From NCBI RefSeq assembly GCF_963853665.1, contig NZ_OY970459.1:5239300-5303299 (forward strand): a stretch of DNA of 64,000 nucleotides, read 5' to 3'. Position numbers and translations under genes: made by a program. The stretch comes from Mycobacterium decipiens (GTDB lineage: Bacteria > Actinomycetota > Actinomycetes > Mycobacteriales > Mycobacteriaceae). This document shows positions 1-64,000 of this stretch, in pieces; the first letter of the stretch is position 1; every line of letters begins with the position of its first letter. The notes under the pieces are model-generated. The model was not told where the DNA came from. It was given only the letters and a program-made list of their open reading frames with translations, and made no database searches.

Positions 1-194
1 CCCGCGAATTCATCGAGCACGGACAGCTGGTGGTCCAGGTGCCCTTCGATCCCCATCTACGGCCCGGCGGCATCGTCGATGTGAGCCACGAAATGGCGCC
101 AGCGACGCGGCTGAAGTTCCGGGAGATCGCGGCGACGGTCGCGCGGTACTTCGCGTCGCAACCCGATGGTGCGCGCGACAACCCGCCCCAGTAA
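1..194 (+). CDS. C-terminal end of a MinD/EspI-like ATPase (partial)
   Basis: Only the last 63 codons are in the window; the frame is open from base 3 to the TAA at 192-194. The peptide contains VPFDPHLRPGGIVDVS followed by a helix ending in VARYF. This parallels the C-terminus of EspI further along (VMPWDKHIAAGTEIRLD and then a terminal helix), so I read it as the tail of a MinD/ParA-type ATPase of the EspI group. In M. tuberculosis the gene at this position is Rv3860, a protein of that kind. The nucleotide-binding part lies outside the window, so activity cannot be judged. It converges with the sigma factor gene downstream, with a gap of about 50 bp. Confidence 0.6.
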   Translation, partial: REFIEHGQLVVQVPFDPHLRPGGIVDVSHEMAPATRLKFREIAATVARYFASQPDGARDNPPQ

Positions 195-246
195 CCGGGC
201 TGGTCGCCGGATCTCCTCGTGCACAACCCATGCTGCCCACCGCCAA

Positions 247-1173
247 TCACCTCGGTGGCCTGACCCGCGACGAGCGGGCCGGTACGTGTCGGGCCGGCGC
301 CGTGCGCGCCGACGGGTCCGCCGTCGCCACGATCTTGGCGACGAGACCGCCGCGGATGGTGAGCACAACAACGGCGAAGAGCCGCCGGTCACCGAACGCC
401 AGCACCACCGGCTCCCCGGCCGGGCCGCTGACCAGCGTCACCCCCGGCCCCAGATAGCGCAGCAAGTTGGTGGCCACCTCGTGCGGCCCATGGCTGATCT
501 GCGGTGGCGGCGGCGGGTCCGCCAGGACCGTCCCCGCCCCCCAGACCGTCGGATCCAAGACCGCGGTCAGCGCGGCGATATCGCCGTTGGCACATGCGGT
601 GATGAACTTCTCGGTGACCAGCTGGTGCTCGGCCGGGGCCACTTCGCTCAACCTTGGTTGTGCCGTCGCGAACTTGGCGCGCGCGCGTCGCGCCAGCTGG
701 CGGCAGGTGCCAACGGGGCGGCCGACGGTTTCGGCGATCGTGCCGAACGGGACGCCGAACACGTCGTGCAAGACGAAAGCCACCCGCTCAGCGGGACTGA
801 GTCTGCGCAGGACTTCCAACAGTGCAGTGCGGATCTCGTCGTCGAGGGTGACCCGGTTAGCGGGGTCCAAGCGGCGTGACTCGCCAATCGTGGCCCGCCG
901 GTCGGCAACGGCGGGGTCGCCGGGCCGTTCGTAGCGGGCTCGCGCCGAACGCAGCTGATCCAGGCAGAGCCGGCTGGTGACCACGGTAAGCCAGCCGCGG
1001 ATATCGTCGATCCGGTTCGGATCCGCCCGTGAAAGCCGCAGGAACGCGTCTTGCGCCGCGTCTTCCGCGTCACCGACATCGCCGAGTATCTGGTACCCGA
1101 GATTGACCAGATACGAATGGTGATGTCGCCAGGCCTCGATGACCTGGTCGCTCGGTGCCGGTGATTGGTTCAT
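247..1173 (-). CDS. ECF RNA polymerase sigma factor with SnoaL-like C-terminal domain (SigI/ECF41-like)
   Basis: A 308-residue extracytoplasmic-function sigma factor. Region 2 (about residues 10-75) shows GDVGDAEDAAQDAFLRL and the DDIRGWL...SRLCLDQLRSAR block. Region 4 (about 115-170) has RLSPAERVAFVLHDVF and a helix-turn-helix GTIAETVGRPVGTCRQLARR. Residues after about 190 (FITACANGDIAALTAVLDP) match the start of a SnoaL/NTF2-like domain, as in SigI, SigJ and the ECF41 family, where this extension replaces a classical anti-sigma factor. The signature WLPEP linker of ECF41 is not evident, so subgroup assignment is tentative. It is divergent from an NmrA-like reductase and an F420-type oxidoreductase, the partner types typical of such sigma factors. 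A matching promoter ends about 9 bp before the ATG, which implies a leaderless or nearly leaderless transcript. Confidence 0.88.
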   Translation of the reverse strand: MNQSPAPSDQVIEAWRHHHSYLVNLGYQILGDVGDAEDAAQDAFLRLSRADPNRIDDIRGWLTVVTSRLCLDQLRSARARYERPGDPAVADRRATIGESRRLDPANRVTLDDEIRTALLEVLRRLSPAERVAFVLHDVFGVPFGTIAETVGRPVGTCRQLARRARAKFATAQPRLSEVAPAEHQLVTEKFITACANGDIAALTAVLDPTVWGAGTVLADPPPPPQISHGPHEVATNLLRYLGPGVTLVSGPAGEPVVLAFGDRRLFAVVVLTIRGGLVAKIVATADPSARTAPARHVPARSSRVRPPR

Positions 1174-1181
1174 GAGTCATC

Positions 1182-1208
1182 GACGATTCGTTGGCCAGAA
1201 AAGTTACT
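1182..1208 (-). promoter_or_regulatory. ECF-type promoter of the sigma factor gene (autoregulatory candidate)
   Basis: Read on the minus strand: AGTAACT, a 16-bp spacer, then CGTC. The same hexamer and tetramer with the same spacing occur on the plus strand at 1228-1254. The published ECF41 promoter consensus, as I recall it, is TGTCACA-N16-CGTC, so the -10 tetramer and spacing match exactly and the -35 partly. The CGTC ends about 9 bp from the ATG. Confidence 0.65.
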
Positions 1209-1227
1209 CCGCCGACTTTAGGCGGGA

Positions 1228-1254
1228 TGTAACTTTCCCACCTTCCGGCGCGTC
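1228..1254 (+). promoter_or_regulatory. ECF-type promoter of the NmrA/oxidoreductase operon
   Basis: TGTAACT at 1228-1234, a 16-bp spacer, and CGTC at 1251-1254. It is the mirror partner of the promoter at 1182-1208, and the two -35 elements form an inverted repeat (AAAGTTAC / GTAACTTT). The inferred transcript would begin near 1260 and include the strong AAGGAGG Shine-Dalgarno ahead of the GTG at 1294. Confidence 0.65.
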
Positions 1255-1293
1255 CTTGGTGAAGTAGCCGTCTCACCCGTAAGGAGGTGCGCT

Positions 1294-2160
1294 GTGACGA
1301 TCGTCGTCGTGACCGGAGCGACCGGCCATGTCGGCCGCCCTCTGGTCACCGAACTGGCCGCCGCGGGCGCCCGAGTGCGGGCGATCACCCGCACCCCGCG
1401 CTGCGCCGACTTTCCCCCTGGCGTCGAGACGGTCTGCTCGGCGGCAGCGGCACTACCGGGAGCATCGGCGGTGTTCCTCAACTCCCGCGCGCTGGGCCAA
1501 TCCCTCGCCGATGCGGTCGCCCGGTGTGTGGCCGCCGGAGTCACCAAGCTGGTTGCGCTGTCGGCCATCAATGTCGACGACGACTTCTCGCGGCAGCCAT
1601 CGCGCTTCCGCGGGGACCGCAACGCGGAGGTTGAACAGCTCGCCGTCGACTCCGGGCTGGCCTGGGTAAGCCTGCGGCCCACGATGTTTGCCACAAACTT
1701 CAGCGGTATGTGGTCGGCGCAGATCCGTGCCGGTGATGTAGTGACCGGCCCGTATGCCGCGGCTTCCAACGCCCCGATCGCCGAGAGCGATGTTTCGGCG
1801 GTCGCGGCACGGGCCCTGCTCACCGACCACCTCGTGGGCCAGAAGATCGGGTTAACCGGTCCGCACGCGTTGACCAACGTAGAGCTCGTACAGACCATTG
1901 GCGCCGTCCTGAACCGTCCACTGCAGTATCGGGAAATACCGCCGGATGAGGCGCGGCGCCGATTTACCACCGTGGGTTTCACCGCCGAATTCGGGGAAGC
2001 CTATCTGGCCATGCTCGCGTCGACGGTCGGCGAACCCGCGCCGGTCACCCACAACGTGGCCAAGATCCTGGACCGCCCGGCGATCACGTTCGCTCAGTGG
2101 GTGTCCCAGCACCGTGACGTATTCACCAACCCGATCGAGCGGAGGTCCAGACATGGCTGA
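1294..2160 (+). CDS. NmrA-like NAD(P)-binding oxidoreductase
   Basis: A 288-residue atypical short-chain dehydrogenase. The N-terminal VTGATGHVGRPLVTEL is a Rossmann GxxGxxG dinucleotide-binding loop (residues about 6-21). The central and C-terminal parts (LRPTMFATNF, GPHALTNVELVQTIG) match NmrA/NAD(P)H-binding epimerase-like proteins, which either reduce small molecules or sense the NAD(P) state; the substrate cannot be inferred. The GTG start is preceded by AAGGAGG at 1281-1287. It overlaps the next gene by 8 bp, so the two are an operon. Its promoter matches that of the divergent sigma factor, which suggests direct control by that sigma factor. Confidence 0.85.
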   Translation: MTIVVVTGATGHVGRPLVTELAAAGARVRAITRTPRCADFPPGVETVCSAAAALPGASAVFLNSRALGQSLADAVARCVAAGVTKLVALSAINVDDDFSRQPSRFRGDRNAEVEQLAVDSGLAWVSLRPTMFATNFSGMWSAQIRAGDVVTGPYAAASNAPIAESDVSAVAARALLTDHLVGQKIGLTGPHALTNVELVQTIGAVLNRPLQYREIPPDEARRRFTTVGFTAEFGEAYLAMLASTVGEPAPVTHNVAKILDRPAITFAQWVSQHRDVFTNPIERRSRHG

Positions 2161-2611
2161 CATTTTGAATCCCCAACCGCCCCGCTACCTCAAGCCAATG
2201 AACAAGGTCATGATGGCGGCGCAAAAGCTCGGGATACCGACCGGCCCCGCGATGGTGCTCACGGTGCCAGGCCGCAGGTCGGGTCGCCCGCGCAGCACAC
2301 CGCTGACGCCGTTCGAATTTCGGGGCGGACTCTACGTTGTGGCCGGCTATCCCGGCGGGGACTGGGCGGCCAATGCCCGGGCCGCCCGCACCGGCACGCT
2401 GGCCCGGGGACGCCGGTCGCGACGGGTACACATCGTCGAGTTGACTGCCGAGGAAGCACGCCCGGTGCTGCGCGCGTTTCCTATTCAAGTGCCGGTCGGT
2501 GTCGCCTTCGCGAAGCGTTCCGGGATGGTGCGCGACGGCACGGCCGACGAATTCGAGGCACTGGCGGGAAGACTCGCCGTGTTCCGATTCGATCCGTTCG
2601 GCGGGCCGTAG
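2153..2611 (+). CDS. Deazaflavin-dependent nitroreductase (DDN)-family protein
   Basis: A 152-residue protein of the split beta-barrel DDN/F420H2-dependent oxidoreductase family. The motif PGRRSGRPRSTPLTPFEF (about 40-57), then LYVVAGYPGGDWAANARA (about 61-78), and a C-terminal FDPF are characteristic; such proteins usually bind coenzyme F420 and reduce quinones or nitro compounds. The ATG at 2153 sits inside the end of the upstream reductase gene (8-bp overlap) and has GGAGG at 2141-2145. Family membership is clear; the substrate is unknown. It forms the second enzyme of the sigma-factor-linked module. Confidence 0.82.
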   Translation: MADILNPQPPRYLKPMNKVMMAAQKLGIPTGPAMVLTVPGRRSGRPRSTPLTPFEFRGGLYVVAGYPGGDWAANARAARTGTLARGRRSRRVHIVELTAEEARPVLRAFPIQVPVGVAFAKRSGMVRDGTADEFEALAGRLAVFRFDPFGGP

Positions 2612-2738
2612 GGCAACACGGCGCCCAACGTAGGCAGCGCGAGAAACCTCTTTCGATTCCTCGCGCTGTCTACATTCAGGGCATGTCACCGCCACCCCAC
2701 CGCAGACCCCTCGAATCAGCGGCTCCCTGGCGGTTGCG

Positions 2739-3029
2739 TTATGCCGATTGGGCAGACACCCGGTGGTCACGCACGGGGTAACCGTTGCGCTCGGCCAGAG
2801 ACCGCAGCTGACCCAACGCGAACGCCCGCGCCCGGCCCGCTTCGGGAATCACGACGCCCGCCCACAGTCCTTCCGCACCCGCGGACTCGACGGCGTCGCG
2901 GGCACACATCCACCTGCGCGGACAGGCCCGGCACAGGGTCTTGGCCTCGTCGTCGGGAGTTGTCGTCCAGCGATCGGGGTCTTGCGTGCAAACGCCGAGC
3001 GGGACCTCGAACAGGGCGATGGCGGTCAT
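2739..3029 (-). CDS. whiB6: WhiB6, redox-sensing [4Fe-4S] transcriptional regulator of ESX-1
   Basis: WhiB-family regulator that, in M. tuberculosis and M. marinum, binds an Fe-S cluster, reacts with NO/O2 and controls ESX-1 genes. Four cluster cysteines are visible: one in GVCTQDP and three in the C-x2-C-x5-C of TLCRACPRRWMC. They are followed by the WhiB turn GLWAGVV and a basic C-terminus. I chose the ATG at 3029 because GGAGG lies 9 nt upstream and all four cysteines are kept (96 aa). The frame is open upstream to a TTG at 3107 (122 aa). In M. tuberculosis the protein starts further upstream with a different N-terminus; here that upstream peptide is in another frame because one extra A appears to be present near 3055-3061. 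Function is secure; the start is uncertain. Confidence 0.88.
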   Translation of the reverse strand: MTAIALFEVPLGVCTQDPDRWTTTPDDEAKTLCRACPRRWMCARDAVESAGAEGLWAGVVIPEAGRARAFALGQLRSLAERNGYPVRDHRVSAQSA

Positions 3030-3494
3030 ATCTACGTTCCTCCAGAAAGCGTTGCAGGTTTGTAGCTTCTGCCACGGAAGCGTATCCCACCAACCATCGC
3101 GTTGCAACAGTTAACGCTTTCCGCTGGCCAGCAGTGCTACGGCTCCGGTTCCGCGAGGTCTCAGTGTAGTTGGACATTCCTCTTCGGCCACGGCATATAT
3201 GCTGTTAATCAGCTGTGTATCTGGTCGAACGGGCGTGGACCCGGCCGCCCGGAGCGGTACTCCCAGGATAGAAACTGTTCCTGGCTGCCACACTTCGAGG
3301 TAAGCTGAACCGTAGCGGCAGTCCGGTTTAACCGAGTTTTGGTCAACAGGCGCTGGGTAGCGGGCCGTCGCGGCTACGGATCCAAAAACGTAGCGAAGCC
3401 ATAGCATTAGAAGGGTGCAACGGTTAAGATGATGGCCGGTGGATCACCGGCCATCCAGCCCTCCCTAATGCCCACGAGCGAGGAACCGACGTAG
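3030..3494. other. Divergent intergenic region whiB6 / FHA-HTH gene
   Basis: About 465 bp without a convincing gene. It holds the whiB6 leader, a PhoP-box-like direct repeat at 3201-3218 and a possible minus-strand -10 element TACACT at 3163-3168. It should also hold the promoter of the plus-strand gene beginning at 3495, which I could not locate with confidence. Confidence 0.6.
3201..3218 (-). promoter_or_regulatory. PhoP-box-like direct repeat upstream of whiB6
   Basis: Minus-strand sequence ACACAGC-TGAT-TAACAGC. The PhoP consensus reported for M. tuberculosis is TCACAGC-N4-TCACAGC; each half site differs at one or two of seven bases and the 4-bp spacer is exact. PhoP is known to act directly at the whiB6 promoter, so location and orientation fit. 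It lies about 170 bp upstream of the ATG chosen here. Confidence 0.6.
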
Positions 3495-4607
3495 ATGCCG
3501 AACGTTGAGTCGAATGCCGGGCCAGCACTGCTGGTCGTGCACAGCGGCGACGCATCGCACACGATCGAGCCTCGCGGCGACCTCGTGGCCATTGGCCGCG
3601 CGCGTGCGGCCGGCGTACAAATCCACGATTCGCAGATCTCTCAGTTACATCTGCAAGCGGTATCCGATGATGGACGGTGGCGGATCGTCGACGACAGCCC
3701 AAGCGGTATGTTCGTCGACGGACGACGCAGAAGCTCGGTGACCGTCAGCGACAGAACCATCGTCCGGTTCGGCGATCCCACTGGAGGCAAGGCGTTGACG
3801 TTCGAAGTCGTCAGGCCGTCGGATTCCACCGCACAGCGCGGCCGTGAAAAACCACCAGCGGGCGACTCGGACGGTCAAACAACCACCGCCCAGACCGGCG
3901 CACCGGATCCCGGTGTGGTTCGCGCAGGGGCGGCCGCTGCCGCGCGCCGGCGCGAACTCGACATCAGTCAGCGCAGCCTGGCGGCAGACGGGATCATCAA
4001 CGCGGGTGCGCTCATCGCCTTCGAAAAGGGCCGCAGCTGGCCCCGGGAACGAACCCGCGCCAAGCTCGAAGAAGTGTTGCAGTGGCCCGCAGGGACCATC
4101 ACCCGCATCCGCCGCGGTGAGCCCGCAGAGCCCACAGCAACCCCCGATGCACCCCCGGGCGTCCGGCCCGCGGACGGCCCGGCGTCGTTGATCGCGCAGG
4201 CCGTCAATGCCGCCGTCGACGGATGCAGTCTGGCCATCGCATCGTTACCGCCGACCGAGGATCCCGAGTTCACCGAACGGGCGGCGCCGATTCTTGCTGA
4301 TTTGCGTCAGCTTGAGGCGATAGCGGTCCAAGCGACCCGCATCAGCCGGATTACCCCGGAATTGATCAAAGCGCTGGGCGCGGTACGCCGCCACCATGAC
4401 GAATTAATGAGGCTGGGAGCAACCGCCCCAGGTGCCACGCTGGCGCAACGTTTATATGCTGCCCGGCGGCGCGCGAACCTTTCCACACTGGAGACTGCAC
4501 AAGCAGCCGGCGTCACGGAAGAAATGATCGTCCGCGCTGAAGCCGAGGAGGAGTTACCCGCGGAAGCCGCCGAGGCGATCGAAGCGCTGATCAGTCAGAT
4601 CAATTGA
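3495..4607 (+). CDS. FHA-domain protein with two XRE-like helix-turn-helix regions (Rv3863-like)
   Basis: A 370-residue protein corresponding by position to Rv3863. Residues about 25-100 form an FHA-like fold (VAIGRARAAGVQIHD, then SQISQLHLQAVSDDGRW, SPSGMFVDGRR, VRFGDP), which would bind phosphothreonine peptides. After a polar linker there is an HTH-like segment about 145-200 (RRRELDISQRSLAADGIINA, ALIAFEKGRSWP). A second HTH-like helix set sits at the C-terminus (RLYAARRRANLSTLETAQAA, GVTEEMIVRAE). This suggests a phospho-regulated DNA-binding or scaffold protein, possibly downstream of a Ser/Thr kinase; that is inference. The ATG has GAGGAA about 12 nt upstream. It is divergent from whiB6 and precedes the esp operon. 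Confidence 0.72.
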   Translation: MPNVESNAGPALLVVHSGDASHTIEPRGDLVAIGRARAAGVQIHDSQISQLHLQAVSDDGRWRIVDDSPSGMFVDGRRRSSVTVSDRTIVRFGDPTGGKALTFEVVRPSDSTAQRGREKPPAGDSDGQTTTAQTGAPDPGVVRAGAAAAARRRELDISQRSLAADGIINAGALIAFEKGRSWPRERTRAKLEEVLQWPAGTITRIRRGEPAEPTATPDAPPGVRPADGPASLIAQAVNAAVDGCSLAIASLPPTEDPEFTERAAPILADLRQLEAIAVQATRISRITPELIKALGAVRRHHDELMRLGATAPGATLAQRLYAARRRANLSTLETAQAAGVTEEMIVRAEAEEELPAEAAEAIEALISQIN

Positions 4608-4850
4608 GGTCGATGCCGGGCGCCCCCACAAGCACAAGCATGCCGGAACGCTCGGATCCAATGGTCCGGGGAGCGTTATCGTTGCCCCGATGTTTCGCCG
4701 TGCGATCAATCATGCTGCGCGCTCGAAAACCCCCGCCTCGTCAAAAAATTCGTGCATCGACCCCCGTCTGAGCGCTGCTAAGCTCAACGTGCAGAGCAAA
4801 GGTGCAGATAAAGACAGTGCACATGAACAGCGAGCGTGAGGAAGACGTAA

Positions 4851-6095
4851 ATGGCATCGGGTAGCGGTCTTTGCAAGTCGACCAGTAACTTCATCTGGGG
4901 CCAGTTGTTATTGCTGGGGGAGGGAATCCCAGACCCGGGCGACATATTCAACGCCGGTTCGTCTCTGTTCAAGCAAATCAGTGAGCAGATGGGGCTCGCC
5001 ATTCCGGGTACCAACTGGATCGGCCAAGCGGCGGAGGCCTATCTAAACCAGAACATCGCCCAACAACTTCGCGCGAAGGTGATGGGTGATCTCGACAAAC
5101 TGACCGGCAACATGATTTCAAATCAGGCCGAATACGTCTCCAACACGCGCGACGTCCTGCGCGCAATGAAGAAGATGGTTGACGGAGTCTACAAAGCTTG
5201 TAAGAAACTAGAAAAAGTCTGGCTCATCGGCGACGCCCTATCGTGGGCACTCGCGATCCCGTCCTGCGGTCTGGCGATGGCCGTGGTCGGTGGCGCACTG
5301 CTCTATCTGACGATCATGACGCTGATGAACGCGACCAACCTGCAGGGGATTCTCGGCAGGCTGATCGAGATGTTGACGACCCTGCCCACCTTCCCCGGCC
5401 TACCCGGCTTGCCCAGCCTCCCGGAGATCATCGACGGCCTCTGGCCGCCGAAGTTGCCCGAGATTCCCATCCCCGGCCTACCCAACATTCCGGGGTTGCC
5501 CGAGTTCAACTGGCCGCCCACCCCCGGCGGCCCGTTGTTCCCCGAGTTCCCGAACATCCCCGGGTTCCCCGGGTTCCCCTCGCTGCCCGGGATCCCCGGA
5601 TTCCCTTCTCTCCCCGGGATCCCCGGATTCCCCTCGTTGCCTGGGTTGCCCAGCATTCCCGATTTGTTCCCCGGCCTGCCTGGTCTGGGCGATCTGCTGC
5701 CCGGCGTGGGCAACTTGGGCAAGCTGCCCACCTGGACCGAGTTGGCCGCCTTGCCCGATTTCTTGGGCGGCTTCGCCGGCCTGCCCAGCTTGAGTTTCGG
5801 CAACCTGCTCGGCTTCGCCGGTTTGCCCACCGTGGGCCAGGTCACGGCGACCATGGGCCAGCTGCAACACCTGGTGGCTGCGGGCGGTGGGCCGGGTCAA
5901 CTGGCCAGCATGGGCGGCCAACAGGCACAAATGATCTCCTCGCAGGCCCAGCAGGGCGGCCAGCAGGCCACCCTGGTGAGCGACAAGAAGGAAGACGACG
6001 AGGGCGCCGCCGCAGGCATGACCGATGCGGAGCGCGCACCCATCGACGCTGGAACCGCAGCCCGGCGACCGAAGCCGGAGGGGACCGTCCTTTGA
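4851..6095 (+). CDS. espE: EspE, ESX-1 secretion-associated protein
   Basis: A 414-residue ESX-1 substrate, slightly longer than the M. tuberculosis protein. The N-terminal part (about 1-100) is helical and WxG100-like ([19 protein letters not shown]), followed by a hydrophobic stretch at about 140-165 ([20 protein letters not shown]). Residues about 175-300 are a Gly-Pro-rich collagen-like region ([20 protein letters not shown] repeats), then a glutamine-rich tail ending [16 protein letters not shown]. EspE is secreted with EspF and localises to the cell surface and poles in M. marinum. It is the first gene of espE-F-G1-H; no -10/-35 could be assigned in the 243 bp upstream. Confidence 0.93.
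5571..5651 (+). repeat. Three 27-bp in-frame repeats in espE
   Basis: Units at 5571-5597, 5598-5624 and 5625-5651 each encode a GFPSLPG(I/L)P-type nonapeptide. They form the most regular part of the collagen-like region, and copy number could vary without breaking the frame. Confidence 0.85.
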
Positions 6096-6183
6096 CGCCG
6101 GGCAACCAGTCGCGGCAAGTCCATGCCATAGCGAGCCAAAGCCATAGCGAGTAGAAAGTTAAACGTAGAGGAGGGTCCAACCC

Positions 6184-6495
6184 ATGACAGGAATTCTCGG
6201 CGTCGTACCTTCGTTCCTGAAGGTGCTGGCGGGCATGCACAACCAGATCGTCGGCGATCTCAAGAAGGCGACCGATACGGTCTCCGGGATCAGCGGACGG
6301 GTCCAGATCACCCACGGTTCGTTCACTTCGAAATTCAATGACACTCTGCAAGAGTTCGAGACCACCCGCGCCAGCACGGGCACGGGTCTGCAGGGCGTCA
6401 CCGGCGGGCTGGCCAAGAATCTGCTTTCGGCGGCCAGCGCGTACCTCAACGCTGATGATGGCCTAGCCGGCGTTATCGACAAGATTTTTGGTTGA
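6184..6495 (+). CDS. espF: EspF, ESX-1 secretion-associated protein
   Basis: A 103-residue small helical protein starting [17 protein letters not shown], preceded by GAGGAG at about 6169-6174. It is related to EspC and to the C-terminal helical part of Esx-like substrates, and is co-secreted with EspE through ESX-1. The C-terminus ([20 protein letters not shown]) includes YLNAD, a YxxxD-type secretion signal. The gene sits 88 bp after espE and 2 bp before espG1, within one operon. Confidence 0.92.
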
Positions 6496-6497
6496 TC

Positions 6498-7349
6498 GTG
6501 ACAGGTCCGCTCGCTGCCGGCCGCGCGGGCACCGCCGACGACGTCGTGGGCGTCGAGTTGACCATCGACGGCATGTTGGTGATCGCCGACCGTTTGCACC
6601 TGGTCGATTTCCCTGTCACGCTTGGGATTCGACCCAACATCCCACAAGAGGATCTGCGAGACATCGTCTGGGAACAGGTGCAGCGTGACCTGACCGCGCA
6701 AGGAGTGCTGGACGTCCACGGGGAGCCCCAACCGACGGTCGCGGAGATGGTCGAAACCCTCAGTAGGCCCGACCGGACCCTGGAAGGTCGGTGGTGGCGG
6801 CGCGACCTGGGCGGCGTCATGGTCCGCTTTGTCGTGTGTCGCAGGGGCGACCGCCATGTGATCGCGGCACGCGACGGCGACATGTTCGTGCTGCAGCTGG
6901 TGGCAGCGCAGGTCGGCTTGGCGGGCATGGTGACAGCGGTGCTGGGACCTGCCGAACCCGCGAACGTCGAGCCGCTGACGGGTATGGCGACCGAGTTGGC
7001 CGAATGCACAACCGCGTCCCAGTTGGCGCAGTACGGCATCGCACCAGCCTCGGCCCGCATCTATGCCGAGGTCGTGGGCAACCCGACCAGCTGGGTGGAG
7101 ATCGTCGCGAGCCAACGCCACCCCGGTGGCACCACGACGCAGACCGACGCGGCCGCTGGTGTCCTGGACTCCAAGCTCGGCAGGTTGGTGTCGCTTCCCC
7201 GCCGTGTCGGCGGGGATCTGTACGGCAGCTTCCTGCCCGGCACTGAGCAGAACCTGCAGCGCGCGCTGGACAGCTTACTGGAGCTGCTCCCAGCGGGCGG
7301 TTGGTTGGACCACGCCTCAGATCACGCCCAAGCCTCGGTCCGAGGCTGA
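6498..7349 (+). CDS. espG1: EspG1, ESX-1 PE/PPE-specific chaperone
   Basis: A 283-residue cytosolic chaperone that binds the hydrophobic tip of PE-PPE heterodimers (here PE35/PPE68) and keeps them soluble before export. The sequence matches the EspG fold throughout (VVGVELTIDGMLVIADRLHL, IVASQRHPGGTTTQTDAAAG). I chose the GTG at 6498 because it gives the same N-terminus as M. tuberculosis EspG1 (MTGP...); an in-frame TTG two codons earlier overlaps the espF stop. The C-terminal half holds GVLDSKLGRLVSLPRRVGG and ends in a helical LLELLPAGGWLDH segment. Confidence 0.93.
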   Translation: MTGPLAAGRAGTADDVVGVELTIDGMLVIADRLHLVDFPVTLGIRPNIPQEDLRDIVWEQVQRDLTAQGVLDVHGEPQPTVAEMVETLSRPDRTLEGRWWRRDLGGVMVRFVVCRRGDRHVIAARDGDMFVLQLVAAQVGLAGMVTAVLGPAEPANVEPLTGMATELAECTTASQLAQYGIAPASARIYAEVVGNPTSWVEIVASQRHPGGTTTQTDAAAGVLDSKLGRLVSLPRRVGGDLYGSFLPGTEQNLQRALDSLLELLPAGGWLDHASDHAQASVRG

Positions 7350-7386
7350 CCACTCACTTTCCGCTACGACTTCAGAAAGGGGCGCC

Positions 7387-7938
7387 ATGGTGGACCTGCC
7401 CGGCAACGACGACGACCACGGTGATCTCTCCGCCTTGGATTTCACCGCCGCCGATACCGATGATGCGTCGACACTTGACGCCCTGGACGATTACGCGCCG
7501 GTCGAGACCGAGGACTCCGCGGCCGACCTGGATGCCCTGCATTCGCTAACCGAACGGGACGAAGAGCATGAGCTGGAGTTGTTCACGGTAGCCAACCCCC
7601 AGGGGTCGGTGTCGGTTACGGCCCTGATGGACGGCAAGATCCAACGTGTCGAGCTGAACGACAAAGTGACCAGCATGACCGAAGCGCAGCTCGCGGACGA
7701 GATTTTCGTCATTGCGGATCTGGCCCGGCAAAAGGCTCGGGCCTCTCAATACACGTTCCTGGTGGAAAACATTGGTGAGCTGACGGACGAGGACCCAGAG
7801 GGCAGCGCCCTGCTACGTGAATTCGTGGGGATGACCCTGAATTTGCCGACGCCGGAAGAGGCTGCCGCGGCCGAAGCCGAAGTGTTCGCAACCCGTTACG
7901 ACGTCGATTACACCTCTCGATACAAAGCCGATGACTGA
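7387..7938 (+). CDS. espH: EspH, ESX-1 secretion-associated protein
   Basis: A 183-residue acidic protein. The first 65 residues are dominated by Asp/Glu (GNDDDHGDLSALDFTAADTD). The remainder resembles a YbaB-like fold also seen in EspL-type proteins (SVSVTALMDGKIQRVELND, TEAQLADEIFVIADLARQKA). In M. marinum EspH is needed for EspE/EspF secretion and probably acts as their chaperone. The ATG lies 11 bp after an AGAAAGGGG Shine-Dalgarno. The stop overlaps the eccA1 start (8 bp). Confidence 0.92.
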   Translation: MVDLPGNDDDHGDLSALDFTAADTDDASTLDALDDYAPVETEDSAADLDALHSLTERDEEHELELFTVANPQGSVSVTALMDGKIQRVELNDKVTSMTEAQLADEIFVIADLARQKARASQYTFLVENIGELTDEDPEGSALLREFVGMTLNLPTPEEAAAAEAEVFATRYDVDYTSRYKADD

Positions 7939-9652
7939 TCGCTTGGCCAATCTGTTCGAAAGCGCCGTCAGCATGTTGCCGATGTCAGAGGCGCGGTCAC
8001 TGGATCTGTTCACCGAGATCACCAATTACGACGAATCCGCTTGCGACGCATGGATCGGCCGGATCCGGTGTGGAGACACAGACCGGGTGACGCTGTTTCG
8101 CGCCTGGTATTCGCGCCGCAACTTCGGGCAGTTGTCGGGGTCGGTCCAAATCTCGATGAACACCCTGGGGGCGAGGGTTGCGATCGGCGGCCTGTACGGC
8201 GACATCACCTATCCGGTCACGTCGCCGCTGGCGATCACCATGGGGTTTGCCGCGTGCGAAGCCGGGCAGGGCAATTACGCCGACGCGATGGAAGCCCTTG
8301 AGGCTACCCCCGTCGCCGGCTCCGAGCACCTGGTGGCGTGGCTGAAGGCGGTGGTTTACGGCGCGGCTGAACGCTGGACCGACGTGATTGACGACGTCAA
8401 GGGCGCCGGAAAATGGCCGGACAAGTTTTTGGCCGGTGCGGCCGGGGTGGCGCACGGCGTCGCCGCGGCAAACCTGGGCTTGTTCACCGAGGCCGAACGC
8501 CGACTCACCGAAGCCAACGACTCGCCAGCAGGTGAAGCGTGTGCGCGCGCCATCGCGTGGTATCTGGCGATGGCACGCCGCAGCCAGGGCAACGAAGACG
8601 CCGCGGTGGCGCTGCTGGAATGGTTGCAGACCACTCACCCTGAGCCCAAAGTGGCAGCGGCGCTGAAGGATCCGTCCTATCGGTTGAAGACGACCACCAC
8701 CGAACAGATCGCCTCACGCGCCGATCCGTGGGATCCGGGCAGTGTCGTGACCGACAACTCCGGTCGGGAGCGGCTGCTCGCCGAGGCCCAAGCCGAACTG
8801 GATCGCCAGATCGGTCTCACCCGGGTCAAGAATCAGATTGAGCGCTACCGAGCGGCAACAATGATGGCCCGCGTTCGCGAAGCCAAGGGTATGAAGGTTG
8901 CCCAGCCCAGCAAGCACATGATTTTTACCGGACCACCCGGAACCGGCAAGACCACGATCGCGCGGGTGGTGGCCAACATCCTGGCTGGCTTGGGCGTCAT
9001 AGCCGAACCGAAACTCGTCGAGACGTCGCGCAAGGACTTCGTGGCCGAGTACGAGGGACAGTCGGCGGTCAAGACCGCTAAAACGATCGATCAGGCGCTG
9101 GGCGGCGTGCTGTTCATCGACGAAGCCTATGCGCTCGTCCAGGAACGGGACGGGCGCACCGATCCGTTCGGTCAAGAGGCGCTGGACACACTGCTGGCGC
9201 GGATGGAGAACGACCGGGACCGGCTGGTGGTGATCATCGCCGGTTACAGCTCGGACATTGATCGGCTGCTGGAAACCAATGAGGGTCTGCGGTCGCGCTT
9301 CGCCACTCGCATCGAGTTCGACACCTATTCCCCTGAAGAGCTCCTCGAAATCGCCAAAGTCATTGCCGCTGCTGATGACTCGGCATTGAGCGTAGAAGCG
9401 GCCGAAAACTTTCTGGAGGCCGCCAAGCTGTTGGATCAGCGCACGTTGCGCGGCCGGCCCGCGCTCGATGTCGCCGGCAACGGTCGGTACGCGCGCCAGC
9501 TCGTGGAGGCCAGCGAGCAGTGCCGGGACATGCGCCTGGCCCAGGTCCTCGATATCGACACGCTCGACGAGGACCGGCTTCGCGAGATCAACGGAGCGGA
9601 TATGACCGAGGCGATCGCCGCGGTGCACGGGCACCTGAACATGAGAGAATGA
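7931..9652 (+). CDS. eccA1: EccA1, ESX-1 AAA+ ATPase
   Basis: A 573-residue cytosolic CbbX-type AAA+ ATPase. Residues about 1-280 form the TPR-like N-terminal domain; the AAA+ domain starts near 310 with Walker A GPPGTGKT (334-341), Walker B GGVLFIDEAY (about 394-403) and the arginine-containing EGLRSRFATRIEF (sensor region). EccA proteins are thought to dissociate EspG chaperones from PE/PPE substrates or otherwise drive substrate handling. The ATG overlaps the espH stop by 8 bp; eccB1 begins 3 bp downstream, giving tight translational coupling. Confidence 0.96.
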   Translation: MTDRLANLFESAVSMLPMSEARSLDLFTEITNYDESACDAWIGRIRCGDTDRVTLFRAWYSRRNFGQLSGSVQISMNTLGARVAIGGLYGDITYPVTSPLAITMGFAACEAGQGNYADAMEALEATPVAGSEHLVAWLKAVVYGAAERWTDVIDDVKGAGKWPDKFLAGAAGVAHGVAAANLGLFTEAERRLTEANDSPAGEACARAIAWYLAMARRSQGNEDAAVALLEWLQTTHPEPKVAAALKDPSYRLKTTTTEQIASRADPWDPGSVVTDNSGRERLLAEAQAELDRQIGLTRVKNQIERYRAATMMARVREAKGMKVAQPSKHMIFTGPPGTGKTTIARVVANILAGLGVIAEPKLVETSRKDFVAEYEGQSAVKTAKTIDQALGGVLFIDEAYALVQERDGRTDPFGQEALDTLLARMENDRDRLVVIIAGYSSDIDRLLETNEGLRSRFATRIEFDTYSPEELLEIAKVIAAADDSALSVEAAENFLEAAKLLDQRTLRGRPALDVAGNGRYARQLVEASEQCRDMRLAQVLDIDTLDEDRLREINGADMTEAIAAVHGHLNMRE

Positions 9653-9655
9653 GCC

Positions 9656-11098
9656 ATGGGGCTTCGCCTGACCACCAAGGTTCAGGTTAGCGGCTGGCGT
9701 TTCCTGTTACGCCGGCTCGAGCATGCCATCGTGCGCCGTGACACCCGGATGTTCGACGACCCGCTGCAGTTCTACAGCCGGTCGGTCGCTCTTGGCATCG
9801 TCGTCGCGGTGCTGATTCTGGCGGGCGCCGCGCTGCTGGCCTACTTTAAACCACAGGGCAAGCTCGGCGGCACCAGCCTGCTCACCGACCGCGCGACCAA
9901 CCAGCTTTATGTGATCCTGTCGGGACAGTTGCATCCGGTCTACAACCTGACTTCGGCGCGGCTGGTGCTGGGCAACCCGGCCACCCCGGCCACCGTGAAG
10001 TCCTCCGAATTGAGCAAGCTGCCCATGGGCCAGACCATCGGCATCCCCGGCGCCCCCTACGCCACCCCCGTTTCGGGGGGCAGCACCTCGATCTGGACCC
10101 TGTGCGACACCGTCGCCCGAGCCGACACCGCGTCCCCGGCGGTGCAGACAGCGGTCATCGCGATGCCGCTGGTGATCGATCCCGCGATCGATCCGCTGCA
10201 GGCCAACCAGGCGGTGCTGGTGTCCTATCAGGACCGGACGTGGATCGTCACGCACAAGGGACGCCACGCCATCGATCTGACCGACCGGGCCCTCACCTCG
10301 TCGATGGGGATACCCGTGACCGCCAGGGCGACCCCGATCTCGGAGGGCATGTTCAACGCGCTACCCGACATGGGGTCCTGGCAGCTGCCGCCGATACCGG
10401 CCGCCGGCGCGCCCAACGATCTGGGGTTACCTGCCGATCTGGTGATCGGGTCGGTATTCCAGATCCACACCGACAAGGGGCCCCAATACTATGTGGTGCT
10501 GCCCGATGGCATCGCGCAGGTCAACGCGACGACCGCGGCGGCGCTGCGCGCCACCCAGTCACACGGACTGGTGGCGCCTCCCGCGATGGTGCCCAGCCTG
10601 GTCGTCAGAATTCCAGAGCGCGTTTACGGCTCGCCGCTGCCCGACGAACCGCTCAAGATTGTGTCCCGGCCCGAGGATCCCACGCTGTGCTGGTCGTGGG
10701 AGCGCAGCGCCGGTGACCAATCGCCGCGGACCACAGTGCTGTCCGGCCGGCATCTACCGATACCGCCGTCGGCGATGAACATGGGAATTAAGCAGATCCA
10801 TGGGACGGCAACCATTTTCCTGGACGGCGGGAAGTTCGTGGCGTTGCAGTCCCCGGATCCCCGCTACACCGAATCGATGTATTACGTCGATCCGCAGGGC
10901 GTGCGTTACGGGGTGCCCGACGCCGACGCGGCCAAGGCGCTGGGTCTGAGCTCGCCCCAGAACGCCCCCTGGGAGATCGTCCGACTCCTGGTTGACGGCC
11001 CGGTGCTGTCCAAGGATGCCGCCCTGCTCGAGCACGATACCCTGCCGGCCGACCCAAGCCCCCGAAAAGTTCCCGCCGGAGCGTCCGGAGCACCCTGA
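9656..11098 (+). CDS. eccB1: EccB1, ESX-1 membrane complex component
   Basis: A 480-residue core component of the type VII membrane channel. It has a short cytosolic N-terminus starting [16 protein letters not shown], one transmembrane helix at about 42-65 ([20 protein letters not shown]), and a large periplasmic domain with the repeated R-fold characteristic of EccB ([35 protein letters not shown]). The periplasmic cysteine pair (TLCDTVA and PTLCWSWER) may form the known disulfide. The last base of the stop overlaps the ATG of eccCa1. Confidence 0.96.
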
Positions 11099-13341
11099 TG
11101 ACGACCAAGAAGTTCACCCCGACAATCACCCGCGGCCCCCGGTTGACCCCGGGCGAGATCAGCCTCACGCCACCCGATGACCTCGGCATCGACATCCCAC
11201 CATCGGGTGTCCAGAAGATCCTTCCCTACGTGATGGGCGGCGCCATGCTCGGCATGATCGCCATCATGGTCGCCGGCGGTACCAGGCAGCTGTCACCGTA
11301 CATGTTGATGATGCCGCTGATGATGATCGTGATGATGGTCGGCGGTTTGGCCGGTAGCAGCGGCGGGGGCGGCAAGAAGGTGCCCGAAATCAACGCCGAC
11401 CGCAAGGAGTACCTGCGCTATCTGGCTGGACTGCGCACCCGGGTGACATCTTCGGCCACCTCTCAGGTGTCGTTCTTCAGTTACCACGCACCACATCCCG
11501 ACGATCTGTTGTCGATCGTCGGCACCCAGCGGCAGTGGTCCCGGCCGGCCAACGCCGACTTCTATGCGGCCACCCGCATCGGTATCGGCGACCAGCCGGC
11601 GGTGGACCGGTTGTTGAAGCCGGCCGTCGGCGGAGAGCTGGCCGCCGCCAGCGCTGCGCCTCAGCCGTTCCTGGAGCCGGTCAGCCACATGTGGGTGGTC
11701 AAGTTTCTACGCACCCATGGACTGATCCATGACTGCCCGAAACTGCTGCAACTGCGTACGTTTCCGACGATCGCGATCGGCGGGGACCGGGCGGGGGCGG
11801 CCGGCCTGCTGACAGCGATGATCTGCCACCTGGCCGTGTTCCATCCACCGGACCTGCTGGAGATCCGGGTGCTCACCGAGGAGCCCGACGATCCCGACTG
11901 GTCCTGGCTCAAATGGCTTCCGCATGTGCAGCATCTGACCGAAACCGATGCCGCTGGGTCCACCCGGCTGATCTTCACGCGCCAGGAAGGTCTGTCGGAT
12001 CTGGCCGCGCGCGGACCGCACGCGCCCGATTCGCTACCGGGCGGCCCCTATGTCGTCGTCGTCGACCTGACCGGCGGCAAGGCGGGGTTCCCGCCCGACG
12101 GCAGGGCCGGTGTCACGGTGATCACGTTGGGCAACCATCGCGGCTCGGCCTACCGAATCAGGGTTGACGAGGACGGGACGGCCGACGATCGGCTCCCGAA
12201 CCAATCGTTTCGTCAGGTGACATCGGTCACCGATCGCATGTCGCCGCAGCAAGCCAGCCGTATCGCCCGAAAGCTGGCCGGCTGGTCCATCACGGGCACC
12301 ATCCTCGACAAGACCTCGCGGGTCCAGAAGAAGGTGGCTACCGACTGGCACCAGCTGGTTGGTGCCCAGACCGTCGAGGAGATTGTGCCCTCCCGGTGGC
12401 GGATGTACACCGACACCGACCGTGACCGGCTCAAGATCCCGTTCGGTCATGAACTCAAGACCGGCAACGTCATGTACCTGGACATCAAGGAGGGCGCGGA
12501 GTTCGGCGGCGGACCGCACGGCATGCTCATCGGCACCACGGGGTCCGGAAAGTCCGAGTTCTTGCGCACCCTGATCCTGTCGCTGGTGGCAATGACCCAT
12601 CCGGATCAGGTCAATCTCCTGCTCACCGACTTCAAGGGTGGTTCGACCTTCCTGGGAATGGAAAAGCTTCCGCATACGGCCGCCGTCGTCACCAACATGG
12701 CCGAGGAGGCGGAGCTCGTCAGCCGGATGGGCGAGGTGTTGACCGGAGAGCTCGATCGGCGCCAGTCGATCCTCCGTCAGGCCGGGATGAAGGTCGGCGC
12801 GGCGGGCGCCCTGTCCGGTGTCGCCGAATACGAGAAGTACCGCGAGCGCGGTGCCGACCTACCCCCGCTGCCAACGCTTTTCGTCGTCGTCGACGAGTTC
12901 GCCGAGCTGCTGCAGAGCCACCCGGACTTCATCGGGCTGTTCGACCGGATCTGCCGGGTGGGGCGGTCGCTGCGGGTCCATCTGCTGCTGGCTACCCAGT
13001 CGCTGCAAACCGGCGGGGTGCGCATCGACAAACTGGAACCCAACCTGACATACCGAATCGCGTTGCGCACCACCAGCTCTCATGAATCCAAGGCGGTGAT
13101 CGGAACTCCGGAAGCGCAGTACATCACCAACAAGGAGAGCGGCGTCGGGTTCCTCCGGATCGGCATGGAAGACCCGGTCAAGTTCAGCACCTTCTATATC
13201 AGTGGTCCGTACGTTCCCCCGGCGACGGGCGCCGAAACCAATGGTGAAGCCGGAGGGGCCGGCCAGCAGACCACCAGACAGGCCGTGCGGATCCACAGGT
13301 TCACCGCGGCGCCGGTTATCGACGAGGCGCTGTCACCATGA
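11098..13341 (+). CDS. eccCa1: EccCa1, ESX-1 FtsK/SpoIIIE-type motor ATPase, membrane subunit
   Basis: A 747-residue membrane half of the split ESX-1 motor. Two transmembrane helices lie at about 40-85 (VMGGAMLGMIAIMVAGG; MLMMPLMMIVMMVGG), followed by the stalk/DUF domain and ATPase domain 1 with Walker A GTTGSGKS (479-486), Walker B LFVVVDEFAELL (about 597-608) and LATQSLQTGG. It links the membrane ring to EccCb1. EccC is split into two genes only in ESX-1. A 77-bp MIRU element overlaps its stop codon and separates it, with a second unit, from eccCb1. Confidence 0.96.
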   Translation: MTTKKFTPTITRGPRLTPGEISLTPPDDLGIDIPPSGVQKILPYVMGGAMLGMIAIMVAGGTRQLSPYMLMMPLMMIVMMVGGLAGSSGGGGKKVPEINADRKEYLRYLAGLRTRVTSSATSQVSFFSYHAPHPDDLLSIVGTQRQWSRPANADFYAATRIGIGDQPAVDRLLKPAVGGELAAASAAPQPFLEPVSHMWVVKFLRTHGLIHDCPKLLQLRTFPTIAIGGDRAGAAGLLTAMICHLAVFHPPDLLEIRVLTEEPDDPDWSWLKWLPHVQHLTETDAAGSTRLIFTRQEGLSDLAARGPHAPDSLPGGPYVVVVDLTGGKAGFPPDGRAGVTVITLGNHRGSAYRIRVDEDGTADDRLPNQSFRQVTSVTDRMSPQQASRIARKLAGWSITGTILDKTSRVQKKVATDWHQLVGAQTVEEIVPSRWRMYTDTDRDRLKIPFGHELKTGNVMYLDIKEGAEFGGGPHGMLIGTTGSGKSEFLRTLILSLVAMTHPDQVNLLLTDFKGGSTFLGMEKLPHTAAVVTNMAEEAELVSRMGEVLTGELDRRQSILRQAGMKVGAAGALSGVAEYEKYRERGADLPPLPTLFVVVDEFAELLQSHPDFIGLFDRICRVGRSLRVHLLLATQSLQTGGVRIDKLEPNLTYRIALRTTSSHESKAVIGTPEAQYITNKESGVGFLRIGMEDPVKFSTFYISGPYVPPATGAETNGEAGGAGQQTTRQAVRIHRFTAAPVIDEALSP

Positions 13342-13414
13342 CCCGCGCCGGCGACGATGCAGTGGGGGCACCACCCGCTTGCGGGGGACGAAGCGATGAG
13401 AAGGAGCGGCGCTA
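13338..13414 (+). repeat. 77-bp MIRU-type unit between eccCa1 and eccCb1
   Basis: Begins ATGACCCGCGCCGGCGACGA and ends AAGGAGCGGCGCTA. It is exactly 77 bp and is followed directly by a 53-bp sister unit that lacks an internal 24-bp segment. Size, ends and the ATGA overlap with the upstream stop match mycobacterial interspersed repetitive units as known from senX3-regX3. It contains a 25-codon mini-ORF (13338-13415) whose TAA overlaps the ATG of the second unit. Confidence 0.82.
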
Positions 13415-13467
13415 ATGACCCGCGCCGGCGACGATGCAGAGCGAAGCGATGAGAAGGAGCGGCGCCA
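13415..13467 (+). repeat. 53-bp MIRU-type unit directly upstream of eccCb1
   Basis: This 53-bp unit repeats the first 25 bp and the last part of the 77-bp unit with only a terminal base difference. It encodes an 18-codon mini-ORF (13415-13471) whose TGA overlaps the eccCb1 ATG, and it supplies the AAGGAG Shine-Dalgarno (13455-13460) for eccCb1. Confidence 0.82.
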
Positions 13468-15243
13468 ATGACCGCTGAACCGGAAGTACGGACGCTGCGC
13501 GAGGTCGTGCTGGACCAGCTCGGCACGGCCGAATCGCGGGCGTACAAGATGTGGCTGCCGCCATTGACAGATCCGACCCCACTGGACGAGCTCATCGCCC
13601 GCGACAGGCGACAGCCGCTGCGCTTTGCCCTGGGGATCATGGATGAACCGCGCCGCCATCTGCAGGATGTGTGGGGCGTCGACGTCTCCGGAGCGGGCGG
13701 CAATATCGGCATCGGGGGCGCACCTCAAACCGGGAAGTCGACGCTACTGCAGACGATGGTGATGTCGGCCGCCGCCACGCACTCACCGCGCAACGTTCAG
13801 TTCTACTGCATCGACCTCGGCGGCGGCGGGCTGATCTATCTGGAAAACCTTCCGCACGTCGGTGGGGTAGCCAACCGGTCCGAGCCCGACAAAGTCAACC
13901 GCGTGGTCGCGGAGATGCAAGCCGTCATGCGGCAACGAGAAACCACCTTTAAGGAACACCGGGTGGGCTCGATCGGCATGTACCGGCAGCTGCGTGACGA
14001 TCCGAGTCAACCCGTTGCGGCCGATCCGTACGGCGACGTGTTTCTGATCATCGATGGGTGGCCGGGTTTTGTCAGCGAGTTTCCCGACCTCGAGGGGCAG
14101 GTCCAGGATCTGGCCGCGCAAGGCCTGGCGTTCGGCGTTCACGTAATCATCTCCACGCCGCGGTGGACGGAACTGAAGTCGCGTGTTCGCGACTACCTCG
14201 GCACCAAGATCGAGTTCCGCCTCGGCGACGTCAACGAAACCCAGATCGACCGGATCACCCGGGAGATCCCTGCGAATCGCCCAGGTCGCGCGGTGTCGAT
14301 GGAGAAGCACCACCTGATGATCGGCGTGCCCAGGTTCGACGGCGTGCACAGCACCGACGACCTGGTGGAGGCCATCACCGCTGGGGTGGCGCAGGTAGCG
14401 TCCCAGACCACCGAACAGGCGCCCCCGGTGCGGGTCCTGCCGGAGCGCATCCACCTGCACGAGCTCGACCCGAACCCGCCAGGCCCAGAGTCCGACTACC
14501 GCACTCGCTGGGAGATTCCGATCGGATTGCGCGAAACGGACCTGACACCGTCGTACTCCCATATGCACACCAACCCGCATCTGTTGATCTTCGGTGCGGC
14601 CAAGTCGGGCAAGACAACCATTGCCCACGCGATCGCGCGCGCGATTTGTGCCCGGAACAGTCCCGACCAGGTGCGGTTCATGCTCGCGGACTACCGCTCG
14701 GGGCTCCTGGACGCGGTGCCGGACAGCCATCTGCTCGGCGCCGGCGCGATCAACCGCAACAGCGCGACGCTAGACGAGGCCGTTCAAGCCCTGGCGGTCA
14801 ACTTGAAGAAGCGGTTGCCCCCAACCGATCTGACGACGGCACAGTTGCGTTCGCGTTCATGGTGGAGCGGATTCGACGTCGTGCTTCTGGTTGATGATTG
14901 GCACATGATCGTGGGAGCTGCCGGGGGGATGCCGCCGATGGCACCGCTGTCCCCGTTATTGCCGGCAGCTGCAGATATCGGGTTACACATCATTGTCACC
15001 TGTCAGATGAGCCAGGCTTACAAGGCAACCATGGACAAGTTCGTCGGCGCCGCATTCGGGTCGGGCGCTCCGACAATGTTCCTTTCGGGAGAGAAGCAGG
15101 AATTCCCGTCCAGCGAGTTCAAGGTCAAGCGACGACCCCCTGGCCAGGCATTTCTTGTCTCACCGGACGGCAAAGAGGTCATCCAGGCCCCCTACATCGA
15201 GCCTCCAGAAGAAGTGTTCGCAGCACCCCCAAGCGGCGGTTAA
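13468..15243 (+). CDS. eccCb1: EccCb1, ESX-1 FtsK/SpoIIIE-type motor ATPase, cytosolic subunit
   Basis: A 591-residue cytosolic half of the ESX-1 motor, carrying ATPase domains 2 and 3. Walker A motifs are GAPQTGKS (84-91) and GAAKSGKT (376-383); Walker B-like strands are [11 protein letters not shown] and [12 protein letters not shown]. In M. tuberculosis this subunit binds the C-terminal signal of CFP-10 (EsxB) and so selects ESX-1 substrates. Start follows the 53-bp MIRU unit, so translation may be coupled to mini-ORFs in the repeats. Confidence 0.96.
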
Positions 15244-15383
15244 GATTATTTCATTGCCGGCGTAGCAGGACCCGAGCTCACCTGGTTATCGAGTTCGGGG
15301 CAATGCTGACCATTGGGTTGTTTCCGGCTATAACCGAACGGTTTGTGTACGGGATGCAAATACAAGGAGGAAGAAGTAGGCAA

Positions 15384-15680
15384 ATGGAAGAAATGTCACA
15401 CGCTCCGGCGGCTGTCGACATTGCCACGCAAGTGAGCGACAACGCTCTGCGCGGCGCGACGGCCGGTGCGACGGCGTTGACGTCGGTGACCGAGCTGGTT
15501 CCCGCGGGGGCCGATGAGGTCTCGGCGCAGGCGGCGACGGCGTTCACGTCGGAGGGCTTCCAGTTGCTGGCTTCAAATGCATCGGCGCAAGATGAACTCC
15601 ACCGTGCGGGCGAAGCGGTGCAGGACGTCGCCCGGACCTATTCGCAAATCGACGACGGCGCCGCCGGCGTCTTCGCCTGA
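15384..15680 (+). CDS. PE35: PE35, PE-family ESX-1 substrate
   Basis: A 98-residue PE-domain-only protein pairing with PPE68. The usual Pro-Glu is not at the canonical spot (MEEMSHAPAAVDIATQVSDN), as in M. tuberculosis PE35. Two helices are linked by SVTELVPAGADEVSAQAATAF, and the C-terminus has YSQIDD, a YxxxD type VII secretion signal. The Shine-Dalgarno AAGGAGGAAGAAG lies about 15 nt before the ATG. It is the first gene of the PE35-PPE68-esxB-esxA unit, starting 140 bp after eccCb1; that gap probably carries a promoter, but I could not assign one. Confidence 0.93.
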   Translation: MEEMSHAPAAVDIATQVSDNALRGATAGATALTSVTELVPAGADEVSAQAATAFTSEGFQLLASNASAQDELHRAGEAVQDVARTYSQIDDGAAGVFA

Positions 15681-15725
15681 CAGTCCAACCACTAGACCCA
15701 GCGCAAATCGGAGGGAGTGATCACC

Positions 15726-16832
15726 ATGCTGTGGCACGCAATGCCACCGGAGCTAAACACCGCACGGCTAATGGCCGGCGCGGGCCCGGCTCCAATGCTT
15801 GCGGCGGCCGCGGGATGGCAGGCGCTTTCGGCGGCTCTGGACGCTCAGGCCGTCGAGCTGACCGCACGGTTGAGCTCTCTCGGCGAGGCATGGACCGGAG
15901 GCGGCAGCGACAAAGCGATCGCGGCTGCCATGCCGATGGTGGCTTGGCTGCAAAGCGCGTCGACACAAGCCAAGACTCGTTCGATGCAGGCAACGGCACA
16001 GGCCGCGGCATACACCCAGGCCATGGGGACAACACCGTCGCTGCCGGAGATCTTCGCCAACCACATCACCCAGGCCGTCCTTATGGCCACCAACTTCTTC
16101 GGCATCAACACGATCCCGATCGCGTTGACTGAAATGGACTACTTCATCCGGATGTGGAACCAGGCCGCCTTGGCGATGGATGTCTACCAAGCCGAGACGA
16201 TCGCGAACACGCTTTTCGAGAAGCTCGAACCAATGACGTCGATCCTGGACCCCAGCGTGGGCCAGGGCACGACAAACCCGATCTTCGGAATGCCGGCCCC
16301 GGGCGGCTCCGCGCCGGTTGGCCAGTTGCCGACCGGGGCTGCGCCCACCCTGTCCCAACTGGGCGAGATGGCCGGCCCGATGCAGCAGCTCACCCAGCCG
16401 CTGCAGCAGGTGACGTCGCTGTTCAGCCAGGCGGGCGGCACCGGCGGCGGCAATGCGGCCGACAAGGACGCCGCGCAGCTGGGCTTGCTCGGTGCCAGTC
16501 CGCTGTCCAACCACCCGCTGGCTGGAGGATCGGGCCCAAGCACGGGCGCGGGCCTGCTGCGTGGGGAATCGCTGCCCGGCGCAGGTGGGACGTTGACCCG
16601 AACGCCGCTGATGTCCCAGATGATCGAAAAGCCGGTCACACCCTCGATGCAGCCGGCCGCAGCCGCCGGGTCGTCGACGACGGGTGGCACCGCTCCGGTG
16701 GGCGCGGGCGCGATGGGCCAGGGCGCGCAAGCCGGCGGCTCCACCAGGCCGGGACTGGTCGCACCAGCACCCCTCGCACAGGAGCGAGACGAAGACCACG
16801 AGGAAGACTGGGACGACGAGGACGACTGGTGA
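15726..16832 (+). CDS. PPE68: PPE68, PPE-family ESX-1 substrate
   Basis: A 368-residue protein with the PPE signature [18 protein letters not shown], a WTGGGSD WxG turn at about residue 57, and the EspG-binding helical hairpin ([20 protein letters not shown]). The C-terminal half is Gly/Ala/Pro/Gln-rich and ends in an acidic tail ([13 protein letters not shown]). PPE68 heterodimerises with PE35 and is bound by EspG1. The ATG at 15726 has GGAGG at 15711-15715; an in-frame GTG lies three codons earlier but is not needed. Confidence 0.94.
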
Positions 16833-16924
16833 GCGGCCGCAACGACAACAGACTTCCCGGCCACCCGGGCCGGAAGACTTGCCAACACCTTGGCGAGGAA
16901 CAGAAAGAGAGAAAGTAGTCCAGC

Positions 16925-17227
16925 ATGGCAGAGATGAAGACCGATGCCGCTACCCTCGCGCAGGAGGCAGGTAACTTCGAGCGGATCTCCGGTGACCTGA
17001 AGACCCAGATCGACCAGGTGGAGTCGACCGCGGGTTCGCTGCAGACCCAGTGGCGCGGCGCGGCGGGCACGGCCGCCCAGGCCGCGGTGGTGCGCTTCCA
17101 AGAAGCAGCCAACAAGCAGAAGCAGGAACTCGACGAGATCTCGACGAACATTCGTCAGGCCGGCGTCCAGTACTCGAAGGCCGACGACGAGCAGCAGCAG
17201 GCGCTGTCCTCGCAAATGGGTTTCTGA
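16925..17227 (+). CDS. esxB: EsxB (CFP-10), WXG100 ESX-1 substrate
   Basis: A 100-residue WXG100 protein that differs from M. tuberculosis CFP-10 at only a few sites by eye. The WRG turn (TQWRGAAG) lies near residue 43. The C-terminal YSKAD is the YxxxD/E secretion motif, and the last seven residues LSSQMGF form the tail recognised by EccCb1. It forms a 1:1 heterodimer with EsxA. GAAAGAGAGAAAG precedes the ATG; esxA begins 32 bp after the stop. Confidence 0.98.
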   Translation: MAEMKTDAATLAQEAGNFERISGDLKTQIDQVESTAGSLQTQWRGAAGTAAQAAVVRFQEAANKQKQELDEISTNIRQAGVQYSKADDEQQQALSSQMGF

Positions 17228-17235
17228 CCCCCTAA

Positions 17236-17547
<312 letters not shown>

Positions 17548-17578
17548 GGCAACTCCGGGTTCGCGTAGAATAGCGAAC

Positions 17579-17627
17579 CACGAGATCGGGCGAGTTCGAC
17601 CTTCCGGCGATCTCGCCCTTTCTCGTG
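17579..17627 (+). terminator. Two-tier hairpin after esxA (terminator or processing stem)
   Basis: Inner arms GGGCGAG (17588-17594) and CTCGCCC (17612-17618) are perfect. Outer arms CACGAGA (17579-17585) and TCTCGTG (17621-17627) are also perfect, followed by TTT. It separates esxA from espI and could terminate, attenuate or protect the esxBA message. Confidence 0.6.
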
Positions 17628-17661
17628 TTTCCACGTTTGGGCGAACTTCTGAGAGGTTCTC

Positions 17662-19872
17662 ATGGCGGCCGACTACGACAGGCTCTTCCGGCCGCATGAG
17701 GGTACGGAAGCTCCGGACGAGGCGGCGGCGCAGCCATTCTTTGACGCCGCCGCCTCGTTTCCGCCACCACCCGCGCCGGCCAACCCACCGAAGCCCAACG
17801 GCCAGACTCCGCCCCCGACGCCCGCCGACCTGTCGGAGCCATTCCTGTCCACCCCGCCACCCCCACCCCCACCTCCGCCTCCCCCGATGCCGATCGCCGG
17901 GGGAGAACCGGCCGCACCCGCGGCCGCCGCGGCCAGACCGCCGACACCCCCGATGCCGATCGGCGGACCTCCCCCCACCCCACCGGAGCCCCCGTCGGAA
18001 ACACCCGAACCCCCATCAACCGCGCAAGAAGCGCCGCCCAGCGAACCCACGCCCGCACCCAAGCCACCGGCGCCCCCCATGCCGATCGGCGGACCTCCAC
18101 CCGCACCACCCAAGCCTGCATCGGCACCACCGGAACCCCCTCATGCCGCACCCGAAGCACCGACCAGCGGGCCCGAACCGGCCGCACCCAAACCACCCAC
18201 GCGCCCGATGCCGATCGGTGGATCTCCACCCGCACCACCCGAATCCCCGTCGACACCACCCAAACCGCCGACACCCAGGATGCCAATCAGCGGGCCACAC
18301 CAAACCCCACCGACCGAACCGGAAGCGGCCCCGCGGATACCCACCCACGCGGCGCAGCAACCCCCACCGACCGAACCGGAAGCGGCCCCGCGGATACCCA
18401 CCCACGGTCCGCAGCAACCCCCGCGGACCGCACCCGAACCGCCCTGGGCAAAGATGCCAGCCGGTGGACGTCCGCCCGCCCCACCCAAACCCATCGCTCC
18501 CCCGGCCGAACCACCGAACCGGCCGCCACCCCAACACTCTCGACGCGCCCGCCGGGGCCACCGCTATCTCACGGATACCGACCAGAACGGCGGGAAAGTA
18601 GCAACCGGTCCATCCATTCAGGCGCGGCTGCGTGCCGAAGAAACATCCGGCGCGCCTCTCGCCGCCGGATCGGAACACTCGCCGGCGCCGCCGGAACAGG
18701 CGGGATCGCACCTGGCTCCGGCCACCCGACCCGCGCCGACCCAACCTCCCGCCGCGCCCCCGCCCGAACATGACAACGGTCGGCGTGCCAAGCGACGCGC
18801 CGACCGGGGCGTAGCGGCCCAACCTGCGGTGTCTCCACCCGAATCGGCGACGGCTGCAACCACCGGCGGACGTCGCCGCAAGCGCGCCGCGCCGGATGCC
18901 GATGCGACGGCGACACCCACCAAGCCGGCGGCCAAGGGGCCGAAGGTCAAGAAGGTGAAGCCACACAAGCCCAAGGCCACGAAGCCGCCCAAAGTGGTGT
19001 CGAAGCGCGGCTGGCGGCGTTGGGTGCATACGTTGACCCGAATCAACCCGGGCCTGTCACCCGACGAGAAGTACGAGCTGGACCTAAACGCCAGGGTGCG
19101 CCGCAATCCCCGCGGTTCCTATCAGATCGCGGTGCTCGGTCTCAAGGGTGGGGCCGGTAAGACGACCTTGACGGCGGCTCTGGGCTCGACATTGGCTCAG
19201 GTGCGGGCCGACCGGATCCTGGCGCTGGACGCGGATCCGGGTGCCGGCAACCTCGGCGATCGGGTGGGGCGCCAGTCGGCCGCGACCATCGCTGATGTGC
19301 TGGCGGAGAGGGAGTTGTCGCACTACAACGACATCCGCGCGCACACCAGCGTCAACGCGGTCAATCTGGAAGTGCTGCCAGCACAGGAGTACAGCTCGGC
19401 GCGCCGTGCGTTCAGCGAAGCCGACTGGCATTTCCTCGCCGATCCAGCATCGAGGTTTTACAGCCTGGTGTTGGCCGATTGTGGGGCCGGTTTCTTCGAC
19501 CCGCTGACCCGCGGCGTGCTGTCAACGGCGTCCGGGGTCGTGGTGGTGGCAAGCGTCTCGATCGACGGCGCACAGCAAGCCTCCGTCGCGCTGGAGTGGT
19601 TGCGCGGTAACGGCTACCACGATCTGGCGAGCCGCGCATGCGTGGTGATCAACCACATCATGCCGGGAGAACCGAATGTCGCAGTCAAAGACCTGGTGCG
19701 GCATTTCGAGCAACAAGTTCAACCCGGCCGGGTAGTCGTCATGCCGTGGGATAAGCACATCGCGGCCGGAACCGAGATTCGGCTCGACTTGCTCGATCCC
19801 ATCTATAGGCGCCGGGTCCTCGAATTGGCCGCGGCGCTTTCCGACGATTTCGAGAGGGCGGGACGTCGTTGA
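17662..19872 (+). CDS. espI: EspI, proline-rich ESX-1 regulator with MinD-like ATPase domain
   Basis: A 736-residue protein, longer than the M. tuberculosis one (666 aa as I recall) because of extra proline-rich sequence. Residues about 1-310 are Pro-rich with repeated PMPIGGPPP-type blocks and a 57-bp tandem duplication. A Lys-rich stretch follows (about 420-450), then a MinD/ParA-like ATPase domain with Walker A GLKGGAGKTT (493-502), ALDADPGAGNL and LADCGAGFFDP. In M. tuberculosis EspI down-regulates ESX-1 when ATP is low. The Shine-Dalgarno is GAGAGG. It overlaps eccD1 by 4 bp. Confidence 0.93.
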   Translation: MAADYDRLFRPHEGTEAPDEAAAQPFFDAAASFPPPPAPANPPKPNGQTPPPTPADLSEPFLSTPPPPPPPPPPPMPIAGGEPAAPAAAAARPPTPPMPIGGPPPTPPEPPSETPEPPSTAQEAPPSEPTPAPKPPAPPMPIGGPPPAPPKPASAPPEPPHAAPEAPTSGPEPAAPKPPTRPMPIGGSPPAPPESPSTPPKPPTPRMPISGPHQTPPTEPEAAPRIPTHAAQQPPPTEPEAAPRIPTHGPQQPPRTAPEPPWAKMPAGGRPPAPPKPIAPPAEPPNRPPPQHSRRARRGHRYLTDTDQNGGKVATGPSIQARLRAEETSGAPLAAGSEHSPAPPEQAGSHLAPATRPAPTQPPAAPPPEHDNGRRAKRRADRGVAAQPAVSPPESATAATTGGRRRKRAAPDADATATPTKPAAKGPKVKKVKPHKPKATKPPKVVSKRGWRRWVHTLTRINPGLSPDEKYELDLNARVRRNPRGSYQIAVLGLKGGAGKTTLTAALGSTLAQVRADRILALDADPGAGNLGDRVGRQSAATIADVLAERELSHYNDIRAHTSVNAVNLEVLPAQEYSSARRAFSEADWHFLADPASRFYSLVLADCGAGFFDPLTRGVLSTASGVVVVASVSIDGAQQASVALEWLRGNGYHDLASRACVVINHIMPGEPNVAVKDLVRHFEQQVQPGRVVVMPWDKHIAAGTEIRLDLLDPIYRRRVLELAAALSDDFERAGRR
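18307..18420 (+). repeat. 57-bp tandem duplication in espI
   Basis: Copies at about 18307-18363 and 18364-18420. The first about 43 bp of each are identical and encode PPTEPEAAPRIPTH. The 19-codon period keeps the frame, so it can change length without loss of function. Confidence 0.85.
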
Positions 19873-21404
19873 GCGCACCTGCTGTTGCCGCTGGTCCTAC
19901 CGCTGCGGGGGCAACCCCCGCCAAGCCTGCCACCACCCGGGTGACGATCCTCACCGGCAGACGGATGACCGACTTGGTGCTGCCGGCGGCGGTGCCGATG
20001 GAAACCTACATCGACGACACCGTCGCGGTGTTGGCCGAGACGTTGGAGGACACGCCGGCGGATGTCCTCGGCGGCTTTGACTTCTCCGCGCAGGGCGTCT
20101 GGGCGTTCGCCCGACCCGGATCCCCGCCGCTGCAGCTCGACCAGTCGCTCGATGACGCCGGGGTGGTCGACGGATCACTGCTGACCCTGGTGTCGGTAAG
20201 TCGCACCGAGCGCTACCGCCCCTTGGTTGAGGATGTCATCGACGCGATCGCGGTGCTTGACGAGTCACCCGAATTCGACCGCAAAGCACTGAATCGCTTT
20301 GTCGGCGTGGCGATCCCGGTCTTGACCGTGCCGGTCACCGCGATCGCGACGCGGGCGTGGTGGGAGACTGGGCGCGGCCTCTGGTGGCCGCTAGCGATCG
20401 GCATCCTGGGCATCGCTGCGCTGGTGGGTAGCTTCGTCGCAAAACGGTTCTACCGGACAGACCACCTCTCCGAGTGCCTGCTTGTCACGACGTACTTCCT
20501 CATCGCCACCTCCGCAGCGCTGGCCATACCGCTGCCGCGCGGGGTCACCGCGTTGGGGGCGCCGCAGATTGCCGGCGCCGCCACGGCCGTTCTGTTCTTG
20601 ACCTTGCTGGCGCGGGGCGGCCCTCGGAAACGCCATGAGTTGTCATCTTTTGCCGTGATCACGGCTATCGCGGTGATCGCGGCCGCCGTCGCCTTCGGCT
20701 ACGGATACCAGCACTGGGTCCCGGCGGGTGCGATCGCGTTCGGGCTGTTCATCGTGACGAACGCGGCCAAGTTGACCGTCGCGGTCGCCCGGATAGCCCT
20801 GCCGCCGATTCCGGTACCCGGAGAAACCGTGGACAACGAGGAATTGCTCGATCCCGTTGCGACCCCGGAGGCCACCAACGAAGAAACCCCGACCTGGCAG
20901 GCCATCATCGCGTCGGTGCCCGCGTCCGCGGCGCGGCTCACCGAGCGCAGCAAATTGGCAAAGCAACTTCTCATCGGATACGTCACGTCAGGCACCCTGA
21001 TACTGGCTGCCGGTGCCATCGCCGTCGTGGTGCGCGGACACTTCTTCGTGCACAGCCTGGTGGTGGCGGGCCTGATCACGATCGTCTGCGGCTTCCGCTC
21101 GCGGCTTTACGCCGAGCGCTGGTGTGCGTGGGCATTGCTGGCGGCTACCGTTGCCATTCCGACCGGCCTGACAGCCAGGCTCAGCGTCTGGTATCCGCAC
21201 TATGCCTGGCTGCTGTTGGCCATCTATCTCACGGTGGGCCTGGTTGCGCTGGTGGTCGTCGGGTCGATGGCCCAGGTTCGCCGTGTTTCACCGGTAGTGA
21301 AGCGGATTCTGGAATTGTTCGACGGCGCAATGGTCGCGGCAATCATTCCCTTGTTACTGTGGATCACCGGCGTGTACGACGCGGTCCGCAATATCCGCTT
21401 CTGA
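19869..21404 (+). CDS. eccD1: EccD1, ESX-1 polytopic membrane channel component
   Basis: A 511-residue integral membrane component. Residues about 15-110 form the ubiquitin-like cytosolic domain (RVTILTGRRMTDLVLPAAVP; DDAGVVDGSLLTLVSV). Eleven or so hydrophobic helices follow from about 140 to the end. EccD dimers line the type VII membrane complex. The start is TTG at 19869, overlapping the espI stop by 4 bp, as in M. tuberculosis. Confidence 0.95.
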   Translation: MSAPAVAAGPTAAGATPAKPATTRVTILTGRRMTDLVLPAAVPMETYIDDTVAVLAETLEDTPADVLGGFDFSAQGVWAFARPGSPPLQLDQSLDDAGVVDGSLLTLVSVSRTERYRPLVEDVIDAIAVLDESPEFDRKALNRFVGVAIPVLTVPVTAIATRAWWETGRGLWWPLAIGILGIAALVGSFVAKRFYRTDHLSECLLVTTYFLIATSAALAIPLPRGVTALGAPQIAGAATAVLFLTLLARGGPRKRHELSSFAVITAIAVIAAAVAFGYGYQHWVPAGAIAFGLFIVTNAAKLTVAVARIALPPIPVPGETVDNEELLDPVATPEATNEETPTWQAIIASVPASAARLTERSKLAKQLLIGYVTSGTLILAAGAIAVVVRGHFFVHSLVVAGLITIVCGFRSRLYAERWCAWALLAATVAIPTGLTARLSVWYPHYAWLLLAIYLTVGLVALVVVGSMAQVRRVSPVVKRILELFDGAMVAAIIPLLLWITGVYDAVRNIRF

Positions 21405-21504
21405 GCCGAGCCGGCGAGAGCACGCGGCCACAAATTGCCGCAATTGCGCCGTGATACGTCCGGTAAAATTTGCTCGATGGCAAAACTATCTAGGAGATCC
21501 GGCA

Positions 21505-22344
21505 ATGGCTGAACCACTGGCCGTCGATCCCACCGGCCTGACCGCGGCGGCCGCCAAACTGGCCAGCCTCGTCTTTCCGCAGCCGCCGACGCCGATCGCC
21601 GCGGCCGGAACGGATTCGGTGTCGGCGGCGATCAACGAGACGATGCCCAACATCGAATCGCTGGTCGGTGACGGGCTACCTGGCGTGAAGGCCGCCCTCG
21701 CACGAACAGCGTCCAACATGACCGCGGCGGCTGACGTATACACGAAGACCGACCAGTCGCTGGGCTCAACTTTGAGCCAGTACGCATTCGGCTCGGCTGA
21801 CGAGGGTCTGGCCAGCGTCGCGTCGGTCGGTACCGCAAGTCAGTTCGTCCAGGCGATGAGCACCCCCCTGCAGCAGGTCGTACCCCAGGTCGGTGCGACC
21901 GCCGCCGCGCTGGCGCCGCGCGTGGTTGCGACGGTGCCGCAGCTCGTTCAATTGGCTCCGCAGGCCGCTCAGATGGCCCAGACCGCATCCCCCATCGCAC
22001 AGACGGTCAGCCAAACCGCGCAACAGGCCGCCCAGAGCGCTCAGAGCGGCGGCGGTGCGATGCCGGCACAGCTGGCCAGCGCGGAGAAGCCGGCCGACCA
22101 ACAAGCCGAAGCGCAGCTAGTCGACGACGCAAAGAAGGACGACCAGGGCGACAAGGACGACGAGCAGCAGGCCGAGACCGTCGCCGCGGTAGTAGACGAA
22201 GGTGCGGGCGCATCACCGAGCCAGCAGCCGGGCCGGGGCGTTCCCGCACAGGCCATGGACACCGGTGGCGGTGCCCGCCCGTCGGCGGGTCCGTCGGCGG
22301 CTCCAGTCGAACCGGCGCCGCGCTCCACGCCCACAACTCTGTAG
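21505..22344 (+). CDS. espJ: EspJ, ESX-1 secretion-associated protein
   Basis: A 279-residue Ala/Gln-rich substrate-like protein. The N-terminal 100 residues are helical and Esx/PE-like (MAEPLAVDPTGLTAAAAKLA; VKAALARTASNMTAAADVY). A Gln-rich middle (AQMAQTASPIAQTVSQTA) and a low-complexity acidic then proline-rich tail follow. EspJ is an ESX-1 substrate reported to be phosphorylated in M. tuberculosis. ATCTAGGAGATC precedes the ATG. It is last on this strand; the next intact genes run the other way. Confidence 0.92.
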   Translation: MAEPLAVDPTGLTAAAAKLASLVFPQPPTPIAAAGTDSVSAAINETMPNIESLVGDGLPGVKAALARTASNMTAAADVYTKTDQSLGSTLSQYAFGSADEGLASVASVGTASQFVQAMSTPLQQVVPQVGATAAALAPRVVATVPQLVQLAPQAAQMAQTASPIAQTVSQTAQQAAQSAQSGGGAMPAQLASAEKPADQQAEAQLVDDAKKDDQGDKDDEQQAETVAAVVDEGAGASPSQQPGRGVPAQAMDTGGGARPSAGPSAAPVEPAPRSTPTTL

Positions 22345-22368
22345 CCCGGGTCAGCCCGCGACACGGCG

Positions 22369-22860
22369 CTAGGGCGTGCGATTCTCCGACTTGATCATCC
22401 AAGCGAGCTTTTCTAGCGTGTCGATGATCTCGTGTAGCAGATCGGAGGTGCTGGAGTCCTCGGCGTCGACGGCATCGTGGACCGACCGGATCGTGTTCAC
22501 TGTCGGGTAGACGCGCGTGGTGATCAACGCCACGACGTCCCCGGTGTACTGCTCGCCCGCCGGGAACTGCGGCCGGCTGGTGCAGGCCGCGATCGTGTCC
22601 GATTGCCCATCCGGGATGGCGTCGAGGGCCCGGAGCCGGCGACCTTGTCGCTGGCCTCACGCGCTGCCTCGACGAGCTCATCCAGCTGCAGGTGCAGGTC
22701 TTGCGAAGTTGGCTCCGACGACGTTGCAGTGGGCCTGTTTGCCCTGCAGATGCAGTTCAATGACGTCCACCAGCGCCCGCTGCAGGTAGCCGGCGAGGTC
22801 TGGGGAGTCCCGGAAGCTACCCCTCGCCGTCTCCGCTCGACGGCTAACCCGCCCATCGGC
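22369..22860 (-). pseudogene. Dps-like (starvation/ferritin-type) gene remnant with two frameshifts
   Basis: Minus-strand frames joined in order give a Dps-like protein: DLAGYLQRALVDVIELHLQG, KQAHCNVVGANF, then (shift) DLHLQLDELVEAAREASDKV, then (shift) RLRALDAIPDGQSDTIAA, AGEQYTGDVVALITTRVY and a C-terminus DTLEKLAWMIKSENRT before TAG. This follows the Dps pattern of an H-x-N-V-x-G ferroxidase helix, then LHxxLDEL, then AER-type residues. One extra base lies near 22701-22707 and about four bases are missing near 22636-22641. No start codon is visible at the 5' side, where espK ends. Dps normally protects DNA and stores iron; this copy cannot make a full protein. Confidence 0.72.
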
Positions 22861-22882
22861 GCGAGCCTGCGGCTGCCCCGGT

Positions 22883-24094
22883 TCAGGATGCGGCGGCCAG
22901 GGCCCTGTCCAGTAGCCCGCTGACGTATTGCCAGTACAACCAGTCGGCGACGGCCGGACGCTGGACGCCCGGTTCGGTCGCACTGTGCGCCTGGTGCAGG
23001 GCAATCTCCTGCGAGTGTGCCGCGTAAGCGCGGAACGCCCGCAGATGGGCCGCCTCACGCCCGGTAGCGGTGCTGGTCATCGGCTTCATCAGCTCGAACC
23101 ACAGCATGTGCCGCTCGTCGGCCGGTGGATTGGCATCAACCGGCGCTGGTGGCAGCAGATCGAGCAACCGCTGATCGGTTGTGTCGGCCAACTGAGCCGC
23201 CGCCGAGGGGTCAACGACCTCCAGCCGCGACCGGCCCGTCATTTTGCCGCTCTCCGGGATGTCATCCGGTTCCAGCACAATCTTTGCCGCACCTGGATCG
23301 GAATTGGCCAACTGCTCCGCGGTGCCGATGACCGCACGCAGCGTCATGTCGTGGAAGGCCGCCCAGGCCTGCACGGCCAACACCGGATAGGTGGCACAGC
23401 GTGCAATTTCGTCGACCGGGATCGCGTGATCGCCGCTGGCCAGGTACACCTTGTTCGGCAATTCGATCCCGTCCGGGATGTAGGCCAGCCCGTAGCTGTT
23501 GGCGACAACAATGGAACCGTCCGTAGTCACCGCGGTAATCCAGAAGAACCCGTAGTCACCCTCGTTGACGTTGTCGGGCGCGTTGAGCGCCGCCGCGATG
23601 CGTCGCGCCAACCGCAGCGCATCGCTCCCGCCGCGCCGGCGAGCGGTGGAAGCCGTGGCGGCGTCGCGCGCGGCCCGAGCCGCCGACACGGGGATCGACG
23701 ACACCGGCATGGCATCGTCCGCAGAATCGGTGCGATCGGGTCTGTCGGTGTGATCGGTCGACGCCGGGCGGGCGGGAGGTGCCGTCCGTGCCGAGGCCGC
23801 CCGGGTGCTCGGCGCCGCCGCCTTGTCCGACGCTCCCAACGGCGCCCGCCCGGTCGCGGCACGTGATCCCGCGCCTGAGGCAGCAGCGGCCGGGCTGGCG
23901 CTCGAACCCGAGCCCGCTCCCATGGCGGCACTGCTCGGCGCAGCGCCCGCCATCCGTCCTCCTGCGACCCCGGATGCTGCCGCCGGCGCCACCGCGGCTG
24001 ACGAGTCGTCCGCATGACCCGGCCCGGCCTGCGTTCCCCCGCCCGCGTGCTGGCCCGGCGCACCGGGCTGCTCCCCCAACGCAGCAGGTTTCAC
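22883..24094 (-). CDS. espK: EspK C-terminal part (downstream of a frameshift)
   Basis: 403 codons corresponding to the C-terminal half of EspK: an Ala/Pro/Ser-rich linker (about 1-150), then a globular domain ([58 protein letters not shown]) ending in an [17 protein letters not shown] helix. In M. tuberculosis this is one 729-residue protein with the part encoded at 24091-25155. Here the C run at 24111-24114 appears one base short, so the upstream frame ends at TGA 24091-24093. A GTG at 24092-24094 overlaps that stop, so reinitiation could yield this fragment. No Shine-Dalgarno was identified. It may instead be non-functional. Confidence 0.75.
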
Positions 24095-25155
24095 GTGCGG
24101 TGCCGGCTCGCCCCTGGAGTTCCCGGCGTCCCCGGATCTGACGGACCGGGAGTGGCTGGCGATACCGGCGCCGGCGCCGGCGCTGGAGCCGGTCCCGGAG
24201 CCGGCTGCGGTTGAGGAGCGGGAGCTGGAGTGGCGGGTGTGGCCGGAGTCGCCGGTGTGACCGGGGCGACGGGAGGTGCGACCGGCGCGACCGGCGTCGG
24301 CTTGTCCGGGGTGCCCGGCTTCACCGGAGCTACCGGATTCACCGGGGTCACCGGGGTCACCGGGGTCACCGGGGTCACCGGGGTCACTGGGGTCACGGGG
24401 GTGACCGGAGTTCCCGGAGTCACCGGCATGCCTGGGGTGACCGGAGCGCCGGGCGTTGGTGTGATCGGAGTTACCGGCGCGCCCGGGATGGGCGTGATGG
24501 GGGTCCCCGGGGTTCCCGGGGTTCCCGGGGTTCCCGGGGTTCCCGGGGTTCCCGGGGTGATCGGCCTACCCGGGGATGGCGTCACCAACGTAGGTACGTC
24601 TGGCGGCGGTGGTGACTTCTGGTGCAGCAGATCCTCGAGAGCGTTCTTCGGCGGTTTCCAGTTCTTAGATTCCAGCACCCGTTCGGCGGTCTCGGCGACC
24701 AGGCTGGCATTGGCTCCATGCGTAGCCCTGACCAATGAATTGATGGCGTTAACTCGTTCGTCGGCATCCAAGTTTGGATCATTCTCGAGAATGTCGATCT
24801 CTCTTTGAGCGCCATCCACATTGGTGCCAATGTCGGATTTAGCCTGTTCAATCAACCCGGCAACATGCCGGTGCCAGGTAATCACGGTCGCCAGGTAATC
24901 TTGCAGCGTCATCAATTGAGTGATGTTTGCACCCAACGCGCCGTTGGCGGCATTCGCGGCACCGCCGGACCAAATGCCGCCTTCAAAGACATGGCCCTTC
25001 TGCTGGTGGCAGGTGTCCAATACGTCGGTAACCCGCTGCAAAACCTGGTTATATTCCTGAGCCCGGTCATACAAGGTGTCCTCATTGGCTTCCACCCACC
25101 CGCCTGGGTCCAGCATCTGCCTGGCGTAGTTGCCCGTCGGCTTCAAAATGCTCAT
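24091..25155 (-). CDS. espK: EspK N-terminal part (truncated by frameshift)
   Basis: 354 residues. The N-terminal about 190 residues form the EspK helical domain ([57 protein letters not shown]), PPE/WxG-like and used for ESX-1 targeting. A long PGTP/PVTP repeat region follows, then the frame is lost at 24111-24114 and ends ASRHRT-stop. The bases just past the break read through into the EspK continuation in the +1 frame, so this is a one-base deletion in a homopolymer rather than a different gene. EspK interacts with EspB and EccCb1 in M. marinum. A sequencing error in the C run is the main alternative. Confidence 0.78.
24340..24402 (-). repeat. Seven 9-bp tandem repeats in espK (PVT units)
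   Basis: Plus-strand unit CACCGGGGT, five perfect copies and two near copies, coding for repeated Pro-Val-Thr on the minus strand. In-frame slippage would change linker length by three residues. Confidence 0.9.
24502..24555 (-). repeat. Six 9-bp tandem repeats in espK (PGT units)
   Basis: Plus-strand unit GGTTCCCGG, five perfect copies preceded by one variant, coding for repeated Pro-Gly-Thr on the minus strand. It is separate from the array at 24340-24402. Confidence 0.9.
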
Positions 25156-25618
25156 CGCCTACTGCCCTCCCCGAGCGGCCAAACCGCCTCGCTTACGCCT
25201 GTCCGGTGGGCCTCACGCAGTTCACGCCTGTCTTGGCTCGGCGCGCACAATGCACCGCTCGGGCCATCAGTCGGGTGGTTACCCCGCTTACGTTGGCCCG
25301 GTTGCCGCGAGGGGCGCTCGATCGTACCGGACGTCATAGCTAACAAGCCTAACCGACGTTAAGACCCGCTAGCTGCGCCAAAATTGGGCGACCAAGGCAC
25401 CCATCGGACCCGACCGAAACCGTGTCAAACACGTTGACAATGCGCGCTAACGCCGAGCGTTATCTTGCGCAGGGTTGACCCCCACTGGGGCCCTGGGATC
25501 GCCCTGTGGGCTCGCTAATGCGGTCTCGCTGCCCAAACAGCGGGCATACCGCAACGTCACTGGAAATTGCGCGTTACGCGCTCATTCGGCGCGAATTCGC
25601 TACCCCGCAACGATGCGT
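25156..25618. other. Intergenic region espL to espK
   Basis: About 463 bp upstream of espK and downstream of espL, both on the minus strand. I see no gene. It contains an inverted repeat TGTCAA-N5-TTGACA at 25423-25439 that could be an operator or a pair of -35 elements; otherwise nothing assignable. It should contain the espK promoter. Confidence 0.5.
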
Positions 25619-25966
25619 TTACGCCATTCCTTCGTTCATCGTGCGGGACATGGCCGATAGCGCCGCGGTCAGCTGCTCTCCCGCCACGTCGTTGTACGCG
25701 GATGCCGCGGTCTGCGCGTTGCGCAGCGCCTCGTTGACCCGCTGGCCCACGACTTCGGCGCCCAACTTCTTCAACAGGCCATCCTCGATACGCAGGCCGG
25801 TGAGCCACTGGTGGCCGTTGATCGTCACCTCGACGGTCTCGGTTTCGTCCGTGGCCCGGAAGGAGCCGTTGTTCATCTGATTGAGCGTCCCGTCCAGGGC
25901 CGACTGAAACCGCGCCGCGAGCGTCAACGCCTGGGCGACATGCGGATCCAACTCATCCATGCTCAC
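25619..25966 (-). CDS. espL: EspL, ESX-1 accessory protein (YbaB-like)
   Basis: A 115-residue cytosolic protein with a YbaB/EbfC-like fold (TVEVTINGHQWLTGLRIEDG; LLKKLGAEVVGQRVNEALRN). In M. tuberculosis EspL stabilises EspE, EspF and EspH and is needed for ESX-1 secretion. The start is GTG at 25966, overlapping the espB stop (GTGA), so translation is probably coupled to espB. Confidence 0.92.
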   Translation of the reverse strand: MSMDELDPHVAQALTLAARFQSALDGTLNQMNNGSFRATDETETVEVTINGHQWLTGLRIEDGLLKKLGAEVVGQRVNEALRNAQTAASAYNDVAGEQLTAALSAMSRTMNEGMA

Positions 25967-27342
25967 TTCGACTCCTTACTGTCCTGGCGCCGGCGATTAC
26001 CGATAACGGCCTCGGTCCAGGCTCGGTCTTCGGTGTAGAGCGCCTCGTCATCCTGCTGAGAACCCTTGGTCTTGGAGCCCCCTTGACCCTGGTGGGCGCC
26101 GCCCATCGGCATCCCCATTCCGCCACCGCCCATCGCCGCGCCGCCGGGGGCCCGCCCCTGGCCTGCACCAGCAATGTCACCCGCAGCGGCGGGTCGCACC
26201 GATTCGGCGTCCCCCATCGCGGGTCCCAACGGCATCGACGGCGCGCCGCCGCCACCACCACCGAGGGAGGCCGCTTTGACCGCCACATCACCGGACAGCT
26301 GCGCGGCGGCCTCTCGCCCGGCCGAAGTCAGCTCCGCCGCCGTTCCGGCCGGGAGGCCGCCACCCCCGGCGCCGGTGGGCGGAACCATCGGGGTAGCCGG
26401 CAAACCGGTGGTAGGGGTCCCGGAGCCGTCCGCGGGCGGCATCAGGAAACCCGGGATCAATCCCTGCTCTTGCGCGGGCGGGGGTGGGTCGATCTTGATG
26501 GCGGCGGGAGGCTTTGGCGGATTCACCGGTTCGAGGGCTGCCTTGTTGTTGTACTCGGTCAGCACCTTCTCCGACCTCTGCTGATACTCCGCATACACCG
26601 GGAGTATTTGGTCGCGAGCCGACGGGTTTTCCGCGTATAGCTTCTCGAGCCCAACAATGTCCGCGTATGTCGGATGTTCCCGCCTAGCCCACACATGCAG
26701 CTGGGCGACGTATTGAGCCTGCTTAGCCATCGCAGCGCTCAATTTGGCCATGTGGAGTATCCATTCTCGTTGTTGATCGAATGAAGCTTCACACGCCGTG
26801 GCCGCATCGCCTTCCCAATGGTCAAAGCCCCGGAACCGCTTGACGTCGCCCTGCAGCGTCAGGTTGTAGCTGTTCCAGCCATCCGCAAAATGCGCGAACG
26901 ATGAGCCTTGGTCTCCTGTTTCGAGCTTCCGAGCTGCTTCTTTGAGATCCATGAAGTTGGGTTCGCCGGTTGTCGCCACTCGCGGGGTCTCGGATAGTTC
27001 TGCCGAACTATCCCCTCCTACCGCCCCGGCCGATTCGGCCTGCACAGTACCCTCGCCATCGCTGTCCAGCGCAGTTGCAGCCTCTTCATCAACGTCGCCA
27101 TACGCCTTGGCCGCATTGCGCAAGGAGGTCGCCAGCCGCTGCCGCTCTTTCGCGCCTGCCACCAGGTATTCCCGCATGTTTTCAGCGGACAATACGAGCT
27201 GTTGCGCCGCGTTCTTGGCCGCCGTGAGGTCGCACGGTGTCATCGGGACATCGCTTGGTGGGTCCGCCATGGGGGCCTCCACCTCGTTGGCCCTGTTCAG
27301 AATCTCTTGCTGATCCACCGTCACGGTCTGCGACTGAGTCAT
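25963..27342 (-). CDS. espB: EspB, ESX-1 secreted substrate cleaved by MycP1
   Basis: A 459-residue protein close to M. tuberculosis EspB. Residues about 1-280 form a PE-PPE-like helical fold starting MTQSQTVTVDQQEILNRANE, with the WxG turn DHWEGDAAT and the YxxxD-like signal in the helical part. The C-terminal third is Pro/Gly-rich (PPTGAGGGGLPAGT, GAAMGGGGMGMPMGG) and ends YTEDRAWTEAVIGNRR..., the region processed by the mycosin MycP1. EspB forms ring-shaped oligomers and binds lipids. The upstream gap of about 110 bp to eccE1 is short. Confidence 0.95.
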   Translation of the reverse strand: MTQSQTVTVDQQEILNRANEVEAPMADPPSDVPMTPCDLTAAKNAAQQLVLSAENMREYLVAGAKERQRLATSLRNAAKAYGDVDEEAATALDSDGEGTVQAESAGAVGGDSSAELSETPRVATTGEPNFMDLKEAARKLETGDQGSSFAHFADGWNSYNLTLQGDVKRFRGFDHWEGDAATACEASFDQQREWILHMAKLSAAMAKQAQYVAQLHVWARREHPTYADIVGLEKLYAENPSARDQILPVYAEYQQRSEKVLTEYNNKAALEPVNPPKPPAAIKIDPPPPAQEQGLIPGFLMPPADGSGTPTTGLPATPMVPPTGAGGGGLPAGTAAELTSAGREAAAQLSGDVAVKAASLGGGGGGAPSMPLGPAMGDAESVRPAAAGDIAGAGQGRAPGGAAMGGGGMGMPMGGAHQGQGGSKTKGSQQDDEALYTEDRAWTEAVIGNRRRQDSKESK

Positions 27343-27451
27343 GTCGGATCATCCTCCTTAGTGCTACAGCCATTATCGTCGCTAAACTGAGAGCTTCCTG
27401 CACCAAATATCTGATGCAACCCAGTTTGCGCCGGTATCGCAGATGCCCGCC

Positions 27452-28840
27452 CTACTTTGGCAGCGCCAACTGGTAGCGGCTCTCCTCAGGTGGGGAAACT
27501 CGACGGATCGGCAGCTGGCGATGCCGCGGGGTACCGATCACGTTGTGCCGCAGAATTACCCGGTCGATACCGGGATGCGGACCGAGATAGGTTGTCGCGT
27601 TCGGCCAAGTCACCTTCACCTCCTGCCCGGTGTGTGCGCCTATCAACTGGGCAAATTCCTGGAATTGCGGTCCGACTGTGATGATCGCACCTGCGGCCGC
27701 CGCACGCACCACGAACTGGGTGAATGTCTGAGCATCACCCAGGTTGAGGGCAACGTCGACGTCGTCGAATGGCATATAGACCGGGCACCGGCTCACCGTC
27801 TCGCCGACCAGGACCCCCGCCGACCCGATCGGCAGCTGGCAGTGGCGGTTGGCGACCAGATTCTGGCCTTGCAACGCGGGCCGCTGCCCGCCGAACAGGC
27901 GGGAGAAGCCGCGCGGTGTCTTGGGCTTGTCCGTCGTGGTCAGCAGCACCGTGGACTGCGGCGCCGTCCCGGGCGCGATCCGAACCCTGGTGATGGTGTG
28001 GTCGGCGCGCGCCGACCACCACACGTCCGGACCACCGGACGCGGTGTAGGCGGCCGTGTAGGCATCCCGGCCTTTGATCATCGACCACTTCTCCCGCACA
28101 AACCCAATGTCGGTGGCGTGGTCGTAGTCGTCGAAGCTGCGTCCACATACCGCGTCGACACCGTGGCTGGCCAGTTGATCGGCAATGCGCGTCGCCGACG
28201 CCACCAGATACCGGGCTAGTCCCGCAACGCCCTGGTCGCGTCGCTGCGCCGACTTGCGGGTACGTTCCGGGTCGGCGCGCAGCAGGACCCAGGTCCGGCG
28301 GTTCGCCGGCGCCGGGTCCGTCCCGATCACTTGCTGATAAAGGCTCACCACATCCGGTGGCGCGGACCTACCGACGCGGTAGCCGGCCGAGACAATATCG
28401 GCCTCCAGGTCGGGGCAGTTCACCGACAAAAGTTCCTCGACCAGGCCGGTGTCCAGCATGTCGTCGGTGTGGGCTTGCCCGTCGACGATGACCGTCGGCG
28501 TGAACGGCCGGGGAATGAGCTCGAGGACGGCGACCAGATGCTCCCCTTGCCAACGCACCGCGACGTGATCTCCCGGCTTCACGGTGGCTCCGACCACGGG
28601 TTCCGACGAGGAATCCGGGAGCCTGCGCCGCCGCCGCAACCACGCGTACACCGCCGCCACCCAGCCGGTGATCCGCCGCCCGTAGAAGGTGACCATGGCC
28701 ACGATGGCGCCCCCCGCCGCCAGCGCGATCCCCGCCCACCAGTACTGCATGTCCAAGAACGCGAGGATGGCGGCCGGGGCAAACGCCGCGGCAAGCACGG
28801 CGTGCCCGGTACTGAATCGAAGCCCAATTGGATTTCTCAT
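27452..28840 (-). CDS. eccE1: EccE1, ESX-1 membrane complex component
   Basis: A 462-residue protein with two N-terminal transmembrane helices (about 12-30 and 33-55; AILAFLDMQYWWAGIALAAG) followed by a large cytosolic domain (VGATVKPGDHVAVRWQGEHL). The C-terminal sequence is almost unchanged from M. tuberculosis (RQLPIRRVSPPEESRYQLAL). EccE forms the peripheral layer of the ESX membrane complex. I chose the ATG at 28838-28840, which overlaps the mycP1 stop by 4 bp; the frame is open further upstream but that is the antisense of mycP1. Confidence 0.95.
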   Translation of the reverse strand: MRNPIGLRFSTGHAVLAAAFAPAAILAFLDMQYWWAGIALAAGGAIVAMVTFYGRRITGWVAAVYAWLRRRRRLPDSSSEPVVGATVKPGDHVAVRWQGEHLVAVLELIPRPFTPTVIVDGQAHTDDMLDTGLVEELLSVNCPDLEADIVSAGYRVGRSAPPDVVSLYQQVIGTDPAPANRRTWVLLRADPERTRKSAQRRDQGVAGLARYLVASATRIADQLASHGVDAVCGRSFDDYDHATDIGFVREKWSMIKGRDAYTAAYTASGGPDVWWSARADHTITRVRIAPGTAPQSTVLLTTTDKPKTPRGFSRLFGGQRPALQGQNLVANRHCQLPIGSAGVLVGETVSRCPVYMPFDDVDVALNLGDAQTFTQFVVRAAAAGAIITVGPQFQEFAQLIGAHTGQEVKVTWPNATTYLGPHPGIDRVILRHNVIGTPRHRQLPIRRVSPPEESRYQLALPK

Positions 28841-30183
28841 CGGCGGCTCAATGCCCGCCTGGCCAGCGCGCCCAGGCCCAGTGCCAACATGAGGCCGACG
28901 GCCACCACCACCACAGCCGTGATCGGTCGACGATCGGGACCCGGCTCCACCACCGGGGGTGGAAGTCGTCTGACGTTGTACGGCGCGGTCGCGGGGCCGG
29001 GCGGAATGTCCCACGTCAGCGCGGCGACAGCATCGATGACGCCCGAGCCGACGAGATCGTTGATCGCGCCCCCGGGGTGTCTGGCGGTGGCGGTGATCCG
29101 GTAGATGATCTGCGCCGGCGTCAGGTCGGGGAACTTCTGCCGGAGCAGCGCCGCCAGACCCGAGACATACGCCGCGGCAAACGAGGTACCAGCGATGGGG
29201 ACGGGCCCCTCCCTGCCCTGCAGCGCATTCACCGGATCGCCGTTGTCGCCCAGCGCGACGATGTTCTCCGCCGGCGCGGCCACGTCGACCCACGGCCCGT
29301 GCATCGAGAACGAACTGGGCGCACCGTTCTGGCCGATACCGCCGACGGTCAACACCAGCGGTGCATACCAAGCCGGCGTGACGACGGTCTGCACGCTGTT
29401 CCAGCCCCGTGGGTCACCGGGCGTGGACGCGTCCGGTAGCGGATTCTGCACACAATCGCCACCGGTGTTGCCCGCCGCGACCACCACCACTGCGCCTTTG
29501 ACATTGACCGCATAGTTGATGGACGCGCCCAGTGAGGATTCGTCGATCGGCCTGTTCACCTTGTAGCAGGCAGCTTCACTGATATTGATCACACCCGCGC
29601 CGAGATTGGCGGCGTGCACCACGGCGCGGGCAAGACTGCGGATGGAACCGGCGGCCGGGGTGGCGTTGGGGTCGTTCGCGTTGGCTTGCGAGCCGACCGG
29701 TTCGAAGGCCTCGGATGTCTGGCGCAGCGAGAGCAGTCGCGCGTCGGGCGCGACGCCGACGAATCCGTCGGTGGGTGCGGGCCGGCCAGCGATAATGGAG
29801 GCGGTGAGCGTCCCGTGCGCATCGCAGTCCGACAAGCCGTTGCCGGCCTGGTCGACGAAGTCGCCGCCGGGCTCTGCCGGGACTCGCGGCGAGGCGTCGA
29901 CACCGGTGTCGATCACCGCCACGGTCACCCCGGCCCCGGTCGCGAACTTGTGGGCGTCGGCCACACCAAGATAGGTGTTGCTCCACGGCGGATCATGGAA
30001 ACTGGAATCGGGCAGCGTGGTGGGCGACGCACACAGGACCCGCTGTTCGGTGGGCTGATCCGGGCCCGTCACGTCGGGCGGCAGCGCGCCCGGATCGATC
30101 GGCGGTGGCGTGATCGCCAGCGCGGGAGCCGCGGTTAGCAACGCCAGCACCATCGCCACCGTCATCGGAAAGATACGGTGCAC
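28837..30183 (-). CDS. mycP1: MycP1, ESX-1 mycosin (subtilisin-like serine protease)
   Basis: A 448-residue membrane-anchored protease with a signal peptide (FPMTVAMVLALLTAAPALA), the N-terminal extension, catalytic Asp92 (VIDTGV), His123 (CDAHGT) and Ser334 (GTSFAAAYVSG), and a C-terminal transmembrane helix (ITAVVVVAVGLMLALGLGAL). It cleaves EspB and is needed for ESX-1 complex stability. The start is the GTG at 30183, matching the M. tuberculosis N-terminus (MHRIF); an in-frame ATG 22 codons upstream would precede the signal peptide with a polar stretch and is less likely. Confidence 0.95.
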   Translation of the reverse strand: MHRIFPMTVAMVLALLTAAPALAITPPPIDPGALPPDVTGPDQPTEQRVLCASPTTLPDSSFHDPPWSNTYLGVADAHKFATGAGVTVAVIDTGVDASPRVPAEPGGDFVDQAGNGLSDCDAHGTLTASIIAGRPAPTDGFVGVAPDARLLSLRQTSEAFEPVGSQANANDPNATPAAGSIRSLARAVVHAANLGAGVINISEAACYKVNRPIDESSLGASINYAVNVKGAVVVVAAGNTGGDCVQNPLPDASTPGDPRGWNSVQTVVTPAWYAPLVLTVGGIGQNGAPSSFSMHGPWVDVAAPAENIVALGDNGDPVNALQGREGPVPIAGTSFAAAYVSGLAALLRQKFPDLTPAQIIYRITATARHPGGAINDLVGSGVIDAVAALTWDIPPGPATAPYNVRRLPPPVVEPGPDRRPITAVVVVAVGLMLALGLGALARRALSRR

Positions 30184-30339
30184 CCCCGGGACACTCCATT
30201 CATCGAACCGCGTTGCTGCCTTGGGGCCACTCGACGGGCCTGTGTGCATTTTAGACGTACCGGCCGGGTAAACAACGCTTTGCCGCTTGGGCTGAGCTGG
30301 CGGTGAGCTCGTGGCGGGCAGTCGGCCTTGGGTTCGCGG

Positions 30340-32199
30340 TCAAAGCGCTATCGGCACGTGCTTTTCCGCGCAGGCATCGACCACCGCGGTGACGACATCC
30401 TGGGTGCGCAGCGCTTGCAGGTCCTCGATCGTCACCGAACCCTTCGCGCTGCGATGCTGGGCGGCCACCCGGGAGTCGCGCAGCCGCTCGGCGCGCTCGA
30501 CGACGTTGCGCGCGAACCGCCCGTTGTGCATGACGTCGATGCCATGGCCGCCGTCGGGCGCCTGGTAGGCGCGCAACGTGGCACAGGCAGCGTTCAGCGC
30601 TTCGGCGGCCGCGGCTTCGATAACGGTGGCACGCGGCTTTCCGTAGCGGACCGCGATCTGGACCAGCTCGGCAGGTGTGTAGGACTCGAAGCGCAATTTG
30701 CGGTTGAACCGACCCGCCAGACCCGGGTTGACGGTGAGAAATTCATCGACTTCCTTCTCGTATCCCGCGCCGATGAAGCAGAAGTCGAACCGGTGCACTT
30801 CGAGTGCCACCAGCAGCTGGTTGACCGCCTCCATGCCGATCATGTCCGGCCGGCCGTCCTGATGCCGCTCCACCAGCGAGTAGAACTCGTCCATGAACAA
30901 AATGCGGCCCAGCGAGCGGTTGATCAGTTCGTTGGTCTTCGGACCCGAGGCCCCGATGTGTTCACCGCAGAAGTCGGCTCGCTTGACCTCGATGATCTCG
31001 GGATGACGCACGATCCCCAGGCCCGCATAGATCTTTCCCAGCGCCTCGGCGGTAGTGGTCTTTCCGGTACCGGGCGGACCGACCAACAGCATGTGGTTGG
31101 TTTGATTGGCCACCGGCAGCCCGGCCGCCAGTCGCAGCGCCCGGACCTCGATCTGGTCCTCCAGTTCGGCCACAGCCCGCTTGACTTCGGCCAACCCGAC
31201 TTGATTGTCGAGCAGCGCGCGCCCCTCTTCCAGCAACTCGTTGCGCCGCTCTTCGTGCTCGGCCTCTTGGCGCTGCTGTGCGGACCGCTGGGTGCTGACG
31301 TCCCATTTGTCGGTTCGGCTGCGGATGGCTTCCTCGTCGGTGACCACCAGCTGCAGGGTGGGATCGGCCAACGCCTGCTTGGCAGGCTCGATCAGCGCGC
31401 CGTTGATCGTCGCCTTGGACAGCCACACCTGCGCCTCGTGTTCCTCCCCCAGTTGGCGATGTGCCATCCCACGCACATAGGCCAGGTCCGCCGCGATCAG
31501 CGGGAACTCGTGGGGATCGATCGCGGTGACGGCGGCGTCGACGCGGTGGCGACGCGACTCGGTTGGGCTTGGGTGTCCGGTGCGGATCTCGACCCGATCC
31601 GTCCAGTCGAGCGCGACCCGCGCCTGCCCGAGATGAGCCGCAGCATGGGCAGCAAGGGTGCTCGTCGCAGCGGTGACCGCCGCCATGATGATGGCCTGTG
31701 GGGGCAAAATGGCCGCGGCCACCGCGATGACATCCGGCCAGCGCTGCGCAGCGAACATCAGGTAGGCCTCGATGTACTGCTGCCACTGGTGATTCTCCCA
31801 GGTGTCCAGTAGCGATGAATCCGCCAGCAACGCTTCGGCTTTCCCGTACTGGCGATCGTCGATCAGGGCGCTCGCCAGCGCCAGGCCGGCGTGAGATGAC
31901 TCGGTCACCGAAATCGACAGGTACGGACCGGCTTTGATGGGCGCTGATAGGCGCACACCCAATCGGTTCGTTTCGCGGTGTAGCCGAGCCCCGTACGCGT
32001 AGAGCTGCTGCACCGTCGGCAACGACTCTTCGCCCGCGGCGATCCGGCCGAGCCAGGCGTCGGCCATCGACGGGTCGATCTCGGTGGCTTCCCGGAACCG
32101 CGCCCCGGCCGCGGCGGCATCGGTGTCCAACAATGCCATCGCCTGATCGAACCGCTTGCGCGCAGCGGCCGTTGCGGTGCCGGTGGTCCTGTTGGTCAT
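30340..32199 (-). CDS. eccA2: EccA2, ESX-2 AAA+ ATPase
   Basis: A 619-residue CbbX-type AAA+ ATPase, paralogue of EccA1. The N-terminal part (about 1-340) is TPR-like; the AAA+ domain has Walker A GPPGTGKT (about 383-390), Walker B GRILFMDEFY and a sensor stretch PGLAGRFNRKLRF. The ATG overlaps the eccE2 stop (ATGA). It is the last gene of the minus-strand ESX-2 operon. The frame is intact although the motor and channel genes eccC2/eccB2 are not present nearby. Confidence 0.94.
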   Translation of the reverse strand: MTNRTTGTATAAARKRFDQAMALLDTDAAAAGARFREATEIDPSMADAWLGRIAAGEESLPTVQQLYAYGARLHRETNRLGVRLSAPIKAGPYLSISVTESSHAGLALASALIDDRQYGKAEALLADSSLLDTWENHQWQQYIEAYLMFAAQRWPDVIAVAAAILPPQAIIMAAVTAATSTLAAHAAAHLGQARVALDWTDRVEIRTGHPSPTESRRHRVDAAVTAIDPHEFPLIAADLAYVRGMAHRQLGEEHEAQVWLSKATINGALIEPAKQALADPTLQLVVTDEEAIRSRTDKWDVSTQRSAQQRQEAEHEERRNELLEEGRALLDNQVGLAEVKRAVAELEDQIEVRALRLAAGLPVANQTNHMLLVGPPGTGKTTTAEALGKIYAGLGIVRHPEIIEVKRADFCGEHIGASGPKTNELINRSLGRILFMDEFYSLVERHQDGRPDMIGMEAVNQLLVALEVHRFDFCFIGAGYEKEVDEFLTVNPGLAGRFNRKLRFESYTPAELVQIAVRYGKPRATVIEAAAAEALNAACATLRAYQAPDGGHGIDVMHNGRFARNVVERAERLRDSRVAAQHRSAKGSVTIEDLQALRTQDVVTAVVDACAEKHVPIAL

Positions 32200-33749
32200 C
32201 AGGGCCTGGCCGCCGGTTCGAGCTCAGAGCCACGCAGCGTCGTCGGTTCGGACGATACGTAGCGGTTCTCGGCCCGGAACAACTCAACCTCCACCGTGTG
32301 CACCTGACCCGCTGCCGCAACCGTCACCGTGGCCGGACCTGTCTGTGTGATAAGCACATTGACGTTGCCCCGGCATGGCACATCCGGTTCGCCGACGGAG
32401 ATCAAGGTGTTTGGACGTGGTGCCGGCGTGAGGGTACCGTCCACCACGCTCACCGTCGTGCCCGCGAGCGGCTTGGGCTGATCGCTCACCACGATATCGG
32501 GCATCCGAACGCTGGCCCACCGCTGCACGTTTCGAGTGTGCACCGTAATTCGCTCGCCTGCCCCGGCCATACGAACCACAATGCGCTTGGCCAACGAATC
32601 GTCCGCGGCAATGTGCACGCGGCTGCACTCCCCCGGGTCGTCCAATGGCAACAACAACCGGTTGCCGGCACCGACCTTGCCGAGCAGCACACCCGACGGC
32701 CCGATCGGAATGACCAGCGGCCCGGTCAAAGCCCCACGGCGAATGCCCCGCAACGACGGCGTGGGCCCACACAGGTTGGCCGCGACGGCCTGGGCTTGCT
32801 CGCCGGGCAACGCCTGCAGCATCATGCTCGGCGGAGCTGTCGGCGGTTGTGCGCTGCGCACCGTCACGGTGGCGGTGGCGGTGGCAGCGGCAAGATCGGG
32901 GCCAAAAAGTGTGATGTTCTGCATGATCCCGTCGGCGCGAGCCGACCAGGCTTGGGCCAACTTCTCCGCGGTGACGTCTGCTGGCCGGTACCAGTAGGTC
33001 GTCAACCACCCGCTCTCACCGCGTACCGAACGCCAACGCCGATTGCGTAGATCCAGTGCGGATCTGCCCAGTCGCCGCTCCATCTCGACGATGTCGGTGG
33101 CGGTCGCAACTTTCGCGCGGATCCCTCGTTGGCGCATAGCCGCACTGATCCGCTGCGCTGCTGCCAGGGTCGCGGCCCCGACCGAGGTGCGCCACTGCAG
33201 CGCCTCGGCGTTGTCGAGGGCACAGATTCGTATGATGAGCCAGGTTTCCCGCTGACCGGCATAGGGTGGCGTGCCGATCAGCGTGTCATAGACCCGTGGG
33301 TAGTCACCGACGCTGCGCCGCCTGGCCCCGGCGCTGACCACGCTGAGCGAATCCACCTTGAGACCGAGGCTGTGCTGCAGCAGTGGAAGCAAATCCGCGA
33401 TATCGAAGGCGTTTTCGGTGTGTGTTGAGGTTGAACCGGTGAATAACGTTGGTGTATGCGACTTCCCGAGCAGCTGCACGGCGGCCACCGCGACACCGTC
33501 CTGGAATCGAACTCCGCCGCCAGCGCGGTCGTTGGCCACCGTCAGGGGGTCAGTCCAGTCGATCGGCCTTCCCTGCCGACACCACAGGATGAGCCACGAC
33601 CACAGCGGCTGACCCCACCACGGGACCACACCGGCGACCACTGCGATTGCCAACCCGACTGCGGCATAACGGCATCCGCCGACCGTCCAGCCGACCAGGA
33701 CCGAAACCAAGATGCCGACGATGATCGCCAGCTTAGTCGCGGCGGTCAT
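32199..33749 (-). CDS. eccE2: EccE2, ESX-2 membrane component
   Basis: A 516-residue EccE family protein. Two N-terminal transmembrane helices (about 5-25 and 28-45; LAIIVGILVSVLVGWTVGG) precede a cytosolic domain with the EccE pattern (GVRFQDGVAVAAVQLLG; LTTYWYRPADVTAEKLAQAW). Overlaps of 4 bp on the mycP2 side and with eccA2 show a tightly coupled operon. Low overall similarity to EccE1 is normal between ESX systems. Confidence 0.92.
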   Translation of the reverse strand: MTAATKLAIIVGILVSVLVGWTVGGCRYAAVGLAIAVVAGVVPWWGQPLWSWLILWCRQGRPIDWTDPLTVANDRAGGGVRFQDGVAVAAVQLLGKSHTPTLFTGSTSTHTENAFDIADLLPLLQHSLGLKVDSLSVVSAGARRRSVGDYPRVYDTLIGTPPYAGQRETWLIIRICALDNAEALQWRTSVGAATLAAAQRISAAMRQRGIRAKVATATDIVEMERRLGRSALDLRNRRWRSVRGESGWLTTYWYRPADVTAEKLAQAWSARADGIMQNITLFGPDLAAATATATVTVRSAQPPTAPPSMMLQALPGEQAQAVAANLCGPTPSLRGIRRGALTGPLVIPIGPSGVLLGKVGAGNRLLLPLDDPGECSRVHIAADDSLAKRIVVRMAGAGERITVHTRNVQRWASVRMPDIVVSDQPKPLAGTTVSVVDGTLTPAPRPNTLISVGEPDVPCRGNVNVLITQTGPATVTVAAAGQVHTVEVELFRAENRYVSSEPTTLRGSELEPAARP

Positions 33750-35386
33750 CGTTCCCGCCGCACGCGGGAGATCAGCGACGCCGCCGCGACTGCCGCCGCA
33801 ACTACGCCGGCGAATACCAACGCGACAGTGCGGGCACGGTGGTCCGGCGGTGGCGGGGGCGCGGCCGGGGTAATCAGCCGGCTCTGCGCACCGGGTGGAA
33901 GTCGTTGCGCCGCAGGCACATCAAACGTCAACGCAGCCACCGGGTCGACCACGCCGTAGCCGACTTGATTATCAACTCCGCGCGGGGGGTTGTGCGCGGT
34001 CTGCAGAATCCGGTTGATGATCTGATGAGCGGACAGCCCCGGATATTTGGCCCGCACCAACGCCGCCACCCCGCTGACATAGGCGGCAGAGAAACTCGTG
34101 CCCCAGATCGGCATGTTCTTGTCGCCCGGGTGGATCGGTGGATAGGCGTTTACCGGTCCCCCGGTTGCCGGGGACAACCCCATGATGCCGACTCCAGGTG
34201 CCGCGGCCGACACCCAGGGCCCGGCCAGGCTCTTACCAATCGGTGCACCCGTATTGTCCACCGCACCCACCGATAGCACGTAGTCGGAGAACACCGACGG
34301 CGATGACACGGTTCTGACTTGATGCCAATCGCGGGGATCCGACGTGTTCAACGGGTCGAATGACGGGTTCTGGGCGCAGCCATCCTCGCTGTCGTTGCCG
34401 GCCGCGGCCACAACCACCGCGTCTTTCACGGTGGCGGCATACCAGACAGCGGCGCCGAGGGCGCCTTGATCGAGTGGGTCCGCGGCCGACACGCAGGATG
34501 TCACGCTGATATTGATCACCTTGGCGCCCATGTTGGCGGCGTGCACGATTGCGCTGGCAAGCGACGCGATCGAACCCGCCTTCTTGCGCACCTCCATGTC
34601 GCCGGGCGCGGGGTTAGCCGGTTCGTAGGCCCGCGATGATTGGCGGATTGACATGATCACCGCGTGTGGCGCGACACCGACGACTCCGTCGGGTGCACCC
34701 AGCGGCGGGGGCGGCACCTCGGAATCGTCGGTTGGGCCCGAGCCGGGCTCCCCCGGTGCGTTGGACGGCTCGTCTGGCGGTGGTGGCGGCGCCGGCTTGG
34801 TTTCGGTGACCGTCACCGGGGCCGGCGGCGGCGGCGGTGCTGGCGGTGGCGGTGGTCCCCCAGGAGGTGGTGGCGCCGCGTCGGTCGCCGGCGGCCCCGC
34901 CGGTGGCGGGAAGGCGGGCGCGCTCGGCATCGGGGCGGGCATCGGGCTGCCTTGCGGGGCAGCGCCGATCACCGACGCCACGATGGTGCCGTGGGCGTCG
35001 CAGTCCAACAACCCGTCGCCGCCCATGATGTAGTCACCGCCGGCGACCACCGGCAGCCGCGGACCGGGGTTGATCCCGGTGTCGATGATGGCGACCGGCA
35101 CCCCGTTGCCAGTCGAATATTGCCAGGCCTTGCTGATGTCGAGCATCGCGAAGCCCGGTGCGGTGACCGCGACATTCGGGTCGGCGACCGTAATCGTCCG
35201 CGCGCAAATGTTGCTCTGCCGCATCGGCTGGTCCGGGCCTGGTTTGCCATCTGCCGGTACCCGCCCGGGATCGACACTTGGTGGCGGAATCGCCTGTGCC
35301 GCGGGAAGGCTCGTCGGCAGCGCGATAAGTGCGCACGCCAGTGCCATGGCGGGGATCCGGCGGGCCGCAACAGCAATCCGGTTCAC
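33746..35386 (-). CDS. mycP2: MycP2, ESX-2 mycosin
   Basis: A 546-residue subtilisin-like protease. It has a signal peptide (MALACALIALPTSLPAAQA), catalytic Asp102 (IIDTGIN), His132 (CDAHGT) and the serine in GTSFSAAYVSG, and a C-terminal membrane helix (VALVFAGVVAAAVAAASL). A Pro-rich insertion at about 143-225 (PPPPGGPPPPPAPPPPP) separates the His and the rest of the domain, as in the M. tuberculosis protein. The start is GTG at 35384-35386, overlapping the eccD2 stop by 4 bp (GTGA). All catalytic residues are present. Confidence 0.94.
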   Translation of the reverse strand: MNRIAVAARRIPAMALACALIALPTSLPAAQAIPPPSVDPGRVPADGKPGPDQPMRQSNICARTITVADPNVAVTAPGFAMLDISKAWQYSTGNGVPVAIIDTGINPGPRLPVVAGGDYIMGGDGLLDCDAHGTIVASVIGAAPQGSPMPAPMPSAPAFPPPAGPPATDAAPPPPGGPPPPPAPPPPPAPVTVTETKPAPPPPPDEPSNAPGEPGSGPTDDSEVPPPPLGAPDGVVGVAPHAVIMSIRQSSRAYEPANPAPGDMEVRKKAGSIASLASAIVHAANMGAKVINISVTSCVSAADPLDQGALGAAVWYAATVKDAVVVAAAGNDSEDGCAQNPSFDPLNTSDPRDWHQVRTVSSPSVFSDYVLSVGAVDNTGAPIGKSLAGPWVSAAAPGVGIMGLSPATGGPVNAYPPIHPGDKNMPIWGTSFSAAYVSGVAALVRAKYPGLSAHQIINRILQTAHNPPRGVDNQVGYGVVDPVAALTFDVPAAQRLPPGAQSRLITPAAPPPPPDHRARTVALVFAGVVAAAVAAASLISRVRRER

Positions 35387-36873
35387 CGCATACGCACCCA
35401 GGTGAACAGCCCGCCGATCCAGGCAGCCAGCGGGAGCGCCGCGATAATTGCTGCTATCTCTAGCCATTCGGCGGCCATCCGCACCAGCGGGGTGAACCGG
35501 GTGATCGGCACCAGCAGCGCGGCCACTAGGCCCGCGCCGCCGAATGCGGCCAGTATCAGTGCCCCCCACACCATCGAATGCCCGCCTGCAGGCTGGTGCA
35601 CAACATATTTGACGACGCCGGCGCATGTCGCCGCCGCGGCACCGCACACCAGCGCCACAGCCTGGCGCTTATCGGCGAACGCCCTGCCACGGCTGATGAA
35701 GATCACCACAAAGAGCCCGGCCAGCACCGCGGCCGCGGTCCCGCGGTCGCGCCCCGGTAGCAGGGTGGCCCACACCCCGGCCGGGAGCGCCAGTCCGGCG
35801 CCCCAGCAGATTCCGGTGAGCACCTCGTTGGCGCGTACCGCAGCAGCGGCGATCCGCGCCCCCCGCGGGGTGGTATCGGGATTGACGTCCTCGTCGGTCG
35901 CCTCGTCGACCGGAGCGACCGCATCAGCCGGCAGGCCTGCGCTACGACGGAACAGATCCCGCCCGGTGATGGATCCGAAGTACGGGGGCCGGATCCGGGC
36001 GACCCAAAGTGCGATCGTCGGGGCCAGGGTCAGCACCAGCAGCAGCGCGACCAGGGTGCACATCCCAAGCCATTGGGCAGGAATCGGCCACCACATTCGG
36101 GCCGCCGCGACCGTCCCGCCAAGTCCGCACAGGGTCACGACCGTCGCCGCTATCGGGATATGGCGGCGCATCGCCGTGGCCATTCCGCACGTCAGCACCG
36201 CGGCCGCCAAGGCGGCGATGAACAGGTGCGCTGATCCGAGCTTCCCGGGCGCGCTGCCGGCAAGGCTTGCCGCGAGCAATGGCACCGCGATCCAGCCGAG
36301 TCCGTCGAGCATGTCGCCGCGATGCGGCCACCAACGCCACACCACGCCCGCACCACCGGCGGCCAACAGCCCGGCAACGCCGGTCACGAGGCCGGGCCCC
36401 AGAGCGTCGCTGCAGCTGCGTTCGCGCACCGCCAACCCGAGCGCCGTCACCGCAACCATCGCCAGAATGACCAGCGCCGTGTGGGCCGCGGTTTGCACCG
36501 TGACCGGTTCGAACAGCCTCTTCCCGATCCGAGCCAGTCCGGTGGACAACGACTCGTACTGTGGTTCAAACGATTCGCCGTCCACCGCGGGCACCAGAAC
36601 CAGCGTCGCCCCGTCCTCGACGCCGAGTTCGTCGAGCGTCTTGGTGACATCCAGCCGCACACCGTTGGCCTTGTGCAGCTCGTATCCGGTGCCGGGCTGC
36701 AGCCCGCTGAAGCCCCGGCGCTTGAGTTCGTCGTTGAGCAACTCCACGACGTCGTCGATGAAAACCTCGATCGGCACCGACGCCGGATATACCTGTGAGA
36801 CGAGGTGTTCTCCACATACGACGGCCACCGCACACCGTGGCGGAAACGACACCTTACCCAACAACGTTGTCAC
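35383..36873 (-). CDS. eccD2: EccD2, ESX-2 polytopic membrane component
   Basis: A 496-residue protein with the ubiquitin-like N-terminal domain (CAVAVVCGEHLVSQVYPASV; LDELGVEDGATLVLVPAV) and about eleven transmembrane helices from residue about 125. The GTG start at 36873 shares one base with the stop of the upstream MinD-like gene (TAGTG). The frame is complete. Confidence 0.93.
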   Translation of the reverse strand: MTTLLGKVSFPPRCAVAVVCGEHLVSQVYPASVPIEVFIDDVVELLNDELKRRGFSGLQPGTGYELHKANGVRLDVTKTLDELGVEDGATLVLVPAVDGESFEPQYESLSTGLARIGKRLFEPVTVQTAAHTALVILAMVAVTALGLAVRERSCSDALGPGLVTGVAGLLAAGGAGVVWRWWPHRGDMLDGLGWIAVPLLAASLAGSAPGKLGSAHLFIAALAAAVLTCGMATAMRRHIPIAATVVTLCGLGGTVAAARMWWPIPAQWLGMCTLVALLLVLTLAPTIALWVARIRPPYFGSITGRDLFRRSAGLPADAVAPVDEATDEDVNPDTTPRGARIAAAAVRANEVLTGICWGAGLALPAGVWATLLPGRDRGTAAAVLAGLFVVIFISRGRAFADKRQAVALVCGAAAATCAGVVKYVVHQPAGGHSMVWGALILAAFGGAGLVAALLVPITRFTPLVRMAAEWLEIAAIIAALPLAAWIGGLFTWVRMR

Positions 36874-37901
36874 TAACGCGGCCGATCGGCATCTGGAGTG
36901 TATTTATCCGCCAGCGCCGCGGTGATCTCGAATAGCCGCAGCCGGGTTCTCCCCCTCAACTCGTGCCGTGTGTCAATTATCCCGCCCCTTGCGAGATACG
37001 GATCGTAGGGCATGAATTCGACAGTCGCCCCGGACTGTCCGAATCGTTCGGTAAGATATGCGCGCGCATCACGATCGTATTTATTCCGGCTGTCGTTGAG
37101 AATGACGGTGCTGCGGGACACCAACTCGTGATACCCCATCGACCGCAGCAGGTCGATCGCACGCGTCACCGGCAGCGAGGTATCGGCAGTCAACCCCGAC
37201 ACGAAAACCAATGTGTCGCACGCATCGAGCACCGCCTTCATCACCGGGTGCTCCAGGTCATCGGAGGTGTCGACCACCATGACGGTGTGCGTACGACGCA
37301 GCCGCGACAGCACACCGGTGAACATCGACGGCACTAGCGGCCGCGGTTGGTCCGATGCCCGGTTTCCGGCCAGTACATCGAGTCCAATACTGTTCTGCCC
37401 CAAGTGCTCTCGGATATCCGCGTAGCCCTGCACGTCGGTATCGTTCAGCACGGCCGAGTAGTCGCCCGGTGGGGACTCATCGATCCGCCCGGCCAGCGTT
37501 CCGAAGCCGGGCGCTGCATCGATGGCGACTACATTCTCGGGCCGACACTCCCGAAAGGCGGCGCCGATGCATGCGGTGAGCGTGGTCTTGCCGACACCAC
37601 CTTTTCCCGAGACCACCCCGATGATGTATTGCTTTCGGATATGGCGCCGGATCCGCTCCTGCAATTCTCGGTAATGCCTTTCGGCAGGCGATTCCCCTAG
37701 ATTGATGGTCCGGAAAGACGTCCCGTAGATGAACTTTCGCCAGCCCGAGCCGGGAGGGATCTTGCGAGGCGCGACCATATCGGATATCCGTAATGTTCCG
37801 GATACGGAATCCTGGTGCTGATAGCGCGCAGCGTGCGCTTCTCGCCGCGTCACTTCATTTTGCTCGGAAATACTGGATGACGCCTTCCACGGATTTGTCA
37901 C
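36873..37901 (-). CDS. MinD/ParA-like ATPase in the ESX-2 locus (Rv3888c-like)
   Basis: A 342-residue ATPase of the MinD/EspI group. Walker A is [10 protein letters not shown] (about 97-106); AIDAAPGFGTLAGR and MVVDTSDDLEH provide the A' and B motifs. The C-terminus has the EspI-type ending YDPYLARGGIIDTRHELRG then a terminal helix. By position it is Rv3888c, whose function is not established; EspI-like regulation of ESX-2 is a guess. It starts with GTG. Confidence 0.88.
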   Translation of the reverse strand: MTNPWKASSSISEQNEVTRREAHAARYQHQDSVSGTLRISDMVAPRKIPPGSGWRKFIYGTSFRTINLGESPAERHYRELQERIRRHIRKQYIIGVVSGKGGVGKTTLTACIGAAFRECRPENVVAIDAAPGFGTLAGRIDESPPGDYSAVLNDTDVQGYADIREHLGQNSIGLDVLAGNRASDQPRPLVPSMFTGVLSRLRRTHTVMVVDTSDDLEHPVMKAVLDACDTLVFVSGLTADTSLPVTRAIDLLRSMGYHELVSRSTVILNDSRNKYDRDARAYLTERFGQSGATVEFMPYDPYLARGGIIDTRHELRGRTRLRLFEITAALADKYTPDADRPR

Positions 37902-37937
37902 GCCGCCCCTGCTATCATTTTCGTGATACCCTCTCGA

Positions 37938-38771
37938 CTACACAACTTTTCGGTACGAATGCCATTCTTGGTCGGCGGGTAGGCGCCGCACCAAATGGTT
38001 GATGGCGGAAGCGATGTTGCTCTTGGTACCGGGGGCGACGATCATCCATTTTTTGCCTGCGGACGATACGTTCTCGGCGACCAGTCGTCCCTGGGGAATG
38101 TCAATGATCGCCACCGCGGTTTCCTCGATGTGGGTCTGGCCGCATCGGGCCGTGTGCACCCCGGACTGGATCGCGACGATCGAGGCTTGCGCTGATCGGC
38201 TGGGGTCTGCGGCCAGCCCGAGCATCCGCAGCTGATCGGTCGCTAGCCGTTGATCGGCCAGGAAGGTGCCCAGTGTGTGCTGATCGGTCGCGGCTGCGCG
38301 CATGGCATCCGCGTCCAGCGTGACCGGCCGCAACGGCGCGGGCGGGTGCACGCCACACAGCCGCTCGATCTGTGCGTTGAGCACCGTCCTGGCCGTCCCT
38401 TCGGCGCTGGCGGTTCCGGCTCCGCTCACGCGGATCAGATCCGCGGACCGCTCCATCACCACCCACCATTGCGCGAACCTGGCGAGCAGCGCCCGCGCGG
38501 GTTCGTCCTGAGCAGGCATGCACAGCTGCATGAACAACGCGACATCGCGGCGGGAGAGGACGGTTAGCCATTCCACCACAGCGCTATCCACCGCGTCCGA
38601 CTCGTCGATCGCCCCGACGGCCCGCAGTTCGGCCGTCACCGGGTGTTCGAGTGCCAGCCGCTTGGGTTCGACGCTGGGCAGGTGGGGCCGCAGCCCTAGC
38701 TCTGGAGCCACGGTTTCGATACCGGTAAGCACCTGCAGGGCCCATAGGCCGTCCACTGTGGTGGTTAACAC
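37938..38771 (-). CDS. espG2: EspG2, ESX-2 PE/PPE chaperone
   Basis: A 277-residue EspG family protein (LTTTVDGLWALQVLTGIETV at the start; IIDIPQGRLVAENVSSAGKK near the end). Its expected clients are the ESX-2 PE36/PPE69 pair, whose genes are missing from this locus. I chose the GTG at 38771 to match the M. tuberculosis start; the frame continues upstream without family similarity. Confidence 0.92.
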   Translation of the reverse strand: MLTTTVDGLWALQVLTGIETVAPELGLRPHLPSVEPKRLALEHPVTAELRAVGAIDESDAVDSAVVEWLTVLSRRDVALFMQLCMPAQDEPARALLARFAQWWVVMERSADLIRVSGAGTASAEGTARTVLNAQIERLCGVHPPAPLRPVTLDADAMRAAATDQHTLGTFLADQRLATDQLRMLGLAADPSRSAQASIVAIQSGVHTARCGQTHIEETAVAIIDIPQGRLVAENVSSAGKKWMIVAPGTKSNIASAINHLVRRLPADQEWHSYRKVV

Positions 38772-38832
38772 GTTGTCCTCGACATGCCGCGGGGCGCACG
38801 CGATGCGTGCGCCCCTCCTAGGCCTACCCGCC

Positions 38833-39123
38833 CTAGATGAAGGCCTGCTGGATCTGCATGTCGGTTGCCTGGGCACTCTCGGCCGTGTTGTTCACGACGT
38901 GGCTGTGCTGGCTGACCGTCTGGATCAAGCCTTCCAGTCCGTGCAGCATCTGCTGCTGGGCGTCGAAGAAGGCGGTAGCACCCGTGCCCTGGAAGAACTC
39001 GGCGAGCGCTTGGGTGCGCTGTCGGATGTCGTCGTGAATTTCCATCAACACCGCTGCCCGCTGCCCGACATCGGAGGCAAAGCCGGTAACCGCAGCGTAG
39101 TTGTAGGTAATTTGATCTGACAT
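38833..39123 (-). CDS. esxC: EsxC-like ESAT-6 family protein
   Basis: A 96-residue Esx protein in the EsxC position. It begins MSDQITYNYAAVTGFASDVG and has the turn FFQGTGATAFFDAQQQML, where the Trp of WxG is replaced by Phe, as is usual in this subgroup. From memory it is clearly more diverged from M. tuberculosis EsxC (perhaps half identical) than its neighbours are from theirs. It pairs with the esxD-like product 44 bp upstream. Confidence 0.85.
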   Translation of the reverse strand: MSDQITYNYAAVTGFASDVGQRAAVLMEIHDDIRQRTQALAEFFQGTGATAFFDAQQQMLHGLEGLIQTVSQHSHVVNNTAESAQATDMQIQQAFI

Positions 39124-39167
39124 ATCCGTAATCCCCTTGTCGGTCCGTGGGTTGGGAGTGACTGCGC

Positions 39168-39491
39168 TTAGCCGGTCTGGCTTCCGCCGAACAGGCCCGT
39201 GAAGCCATGGGCCGCATCGGCTTCGTGGTTCTCCATCAGCACGGCCGCCCGGCCAAGCCCGTGCGCGAGGCGCTGACCACCAGTCATAACTTGCTGGAGA
39301 TCGTGGTTGATCTGTTCTGCCGTCACCAGCGAACTGGTGCTCGCGCCCCCGCTCCACGACGCCGCCCCGACGACATTCTCGTGACTGCTTAGGTACTCGT
39401 TGGCCACCGCGGTGGCGTGCTGCAGGGCTGATTCGATCGCTTGCTGCGTGCTCCGCAGCAATTCCGGCGTGACAACGGTCGCCTTTGCCAT
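39168..39491 (-). CDS. esxD: EsxD-like ESAT-6 family protein
   Basis: A 107-residue Esx protein with the WSG turn (VVGAASWSGGASTSSL) and the conserved C-terminal LMENHEADAAHGFTGLFG. The same length as M. tuberculosis EsxD, but much substituted by my recollection. AAGGGGATG precedes the start closely. It is now the first gene of the ESX-2 remnant, immediately beside the deletion junction. Confidence 0.85.
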   Translation of the reverse strand: MAKATVVTPELLRSTQQAIESALQHATAVANEYLSSHENVVGAASWSGGASTSSLVTAEQINHDLQQVMTGGQRLAHGLGRAAVLMENHEADAAHGFTGLFGGSQTG

Positions 39492-39756
39492 TTACATCCC
39501 CTTCACTTACTCGGGCTTCCCGGGCTGGGTTATCGCGTCAAGCTAAACCAGCTGTGGTCAGCTGTCACTTCACTTCCCCCCATCCGCGCCCGGCCGAGCA
39601 GGCTGTTCAGCAGTGCACAACAGAACTGCCCGCGTGTCATACGGTAACCCAAACAGGCTGCAAGACAAGGGGAAAGGGACAGAATGTGCATTACCGGGCT
39701 GGTCGGTGCCCGAGGAGCGGGCCTCGCTGGTGGTTAGCAAGTGGGTGGTCTTGCGT
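39492..39756. other. Junction where PPE69 through esxF are missing
   Basis: Only 265 bp separate the esxD-like gene from the calcium-loop protein. In M. tuberculosis the stretch here contains PPE69, PE36, eccC2, eccB2, Rv3896c-Rv3902c, cpnT, esxE and esxF. I find no long frame, transposase, tRNA or clear repeat at the ends. A short in-frame tail ending PGKPE-stop lies just upstream of esxD on the minus strand and may be the last trace of the neighbouring gene. Confidence 0.65.
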
Positions 39757-40266
39757 TCACAAGTTGCTGGCGCCGTCAGCGGCGCCGTCGCCGTTGGTGT
39801 CGGTTAGCCGTACGTTCCATCGACCGTCGCCGTCGGTGTCGACGTATCCGGTCACGCCGTCCTCGCCGGCGCACACCACCCGGTCGGCGACGCCGTTGCC
39901 GTCGGCATCGAGCAATTGGTCATCGAGGTGGCCCTGCCCGTCAAAGTCAACCAACGGACCGCCGGAGTGCTCGGCGCCGTCGAGCCCGAACCAGCGCAGT
40001 TGTCCGCCCCGGTCGACGGCGACCGCCCAGGTCCCCGATCCGTCGTCGGTGAAGTAACTTTCGTAGGTGCCGTCGTTGTCGAGGTCGAGAACGGCATGGT
40101 CGGCCATCCCGTCACCGTCGAAATCCGCCAGCGCGTCATCGTGCAGGCCGTCGCCGTCGAAATCCAGGCCGACCGCATCCAACCGGCCGTCACCGTCGAG
40201 GTCAAGGTCGGGTGGGCGGTTCCACATGTCAGCCGTGCCGTCGTCCCCGCTCAAGCAGTACTCCAC
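39757..40266 (-). CDS. Calcium-loop (DxDGDG) repeat protein, Rv3906c-like
   Basis: A 169-residue protein largely built of EF-hand/dockerin-like loops: DLDGDGRLD, DFDGDGLHD, DFDGDGMAD, DLDNDGTYE, DFDGQGHLD, DADGNGVAD, DTDGDGRWN and DTNGDGAAD. Such loops bind Ca2+ and give a repeat fold. There is no signal peptide or membrane helix. It starts with GTG 25 bp after pcnA, suggesting one transcript with pcnA. M. tuberculosis Rv3906c has the same length. The role is unknown. Confidence 0.8.
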   Translation of the reverse strand: MEYCLSGDDGTADMWNRPPDLDLDGDGRLDAVGLDFDGDGLHDDALADFDGDGMADHAVLDLDNDGTYESYFTDDGSGTWAVAVDRGGQLRWFGLDGAEHSGGPLVDFDGQGHLDDQLLDADGNGVADRVVCAGEDGVTGYVDTDGDGRWNVRLTDTNGDGAADGASNL

Positions 40267-40290
40267 GACTGGTGTGACGGTCCGCCCCGG

Positions 40291-41733
40291 CTAGCGGTTC
40301 CCCCGTTCTTTCCACCAGGCCAGCAGCTCGGCGGTGGCTTCCTCGGTGCTCAACGGCCCGCGGTCCATGCGCAGCTCTTTCAGATAGCGCCACGCCTCGC
40401 CGACTTGCGGGCCCGCCGGAACGCCGAGCAGTGCCATGATCTGGTTGCCGTCCAGGTCGGGGCGCACCCGATCCAGGTCCTCTTGGGCGGCCAGTTCGGC
40501 GATACGCGCCTCTAGCTGGTCATAGTTGGCCCGCAGCCGAGCGGCCCGGCGCTTATTGCGGGTGGTGCAGTCGGCGCGCACCAGCTTGTGTAGCCGCGGC
40601 AGCAAGGGTCCGGCGTCGGTGACGTAGCGACGCACCGCGGAGTCGGTCCACTTCCCGTCGCCGTAGCCGTGGAACCGCAGGTGCAGATACACCAGCTGCG
40701 AGACGTCGTCGATCATCTGCTTGGCGTACTTCAGCGCCCGCATCCGCTTGCGCACCATTTTGGCGCCGACCACCTCGTGGTGGTGAAAGCTCACTCCGCC
40801 GTTGGGTTCGTGGCGTCGGGTAGCCGGCTTGCCGATGTCATGCAGCAGCGCCGCCCAGCGCAACACCAGATCGGGGCCGTCGTCCTCCAACGCGATCGCC
40901 TGGCGCAGCACGGTCAGCGAATGCTGGTAGACGTCCTTGTGCTGGTGGTGTTCGTCGATGGCCATCCGCATGCCACCGACCTCGGGCAGCACCACTTCCC
41001 CCATCTCGGTCTGCACCAGCAGGTCGATACCGGCGACCGGGTCGTCGCCGAGCAGCAGCTTGTCCAGCTCGGCGGCCACCCGTTCGGCACTGATCCGGGC
41101 CAGCTGCGGTGCCATGTCTTCGATTGCCTTGCGCACCCCCGGCGCCACGGTGAAGCCGAGCTGCGAAACGAACCGCGCGGCGCGCAGCATTCGCAGCGGG
41201 TCATCTCCGAAGGACATCGCCGGTGCCGCCGGGGTGTCCAGCACCCGGGCCCGCAGCGCCGCCAAACCGCCGAGCGGATCCAGGAATTCGCCCGGCCCGG
41301 TCGGCGTGACACGCACGGCCATCGCGTTCGCGGTGAAATCGCGGCGCACCAGATCCTCGTCGAGGCGGTGACCGAAACGTACCTCCGGATTCCGCGATAC
41401 CTGGTCGTAGGTGTCGGCGCGGAACGTGGTGATCTCCAGGCGGTAGCCGCCCGTGCCGACGCCGACGGTGCCGAACTCGATCCCGGTGTCCCACACCGCA
41501 TCGGCGAGTGGCCGCACGATCTTCTGCACCTGCTCGGGACGGGCGTCGGTGGTGAAGTCCAGGTCGGGGCTCAGCCGGCCCAGCGCGGCATCCCGCACCG
41601 AACCGCCGACCAGATACAACTCGTGACCCGCGGCAGCGAACGCCGACCCGAGCCCCCGCAGGACGACGGCATGCCTGTTCAAGGCGACCGCGGCGGCGGT
41701 CAGCAGGTCGGCTTCCTGCGCGGCATCAGGCAC
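40291..41733 (-). CDS. pcnA: CCA tRNA nucleotidyltransferase / poly(A) polymerase family protein
   Basis: A 480-residue class II nucleotidyltransferase annotated pcnA in mycobacteria. The nucleotidyltransferase head has YLVGGSVRDAALGR and DLDFTTDARP (catalytic Asp-x-Asp, about 60-62), then RRDFTANAMA and the RMLRAARF segment. The C-terminal HD domain carries LHDIGK and HHHEVVGAKM. It adds or repairs CCA at tRNA 3' ends. It begins with GTG; the end is followed by the calcium-loop gene. Confidence 0.95.
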   Translation of the reverse strand: MPDAAQEADLLTAAAVALNRHAVVLRGLGSAFAAAGHELYLVGGSVRDAALGRLSPDLDFTTDARPEQVQKIVRPLADAVWDTGIEFGTVGVGTGGYRLEITTFRADTYDQVSRNPEVRFGHRLDEDLVRRDFTANAMAVRVTPTGPGEFLDPLGGLAALRARVLDTPAAPAMSFGDDPLRMLRAARFVSQLGFTVAPGVRKAIEDMAPQLARISAERVAAELDKLLLGDDPVAGIDLLVQTEMGEVVLPEVGGMRMAIDEHHQHKDVYQHSLTVLRQAIALEDDGPDLVLRWAALLHDIGKPATRRHEPNGGVSFHHHEVVGAKMVRKRMRALKYAKQMIDDVSQLVYLHLRFHGYGDGKWTDSAVRRYVTDAGPLLPRLHKLVRADCTTRNKRRAARLRANYDQLEARIAELAAQEDLDRVRPDLDGNQIMALLGVPAGPQVGEAWRYLKELRMDRGPLSTEEATAELLAWWKERGNR

Positions 41734-41827
41734 GTTCGATCAGCCTAATGGGAATCGATCGGCGGGCCGCTGAGGGGCTGTGTCCAGAGTCCAGCCCTCG
41801 GCGTTGGCCGGGTGGTCGCGCAACACG

Positions 41828-42814
41828 TCAGGTTGGGAGTGGCTCCAGTTCGTAACCCGCCGGCAGTTTCAATACCTGATTGCGGAAGTCGACCACGTAG
41901 ACGTCACCGTCTTCGGCCACCGCCACACCGTATGGGCAGAAAAGCCCGCTGAAAGGCAGCTCGGACACGGCGTTCGAGCTGGCCGCCAGCATCAGCACCC
42001 GATTGTTGTTCAAGTCCGTGACGAAGACGTTGTTGCCGTGGTCCACCGCGACGCTATTGGGAAAGTCGAGCCCGGTGAACGGCAGGCCGACCGGAGTGGT
42101 TGTCCCCGCGGCCAGCTTCAGCACACGGTTGTTGCCGGCGTCGGCGACGTAGACCGCGCCGGCCCCGTCCACGGCCAGACCGTATGGGTTCTTGAGTCCG
42201 GTGAACGGCAGCTCGGCGGGGGTATCCGAACCGACGGGCAGCTTCAATACCTGGTTGGTGTCATAGTCGGCGAGGTAGACATTGCCGCTGCCGTCCACCG
42301 CCACATCATGCGGTTCGCCAAGATCGGTGAACGGAAGCCGGCTCGGGGTATCGGAGCCAGCGGGTAGTTTCAGCACCCGGTCGTTGTTTTGGTCGACGAC
42401 ATAGAGGTTGCGGTCGCTGTCCAGCGCCAAACCGGTTGGCCGGTTAAGGCCGGTGAACGGCAAGATGTTTGGGTCTTCGGCATCGGGCGCCAGCTCGAGC
42501 ACCCGGTTGTTGCTCGAGTCGGCGACAAAAGCGTTGCCCATGCTGTCGACCGCGACCCCCTCGGGATGCGTGACGGCGAGCGGCAGCACGACCTGGCTAG
42601 GTGAGGGTGGGGCACCCGGCCGCGCGGTCTGCCTGGACGCGGCCGGCCCGGACGCCGCCCGCCCACGGGGCCCGAGGGGCCCAAGGGGAACGTATCCGGC
42701 GATTCCGAGGATCGCGATGATGACGCCAACGCAACACCCGATGGCTAGCGCTGCCGTACGTCGGCTCCGCGGCGCATCGGACTGGGCGGGCCGGCCGGAC
42801 TCGATGTCACTCAT
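41828..42814 (-). CDS. Membrane-anchored NHL-repeat beta-propeller protein (PknD sensor-like)
   Basis: A 328-residue protein with one N-terminal transmembrane helix (about 22-44; AALAIGCCVGVIIAILGIAG), a Pro-rich spacer, then six NHL-type repeats with GLAVDGAGAVYVADAGNNRV and LPFTGL linkers. The repeats strongly resemble the extracellular propeller of the Ser/Thr kinase PknD, but there is no kinase domain. It is probably an extracytoplasmic binding module. The start overlaps the stop of the MFS frame by 8 bp (ATGAGTGA), so both were one operon. I do not recall this gene between pcnA and mutT4 in M. tuberculosis. Confidence 0.82.
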   Translation of the reverse strand: MSDIESGRPAQSDAPRSRRTAALAIGCCVGVIIAILGIAGYVPLGPLGPRGRAASGPAASRQTARPGAPPSPSQVVLPLAVTHPEGVAVDSMGNAFVADSSNNRVLELAPDAEDPNILPFTGLNRPTGLALDSDRNLYVVDQNNDRVLKLPAGSDTPSRLPFTDLGEPHDVAVDGSGNVYLADYDTNQVLKLPVGSDTPAELPFTGLKNPYGLAVDGAGAVYVADAGNNRVLKLAAGTTTPVGLPFTGLDFPNSVAVDHGNNVFVTDLNNNRVLMLAASSNAVSELPFSGLFCPYGVAVAEDGDVYVVDFRNQVLKLPAGYELEPLPT

Positions 42815-43921
42815 AAGAGGATTCCTTTACTAGCCGAGGTGGACTGACGACCGCTATGTCCGGATCAGCCGACGTTGCTGAATCGGATTGGGTAAGCACT
42901 TGCGCAGTTGCCGGTGACCTGTGCGACGGGTCCGCCGCGCGTAGCGCTGCCACGACGGCGATCGCGTTGAGGCCGAGCAGGACCAGCACTGGCCAGGTGG
43001 CGCTGGTGTGTTCGGCGATCGCGCCCAGCACGACGCCGGCCAGCGCCGCCGCGAGCGCCGCGGCCGCCGAAGTGAACCCCACCACATCGGTCGGTCGTGT
43101 TCCCCGGCCAGCTCGCCTATCCACTCGATGCTCGCGGCGTAGACAGCCTGGTCGGCAGCCGCGGCGAGTAGAAACATCAACCCCTGAACCCACGGTTGTA
43201 ACCACAGGCCGGTGGCGTGGGCCAGCACGCAGATCCCGGCGGCGCTCAGGGCCATCAACGCACTGCCGACGAGCATTCCCCGCACCCCCGCCCGGCGATG
43301 AACGAACCGCCACAATATTGAGCCGATCAGCAGCCCCGTGGTGGTGCAGACGACCACCGCCGGCACGCTGTCCGTCCGGTCGGCGCTTCCGGTCGGAACA
43401 TGTAGGGCGTAGAACGTCGCGCCTAGGGTTATCGGCACGAACAGCAGCTGCGTGCTCGCATATCGACGAAACCGCCGGTCCGAACCCAGAACACGCACGC
43501 CCCGGCGAACGATGTCACCGAGCCGCGGAATGGCGGCGGTCGTATGGGCTGAAACGGGGCCGACGAACAAAGTGGCGGCGGCGGCGGCGATCATGCCCGC
43601 CGCGCCCAACCACAATACCGGCGCATCGCCATCCTCGACAGCCCGCGCCGACAACGCAGGTATCACCAGAAACGTTGCGGCGACGATGATTACGGCGCTG
43701 ACCGCATACTCGGTCAGGATCATCGGGCTGCGGCGCCGCAGCGGCAGCTTGGCTGATACCAGTTCGCGGTGAGCACCGTCGGAGATTCCCTTCGCGCCGC
43801 CCAGCGCGCCGTCTTGGACGTCGGCCGGTCGCCAGGGTAGGTCTTCCAGCACCGCGGCGGTTCCACGTGGACCTGCACCGCCAGAAGCGGGCGGATGGCG
43901 ATCGGTGTACATCTGAGCCAT
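42807..43921 (-). pseudogene. MFS-type transporter with a frameshift
   Basis: The minus-strand frame from 43921 has an N-terminal polar leader, then hydrophobic helices (SAVIIVAATFLVIPALSA; GMIAAAAATLFVGPVSA; QLLFVPITLGATFYAL; LLIGSILWRFVHRRAG; MALSAAGICVLAHATG; LMFLLAAAADQAVYAASIEW). At about 43090-43105 the coding sense passes to another frame (VVGFTSAAAALAAALAGVVL, LVLLGLNAIAVVAALRA), ending at 42807. One G is probably missing in a GACCGACCG context. With at most eight helices it also looks shorter than a full 12-helix MFS permease. The substrate is unknown. Confidence 0.7.
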
Positions 43922-44072
43922 ATTTGTAACGCTAGCGGCGGGCGACCTCCGCTACCTCCGCCGATCGGACGGTTTGCCGACGACGGACGTGTCCCATGAT
44001 CGGGGGACCCAGCGCTGCGGGCTGTCCTCGATTTGCGGCGGCAGGCAATCCTCGAGCTGCCCGTGCCAGCTA

Positions 44073-45188
44073 CTAGCGCCGGTTTCCCCCGAGCGCGCGT
44101 TCGACGTCGGCGAGCAGATCATCGGTGTCCTCGATGCCTACCGCAATGCGTGCAAAGCCGTCGCCGACCGGGTCCCCCCAGCGAGCCCGGCGATCTACCG
44201 ACGTGTGGATCCCGCCGAAGCTGGTGGCTGCGATGAGCAGCTCGCTGCGCTGCACCAGAGCGTGCACGGCCGCGGCGTCGGCCAGCTCGACCGACACCAA
44301 GCCGCCGAACCTGCGCATCTGCGCGGCCGCTGCCGGATACGCGGGATCCCCGACCAGTCCCGGATAGCGCACGGCCCGTACGCCCGGATGGCCCCGCAGC
44401 ATCGTCGCTAGAGCCTGCGCGTTGCGGCATTGGCGGTCGTAGCGCAATCCGGCGCTGCCCAGGCTGCGCAGCACCAACCATGCCTCGAACGCACCCAGGA
44501 TCGCACCGGCGAGTATCCGCTGGCGTTCCACGGCGGCCATCAACTCGGGCTGGTTGCCGGCCACGTAACCGGCCAGCAGGTCGCTGTGACCGGACAGGGC
44601 TTTGCTGGCGCTGGCCACCACCAGGTCAGCACCCAGCGACAGCGGCTGCTGGCCCAGCGGCGTTGCCGTGGTGTTATCCACGATCAGACGAGCACCGCGA
44701 TCGTGGCAGATCGCGGCCAACCGGTACAGATCGACCACATCCAGACCCGGATTGGTGGGAGTTTCGGCCAGCACCACGTCGGCACCCGCGGAGACGTCGC
44801 AGATCTGCGAACTCGCCGCCTCGACAACCTTCACCCCGACGGGCACCAGGTGCTCGACGGCATAGCGGCGTACCTGGTAGTAGCCGTCGGCGGGCACCAC
44901 CAACACTGACCCGGGTTGGGTCAGCGCCCGCAGTGCGGCGCCGATGGCCGCCATGCCGGAGCCGAACACCAACGCCCCGGCCGCGCCCTCGAGTTCGGCG
45001 AGCGCCGATTCCAGATGTCGCCAGGTCGGATTGGAGCTGCGCCCGTAGGTGTCCAGGTCGGCGGTGTCGTCGGCCGGCAAGTGGTAGGTGGACGCCAAAA
45101 CCGGGTGTGGCGCCACCGGCTGGCCCGGGATGGCCAGCGACCTGGTCGCTTTCAGGCTGCGAGTGGAATCGCCATACCGACTGGTCAT
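44073..45188 (-). CDS. Cys/Met metabolism PLP-dependent enzyme (cystathionine gamma-lyase-like)
   Basis: A 371-residue fold-type I PLP enzyme. It shows TYGRSSNPTWRHLESALAEL (about 48-67), FGSGMAAIGAALRAL, ETPTNPGLDVVDL, VDNTTATPLGQQPLSLGADL and the PLP lysine in VASASKALSGHSDLLAGYV (about 197). Members cleave or form cystathionine, linking methionine and cysteine. The C-terminal SFGGIHTSVDRRARW is also typical. It is not in the M. tuberculosis pcnA-mutT4 interval as I recall. Divergent from mutT4. Confidence 0.88.
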   Translation of the reverse strand: MTSRYGDSTRSLKATRSLAIPGQPVAPHPVLASTYHLPADDTADLDTYGRSSNPTWRHLESALAELEGAAGALVFGSGMAAIGAALRALTQPGSVLVVPADGYYQVRRYAVEHLVPVGVKVVEAASSQICDVSAGADVVLAETPTNPGLDVVDLYRLAAICHDRGARLIVDNTTATPLGQQPLSLGADLVVASASKALSGHSDLLAGYVAGNQPELMAAVERQRILAGAILGAFEAWLVLRSLGSAGLRYDRQCRNAQALATMLRGHPGVRAVRYPGLVGDPAYPAAAAQMRRFGGLVSVELADAAAVHALVQRSELLIAATSFGGIHTSVDRRARWGDPVGDGFARIAVGIEDTDDLLADVERALGGNRR

Positions 45189-45505
45189 CGGCGTTCACGC
45201 CACGGTAATGAATGAATGCCCAGCTCCACCGTCCCAGCCTTACTCACATGGGTAGCCGCCCGACGCGACCCGGTTTCCGCTACCGTGGCAAAGGCTACCG
45301 AGCGCCGCGCAGGGATACCGACGCGGACTCAGCCGAATCGCTGCACCCGGCTAGTCGCGCCTTGCACCCCACCACCGGCGCATGGTGACGCGAACCCACC
45401 CGGTGGCTGGGGCAGGCCCGAGAATCAACCCTGCTGCGCCGCCGCGGACCGAACAACCGGCGAGTACATCGGGAACACCCGCCCGTGCCAGCTAATATCG
45501 CTTGG
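45189..45505. other. Divergent intergenic region, PLP enzyme / mutT4
   Basis: 317 bp that should hold the promoters of both flanking genes. I could not assign a promoter or other site; no convincing gene is visible. Confidence 0.45.
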
Positions 45506-46252
45506 GTGTCGGACGGCGAACAAGCCAAACCGCGTCGGCGCCGGGGCAGGCGCCGGCGCCGTCGCGCCGTGGGCCCGGCCGAGAATCCTACGGACGCCCA
45601 ATCGGCCGGTGACGCCACCCCGACACCCGCAACCGCGAAACGATCCCGGTCCCGCTCGCCCCGTCGCGGGCCGAACCGGATGCGCACCGTGCACGAAACA
45701 TCGGCTGGCGGGCTGGTCATCGACGGTATCGATGGACCGCGGGACGCGCAGGTGGCGGCTCTGATCGGCCGCGTCGACCGGCGCGGACGGCTGCTGTGGT
45801 CGCTACCCAAGGGGCACATCGAGCTTGGCGAGACCGCCGAGCAGACCGCCATTCGCGAGGTCGCCGAGGAGACCGGCATTCGCGGCAGCGTGCTCGCCGC
45901 GCTGGGCCGCATCGACTACTGGTTCGTCACCGATGGCCGCCGGGTGCATAAGACCGTGCACCACTATTTGATGCGGTTCTTGGGCGGCGAGCTGTCCGAC
46001 GACGATCTCGAGGTCGCCGAGGTGGCGTGGGTGCCGCTCCAGGAACTGCCGTCCCGGTTGGCCTACGCCGACGAACGTCGACTGGCCGAGGTGGCCGACG
46101 AGCTGATCGACAAGCTACAGAGCGATGGCCCCGCGGCGCTTCCACCGCTACCGCCCAGCTCGCCCAGGCGACGAGCGCAGACGCACTCGCGCACCCGTCA
46201 TGCCGACGAATCAGCACCGGGCCGGAAGAACGGTCACGGGCCGGGGCCGTGA
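45506..46252 (+). CDS. mutT4: MutT4, Nudix hydrolase
   Basis: A 248-residue Nudix hydrolase, the same length as the M. tuberculosis protein. A highly basic N-terminus ([12 protein letters not shown]) precedes the Nudix domain. The Nudix box runs from Gly103 to about residue 125 ([20 protein letters not shown] plus TGI), with REVAEETG intact. It is expected to hydrolyse oxidised or other nucleoside di/triphosphates. The GTG at 45506 gives the conserved start. The stop overlaps the next gene by 4 bp (GTGA). Confidence 0.93.
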
Positions 46253-48654
46253 CCGCGCTGCTGCTCCGCTGGGCCGGATGGGTGCGCGTGACGGCAGCGA
46301 TCGGCATCGTGGCCGGCCTTGGGATGGCGCTCACGGTACCCGCCGCTGTGCCGCGGGCGACCGCCGGCGAGCCCAGCCCGACACCCTTTGTCCAGGTCCG
46401 CATCGATCAGGTGACGCCGGACCTGGTCACCACTTCCAGTGAACCCCTCGTCACCGTCAGCGGAATGGTGACCAATGTCGGCGACCGCCCAGTCCGCGAC
46501 GTGATGGTCCGGCTCGAGCACGCCGCGGCCGTGACGTCGTCGGTGGCGTTGCGCACCTCGCTCGACGGCAGCACCGACCAGTACCAGCCGGCCGCGGACT
46601 TCCTCACGGTGGCCGCCGAACTGCAGCGCGGTCAAGGGGCCGGTTTCATCCTCTCCGCCCCACTGCGCTCGCTGACCAAGCCGTCGTTGGCCGTCGACCA
46701 GCCCGGGATCTATCCGGTCTTGGTCAACGTCAACGGAACGCCCGACTACGGCGCGCCCGCGCGGCTCGACAATGCCCGATTCCTGCTGCCCGTGGTCGGG
46801 GTGCCACCCGACCACGCCAGCGACTTCGACTCGGCTGTCGCGCCCGAAACGACGAAGCCCGTATGGATCACCATGCTGTGGCCGCTGGCTGACCGGCCCC
46901 GGTTGGCCCCGGGTGTACCCGGTGGCACGATTCCGGTCCGGCTGGTTGACGACGACTTGGCGAACTCGCTGGCCAACGGCGGCCGGCTGGACATCCTGCT
47001 GTCCGCGGCCGAACTCGCCACCAGCCGCGATGTCGACCCCGACGGGGCCGTCGGCCGCGCGCTGTGCCTGGCCGTCGATCCGGATCTACTCGTCACCGTC
47101 AACGCCATGACCGGCGGCTACGTGGTGTCCGACTCACCCGACGGGGCCGCGCAACTGCCCGGCACCCCGACCCACCCCGGCACCGGCCAGGCCGCCGCGG
47201 TCAACTGGCTGGACCGATTACGCGCGCTGGCCCACCGGACCTGCGTGGCGCCACTGCCGTTCGCCCAAGCCGACCTGGACGCGTTGCAGCGCGTCAATGA
47301 TCCAGGCCTGAGCGCGATCGCCACCGTCAGCCCCGCCGACATCGTCGATCGCATCCTGGATGTCACCTCCACCCGCGGTGCAACCCTGTTGCCCGATGGC
47401 CCGTTGACCGACCGGGCGGTCAGCCTGCTCAGCGCCAACGACAGCACGGTCGCGATCGCGGCCGCCGACTTCAGCCCCGAGGAGGAGCAGGGTTCTGCCG
47501 AGATCGGCTCCGGGCTGTTGCCCGCGACCGCACCCCGGCGGTTGTCCCAACGGGTGGTGACCGCGCCATTCGATCCCGCAGTCGGTGCCGCGCTGGCCGC
47601 AGCGGGGACCAACCCGATCGTTCCTACCTATCTGGACCCCGCGCTGCTGGTTCGGATCGCGCATGACTCGGTCGCCGCGCGCCGCCAGGACGCCCTGGGC
47701 GCAATGCTGTGGCGCAGCTTGGAGCCGGAGGCCGCGCCACGCACCCAGATCCTGGTGCCGCCGGCGTCGTGGAGCCTGCAAAGCGACGACGCGCAGGTCA
47801 TCCTGACCGCGCTGGCCACCGCCATCCGGTCGGGTCTGGCGGTGCCGCGACCGCTGCCGGCGGTGATCGCCGAAGCTGCGGCCCGAACCGAACCGCCGGA
47901 GCCGCCCGGCGCCTACGCCGCCGCTCGGGGCCGGTTCAACGACGACGTCACCGCCGAGATCTCCGGCCAGGTTGGCCGGCTGTGGAAGCTGACCTCGGCG
48001 CTGGCTACCGATGACCGCACCGGGCTGACCGGCGTGCAGTACACCGCACCGCTACGCGAGGACATGCTGCGCGCGCTAAGCCAGTCGGTGCCCCCCGATA
48101 CTCGCAACGGGCTGGCCCGGCAGCGGCTGGCGGTGGTTGGCAAGACGATTGACGACCTTTTCGGTGCGGTGACCATCGTCAACCCGGGCGGCTCCTACAC
48201 CCTGGCCACCGAGCACAGTCCCCTACCGTTGGCGCTGCACAACGGCCTCGCTGTGCCAATCCGGGTCCGGCTGCAGGTTGATGCTCCGCCCGGGATGACG
48301 GTGACCGATGTCGGTCAGATCGAGCTGCCGCCCGGGTACCTGCCGCTACGGGTACCGATCGAGGTGAACTTCACCCAGCGGGTTGCCATCGATGTAGCGC
48401 TGCGGACCCCGGACGGCATGGCGCTGGGTGAGCCGGTGCGGCTATCGGTGCACTCCAACGCCTACGGCAAGGTGCTGTTCGCGATCACGCTGTCCGCGGC
48501 GGCGGTGCTGGTGGCGCTGGCGGGACGGCGCCTTTGGCACCGGTTCCGTGGCCAGCCCGATCGTGCCGACCTGGATCGACCCGACCCGCCGACCGGCAGA
48601 CACGCCCAGCCGCGCCGTGCGGTTCATCAGGTCGATGAAAAGCACCGGGTATGA
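46249..48654 (+). CDS. DUF6049-type membrane protein (Rv3909-like)
   Basis: An 801-residue protein with a signal/anchor helix at the start ([20 protein letters not shown]) and one C-terminal transmembrane helix ([21 protein letters not shown]), so a large extracytoplasmic domain is anchored at both ends. The domain begins [20 protein letters not shown] and includes a beta-sandwich near the C-terminus ([20 protein letters not shown]). The function is unknown; the conserved mutT4-DUF6049-murJ order in actinobacteria suggests cell-envelope work with MurJ. It overlaps murJ by 4 bp. Confidence 0.88.
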
Positions 48655-51600
48655 ATCCCACTCCCCGGCGGACGCCGGCGGCATCGCGGCGACAGCCGCA
48701 GCCACCCCCGCAGTCCCAACCACGAGGCCCCATTCCGCCGCCGGGCCTTCCGCCGCGGCCGGGGTGGATACCGCAGCAGCACCCCGCCCAGGGGCTAGCA
48801 CAGCGGCAACCCGAACTGTCCGACGCGGCGCTGGTATCGCGCTCGTGGGCGATGGCATTCGCGACACTGATCAGCCGGATCACCGGGTTTGCCCGGATTG
48901 TGCTGCTGGCCGCGATCCTGGGCGCCGCGCTGGCCAGCTCGTTCTCGGTGGCCAACCAGCTGCCGAACCTGGTTGCCGCACTCGTGCTGGAGGCCACCTT
49001 CACGGCGATCTTCGTCCCGGTGCTGGCTCGCGCCGAGCAGGACGACCCGGACGGTGGCGCGGCGTTCGTGCGCCGCTTGGTCACGCTGGCGACCACTCTG
49101 TTGCTGGGAGCCACCGCGCTGTCGGTGCTGGCCGCGCCACTGCTGGTGCGGCTGATGCTGGGTACCAATCCACAGGTCAACGAGCCACTGACCACGGCGT
49201 TCGCCTACCTGCTGCTGCCACAGGTGCTGGTTTACGGCCTGTCGTCGGTGTTCATGGCGATCCTGAACACCCGCAACGTATTCGGGCCGCCGGCCTGGGC
49301 GCCGGTCGTCAACAACGTGGTGGCCATCGCGACCCTCGCGGCGTATCTAGCGGTCCCCGGCGAGCTTTCCGTCGACCCGGTTCGGATGGGCAACGCCAAG
49401 CTGCTGGTGCTCGGCATCGGCACCACCGCAGGCGTGTTTGCGCAGGCCGCGGTGCTGCTGGTGGCCATCGGGCGTGAGCACATCAGCCTGCGCCCGCTGT
49501 GGGGAATCGATCAGCGGCTCAAGCGTTTTGGCGCGATGGCCGCCGCGATGGTGCTCTATGTGCTGATCAGTCAGCTCGGACTGGTGGTGGGCAACCAGAT
49601 CGCCAGCACGGCAGCGGCTTCCGGCCCCGCGATCTACAACTACGCCTGGCTGGTGCTGATGCTGCCGTTCGGCATGATCGGGGTGACCGTGCTGACGGTG
49701 GTGATGCCGCGGTTGAGCCGCAACGCCGCCGCCGACGACACCCCCGCCGTGCTCGCCGATCTGTCCCTGGCCACCCGGCTGACCATGATCACGCTGATCC
49801 CGACGGTGGCGTTCATGACAGTCGGCGGACCGGCGATCGGTAGCGCGCTGTTTGCCTATGGCAATTTCGGGAACGTCGACGCCGGATACCTGGGCGCGGC
49901 GATCGCGTTGTCGGCGTTCACGCTGATCCCCTACGCGTTGGTGCTGTTGCAGCTGCGCGTGTTCTACGCCCGCGAACAACCGTGGACGCCAATCGCGATC
50001 ATCGTGGTCATCACCACCGTCAAGATTGTCGGCTCGCTGTTGGTGCCGCATGTCACCGGTGATCCCCAGCTGGTCGCGGGCTATCTCGGGCTGGCCAACG
50101 GTCTCGGCTTTCTCGCCGGTGCGCTCGTCGGCTACTACCTACTGCGTCGCACCCTCCGGCCCGGCGGTGGCCAGCTGATCGGCGCCGGCGAGGCACGGAC
50201 CGTCCTGGTGACCGTCGCCGCGTCGTTGCTGGCCGGACTGCTGGCGCAGGTGGCCGATCGGCTACTGGGACTGGGCGAGCTAACCGCCCGTGCGGGTGGC
50301 GTCGGTTCGCTGCTGCGATTGTTGGTGCTGGCGCTGATCATGGGGCCGATCGTGGCCGCGGTCATGCTCCGCGCACAGGTCCCCGAGGCGCGGGCGGCGC
50401 TAAATGCTGTGCAAGCCCGCATCAGGGGCCGACGCCCGAAGGCCGAACTGCGCACTGCGAGTGGGCAGGATCAATCGTCCGGCCGCGCGCCGGTCACGTA
50501 CCCTGAGCGAAGGAGTTTGCCGCCGGGGGGGAGTGTGGTCGCGGAGCCGATCCGGCGCGGGCCTCCGGAGCAGGTAGCCAGAGCCGCGATAGCGAAAGGA
50601 CCGGAGGTGACGGACCGCCCATCGGAGAGCGCCTCGTTCGGTTCGGCGTCAGGTGCCGAGCTGTCGCGGCCGGTTGCCGACGAGTTCCAGCCCGACATTC
50701 CGGCCGGCCCCGACCGGGGCCCCGCTTCCCGGCCACGCCCGTCCGACGAGCAAAACGGCGATCTCTCAGCCGATCCGGCCCGGGGCCCGATTTCCTTCGA
50801 CGCGCCCCGCGAACCGGGCCCCGAACCGTCCGGACCCCCAGACGATGTCCAACTGGTACCCGGCGCCCGCATCGCCAACGGTCGCTATCGCCTGCTGCTC
50901 TCCCACGGGGGCGTGCCACCCTTGCAGTTCTGGCAGGCGCTGGATACGGCGCTGGACCGGCAGGTGGCGCTGACCTTCGTCGACCCGCAAGGTGTCTTGC
51001 CCGACGAGGTGCTCCAGGAGATCCTGTCGCGCACATTGCGGCTCAGCCGTATCGACAAGCCCGGTGTGGCCCGGGTGCTCGACGTCCTGCACACCCGGGC
51101 CGGCGGCTTGGTGGTCGCGGAGTGGATCCGCGGGGGTTCGTTGCAGGAAGTCGCCGATACCTCACCGTCGCCGGTCGGCGCCATCCGGGCGATGCAATCG
51201 CTGGCCGCGGCCGCAGACGCTGCCCACCGCACGGGTGTCGCCCTTTCGGTCGACCATCCCAGCCGGGTGCGTGTCAGCATCGAAGGCGACGTCGTACTGG
51301 CCTACCCCGCGACCATGCCCGACGCGAACCCGCAGGACGACATCCGCGGTATCGGTGCCTCGCTGTATGCCCTGCTGATCAACCGGTGGCCGCTGCCGGA
51401 GTCGGGCGTACGCAGCGGGTTGGCACCGGCGGAGCGCGACGCCGCCGGCCATCCCGTCGAACCCGCCGTCGTCGACCCTGACATCCCCTTCCAGATTTCC
51501 GCCGTGGCGGCCCGGTCGGTTCAAGAGGACGGCGGGATACGCAGCGCGTCAACGCTGTTGAACCTGCTGCAGCAGGCGACTGCGGTGGCCGATCGCACCG

Positions 51601-52310
51601 AGGTGTTGGGAACGATCGACGAGCTGCCGGTCCCGGCGGCGCCCCGCCCATCGACACCGGACAGGGAAACCTACACCCGCCGGCGCCGCAACCTGCTGAT
51701 CGGCATCGGCGCGGGCGCGGCCGTCCTCCTGGTGGCCCTGCTGGTCTTGGCTTCGGTGTTAAGCCGGATTTTCGGCGATGTCGGCGGCCTCAACAAGGAC
51801 GAGCTGGGCCTCAACGCACCCACCTCATCGACTTCGCCGGCGAGTTCGGCGCCGCCCGGCAGCGTCGTCAAACCCACGAAGGTCACGGTCTTCTCCCCCG
51901 ACGGTGGAGCCGACAACCCCAGCCAGGCCGATTTGGCGATCGACGGCAATTCGAGCACCTCGTGGAAAACCGACGTCTACACCGATCCCGTCCCGTTCCC
52001 CGGTTTCAAGAACGGGGTCGGGTTGATGTTGCAGCTGCCCCAGTCCACGGTCGTCGGCACCGTCGCCATTAACGTGGCCAGCACCGGCACCAAGGTGGAA
52101 ATCCGCTCGGCATCCACGCCGACACCGGCCACGCTGGAGGACACCACCGTGTTGGCTTCGGCTACAGCGCTCAAGCCCGGTCCCAACACCATCTCGGTCA
52201 AAGGGGCCGCACCGACCTCAAATCTGCTGGTATGGATCTCAACCTTGGGAACCACCGACGGTAAGAGCCAAGCCGACATCTCGGAGATCACCGTCTACGC
52301 CGCATCCTGA
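48651..52310 (+). CDS. murJ: MurJ (MviN) lipid II flippase fused to a pseudokinase and extracytoplasmic domain
   Basis: A 1219-residue fusion. Residues about 60-590 are the MVF-family flippase with about 14 helices (RSWAMAFATLISRITGFARI; MLPFGMIGVTVLTVVMPRLS), which exports lipid II. After a disordered linker, about 730-980 is a kinase-like domain (GARIANGRYRLLLSHGGVPP) lacking recognisable catalytic motifs, i.e. the pseudokinase that recruits FhaA after PknB phosphorylation in M. tuberculosis. A single helix (about 1012-1035, LIGIGAGAAVLLVALLVLAS) leads to a discoidin-like domain at the C-terminus (KVTVFSPDGGADNPSQADLA). Confidence 0.95.
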   Translation: MNPTPRRTPAASRRQPQPPPQSQPRGPIPPPGLPPRPGWIPQQHPAQGLAQRQPELSDAALVSRSWAMAFATLISRITGFARIVLLAAILGAALASSFSVANQLPNLVAALVLEATFTAIFVPVLARAEQDDPDGGAAFVRRLVTLATTLLLGATALSVLAAPLLVRLMLGTNPQVNEPLTTAFAYLLLPQVLVYGLSSVFMAILNTRNVFGPPAWAPVVNNVVAIATLAAYLAVPGELSVDPVRMGNAKLLVLGIGTTAGVFAQAAVLLVAIGREHISLRPLWGIDQRLKRFGAMAAAMVLYVLISQLGLVVGNQIASTAAASGPAIYNYAWLVLMLPFGMIGVTVLTVVMPRLSRNAAADDTPAVLADLSLATRLTMITLIPTVAFMTVGGPAIGSALFAYGNFGNVDAGYLGAAIALSAFTLIPYALVLLQLRVFYAREQPWTPIAIIVVITTVKIVGSLLVPHVTGDPQLVAGYLGLANGLGFLAGALVGYYLLRRTLRPGGGQLIGAGEARTVLVTVAASLLAGLLAQVADRLLGLGELTARAGGVGSLLRLLVLALIMGPIVAAVMLRAQVPEARAALNAVQARIRGRRPKAELRTASGQDQSSGRAPVTYPERRSLPPGGSVVAEPIRRGPPEQVARAAIAKGPEVTDRPSESASFGSASGAELSRPVADEFQPDIPAGPDRGPASRPRPSDEQNGDLSADPARGPISFDAPREPGPEPSGPPDDVQLVPGARIANGRYRLLLSHGGVPPLQFWQALDTALDRQVALTFVDPQGVLPDEVLQEILSRTLRLSRIDKPGVARVLDVLHTRAGGLVVAEWIRGGSLQEVADTSPSPVGAIRAMQSLAAAADAAHRTGVALSVDHPSRVRVSIEGDVVLAYPATMPDANPQDDIRGIGASLYALLINRWPLPESGVRSGLAPAERDAAGHPVEPAVVDPDIPFQISAVAARSVQEDGGIRSASTLLNLLQQATAVADRTEVLGTIDELPVPAAPRPSTPDRETYTRRRRNLLIGIGAGAAVLLVALLVLASVLSRIFGDVGGLNKDELGLNAPTSSTSPASSAPPGSVVKPTKVTVFSPDGGADNPSQADLAIDGNSSTSWKTDVYTDPVPFPGFKNGVGLMLQLPQSTVVGTVAINVASTGTKVEIRSASTPTPATLEDTTVLASATALKPGPNTISVKGAAPTSNLLVWISTLGTTDGKSQADISEITVYAAS

Positions 52311-52384
52311 CCGGGTCCGGTACCGGCAGTACCGGCCAGCCGGGGTGAAGTGCCACGCCCGCACCGATTGGTTACTGTCCGGCC

Positions 52385-52966
52385 GTGGGTTCCGGGAGCC
52401 GTCACGAACGCAGCGACGCCGAGCTGCTGGCCGCCCATGTCGCCGGCGACCGGCACGCCTTCGATCAGTTGTTCGTCCGTCATCACCGCCAGCTACACCG
52501 GCTCGCGCGGCTCACCAGTCGGACCCCCGAAGACGCCGACGACGCCCTGCAAGACGCCATGCTGTCAGCACACCGCGGCGCCGGCTCTTTCCGGTACGAC
52601 GCCGCCGTCAGCAGTTGGCTGCACCGCATCGTGGTCAACGCTTGCCTGGACCGGCTGCGTCGAACCAACGCTGCGCCGACCACCCCGTTGGAGGACGTGT
52701 ATCCGGTCGCCGATCGGACGGCTCAGGTCGAGACCGCGATCGTGGTGCAGCGGGCATTGCTGCGGCTGCCGGTTGAACAACGCGCCGCAGTGGTCGCCGT
52801 GGACATGCAGGGGTACTCGGTCGCCGACACCGCCCGGATGCTGGGGGTGGCCGAGGGCACCGTCAAGAGCCGCTGCGCCCGAGCGCGGGCCCGCCTCGCG
52901 CGGCTGTTGGGCTACCTGAACACAGGTGCCGACACCACCTCCGACCGCGCTGCTGGTCAGCCATAG
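52385..52966 (+). CDS. sigM: SigM, ECF RNA polymerase sigma factor
   Basis: A 193-residue ECF sigma factor. Region 2 (RSDAELLAAHVAGDRHAFDQ; TPEDADDALQDAMLSAHRGA; RYDAAVSSWLHRIVVNACLD) and region 4 (LPVEQRAAVVAVDMQGYSVA; MLGVAEGTVKSRCARARARL) are both complete. In M. tuberculosis SigM positively regulates ESX-4-type esx genes and lipid genes. It starts with GTG at 52385 and is followed 72 bp on by its anti-sigma factor. Confidence 0.95.
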   Translation: MGSGSRHERSDAELLAAHVAGDRHAFDQLFVRHHRQLHRLARLTSRTPEDADDALQDAMLSAHRGAGSFRYDAAVSSWLHRIVVNACLDRLRRTNAAPTTPLEDVYPVADRTAQVETAIVVQRALLRLPVEQRAAVVAVDMQGYSVADTARMLGVAEGTVKSRCARARARLARLLGYLNTGADTTSDRAAGQP

Positions 52967-53038
52967 CACCGACCGGTGCGCTAGCCGCTGGCCCCCGCAC
53001 TTGGCGATCGCTACCGGGCATGACGGACACTGGGGCCG

Positions 53039-53815
53039 ATGAATGCCGCCGACAAGGACCCCGAGGAATGCGATGCCGCCGGCTTCGCGGACCCGCCGCT
53101 GACCGTTGAGCTGCTCGCCGACCTGCAGGCGGGTCTGCTGGACGACGCAACCGCCGCCCGCGTCCGCAGCCAGGTCCGCTCGGACCCGCAGGCCCAGCAA
53201 ATCCTGCGCGCGTTGAACCAGGCGCGTCGCGATGTCGCCAGCGTCGGCGCCGACCCCGCTTCCGCGCCAAACGCTCCCCCGGCGGTCACCGCCAGAATCT
53301 TGGCGGCGCTGCGGTCCGCGCGCCCGAGCACCTCACCCGGCGCCGCTCACGCCGCCCGCCCACCCGTCCACCCCACCCGCGTGATCGCCGGTGTGGCGGG
53401 GTTGTGCGCGGTGGTCGCAGCGATCGGTCTCGGAACCGCGGCGCTACTCGATCGACCGCCCCCCACGCCTAGCGCGCCGGCCACCGCGCAGCACATCACG
53501 GTGTCGGCGCCTGCCGCGGTGATACCGCTGTCACAGCCGCAGATCCTCGAACTGCTCCGCACCTCTCCGGACTATGGCCCACTGGGAGGCCCGCTGCACG
53601 ACCCGTCCCGACGCGCGTCCTGCCTCAGCGGCCTCGGTTATCCGGCGTCCACCCCGGTGCTGGGCGCACAGCCGATCGATATCAACGCCACGCCCGCCGT
53701 GCTATTGGTGGTGCCCGCAGATACCCCCGACAAGCTGGCCGTTTTCGCAGTGACGTCGCATTGCAGCGCTGCCGATACCGGGCTCTTGGCTAGCACAATG
53801 GTCCCCCGCGCTTGA
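53039..53815 (+). CDS. rsmA: RsmA, anti-sigma-M factor
   Basis: A 258-residue membrane anti-sigma factor. The cytosolic N-terminus (LTVELLADLQAGLLDDATAA; RVRSQVRSDPQAQQILRALN) binds SigM. One transmembrane helix lies at about 117-138 (VIAGVAGLCAVVAAIGLGTA), followed by an extracytoplasmic domain with two cysteines (SRRASCLSGLGYP and TSHCSAADTG) that might form a disulfide. The name rsmA for this gene is the mycobacterial regulator-of-SigM usage, not the rRNA methyltransferase. Confidence 0.92.
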   Translation: MNAADKDPEECDAAGFADPPLTVELLADLQAGLLDDATAARVRSQVRSDPQAQQILRALNQARRDVASVGADPASAPNAPPAVTARILAALRSARPSTSPGAAHAARPPVHPTRVIAGVAGLCAVVAAIGLGTAALLDRPPPTPSAPATAQHITVSAPAAVIPLSQPQILELLRTSPDYGPLGGPLHDPSRRASCLSGLGYPASTPVLGAQPIDINATPAVLLVVPADTPDKLAVFAVTSHCSAADTGLLASTMVPRA

Positions 53816-53899
53816 CGGGTTTGCGTGCTGTGGGTCGCCTGCGGGAACAGCAATGCCTACGCTGGCGTTCGTCGTCTGGAGATCTGCACTCGTACCTGA

Positions 53900-55290
<1,391 letters not shown>

Positions 55291-55294
55291 CGCG

Positions 55295-55454
55295 ATGGTG
55301 GCGACCCGCCGCGCCCGGCCACCCCGCGCTTGCGATCGCCACCGACCCAAATGGTGGCGACCCGCCACGCCCGGCCACCCCGCGCTTGCGATCGCCACCG
55401 ACCCAAATGGTGGCGACCCGCCACGCCCGGCCACCCCGCGCTTGCGATCGCCAC
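55295..55454 (+). repeat. 56-bp tandem repeat, 2.9 copies, downstream of trxC
   Basis: Copies at 55295-55350, 55351-55406 and 55407-55454 (last truncated). Copies 1 and 2 differ at one base. Each unit contains GGTGGCGA and TCGCCACC, a perfect 8-bp inverted repeat flanking a GC-rich middle, so each could fold as a hairpin. The array lies between trxC and cwlM and could act as a terminator, a cruciform or a variable-number locus. Confidence 0.92.
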
Positions 55455-55589
55455 GGTCCCCTTCTGGTTGGCTGGATGGGGCTCGCGGTTAGCCTGGGGT
55501 TTTCCCGAAATCGATAAGGATCTGCGACAATACCCGTTGGCTGTCCTGCATTTGTCAACGACGTGAGCTAGTCCCGGAGGGCCCTTGGT

Positions 55590-56810
55590 ATGCCGAGTCC
55601 GCGCCGCGAAGACGGCGATGCGCTGCGCTGTGGCGACCGCAGCGCGGCTGTCACCGAGATCCGGGCAGCGCTGGCCGCGTTGGGGATGCTGGATCGTCCA
55701 GACGAGGATCTGACCACCGGCCGGAACGTCGCACTCGAGTTGTTCGACGCGGAGCTCGACCAGGCGGTCCGTGCCTTCCAGCAGCATCGCGGTCTGCTGG
55801 TGGACGGCATCGTCGGTGAGGCCACCTACCGCGCGTTGAAGGAAGCCTCGTACCGGCTAGGTGCCCGCACGCTGTACCACCAGTTCGGTGCCCCGCTCTA
55901 CGGTGACGACGTCGCTACCCTGCAGGCTCGGCTGCAGGACCTTGGTTTCTACACCGGGCTGGTTGACGGTCACTTTGGGTTACAGACCCACAACGCGTTG
56001 ATGTCCTATCAGCGTGAGTACGGCCTCGCCGCAGACGGTATCTGTGGTCCAGAAACGTTGCGTTCCTTGTATTTTCTGAGCTCGCGAGTCAGTGGCGGCT
56101 CACCACATGCAATTCGCGAAGAAGAACTGGTCCGCAACTCGGGGCCGAAGCTGTCTGGCAAACGGATCATCATTGACCCCGGCCGCGGCGGTGCAGATCG
56201 CGGACTGATTACACAAGGGCCTTCGGGGCCCATCAGCGAAGCGGACATGTTGTGGGACTTGGCAAGTCGGCTCGAGGGGCGAATGACTGCCATCGGCATG
56301 GACACATATCTGTCCCGCCCGACCAACCGCAGCCCATCGGACGCAGAGCGCGCCGCCACGGCCAACGCCGTTGGCGCAGACCTGATGATCAGTCTGCGGT
56401 GCGAGACCCAGGCCAGCCCTGCGGCCAATGGTGTGGCCTCTTTTCACTTCGGCAACTCGCACGGTTCGGTGTCCACCATCGGCCGCAATCTAGCCGACTT
56501 CATTCAACGAGAAGTGGTGGCGCGAACCGGCTTACGGGATTGTCGTGTCCATGGTCGGACGTGGGATCTGTTACGGCTGACCAGAATGCCGACCGTTCAG
56601 GTCGATATCGGCTATATCACCAACCCGCGCGATTGTGGGAAGTTGGTCTCAACACAGACCCGAGATGCCATCGCCGAGGGGATTCTCGCCGCGGTCAAGC
56701 GGCTGTATCTGCTAGGCAAGAACGATCGACCCACCGGCACATTCACTTTCGCCGAGTTGCTCGCCCACGAACTGTCTGTCGAGCGGGCGAGCAGACTCAG
56801 CGGTTCCTAG
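55590..56810 (+). CDS. cwlM: CwlM, N-acetylmuramoyl-L-alanine amidase-like regulator of MurA
   Basis: A 406-residue protein with two N-terminal peptidoglycan-binding repeats (about 15-85 and 100-165; FQQHRGLLVDGIVGEATYRAL; YGDDVATLQARLQDLGFYTG), then an amidase_3 domain (GKRIIIDPGRGGADRGLITQ; ANAVGADLMISLRCETQASP; VQVDIGYITNPRD). In M. tuberculosis CwlM is essential, cytoplasmic, phosphorylated by PknB and stimulates MurA. GGAGG lies at 55576-55580. The 3' end overlaps the convergent gene by 14 bp. Confidence 0.95.
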   Translation: MPSPRREDGDALRCGDRSAAVTEIRAALAALGMLDRPDEDLTTGRNVALELFDAELDQAVRAFQQHRGLLVDGIVGEATYRALKEASYRLGARTLYHQFGAPLYGDDVATLQARLQDLGFYTGLVDGHFGLQTHNALMSYQREYGLAADGICGPETLRSLYFLSSRVSGGSPHAIREEELVRNSGPKLSGKRIIIDPGRGGADRGLITQGPSGPISEADMLWDLASRLEGRMTAIGMDTYLSRPTNRSPSDAERAATANAVGADLMISLRCETQASPAANGVASFHFGNSHGSVSTIGRNLADFIQREVVARTGLRDCRVHGRTWDLLRLTRMPTVQVDIGYITNPRDCGKLVSTQTRDAIAEGILAAVKRLYLLGKNDRPTGTFTFAELLAHELSVERASRLSGS

Positions 56811-57570
56811 TCGCCGCCACCCCGAATGCCAGGGTTTGCAGCCCATTGCCAACCGTCGACCCCGCCGCCACCGGCTCTTCCAGTTGAGCATTCTCCAGCA
56901 AGCGCTCTAGGGCGGCCTCGACTTCGGCTTTCCATCCCAGGCCTTTGTCCAGTTCGAGACGCAACCTCGGGAAGTACGGGTGCGGTGCCACCACCACGAA
57001 ACCCGCGTCCAGCAAGAAGTCCGCGCTAATGATGCAGTGTTCGACCGAACAGTCGCCGAGGGCCTCTAACACCGGCCGGACGTCCGGGGTAACCGCTCCC
57101 GGATTCTGCAGTTCGGTGGCCGCCGACGTCCGGCCAAACGCTTCCAGCGCCCGGACGCCGCGCCGGACCAGCTCGTCAATCACCCGGGCAATCAGGCTGT
57201 GCGGTAGATCTTCGTCGGCTTGTCCGCGCTCGATGCCCATCGACGTCAGCAGTACCGCGTCCGCCGATACCGGCGCGGTGGGAAACCGCTGGGCCCGCGG
57301 TACCGCCCTGGGCGGAGCGTAGAGCACATACCCGAGGCATGGTGGTTCGGCGTGGCTGCGCTCGTCGGGGACCGCAGTAGCGACCTGACCGCACGAACCC
57401 CACTCCAGCATCACCATCGACAACCAGGCTTCCTTTTCGAATTCAGGGTCGGCGAGATGGTCTTCTTTACCTAGGGTCGCGGGGTCGACCTCCCAGAAAA
57501 CACAGCGGCGCGCATGCTTGGGCAGCTGCTCGAAGGCTTCGAGTCGCAGCGCTGTGATACGAGCGGACAA
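56797..57570 (-). CDS. Conserved GNAT-like protein (Rv3916c-like)
   Basis: A 257-residue protein that I match by sequence and position to M. tuberculosis Rv3916c. Conserved blocks are ITALRLEAFEQLPKHARRCV, VMLEWGSCGQVATAVPDE, PPCLGYVLYAPPRAVPRAQR and FPRLRLELDKGLGWKAEVEA. The first part is GNAT-acetyltransferase-like but no acetyl-CoA loop is obvious. I chose the TTG at 57570 because AGGAG sits 6 nt upstream and it matches the known start; the frame extends a further 10 codons. It is convergent with cwlM. Confidence 0.82.
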   Translation of the reverse strand: MSARITALRLEAFEQLPKHARRCVFWEVDPATLGKEDHLADPEFEKEAWLSMVMLEWGSCGQVATAVPDERSHAEPPCLGYVLYAPPRAVPRAQRFPTAPVSADAVLLTSMGIERGQADEDLPHSLIARVIDELVRRGVRALEAFGRTSAATELQNPGAVTPDVRPVLEALGDCSVEHCIISADFLLDAGFVVVAPHPYFPRLRLELDKGLGWKAEVEAALERLLENAQLEEPVAAGSTVGNGLQTLAFGVAATRNR

Positions 57571-57919
57571 TAGTCTCCTGGCCTCCGTGCGGTACTGCAA
57601 TCCATGGCCCCGCTCCTCCGCGGGCCATCACGCCGCCCGCGTCGTCGCAAGGCGATGCCCACCAGCCCCGCCCTCCCCGGCTGATGTGCATCAGCAACCC
57701 CTCTAGGATAGGAGAGATTGTCGCGATCGGGCCAGTATTCGTAGCGTCACTCCTGTCACCATGCCCGGATCATGTCCGCCCGGGGACAACCGCCCGGCCG
57801 AATCTCTAATCCGTTTGCCGCACAACGATTCTGCGTTCTATCGCGGTGCCTGGGACGGGTTCTTTGCACCCCGACACGGTCCTAGTGTCACAGTGACGTA
57901 ATCACAGAATGTCCCTAGT
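57571..57919. other. Intergenic region parB / GNAT-like gene
   Basis: 349 bp upstream of the GNAT-like gene and downstream of parB. It contains an 11-bp perfect palindrome GTCACAGTGAC at 57887-57897, close to the parB stop, of unknown meaning. No gene is supported. Confidence 0.5.
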
Positions 57920-61317
<3,398 letters not shown>

Positions 61318-61398
61318 GGGTTGCTCTCCCCTCGTCTGCGGATGGGTGTTTCCGATGGGGCCGCCCGCCCGGCCTGCCCCGAAATCTATGGCGGTCCG

Positions 61399-62538
61399 TC
61401 AACGTTTGCGTTTCCTTGGTCGCGCTCCGGGGCGCGGGGTGCGACTGCTCGGACCGGTGTTTCGTCTGGCCGGATTGGGCCTATCGGCTTGTGTGTCCGC
61501 GGTGTTGGTTTCGGTTGCCTCATCCCCGGTCTCCGGCTTCGCCGTCCCCGACTCCGCGTCGCCGTCGCTATCGTCGGCCTCTACCGAGGCCGCCGCCCCA
61601 CCCCCCGGTGCCGTCTTCGGACTCCGCTTGGGCTTGGCGCCCGGTGCCGGTGCGTTGGCTGCCCGGCGCCGGATCGCTTCCTGCTTCTTGGCTTCCTCTT
61701 CCTTTTCGATCATCCCGAACACATAGTGCTGCTGTCCAAACGTCCAGATGTTGTTCGAGAACCAGTACAAGATGATCGCGAGCGGAAGGAACGGTCCGCC
61801 GACTACCACGCCGAGCGGAAACACGTACAGCGCCAGCTTGTTCATCATCGCGGTCTGCGGATTGGCGGCCGCCTCCGCGCTCTGCCGCGCGACCGACGCG
61901 CGACTGTTGAAGTAGGTCGCAATCCCGGCCAGGATCATCACCGGCACACCGACCGCGATCACCGCAGGACGACTGAAATCGATGAACGCATCCAACCCGG
62001 CGCGTTGCGTCATGGAAGCCCCGATCGGGGCGCCGAACAGGTTGGCATCCAGGAAGTGTCCGACGTCCACCGGGCTGAAAACATAGTTCCCGGTGAGGCG
62101 GTTCTCGATCACCGACAGATGCGGTTGACCGAAGCCGCCGGTCGTGCGATTGAACGAGCGCAGCACGTGGTAAAGCCCAAGAAACACCGGGATCTGCGCC
62201 AGCATCGGCAGGCACCCTAGGATCGGATTGAAGCCGTGCTCGCGTTGCAGCTTCTGCATTTCGAGCGCCATGCGCTGACGATCCTTGCCGTACTTCTTCT
62301 GCAGCGCTTTGATCTGCGGCTGCAACTCCTGCATCTGCCGCGTGGTGCGGATCTGGCGCACGAACGGCTTGTACAGCAGCGCACGCAGCGTGAAAACCAG
62401 GAACATCACCGATAGTGCCCAGGCGAAGAAGTTCGACGGCCCCAACACATACGCGAACAACCGGTACCAAACCCACATGATCCACGACACCGGGTAGTAG
62501 ACGAAGTCGAGGCTGAAGAAATCAAACAAAAGACTCAC
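61399..62538 (-). CDS. yidC: YidC/Oxa1 membrane protein insertase
   Basis: A 379-residue insertase. Five or six transmembrane helices ([60 protein letters not shown]) and the cytoplasmic coiled hairpin ([20 protein letters not shown]). The tail after about 310 is Ala/Pro/acidic then Lys/Arg-rich ([11 protein letters not shown]), likely ribosome-contacting. GTG at 62536-62538 gives [12 protein letters not shown] as in M. tuberculosis; it overlaps yidD by 17 bp. Confidence 0.95.
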
Positions 62539-62884
62539 TCTCCCCTTGCTTTGGCGCGGGACCCCAGACATCCATCGCGTCGTCGACGTCTGCGCGGCAA
62601 CTCCGGTTTTCCGGTAGGCGCTCCGGTATCGGGTCCCACCCTCCGCGATGCCAGGGCCCGCACTTAGCGAGTCTGACCGCCGTCAACCAACTCGCTCGAA
62701 CCACGCCATACTCGGTGAGCGCATCGACGGCGTACTGACTACAGGTGGGAATAAACCGGCACGATGCCGGTCGCAGCGGCGAAACCATGTGCCGGTAGGT
62801 CTGGATGAGGAAGATGAGGCAGCCCGCTGCCACCCTGCCGGTGGCCCGGACCGGGCGTAGGCGGCGTCGTCCCGACATCGTCAC
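62522..62884 (-). CDS. yidD: YidD, membrane protein insertion efficiency factor
   Basis: A 120-residue small cysteine-containing protein with the YidD signature [20 protein letters not shown] and [14 protein letters not shown], then [20 protein letters not shown]. It assists Sec/YidC insertion. GTG at 62884 overlaps the rnpA stop by 4 bp. Confidence 0.95.
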
Positions 62885-63243
62885 CGGCCGCTACCCGCCA
62901 GTTCCACAGCCCGTCGTACGCCGCAGCGCAATTGCTGCTCCAACCAGGCCGACGACACATGCCGACTGCTGGGCAGCGCCCGGATCACCATGTGATCGGA
63001 TGGCCGAAGATCGGTGAGTATCGATCGGGCCACGTGCCGCAGCCGGCGCGCCACCCGATGGCGCTCCACGGCCGATCCCACCGCCTTGGCGATAATCAGT
63101 CCGACCCGCGGACCGCTTGCCACTTCGTCCTCACTCCCACGCCACACGTAAACGACGACGTCGGGCTGCACGGTCCGCAGCCCGTGCTTCACCGTTGCGT
63201 CGAAATCCGCTGACCGCCTCATGCGGTTGCGTGCACGAAGCAC
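62881..63243 (-). CDS. rnpA: RnpA, ribonuclease P protein component
   Basis: A 120-residue basic protein of RNase P. It has [36 protein letters not shown] and the RNR-type motif [14 protein letters not shown], followed by [14 protein letters not shown]. It helps the P RNA cleave tRNA 5' leaders. The GTG at 63243 gives the M. tuberculosis-like start; I saw no good Shine-Dalgarno, and the frame is open nine codons further. Confidence 0.94.
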
Positions 63244-63266
63244 CGCCAAGAAACCCGGCGCTGCGA

Positions 63267-63410
63267 TCAAGCAGTTAACGCGCGGCGACCCTTGCGGCGC
63301 CGGTTGGCGACGATGGAGCGTCCCGCACGGGTGCGCATCCGCAGCCGGAAACCGTGAACACGGGCTCGACGGCGGTTGTTCGGCTGGAAGGTCCGCTTGC
63401 CCTTGGCCAC
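63267..63410 (-). CDS. rpmH: Ribosomal protein L34
   Basis: A 47-residue L34 with the classic [20 protein letters not shown] and [23 protein letters not shown] start at 63408-63410 with AGGAGAA about 8 nt upstream on the minus strand. rnpA follows 23 bp later, as in nearly all bacteria. Confidence 0.97.
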
Positions 63411-64000
63411 GGGCTTCTCCTCGCTCTGTCTGGCATCACCATCCGGCCACTTGCTGCATTCCAACTGGGTTGGTCCGCGGGTCGGTCGGAGGTAGCTTCG
63501 CTGCTGGCCGGCGCGGTCCCCGGACTGATCCAGGTCGCAGCCGCATCGCCGACTTTCGGGCGACTGTTTGAGGGTACTGACACGCCTTCCCCTGGTCAAA
63601 CCTCGCCCGCCCCAACAGAACCACATCAAACCGTCGTGCCCGCCAAGCCGTCCACTATTCTCATGCCCGAGATCGCCACAATCACAAAGAACCCCACCGG
63701 AATACAAAAGAACGGTTGGCAGCTGTACGGAAAACTGTTAGCTTCGGGCGGTGTAGTTATCACGCCGTTTCAGCGCCGAAACGGTGGTCGACAATCAAGC
63801 GAGGATGGCGGATCGACTAGCTGCCCAGACAACCTTGACCGGTTGTCGTGAGCACGGAGATCGCGAGCCGTTGCCGGTAGGTTGCGGCACGCTTTCATCC
63901 CTACTGTCCACACCTGTGGATAACCATGTGGACAGTTGCCTTACCGACAGCAACGTTCGCAACTCGACCCGGAACTAGCGAGAACCAGGGAGATACGTCG
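63411..64000. other. rpmH-dnaA intergenic region, ending at the presumed dnaA start
   Basis: About 590 bp without a convincing gene. It carries the rpmH promoter (not located) and a DnaA-box cluster at 63904-63936. A Shine-Dalgarno CAGGGAGA (63986-63993) ends 7 nt before the window edge, so the dnaA start codon should be the next base outside. Several frames here are open but show no recognisable family. Confidence 0.75.
63904..63936. promoter_or_regulatory. Cluster of three DnaA boxes ahead of dnaA
   Basis: CTGTCCACA at 63904-63912 (plus), TTATCCACA at 63915-63923 (minus, perfect classical box) and CTGTCCACA at 63928-63936 (minus). They probably serve dnaA autoregulation and origin activity together with the dnaA-dnaN region outside the window. 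Confidence 0.8.

What the first reader, a model, noticed from the sequence alone, without database searches (positions are those of the whole stretch)
30340..39491. ESX-2 locus without motor or EccB
eccA2, eccE2, mycP2, eccD2, the MinD-like gene, espG2 and an esx pair are intact and overlapping, but eccB2, eccC2, PE36 and PPE69 are absent here. A type VII system cannot export without EccC, so either these parts lie elsewhere, another ESX motor is borrowed, or the operon has a different role. Open frames despite the loss argue against old decay.
Basis: partly seen in the sequence, partly recalled or inferred. Interest (0 to 1): 0.7.

Follow-up and report, generated by a model that had tools for sequence, protein, structure and literature searches.

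The report
Secretion operon split across replication origin
The protein-secretion system that seemed to lack its motor is complete: an old flip of the DNA around the replication origin cut its gene cluster in two and left the motor genes about 63 kb away, a split already reported for this species.

Summary
eccB2, eccC2, PE36 and PPE69 are missing only from the window: they lie across the replication origin at genome 38886-46112 (+), about 63 kb from the window's ESX-2 block. The chromosome length, 5,303,299 bp, matches M. decipiens ATCC TSD-117, whose split ESX-2 is published and PCR-confirmed (PMC11237670, passages). So the puzzle is solved and the split is known.

Not found in print in my searches: both junctions fit one inversion around the origin with a breakpoint between PPE69 and esxD. 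The 43 split rows of a 104-row tree form one clade. The two halves have matching histories, against a published lateral-transfer idea. A promoter-like element upstream of esxD is older than the split.

A true motor-less case exists in relatives: two M. gordonae-clade genomes share one deletion of eccB2-eccC2-PE36, yet their eight remaining genes show purifying selection (concatenated dN/dS 0.100). That is the part worth following.

The parts
30340..32199 (-). eccA2 (AAA ATPase), last gene of the left block
   Evidence: TIGR03922, 649.7 bits
32199..33749 (-). eccE2
   Evidence: TIGR03923, 217.1 bits
33746..35386 (-). mycP2 (mycosin protease); start at 35386 inferred by eye from the translation, the open frame runs to 35647
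   Evidence: TIGR03921, 344.8 bits; translation
35383..36873 (-). eccD2
   Evidence: TIGR03920, 326.3 bits
36873..37901 (-). MinD/ParA-like ATPase gene of ESX-2, used as marker of the left block
   Evidence: PF01656; genus search
37938..38771 (-). espG2 (PE/PPE chaperone family); start inferred by eye, the open frame runs to 38876
   Evidence: PF14011; translation
38833..39123 (-). esxC-like WXG100 gene
   Evidence: PF06013; name by synteny and recall
39168..39491 (-). esxD-like WXG100 gene, first gene of the left block
   Evidence: PF06013; name by synteny and recall
39540..39572 (-). promoter-like element of the left block: TGAAGTGACA at 39563-39572, -10-like box at 39540-39545 (box read by eye)
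39573..39756 (.). left junction of the proposed inversion: ESX-2 left block against DUF6802-pcnA; the exact breakpoint was not located
39757..40266 (-). DUF6802-like gene, flank. In unsplit genomes it adjoins r_49.1 instead
   Evidence: PF20615 match below cut-off
40291..41733 (-). CCA tRNA nucleotidyltransferase (pcnA), flank. The right block, eccB2-eccC2-PE36-PPE69, lies outside the window at genome 38886-46112 (+)
   Evidence: TIGR02692; right block:

Best explanation
The genome encodes one complete ESX-2 system in two blocks on either side of the replication origin. The left block (window 30340-39491) holds esxD-esxC-espG2-MinD-eccD2-mycP2-eccE2-eccA2; the right block (genome 38886-46112, +) holds eccB2-eccC2-PE36-PPE69. 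One inversion of the origin segment, in an ancestor whose ESX-2 was a single cluster right of the origin, explains the split; its breakpoints were PPE69|esxD and r_49.1|DUF6802. The left block kept an older promoter-like element directly upstream of esxD, so both blocks could still be transcribed. Their proteins are expected to assemble in trans into an ordinary ESX membrane complex with its own EccC2 motor. Shown: positions, open frames, reciprocal junctions, one clade, matching histories, purifying selection, the conserved element. Inferred: promoter activity, assembly in trans, secretion.
For: eccB2 and eccC2 located, full length, above the curated cut-offs. Split order: esxD next to DUF6802 in 19 of 19 split genomes read, PPE69 followed by r_49.1 in 14 of 17 motor-bearing ones. 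Unsplit order: r_49.1 next to DUF6802 in 6 of 6 unsplit genomes whose left end was read. 43 of 43 split rows in one clade of 44 rows, one change of state. Left and right protein distances correlate, r 0.968 in 27 genomes, 0 of 2000 shuffles as high. Median dN/dS 0.067-0.216 for the twelve genes. Element in 45 of 45 split loci. Split reported and PCR-confirmed for this species (PMC11237670).
Against: The right junction was not visible in 3 of 17 motor-bearing split genomes; in G000 a kinase gene and in G064 3.3 kb without a query match lie between PPE69 and r_49.1. The left and right trees differ at one deep fork (support 82 against 99). Some members of the clade are damaged: G382 eccB2, G045 mycP2, M. 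genavense left half. Expression and secretion were not tested.
Confidence: 0.9

Rival explanations
1. The window's operon really lacks a motor and borrows EccB/EccC from another ESX system, or has another role.
For: No motor gene in the window.
Against: Full-length eccB2, eccC2, PE36 and PPE69 in the same chromosome, with a history matching the left block.
Confidence: 0.02
2. The right block came by lateral transfer after the old one was lost, as PMC6616192 proposed for M. paragordonae.
For: Its proteins are much less like those of M. tuberculosis than other ESX proteins are (PMC6616192 and PMC11237670, passages).
Against: Left and right distances correlate at r 0.974 within 17 split genomes. 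The right block sits at the same place as in unsplit relatives. G203 and G120, of the M. gordonae clade, keep a PPE69 remnant there, so that clade lost the block. The left block belongs to the same divergent ESX-2 lineage.
Confidence: 0.03
3. The split arose in more than one step, for example two nested origin inversions or a transposition, and not by one inversion.
For: Further origin-centred rearrangement has happened, as in G250. Genomes with the other ESX-2 lineage share the post-inversion flank but not the right block.
Against: One inversion gives both new junctions exactly, and the state changes once on the tree.
Confidence: 0.06
4. The split is an assembly artefact.
For: Nothing in the calls.
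Against: Same arrangement in 26 of 80 genomes examined; PCR confirmation reported for M. decipiens.
Confidence: 0.01

Closest known systems
Split ESX-2 of M. decipiens and M. riyadhense (PMC11237670, passages seen)
   Same: Very probably the same genome: chromosome length 5,303,299 bp is identical. Two genomic sections, PCR-confirmed; low similarity to M. tuberculosis ESX-2.
   Different: The passages I saw give no mechanism, no wider distribution and no selection analysis.
Split ESX-2 of M. paragordonae (PMC6616192, passages seen)
   Same: Eight genes next to ESX-1, four far away; eccB2, eccC2 and pe36 reported absent from M. gordonae.
   Different: The authors infer lateral gain of the second part; speak for common descent and loss in the M. 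gordonae clade.
Transposed eccB2/eccC2 of the M. avium complex (PMC4791881, passage seen)
   Same: eccB2 and eccC2 away from the rest of ESX-2.
   Different: Probably another event in the other ESX-2 lineage: G338, G365 and G326 show such distances. Whether these are M. avium complex was not tested.
Contiguous ESX-2 of M. tuberculosis (Rv3884c-Rv3895c; PMC6616192 and PMC8593097, passages)
   Same: Same set of twelve genes and family names.
   Different: One cluster; a lineage about 50-68% similar in Ecc and MycP proteins. Not compared directly here.

Membership tests
ESX-2 type VII secretion system | Core set EccB, EccC, EccD, EccE and MycP, with EccA and EspG | tested here: met
   NCBIfam matches above cut-off for EccA, EccB, EccC, EccD, EccE and mycosin; Pfam for EspG
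ESX-2 type VII secretion system | Closer to ESX-2 loci than to other ESX systems of the same genome | tested here: met
   EccC2 56-81% to contiguous ESX-2 loci against 32-34% to the other EccC proteins of G000 found and 48% to the best plasmid record
ESX-2 type VII secretion system | EccC with three ATPase domains | tested here: met
   P-loop-type motifs at 551, 914 and 1207; EccCa and EccCb models both match
ESX-2 type VII secretion system | One contiguous gene cluster | tested here: not met
   Two blocks, MinD to eccB2 66 kb. Common but not essential to the name, as published split cases show
ESX-2 type VII secretion system | Secretes its WXG100 and PE/PPE substrates | not testable with these tools
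   Needs culture-filtrate proteomics
Motor-less ESX-2 remnant | Left block present, no EccB2/EccC2 in the genome | tested here: not met
   Not met by the window genome. Met by G203 and G120

The most novel reading that the evidence does not exclude
The eight-gene block homologous to the window's has since been kept under ordinary purifying selection without its own motor.
Probability: 0.5. Interest if true: 0.7.

Novelty: already known. Interest (0 to 1): 0.4.

Why it matters
It settles an apparent paradox: this ESX-2 without a motor is a split operon. It bears on two published readings: eccB and eccC of ESX-2 called absent in M. riyadhense (PMC8356964, passage), although a genome of the same length (G064, 6,155,284 bp) carries both across the origin; and lateral gain in M. 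paragordonae. The inversion is a marker in mycobacterial history. The M. gordonae-clade remnant is a natural experiment on whether ESX parts can act without their own EccC.

Tried and rejected
Considered and rejected: loss of the motor in this genome; lateral gain of the right block; the sixth eccB at genome 187459-188841 as eccB2 (it is 90% identical to EccB1); decay of the left block. Repeats at the breakpoints were not searched for. How the kansasii, tuberculosis and avium groups came by their other ESX-2 lineage was not resolved. dN/dS is pairwise Nei-Gojobori with Jukes-Cantor correction and rough near dS 1; pairs without a finite dS were left out of the medians (15 of 120 for EsxD, 4 of 120 for EsxC).

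Selections and dropped rows: one search kept the best 80 of 123 related loci, and two come from one genome (L030, L031). One search classified 110 loci; 108 passed a coverage filter and 4 repeats of genomes already present were taken out for the 104-row tree. The 45 split loci include genomes seen twice. The medians use 16 motor-bearing split genomes.

Against my reading: see the Against line. The motor-less case rests on two genomes.
Full report
Observation. The window is the last 64,000 bases of a closed 5,303,299-bp chromosome whose record starts at dnaA. The eight ESX-2 genes lie at 30340-39491 on the minus strand with open frames. Upstream of esxD come a DUF6802-like gene and pcnA, not PPE69, PE36, eccC2 and eccB2.

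Where the missing parts are. The genome has six EccB matches and five EccC loci above the curated cut-offs. One eccB-eccC pair lies at 38886-44470 (+), right of dnaA, followed by a PE-like gene (no Pfam match; placed by position and similarity to relatives) and a PPE gene ending at 46112. Its EccB (500 aa) scores 443.9 bits for TIGR03919 (cut-off 154); its EccC (about 1411 aa) scores above both EccC cut-offs, with P-loop-type motifs at 551, 914 and 1207. They are eccB2 and eccC2: in unsplit relatives their homologues stand directly before PE36, PPE69, esx genes, espG2, MinD, eccD2, mycP2, eccE2 and eccA2. ESX-2 is therefore complete but split; MinD and eccB2 are 66 kb apart on opposite strands across the origin, the nearest block ends about 63 kb (from coordinates).

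Already printed. The length equals that of M. decipiens ATCC TSD-117. That paper (PMC11237670, passages) says its ESX-2 genes lie in two distinct sections, confirmed by PCR, with a similar split in M. riyadhense. M. paragordonae was reported split earlier (PMC6616192, passages). My searches (listings; passages; one abstract) showed no account of the cause; most subscription papers are not held.

How widespread. EccB2 matches at E 1e-150 or better in 188 of 396 genomes of the genus, MinD at 1e-120 or better in 178 of 396. Of 80 genomes that I chose from the 188, 26 are split (opposite strands, 61-82 kb), 34 contiguous (8-12 kb), 11 have the markers on different contigs, 5 lack a MinD match and 4 are otherwise arranged. 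Two of those five, G071 and G380, are contiguous clusters without a MinD match, and three have lost most of the left block. Of 80 named loci 27 are split, 46 contiguous, 7 undecided. On a FastTree of 104 rows the 43 split rows form one clade with one undecided M. genavense row (local support 100); split/contiguous changes once. Named members include M. simulans, szulgai, angelicum, asiaticum, gordonae, intermedium, sherrisii, triplex and ahvazicum.

How it arose. Names such as r_49.1 give the position in kb right of dnaA in the window's genome. In unsplit genomes the left side of the origin reads leuS (r_54.5), r_53.4, r_49.9, r_49.1, then DUF6802 and pcnA; the right side reads DUF2710, eccB2, eccC2, PE36, PPE69, esx genes and the rest to eccA2. 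r_49.1 next to DUF6802 was seen in 6 of 6 unsplit genomes whose left end was read: G186, G320, G282, G280, G262, G012. In split genomes esxD adjoins DUF6802 in 19 of 19 read. PPE69 is followed by r_49.1 in 14 of 17 motor-bearing ones, with a kinase gene between in G000 and 3.3 kb without a match in G064; it was not visible in G277 and G242, and G250 is rearranged. The two new junctions are the exchange of the two old ones, as one inversion of the origin segment predicts. Unsplit is taken as older because the outgroups have it. Symmetric inversions around the origin are said to dominate in Actinobacteria (PMC5850607, abstract). G250 has eccB2 directly behind eccA2, which a further origin inversion would give.

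Not lateral transfer. Distances of the left block (six proteins) and right block (EccB2, EccC2) correlate at 0.968 in 27 genomes and 0.974 in 17 split ones, 0 of 2000 shuffles as high in either. Both trees put the split genomes in one clade (support 100). They differ at one deep fork: the left tree joins four unsplit genomes to the split clade (82), the right tree joins all seven nearest unsplit genomes to each other (99).

Why the split could be tolerated. TGAAGTGACA stands 76-85 bases before esxD in 45 of 45 split loci, and in 28 of 52 contiguous loci with an EsxD match at 62-96 bases. The 24 misses are 21 of the distant ESX-2 lineage plus L046, L053 and L157 (the last two are one genome). 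Four contiguous loci had no EsxD match; of nine undecided loci three had it, one did not and five had no EsxD match. A -10-like box 16-17 bases further on was read by eye in the loci looked at. The 10-mer occurs once in the window, at esxD. So the left block probably had its own promoter before the cut, which fell upstream of it. Activity is inferred.

Selection. Over pairs of 16 motor-bearing split genomes (120 pairs; 105 for PE36 and PPE69), median dN/dS is 0.067-0.216 for left genes and 0.083-0.216 for right genes; the highest single pair is 0.483 (EsxC).

A real motor-less case. G120 (its contig C23 has the same length, 38220, as the M. gordonae DSM 44160 contig of L032) and G203 have the left block, but no EccC above 33% identity to EccC2 and no EccB2 at 1e-150. 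G203 has six EccB matches: by position and neighbours they are ESX-1, -3, -4 and -5, one extra chromosomal system shared with its neighbours and one on its second contig; none is at the ESX-2 place. G120 has nine, none at that place. Both show the same junction, r_32.3 residue 75 next to PPE69 residue 123, and align across it at 89.5% over 2,911 bp, so the deletion seems older than their divergence and not a recent exchange. Their left genes show no stops. Concatenated dN/dS is 0.100 [0.085-0.118] against 0.106 [0.092-0.121] for the motor-bearing pair G006-G228; neighbouring control genes give 0.120 and 0.125. EsxD (0.012), MinD (0.038) and EsxC (0.040) are the most constrained. Two genomes are few, and constraint on single genes does not prove a working secretion system.

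The other ESX-2 lineage. G222, G161, G105, G029 and G365 carry an ESX-2 with EccB2 64-65% and MinD 71-73% identical to the window genome's, yet r_49.1 stands on the right next to DUF2710 in 5 of 5, the post-inversion flank, without the right block (3.7 kb between them in G105). M. decipiens is reported closest to M. tuberculosis in its other four ESX systems but not in ESX-2. I infer that the inversion is older than the parting of these groups and that the split lineage was replaced in some. This is not shown.

Verdict. The mechanism, its single origin and the constrained motor-less relatives go beyond the passages I read.

Noticed in passing
L022:9408-10853 (genome 187408-188853, minus): A lone sixth eccB, 90% identical to EccB1 of the window's ESX-1 locus, with no EccC match near it: a duplicate of unknown use.
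   Followed up: partly
L020:6306-8249 (genome 46306-48249, minus): A serine/threonine kinase gene with NHL repeats sits between PPE69 and r_49.1 in this genome; in most other split genomes read nothing matched between them.
   Followed up: no
L117:15417-19998 and L118 (G250): eccA2 is followed by a piece of DUF2710 and then eccB2, eccC2, PE36 and PPE69 on the same strand: the two halves joined again in permuted order.
   Followed up: partly
L210 (G172), L211 (G323), L212 (G004): The matches to the left block are gone except the end of eccA2, which abuts a shortened eccC2; the two closest cases, G172 and G323, share the same match ends.
   Followed up: no
L207 (G071), L209 (G380): Contiguous ESX-2 clusters without a MinD match between espG2 and eccD2, whose EsxC and EsxD are 77-86% identical to the window's, more than in the window's nearer relatives: a hint that the esx pair can be exchanged.
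   Followed up: no
L063 (M. genavense): Left-block genes match in several broken pieces, which suggests decay in this species.
   Followed up: no
G203:C1:5195420-5196874 and its counterparts in G006, G228, G047 and G120: An extra chromosomal EccB of the gordonae-like genomes, a possible source of a borrowed motor.
   Followed up: no
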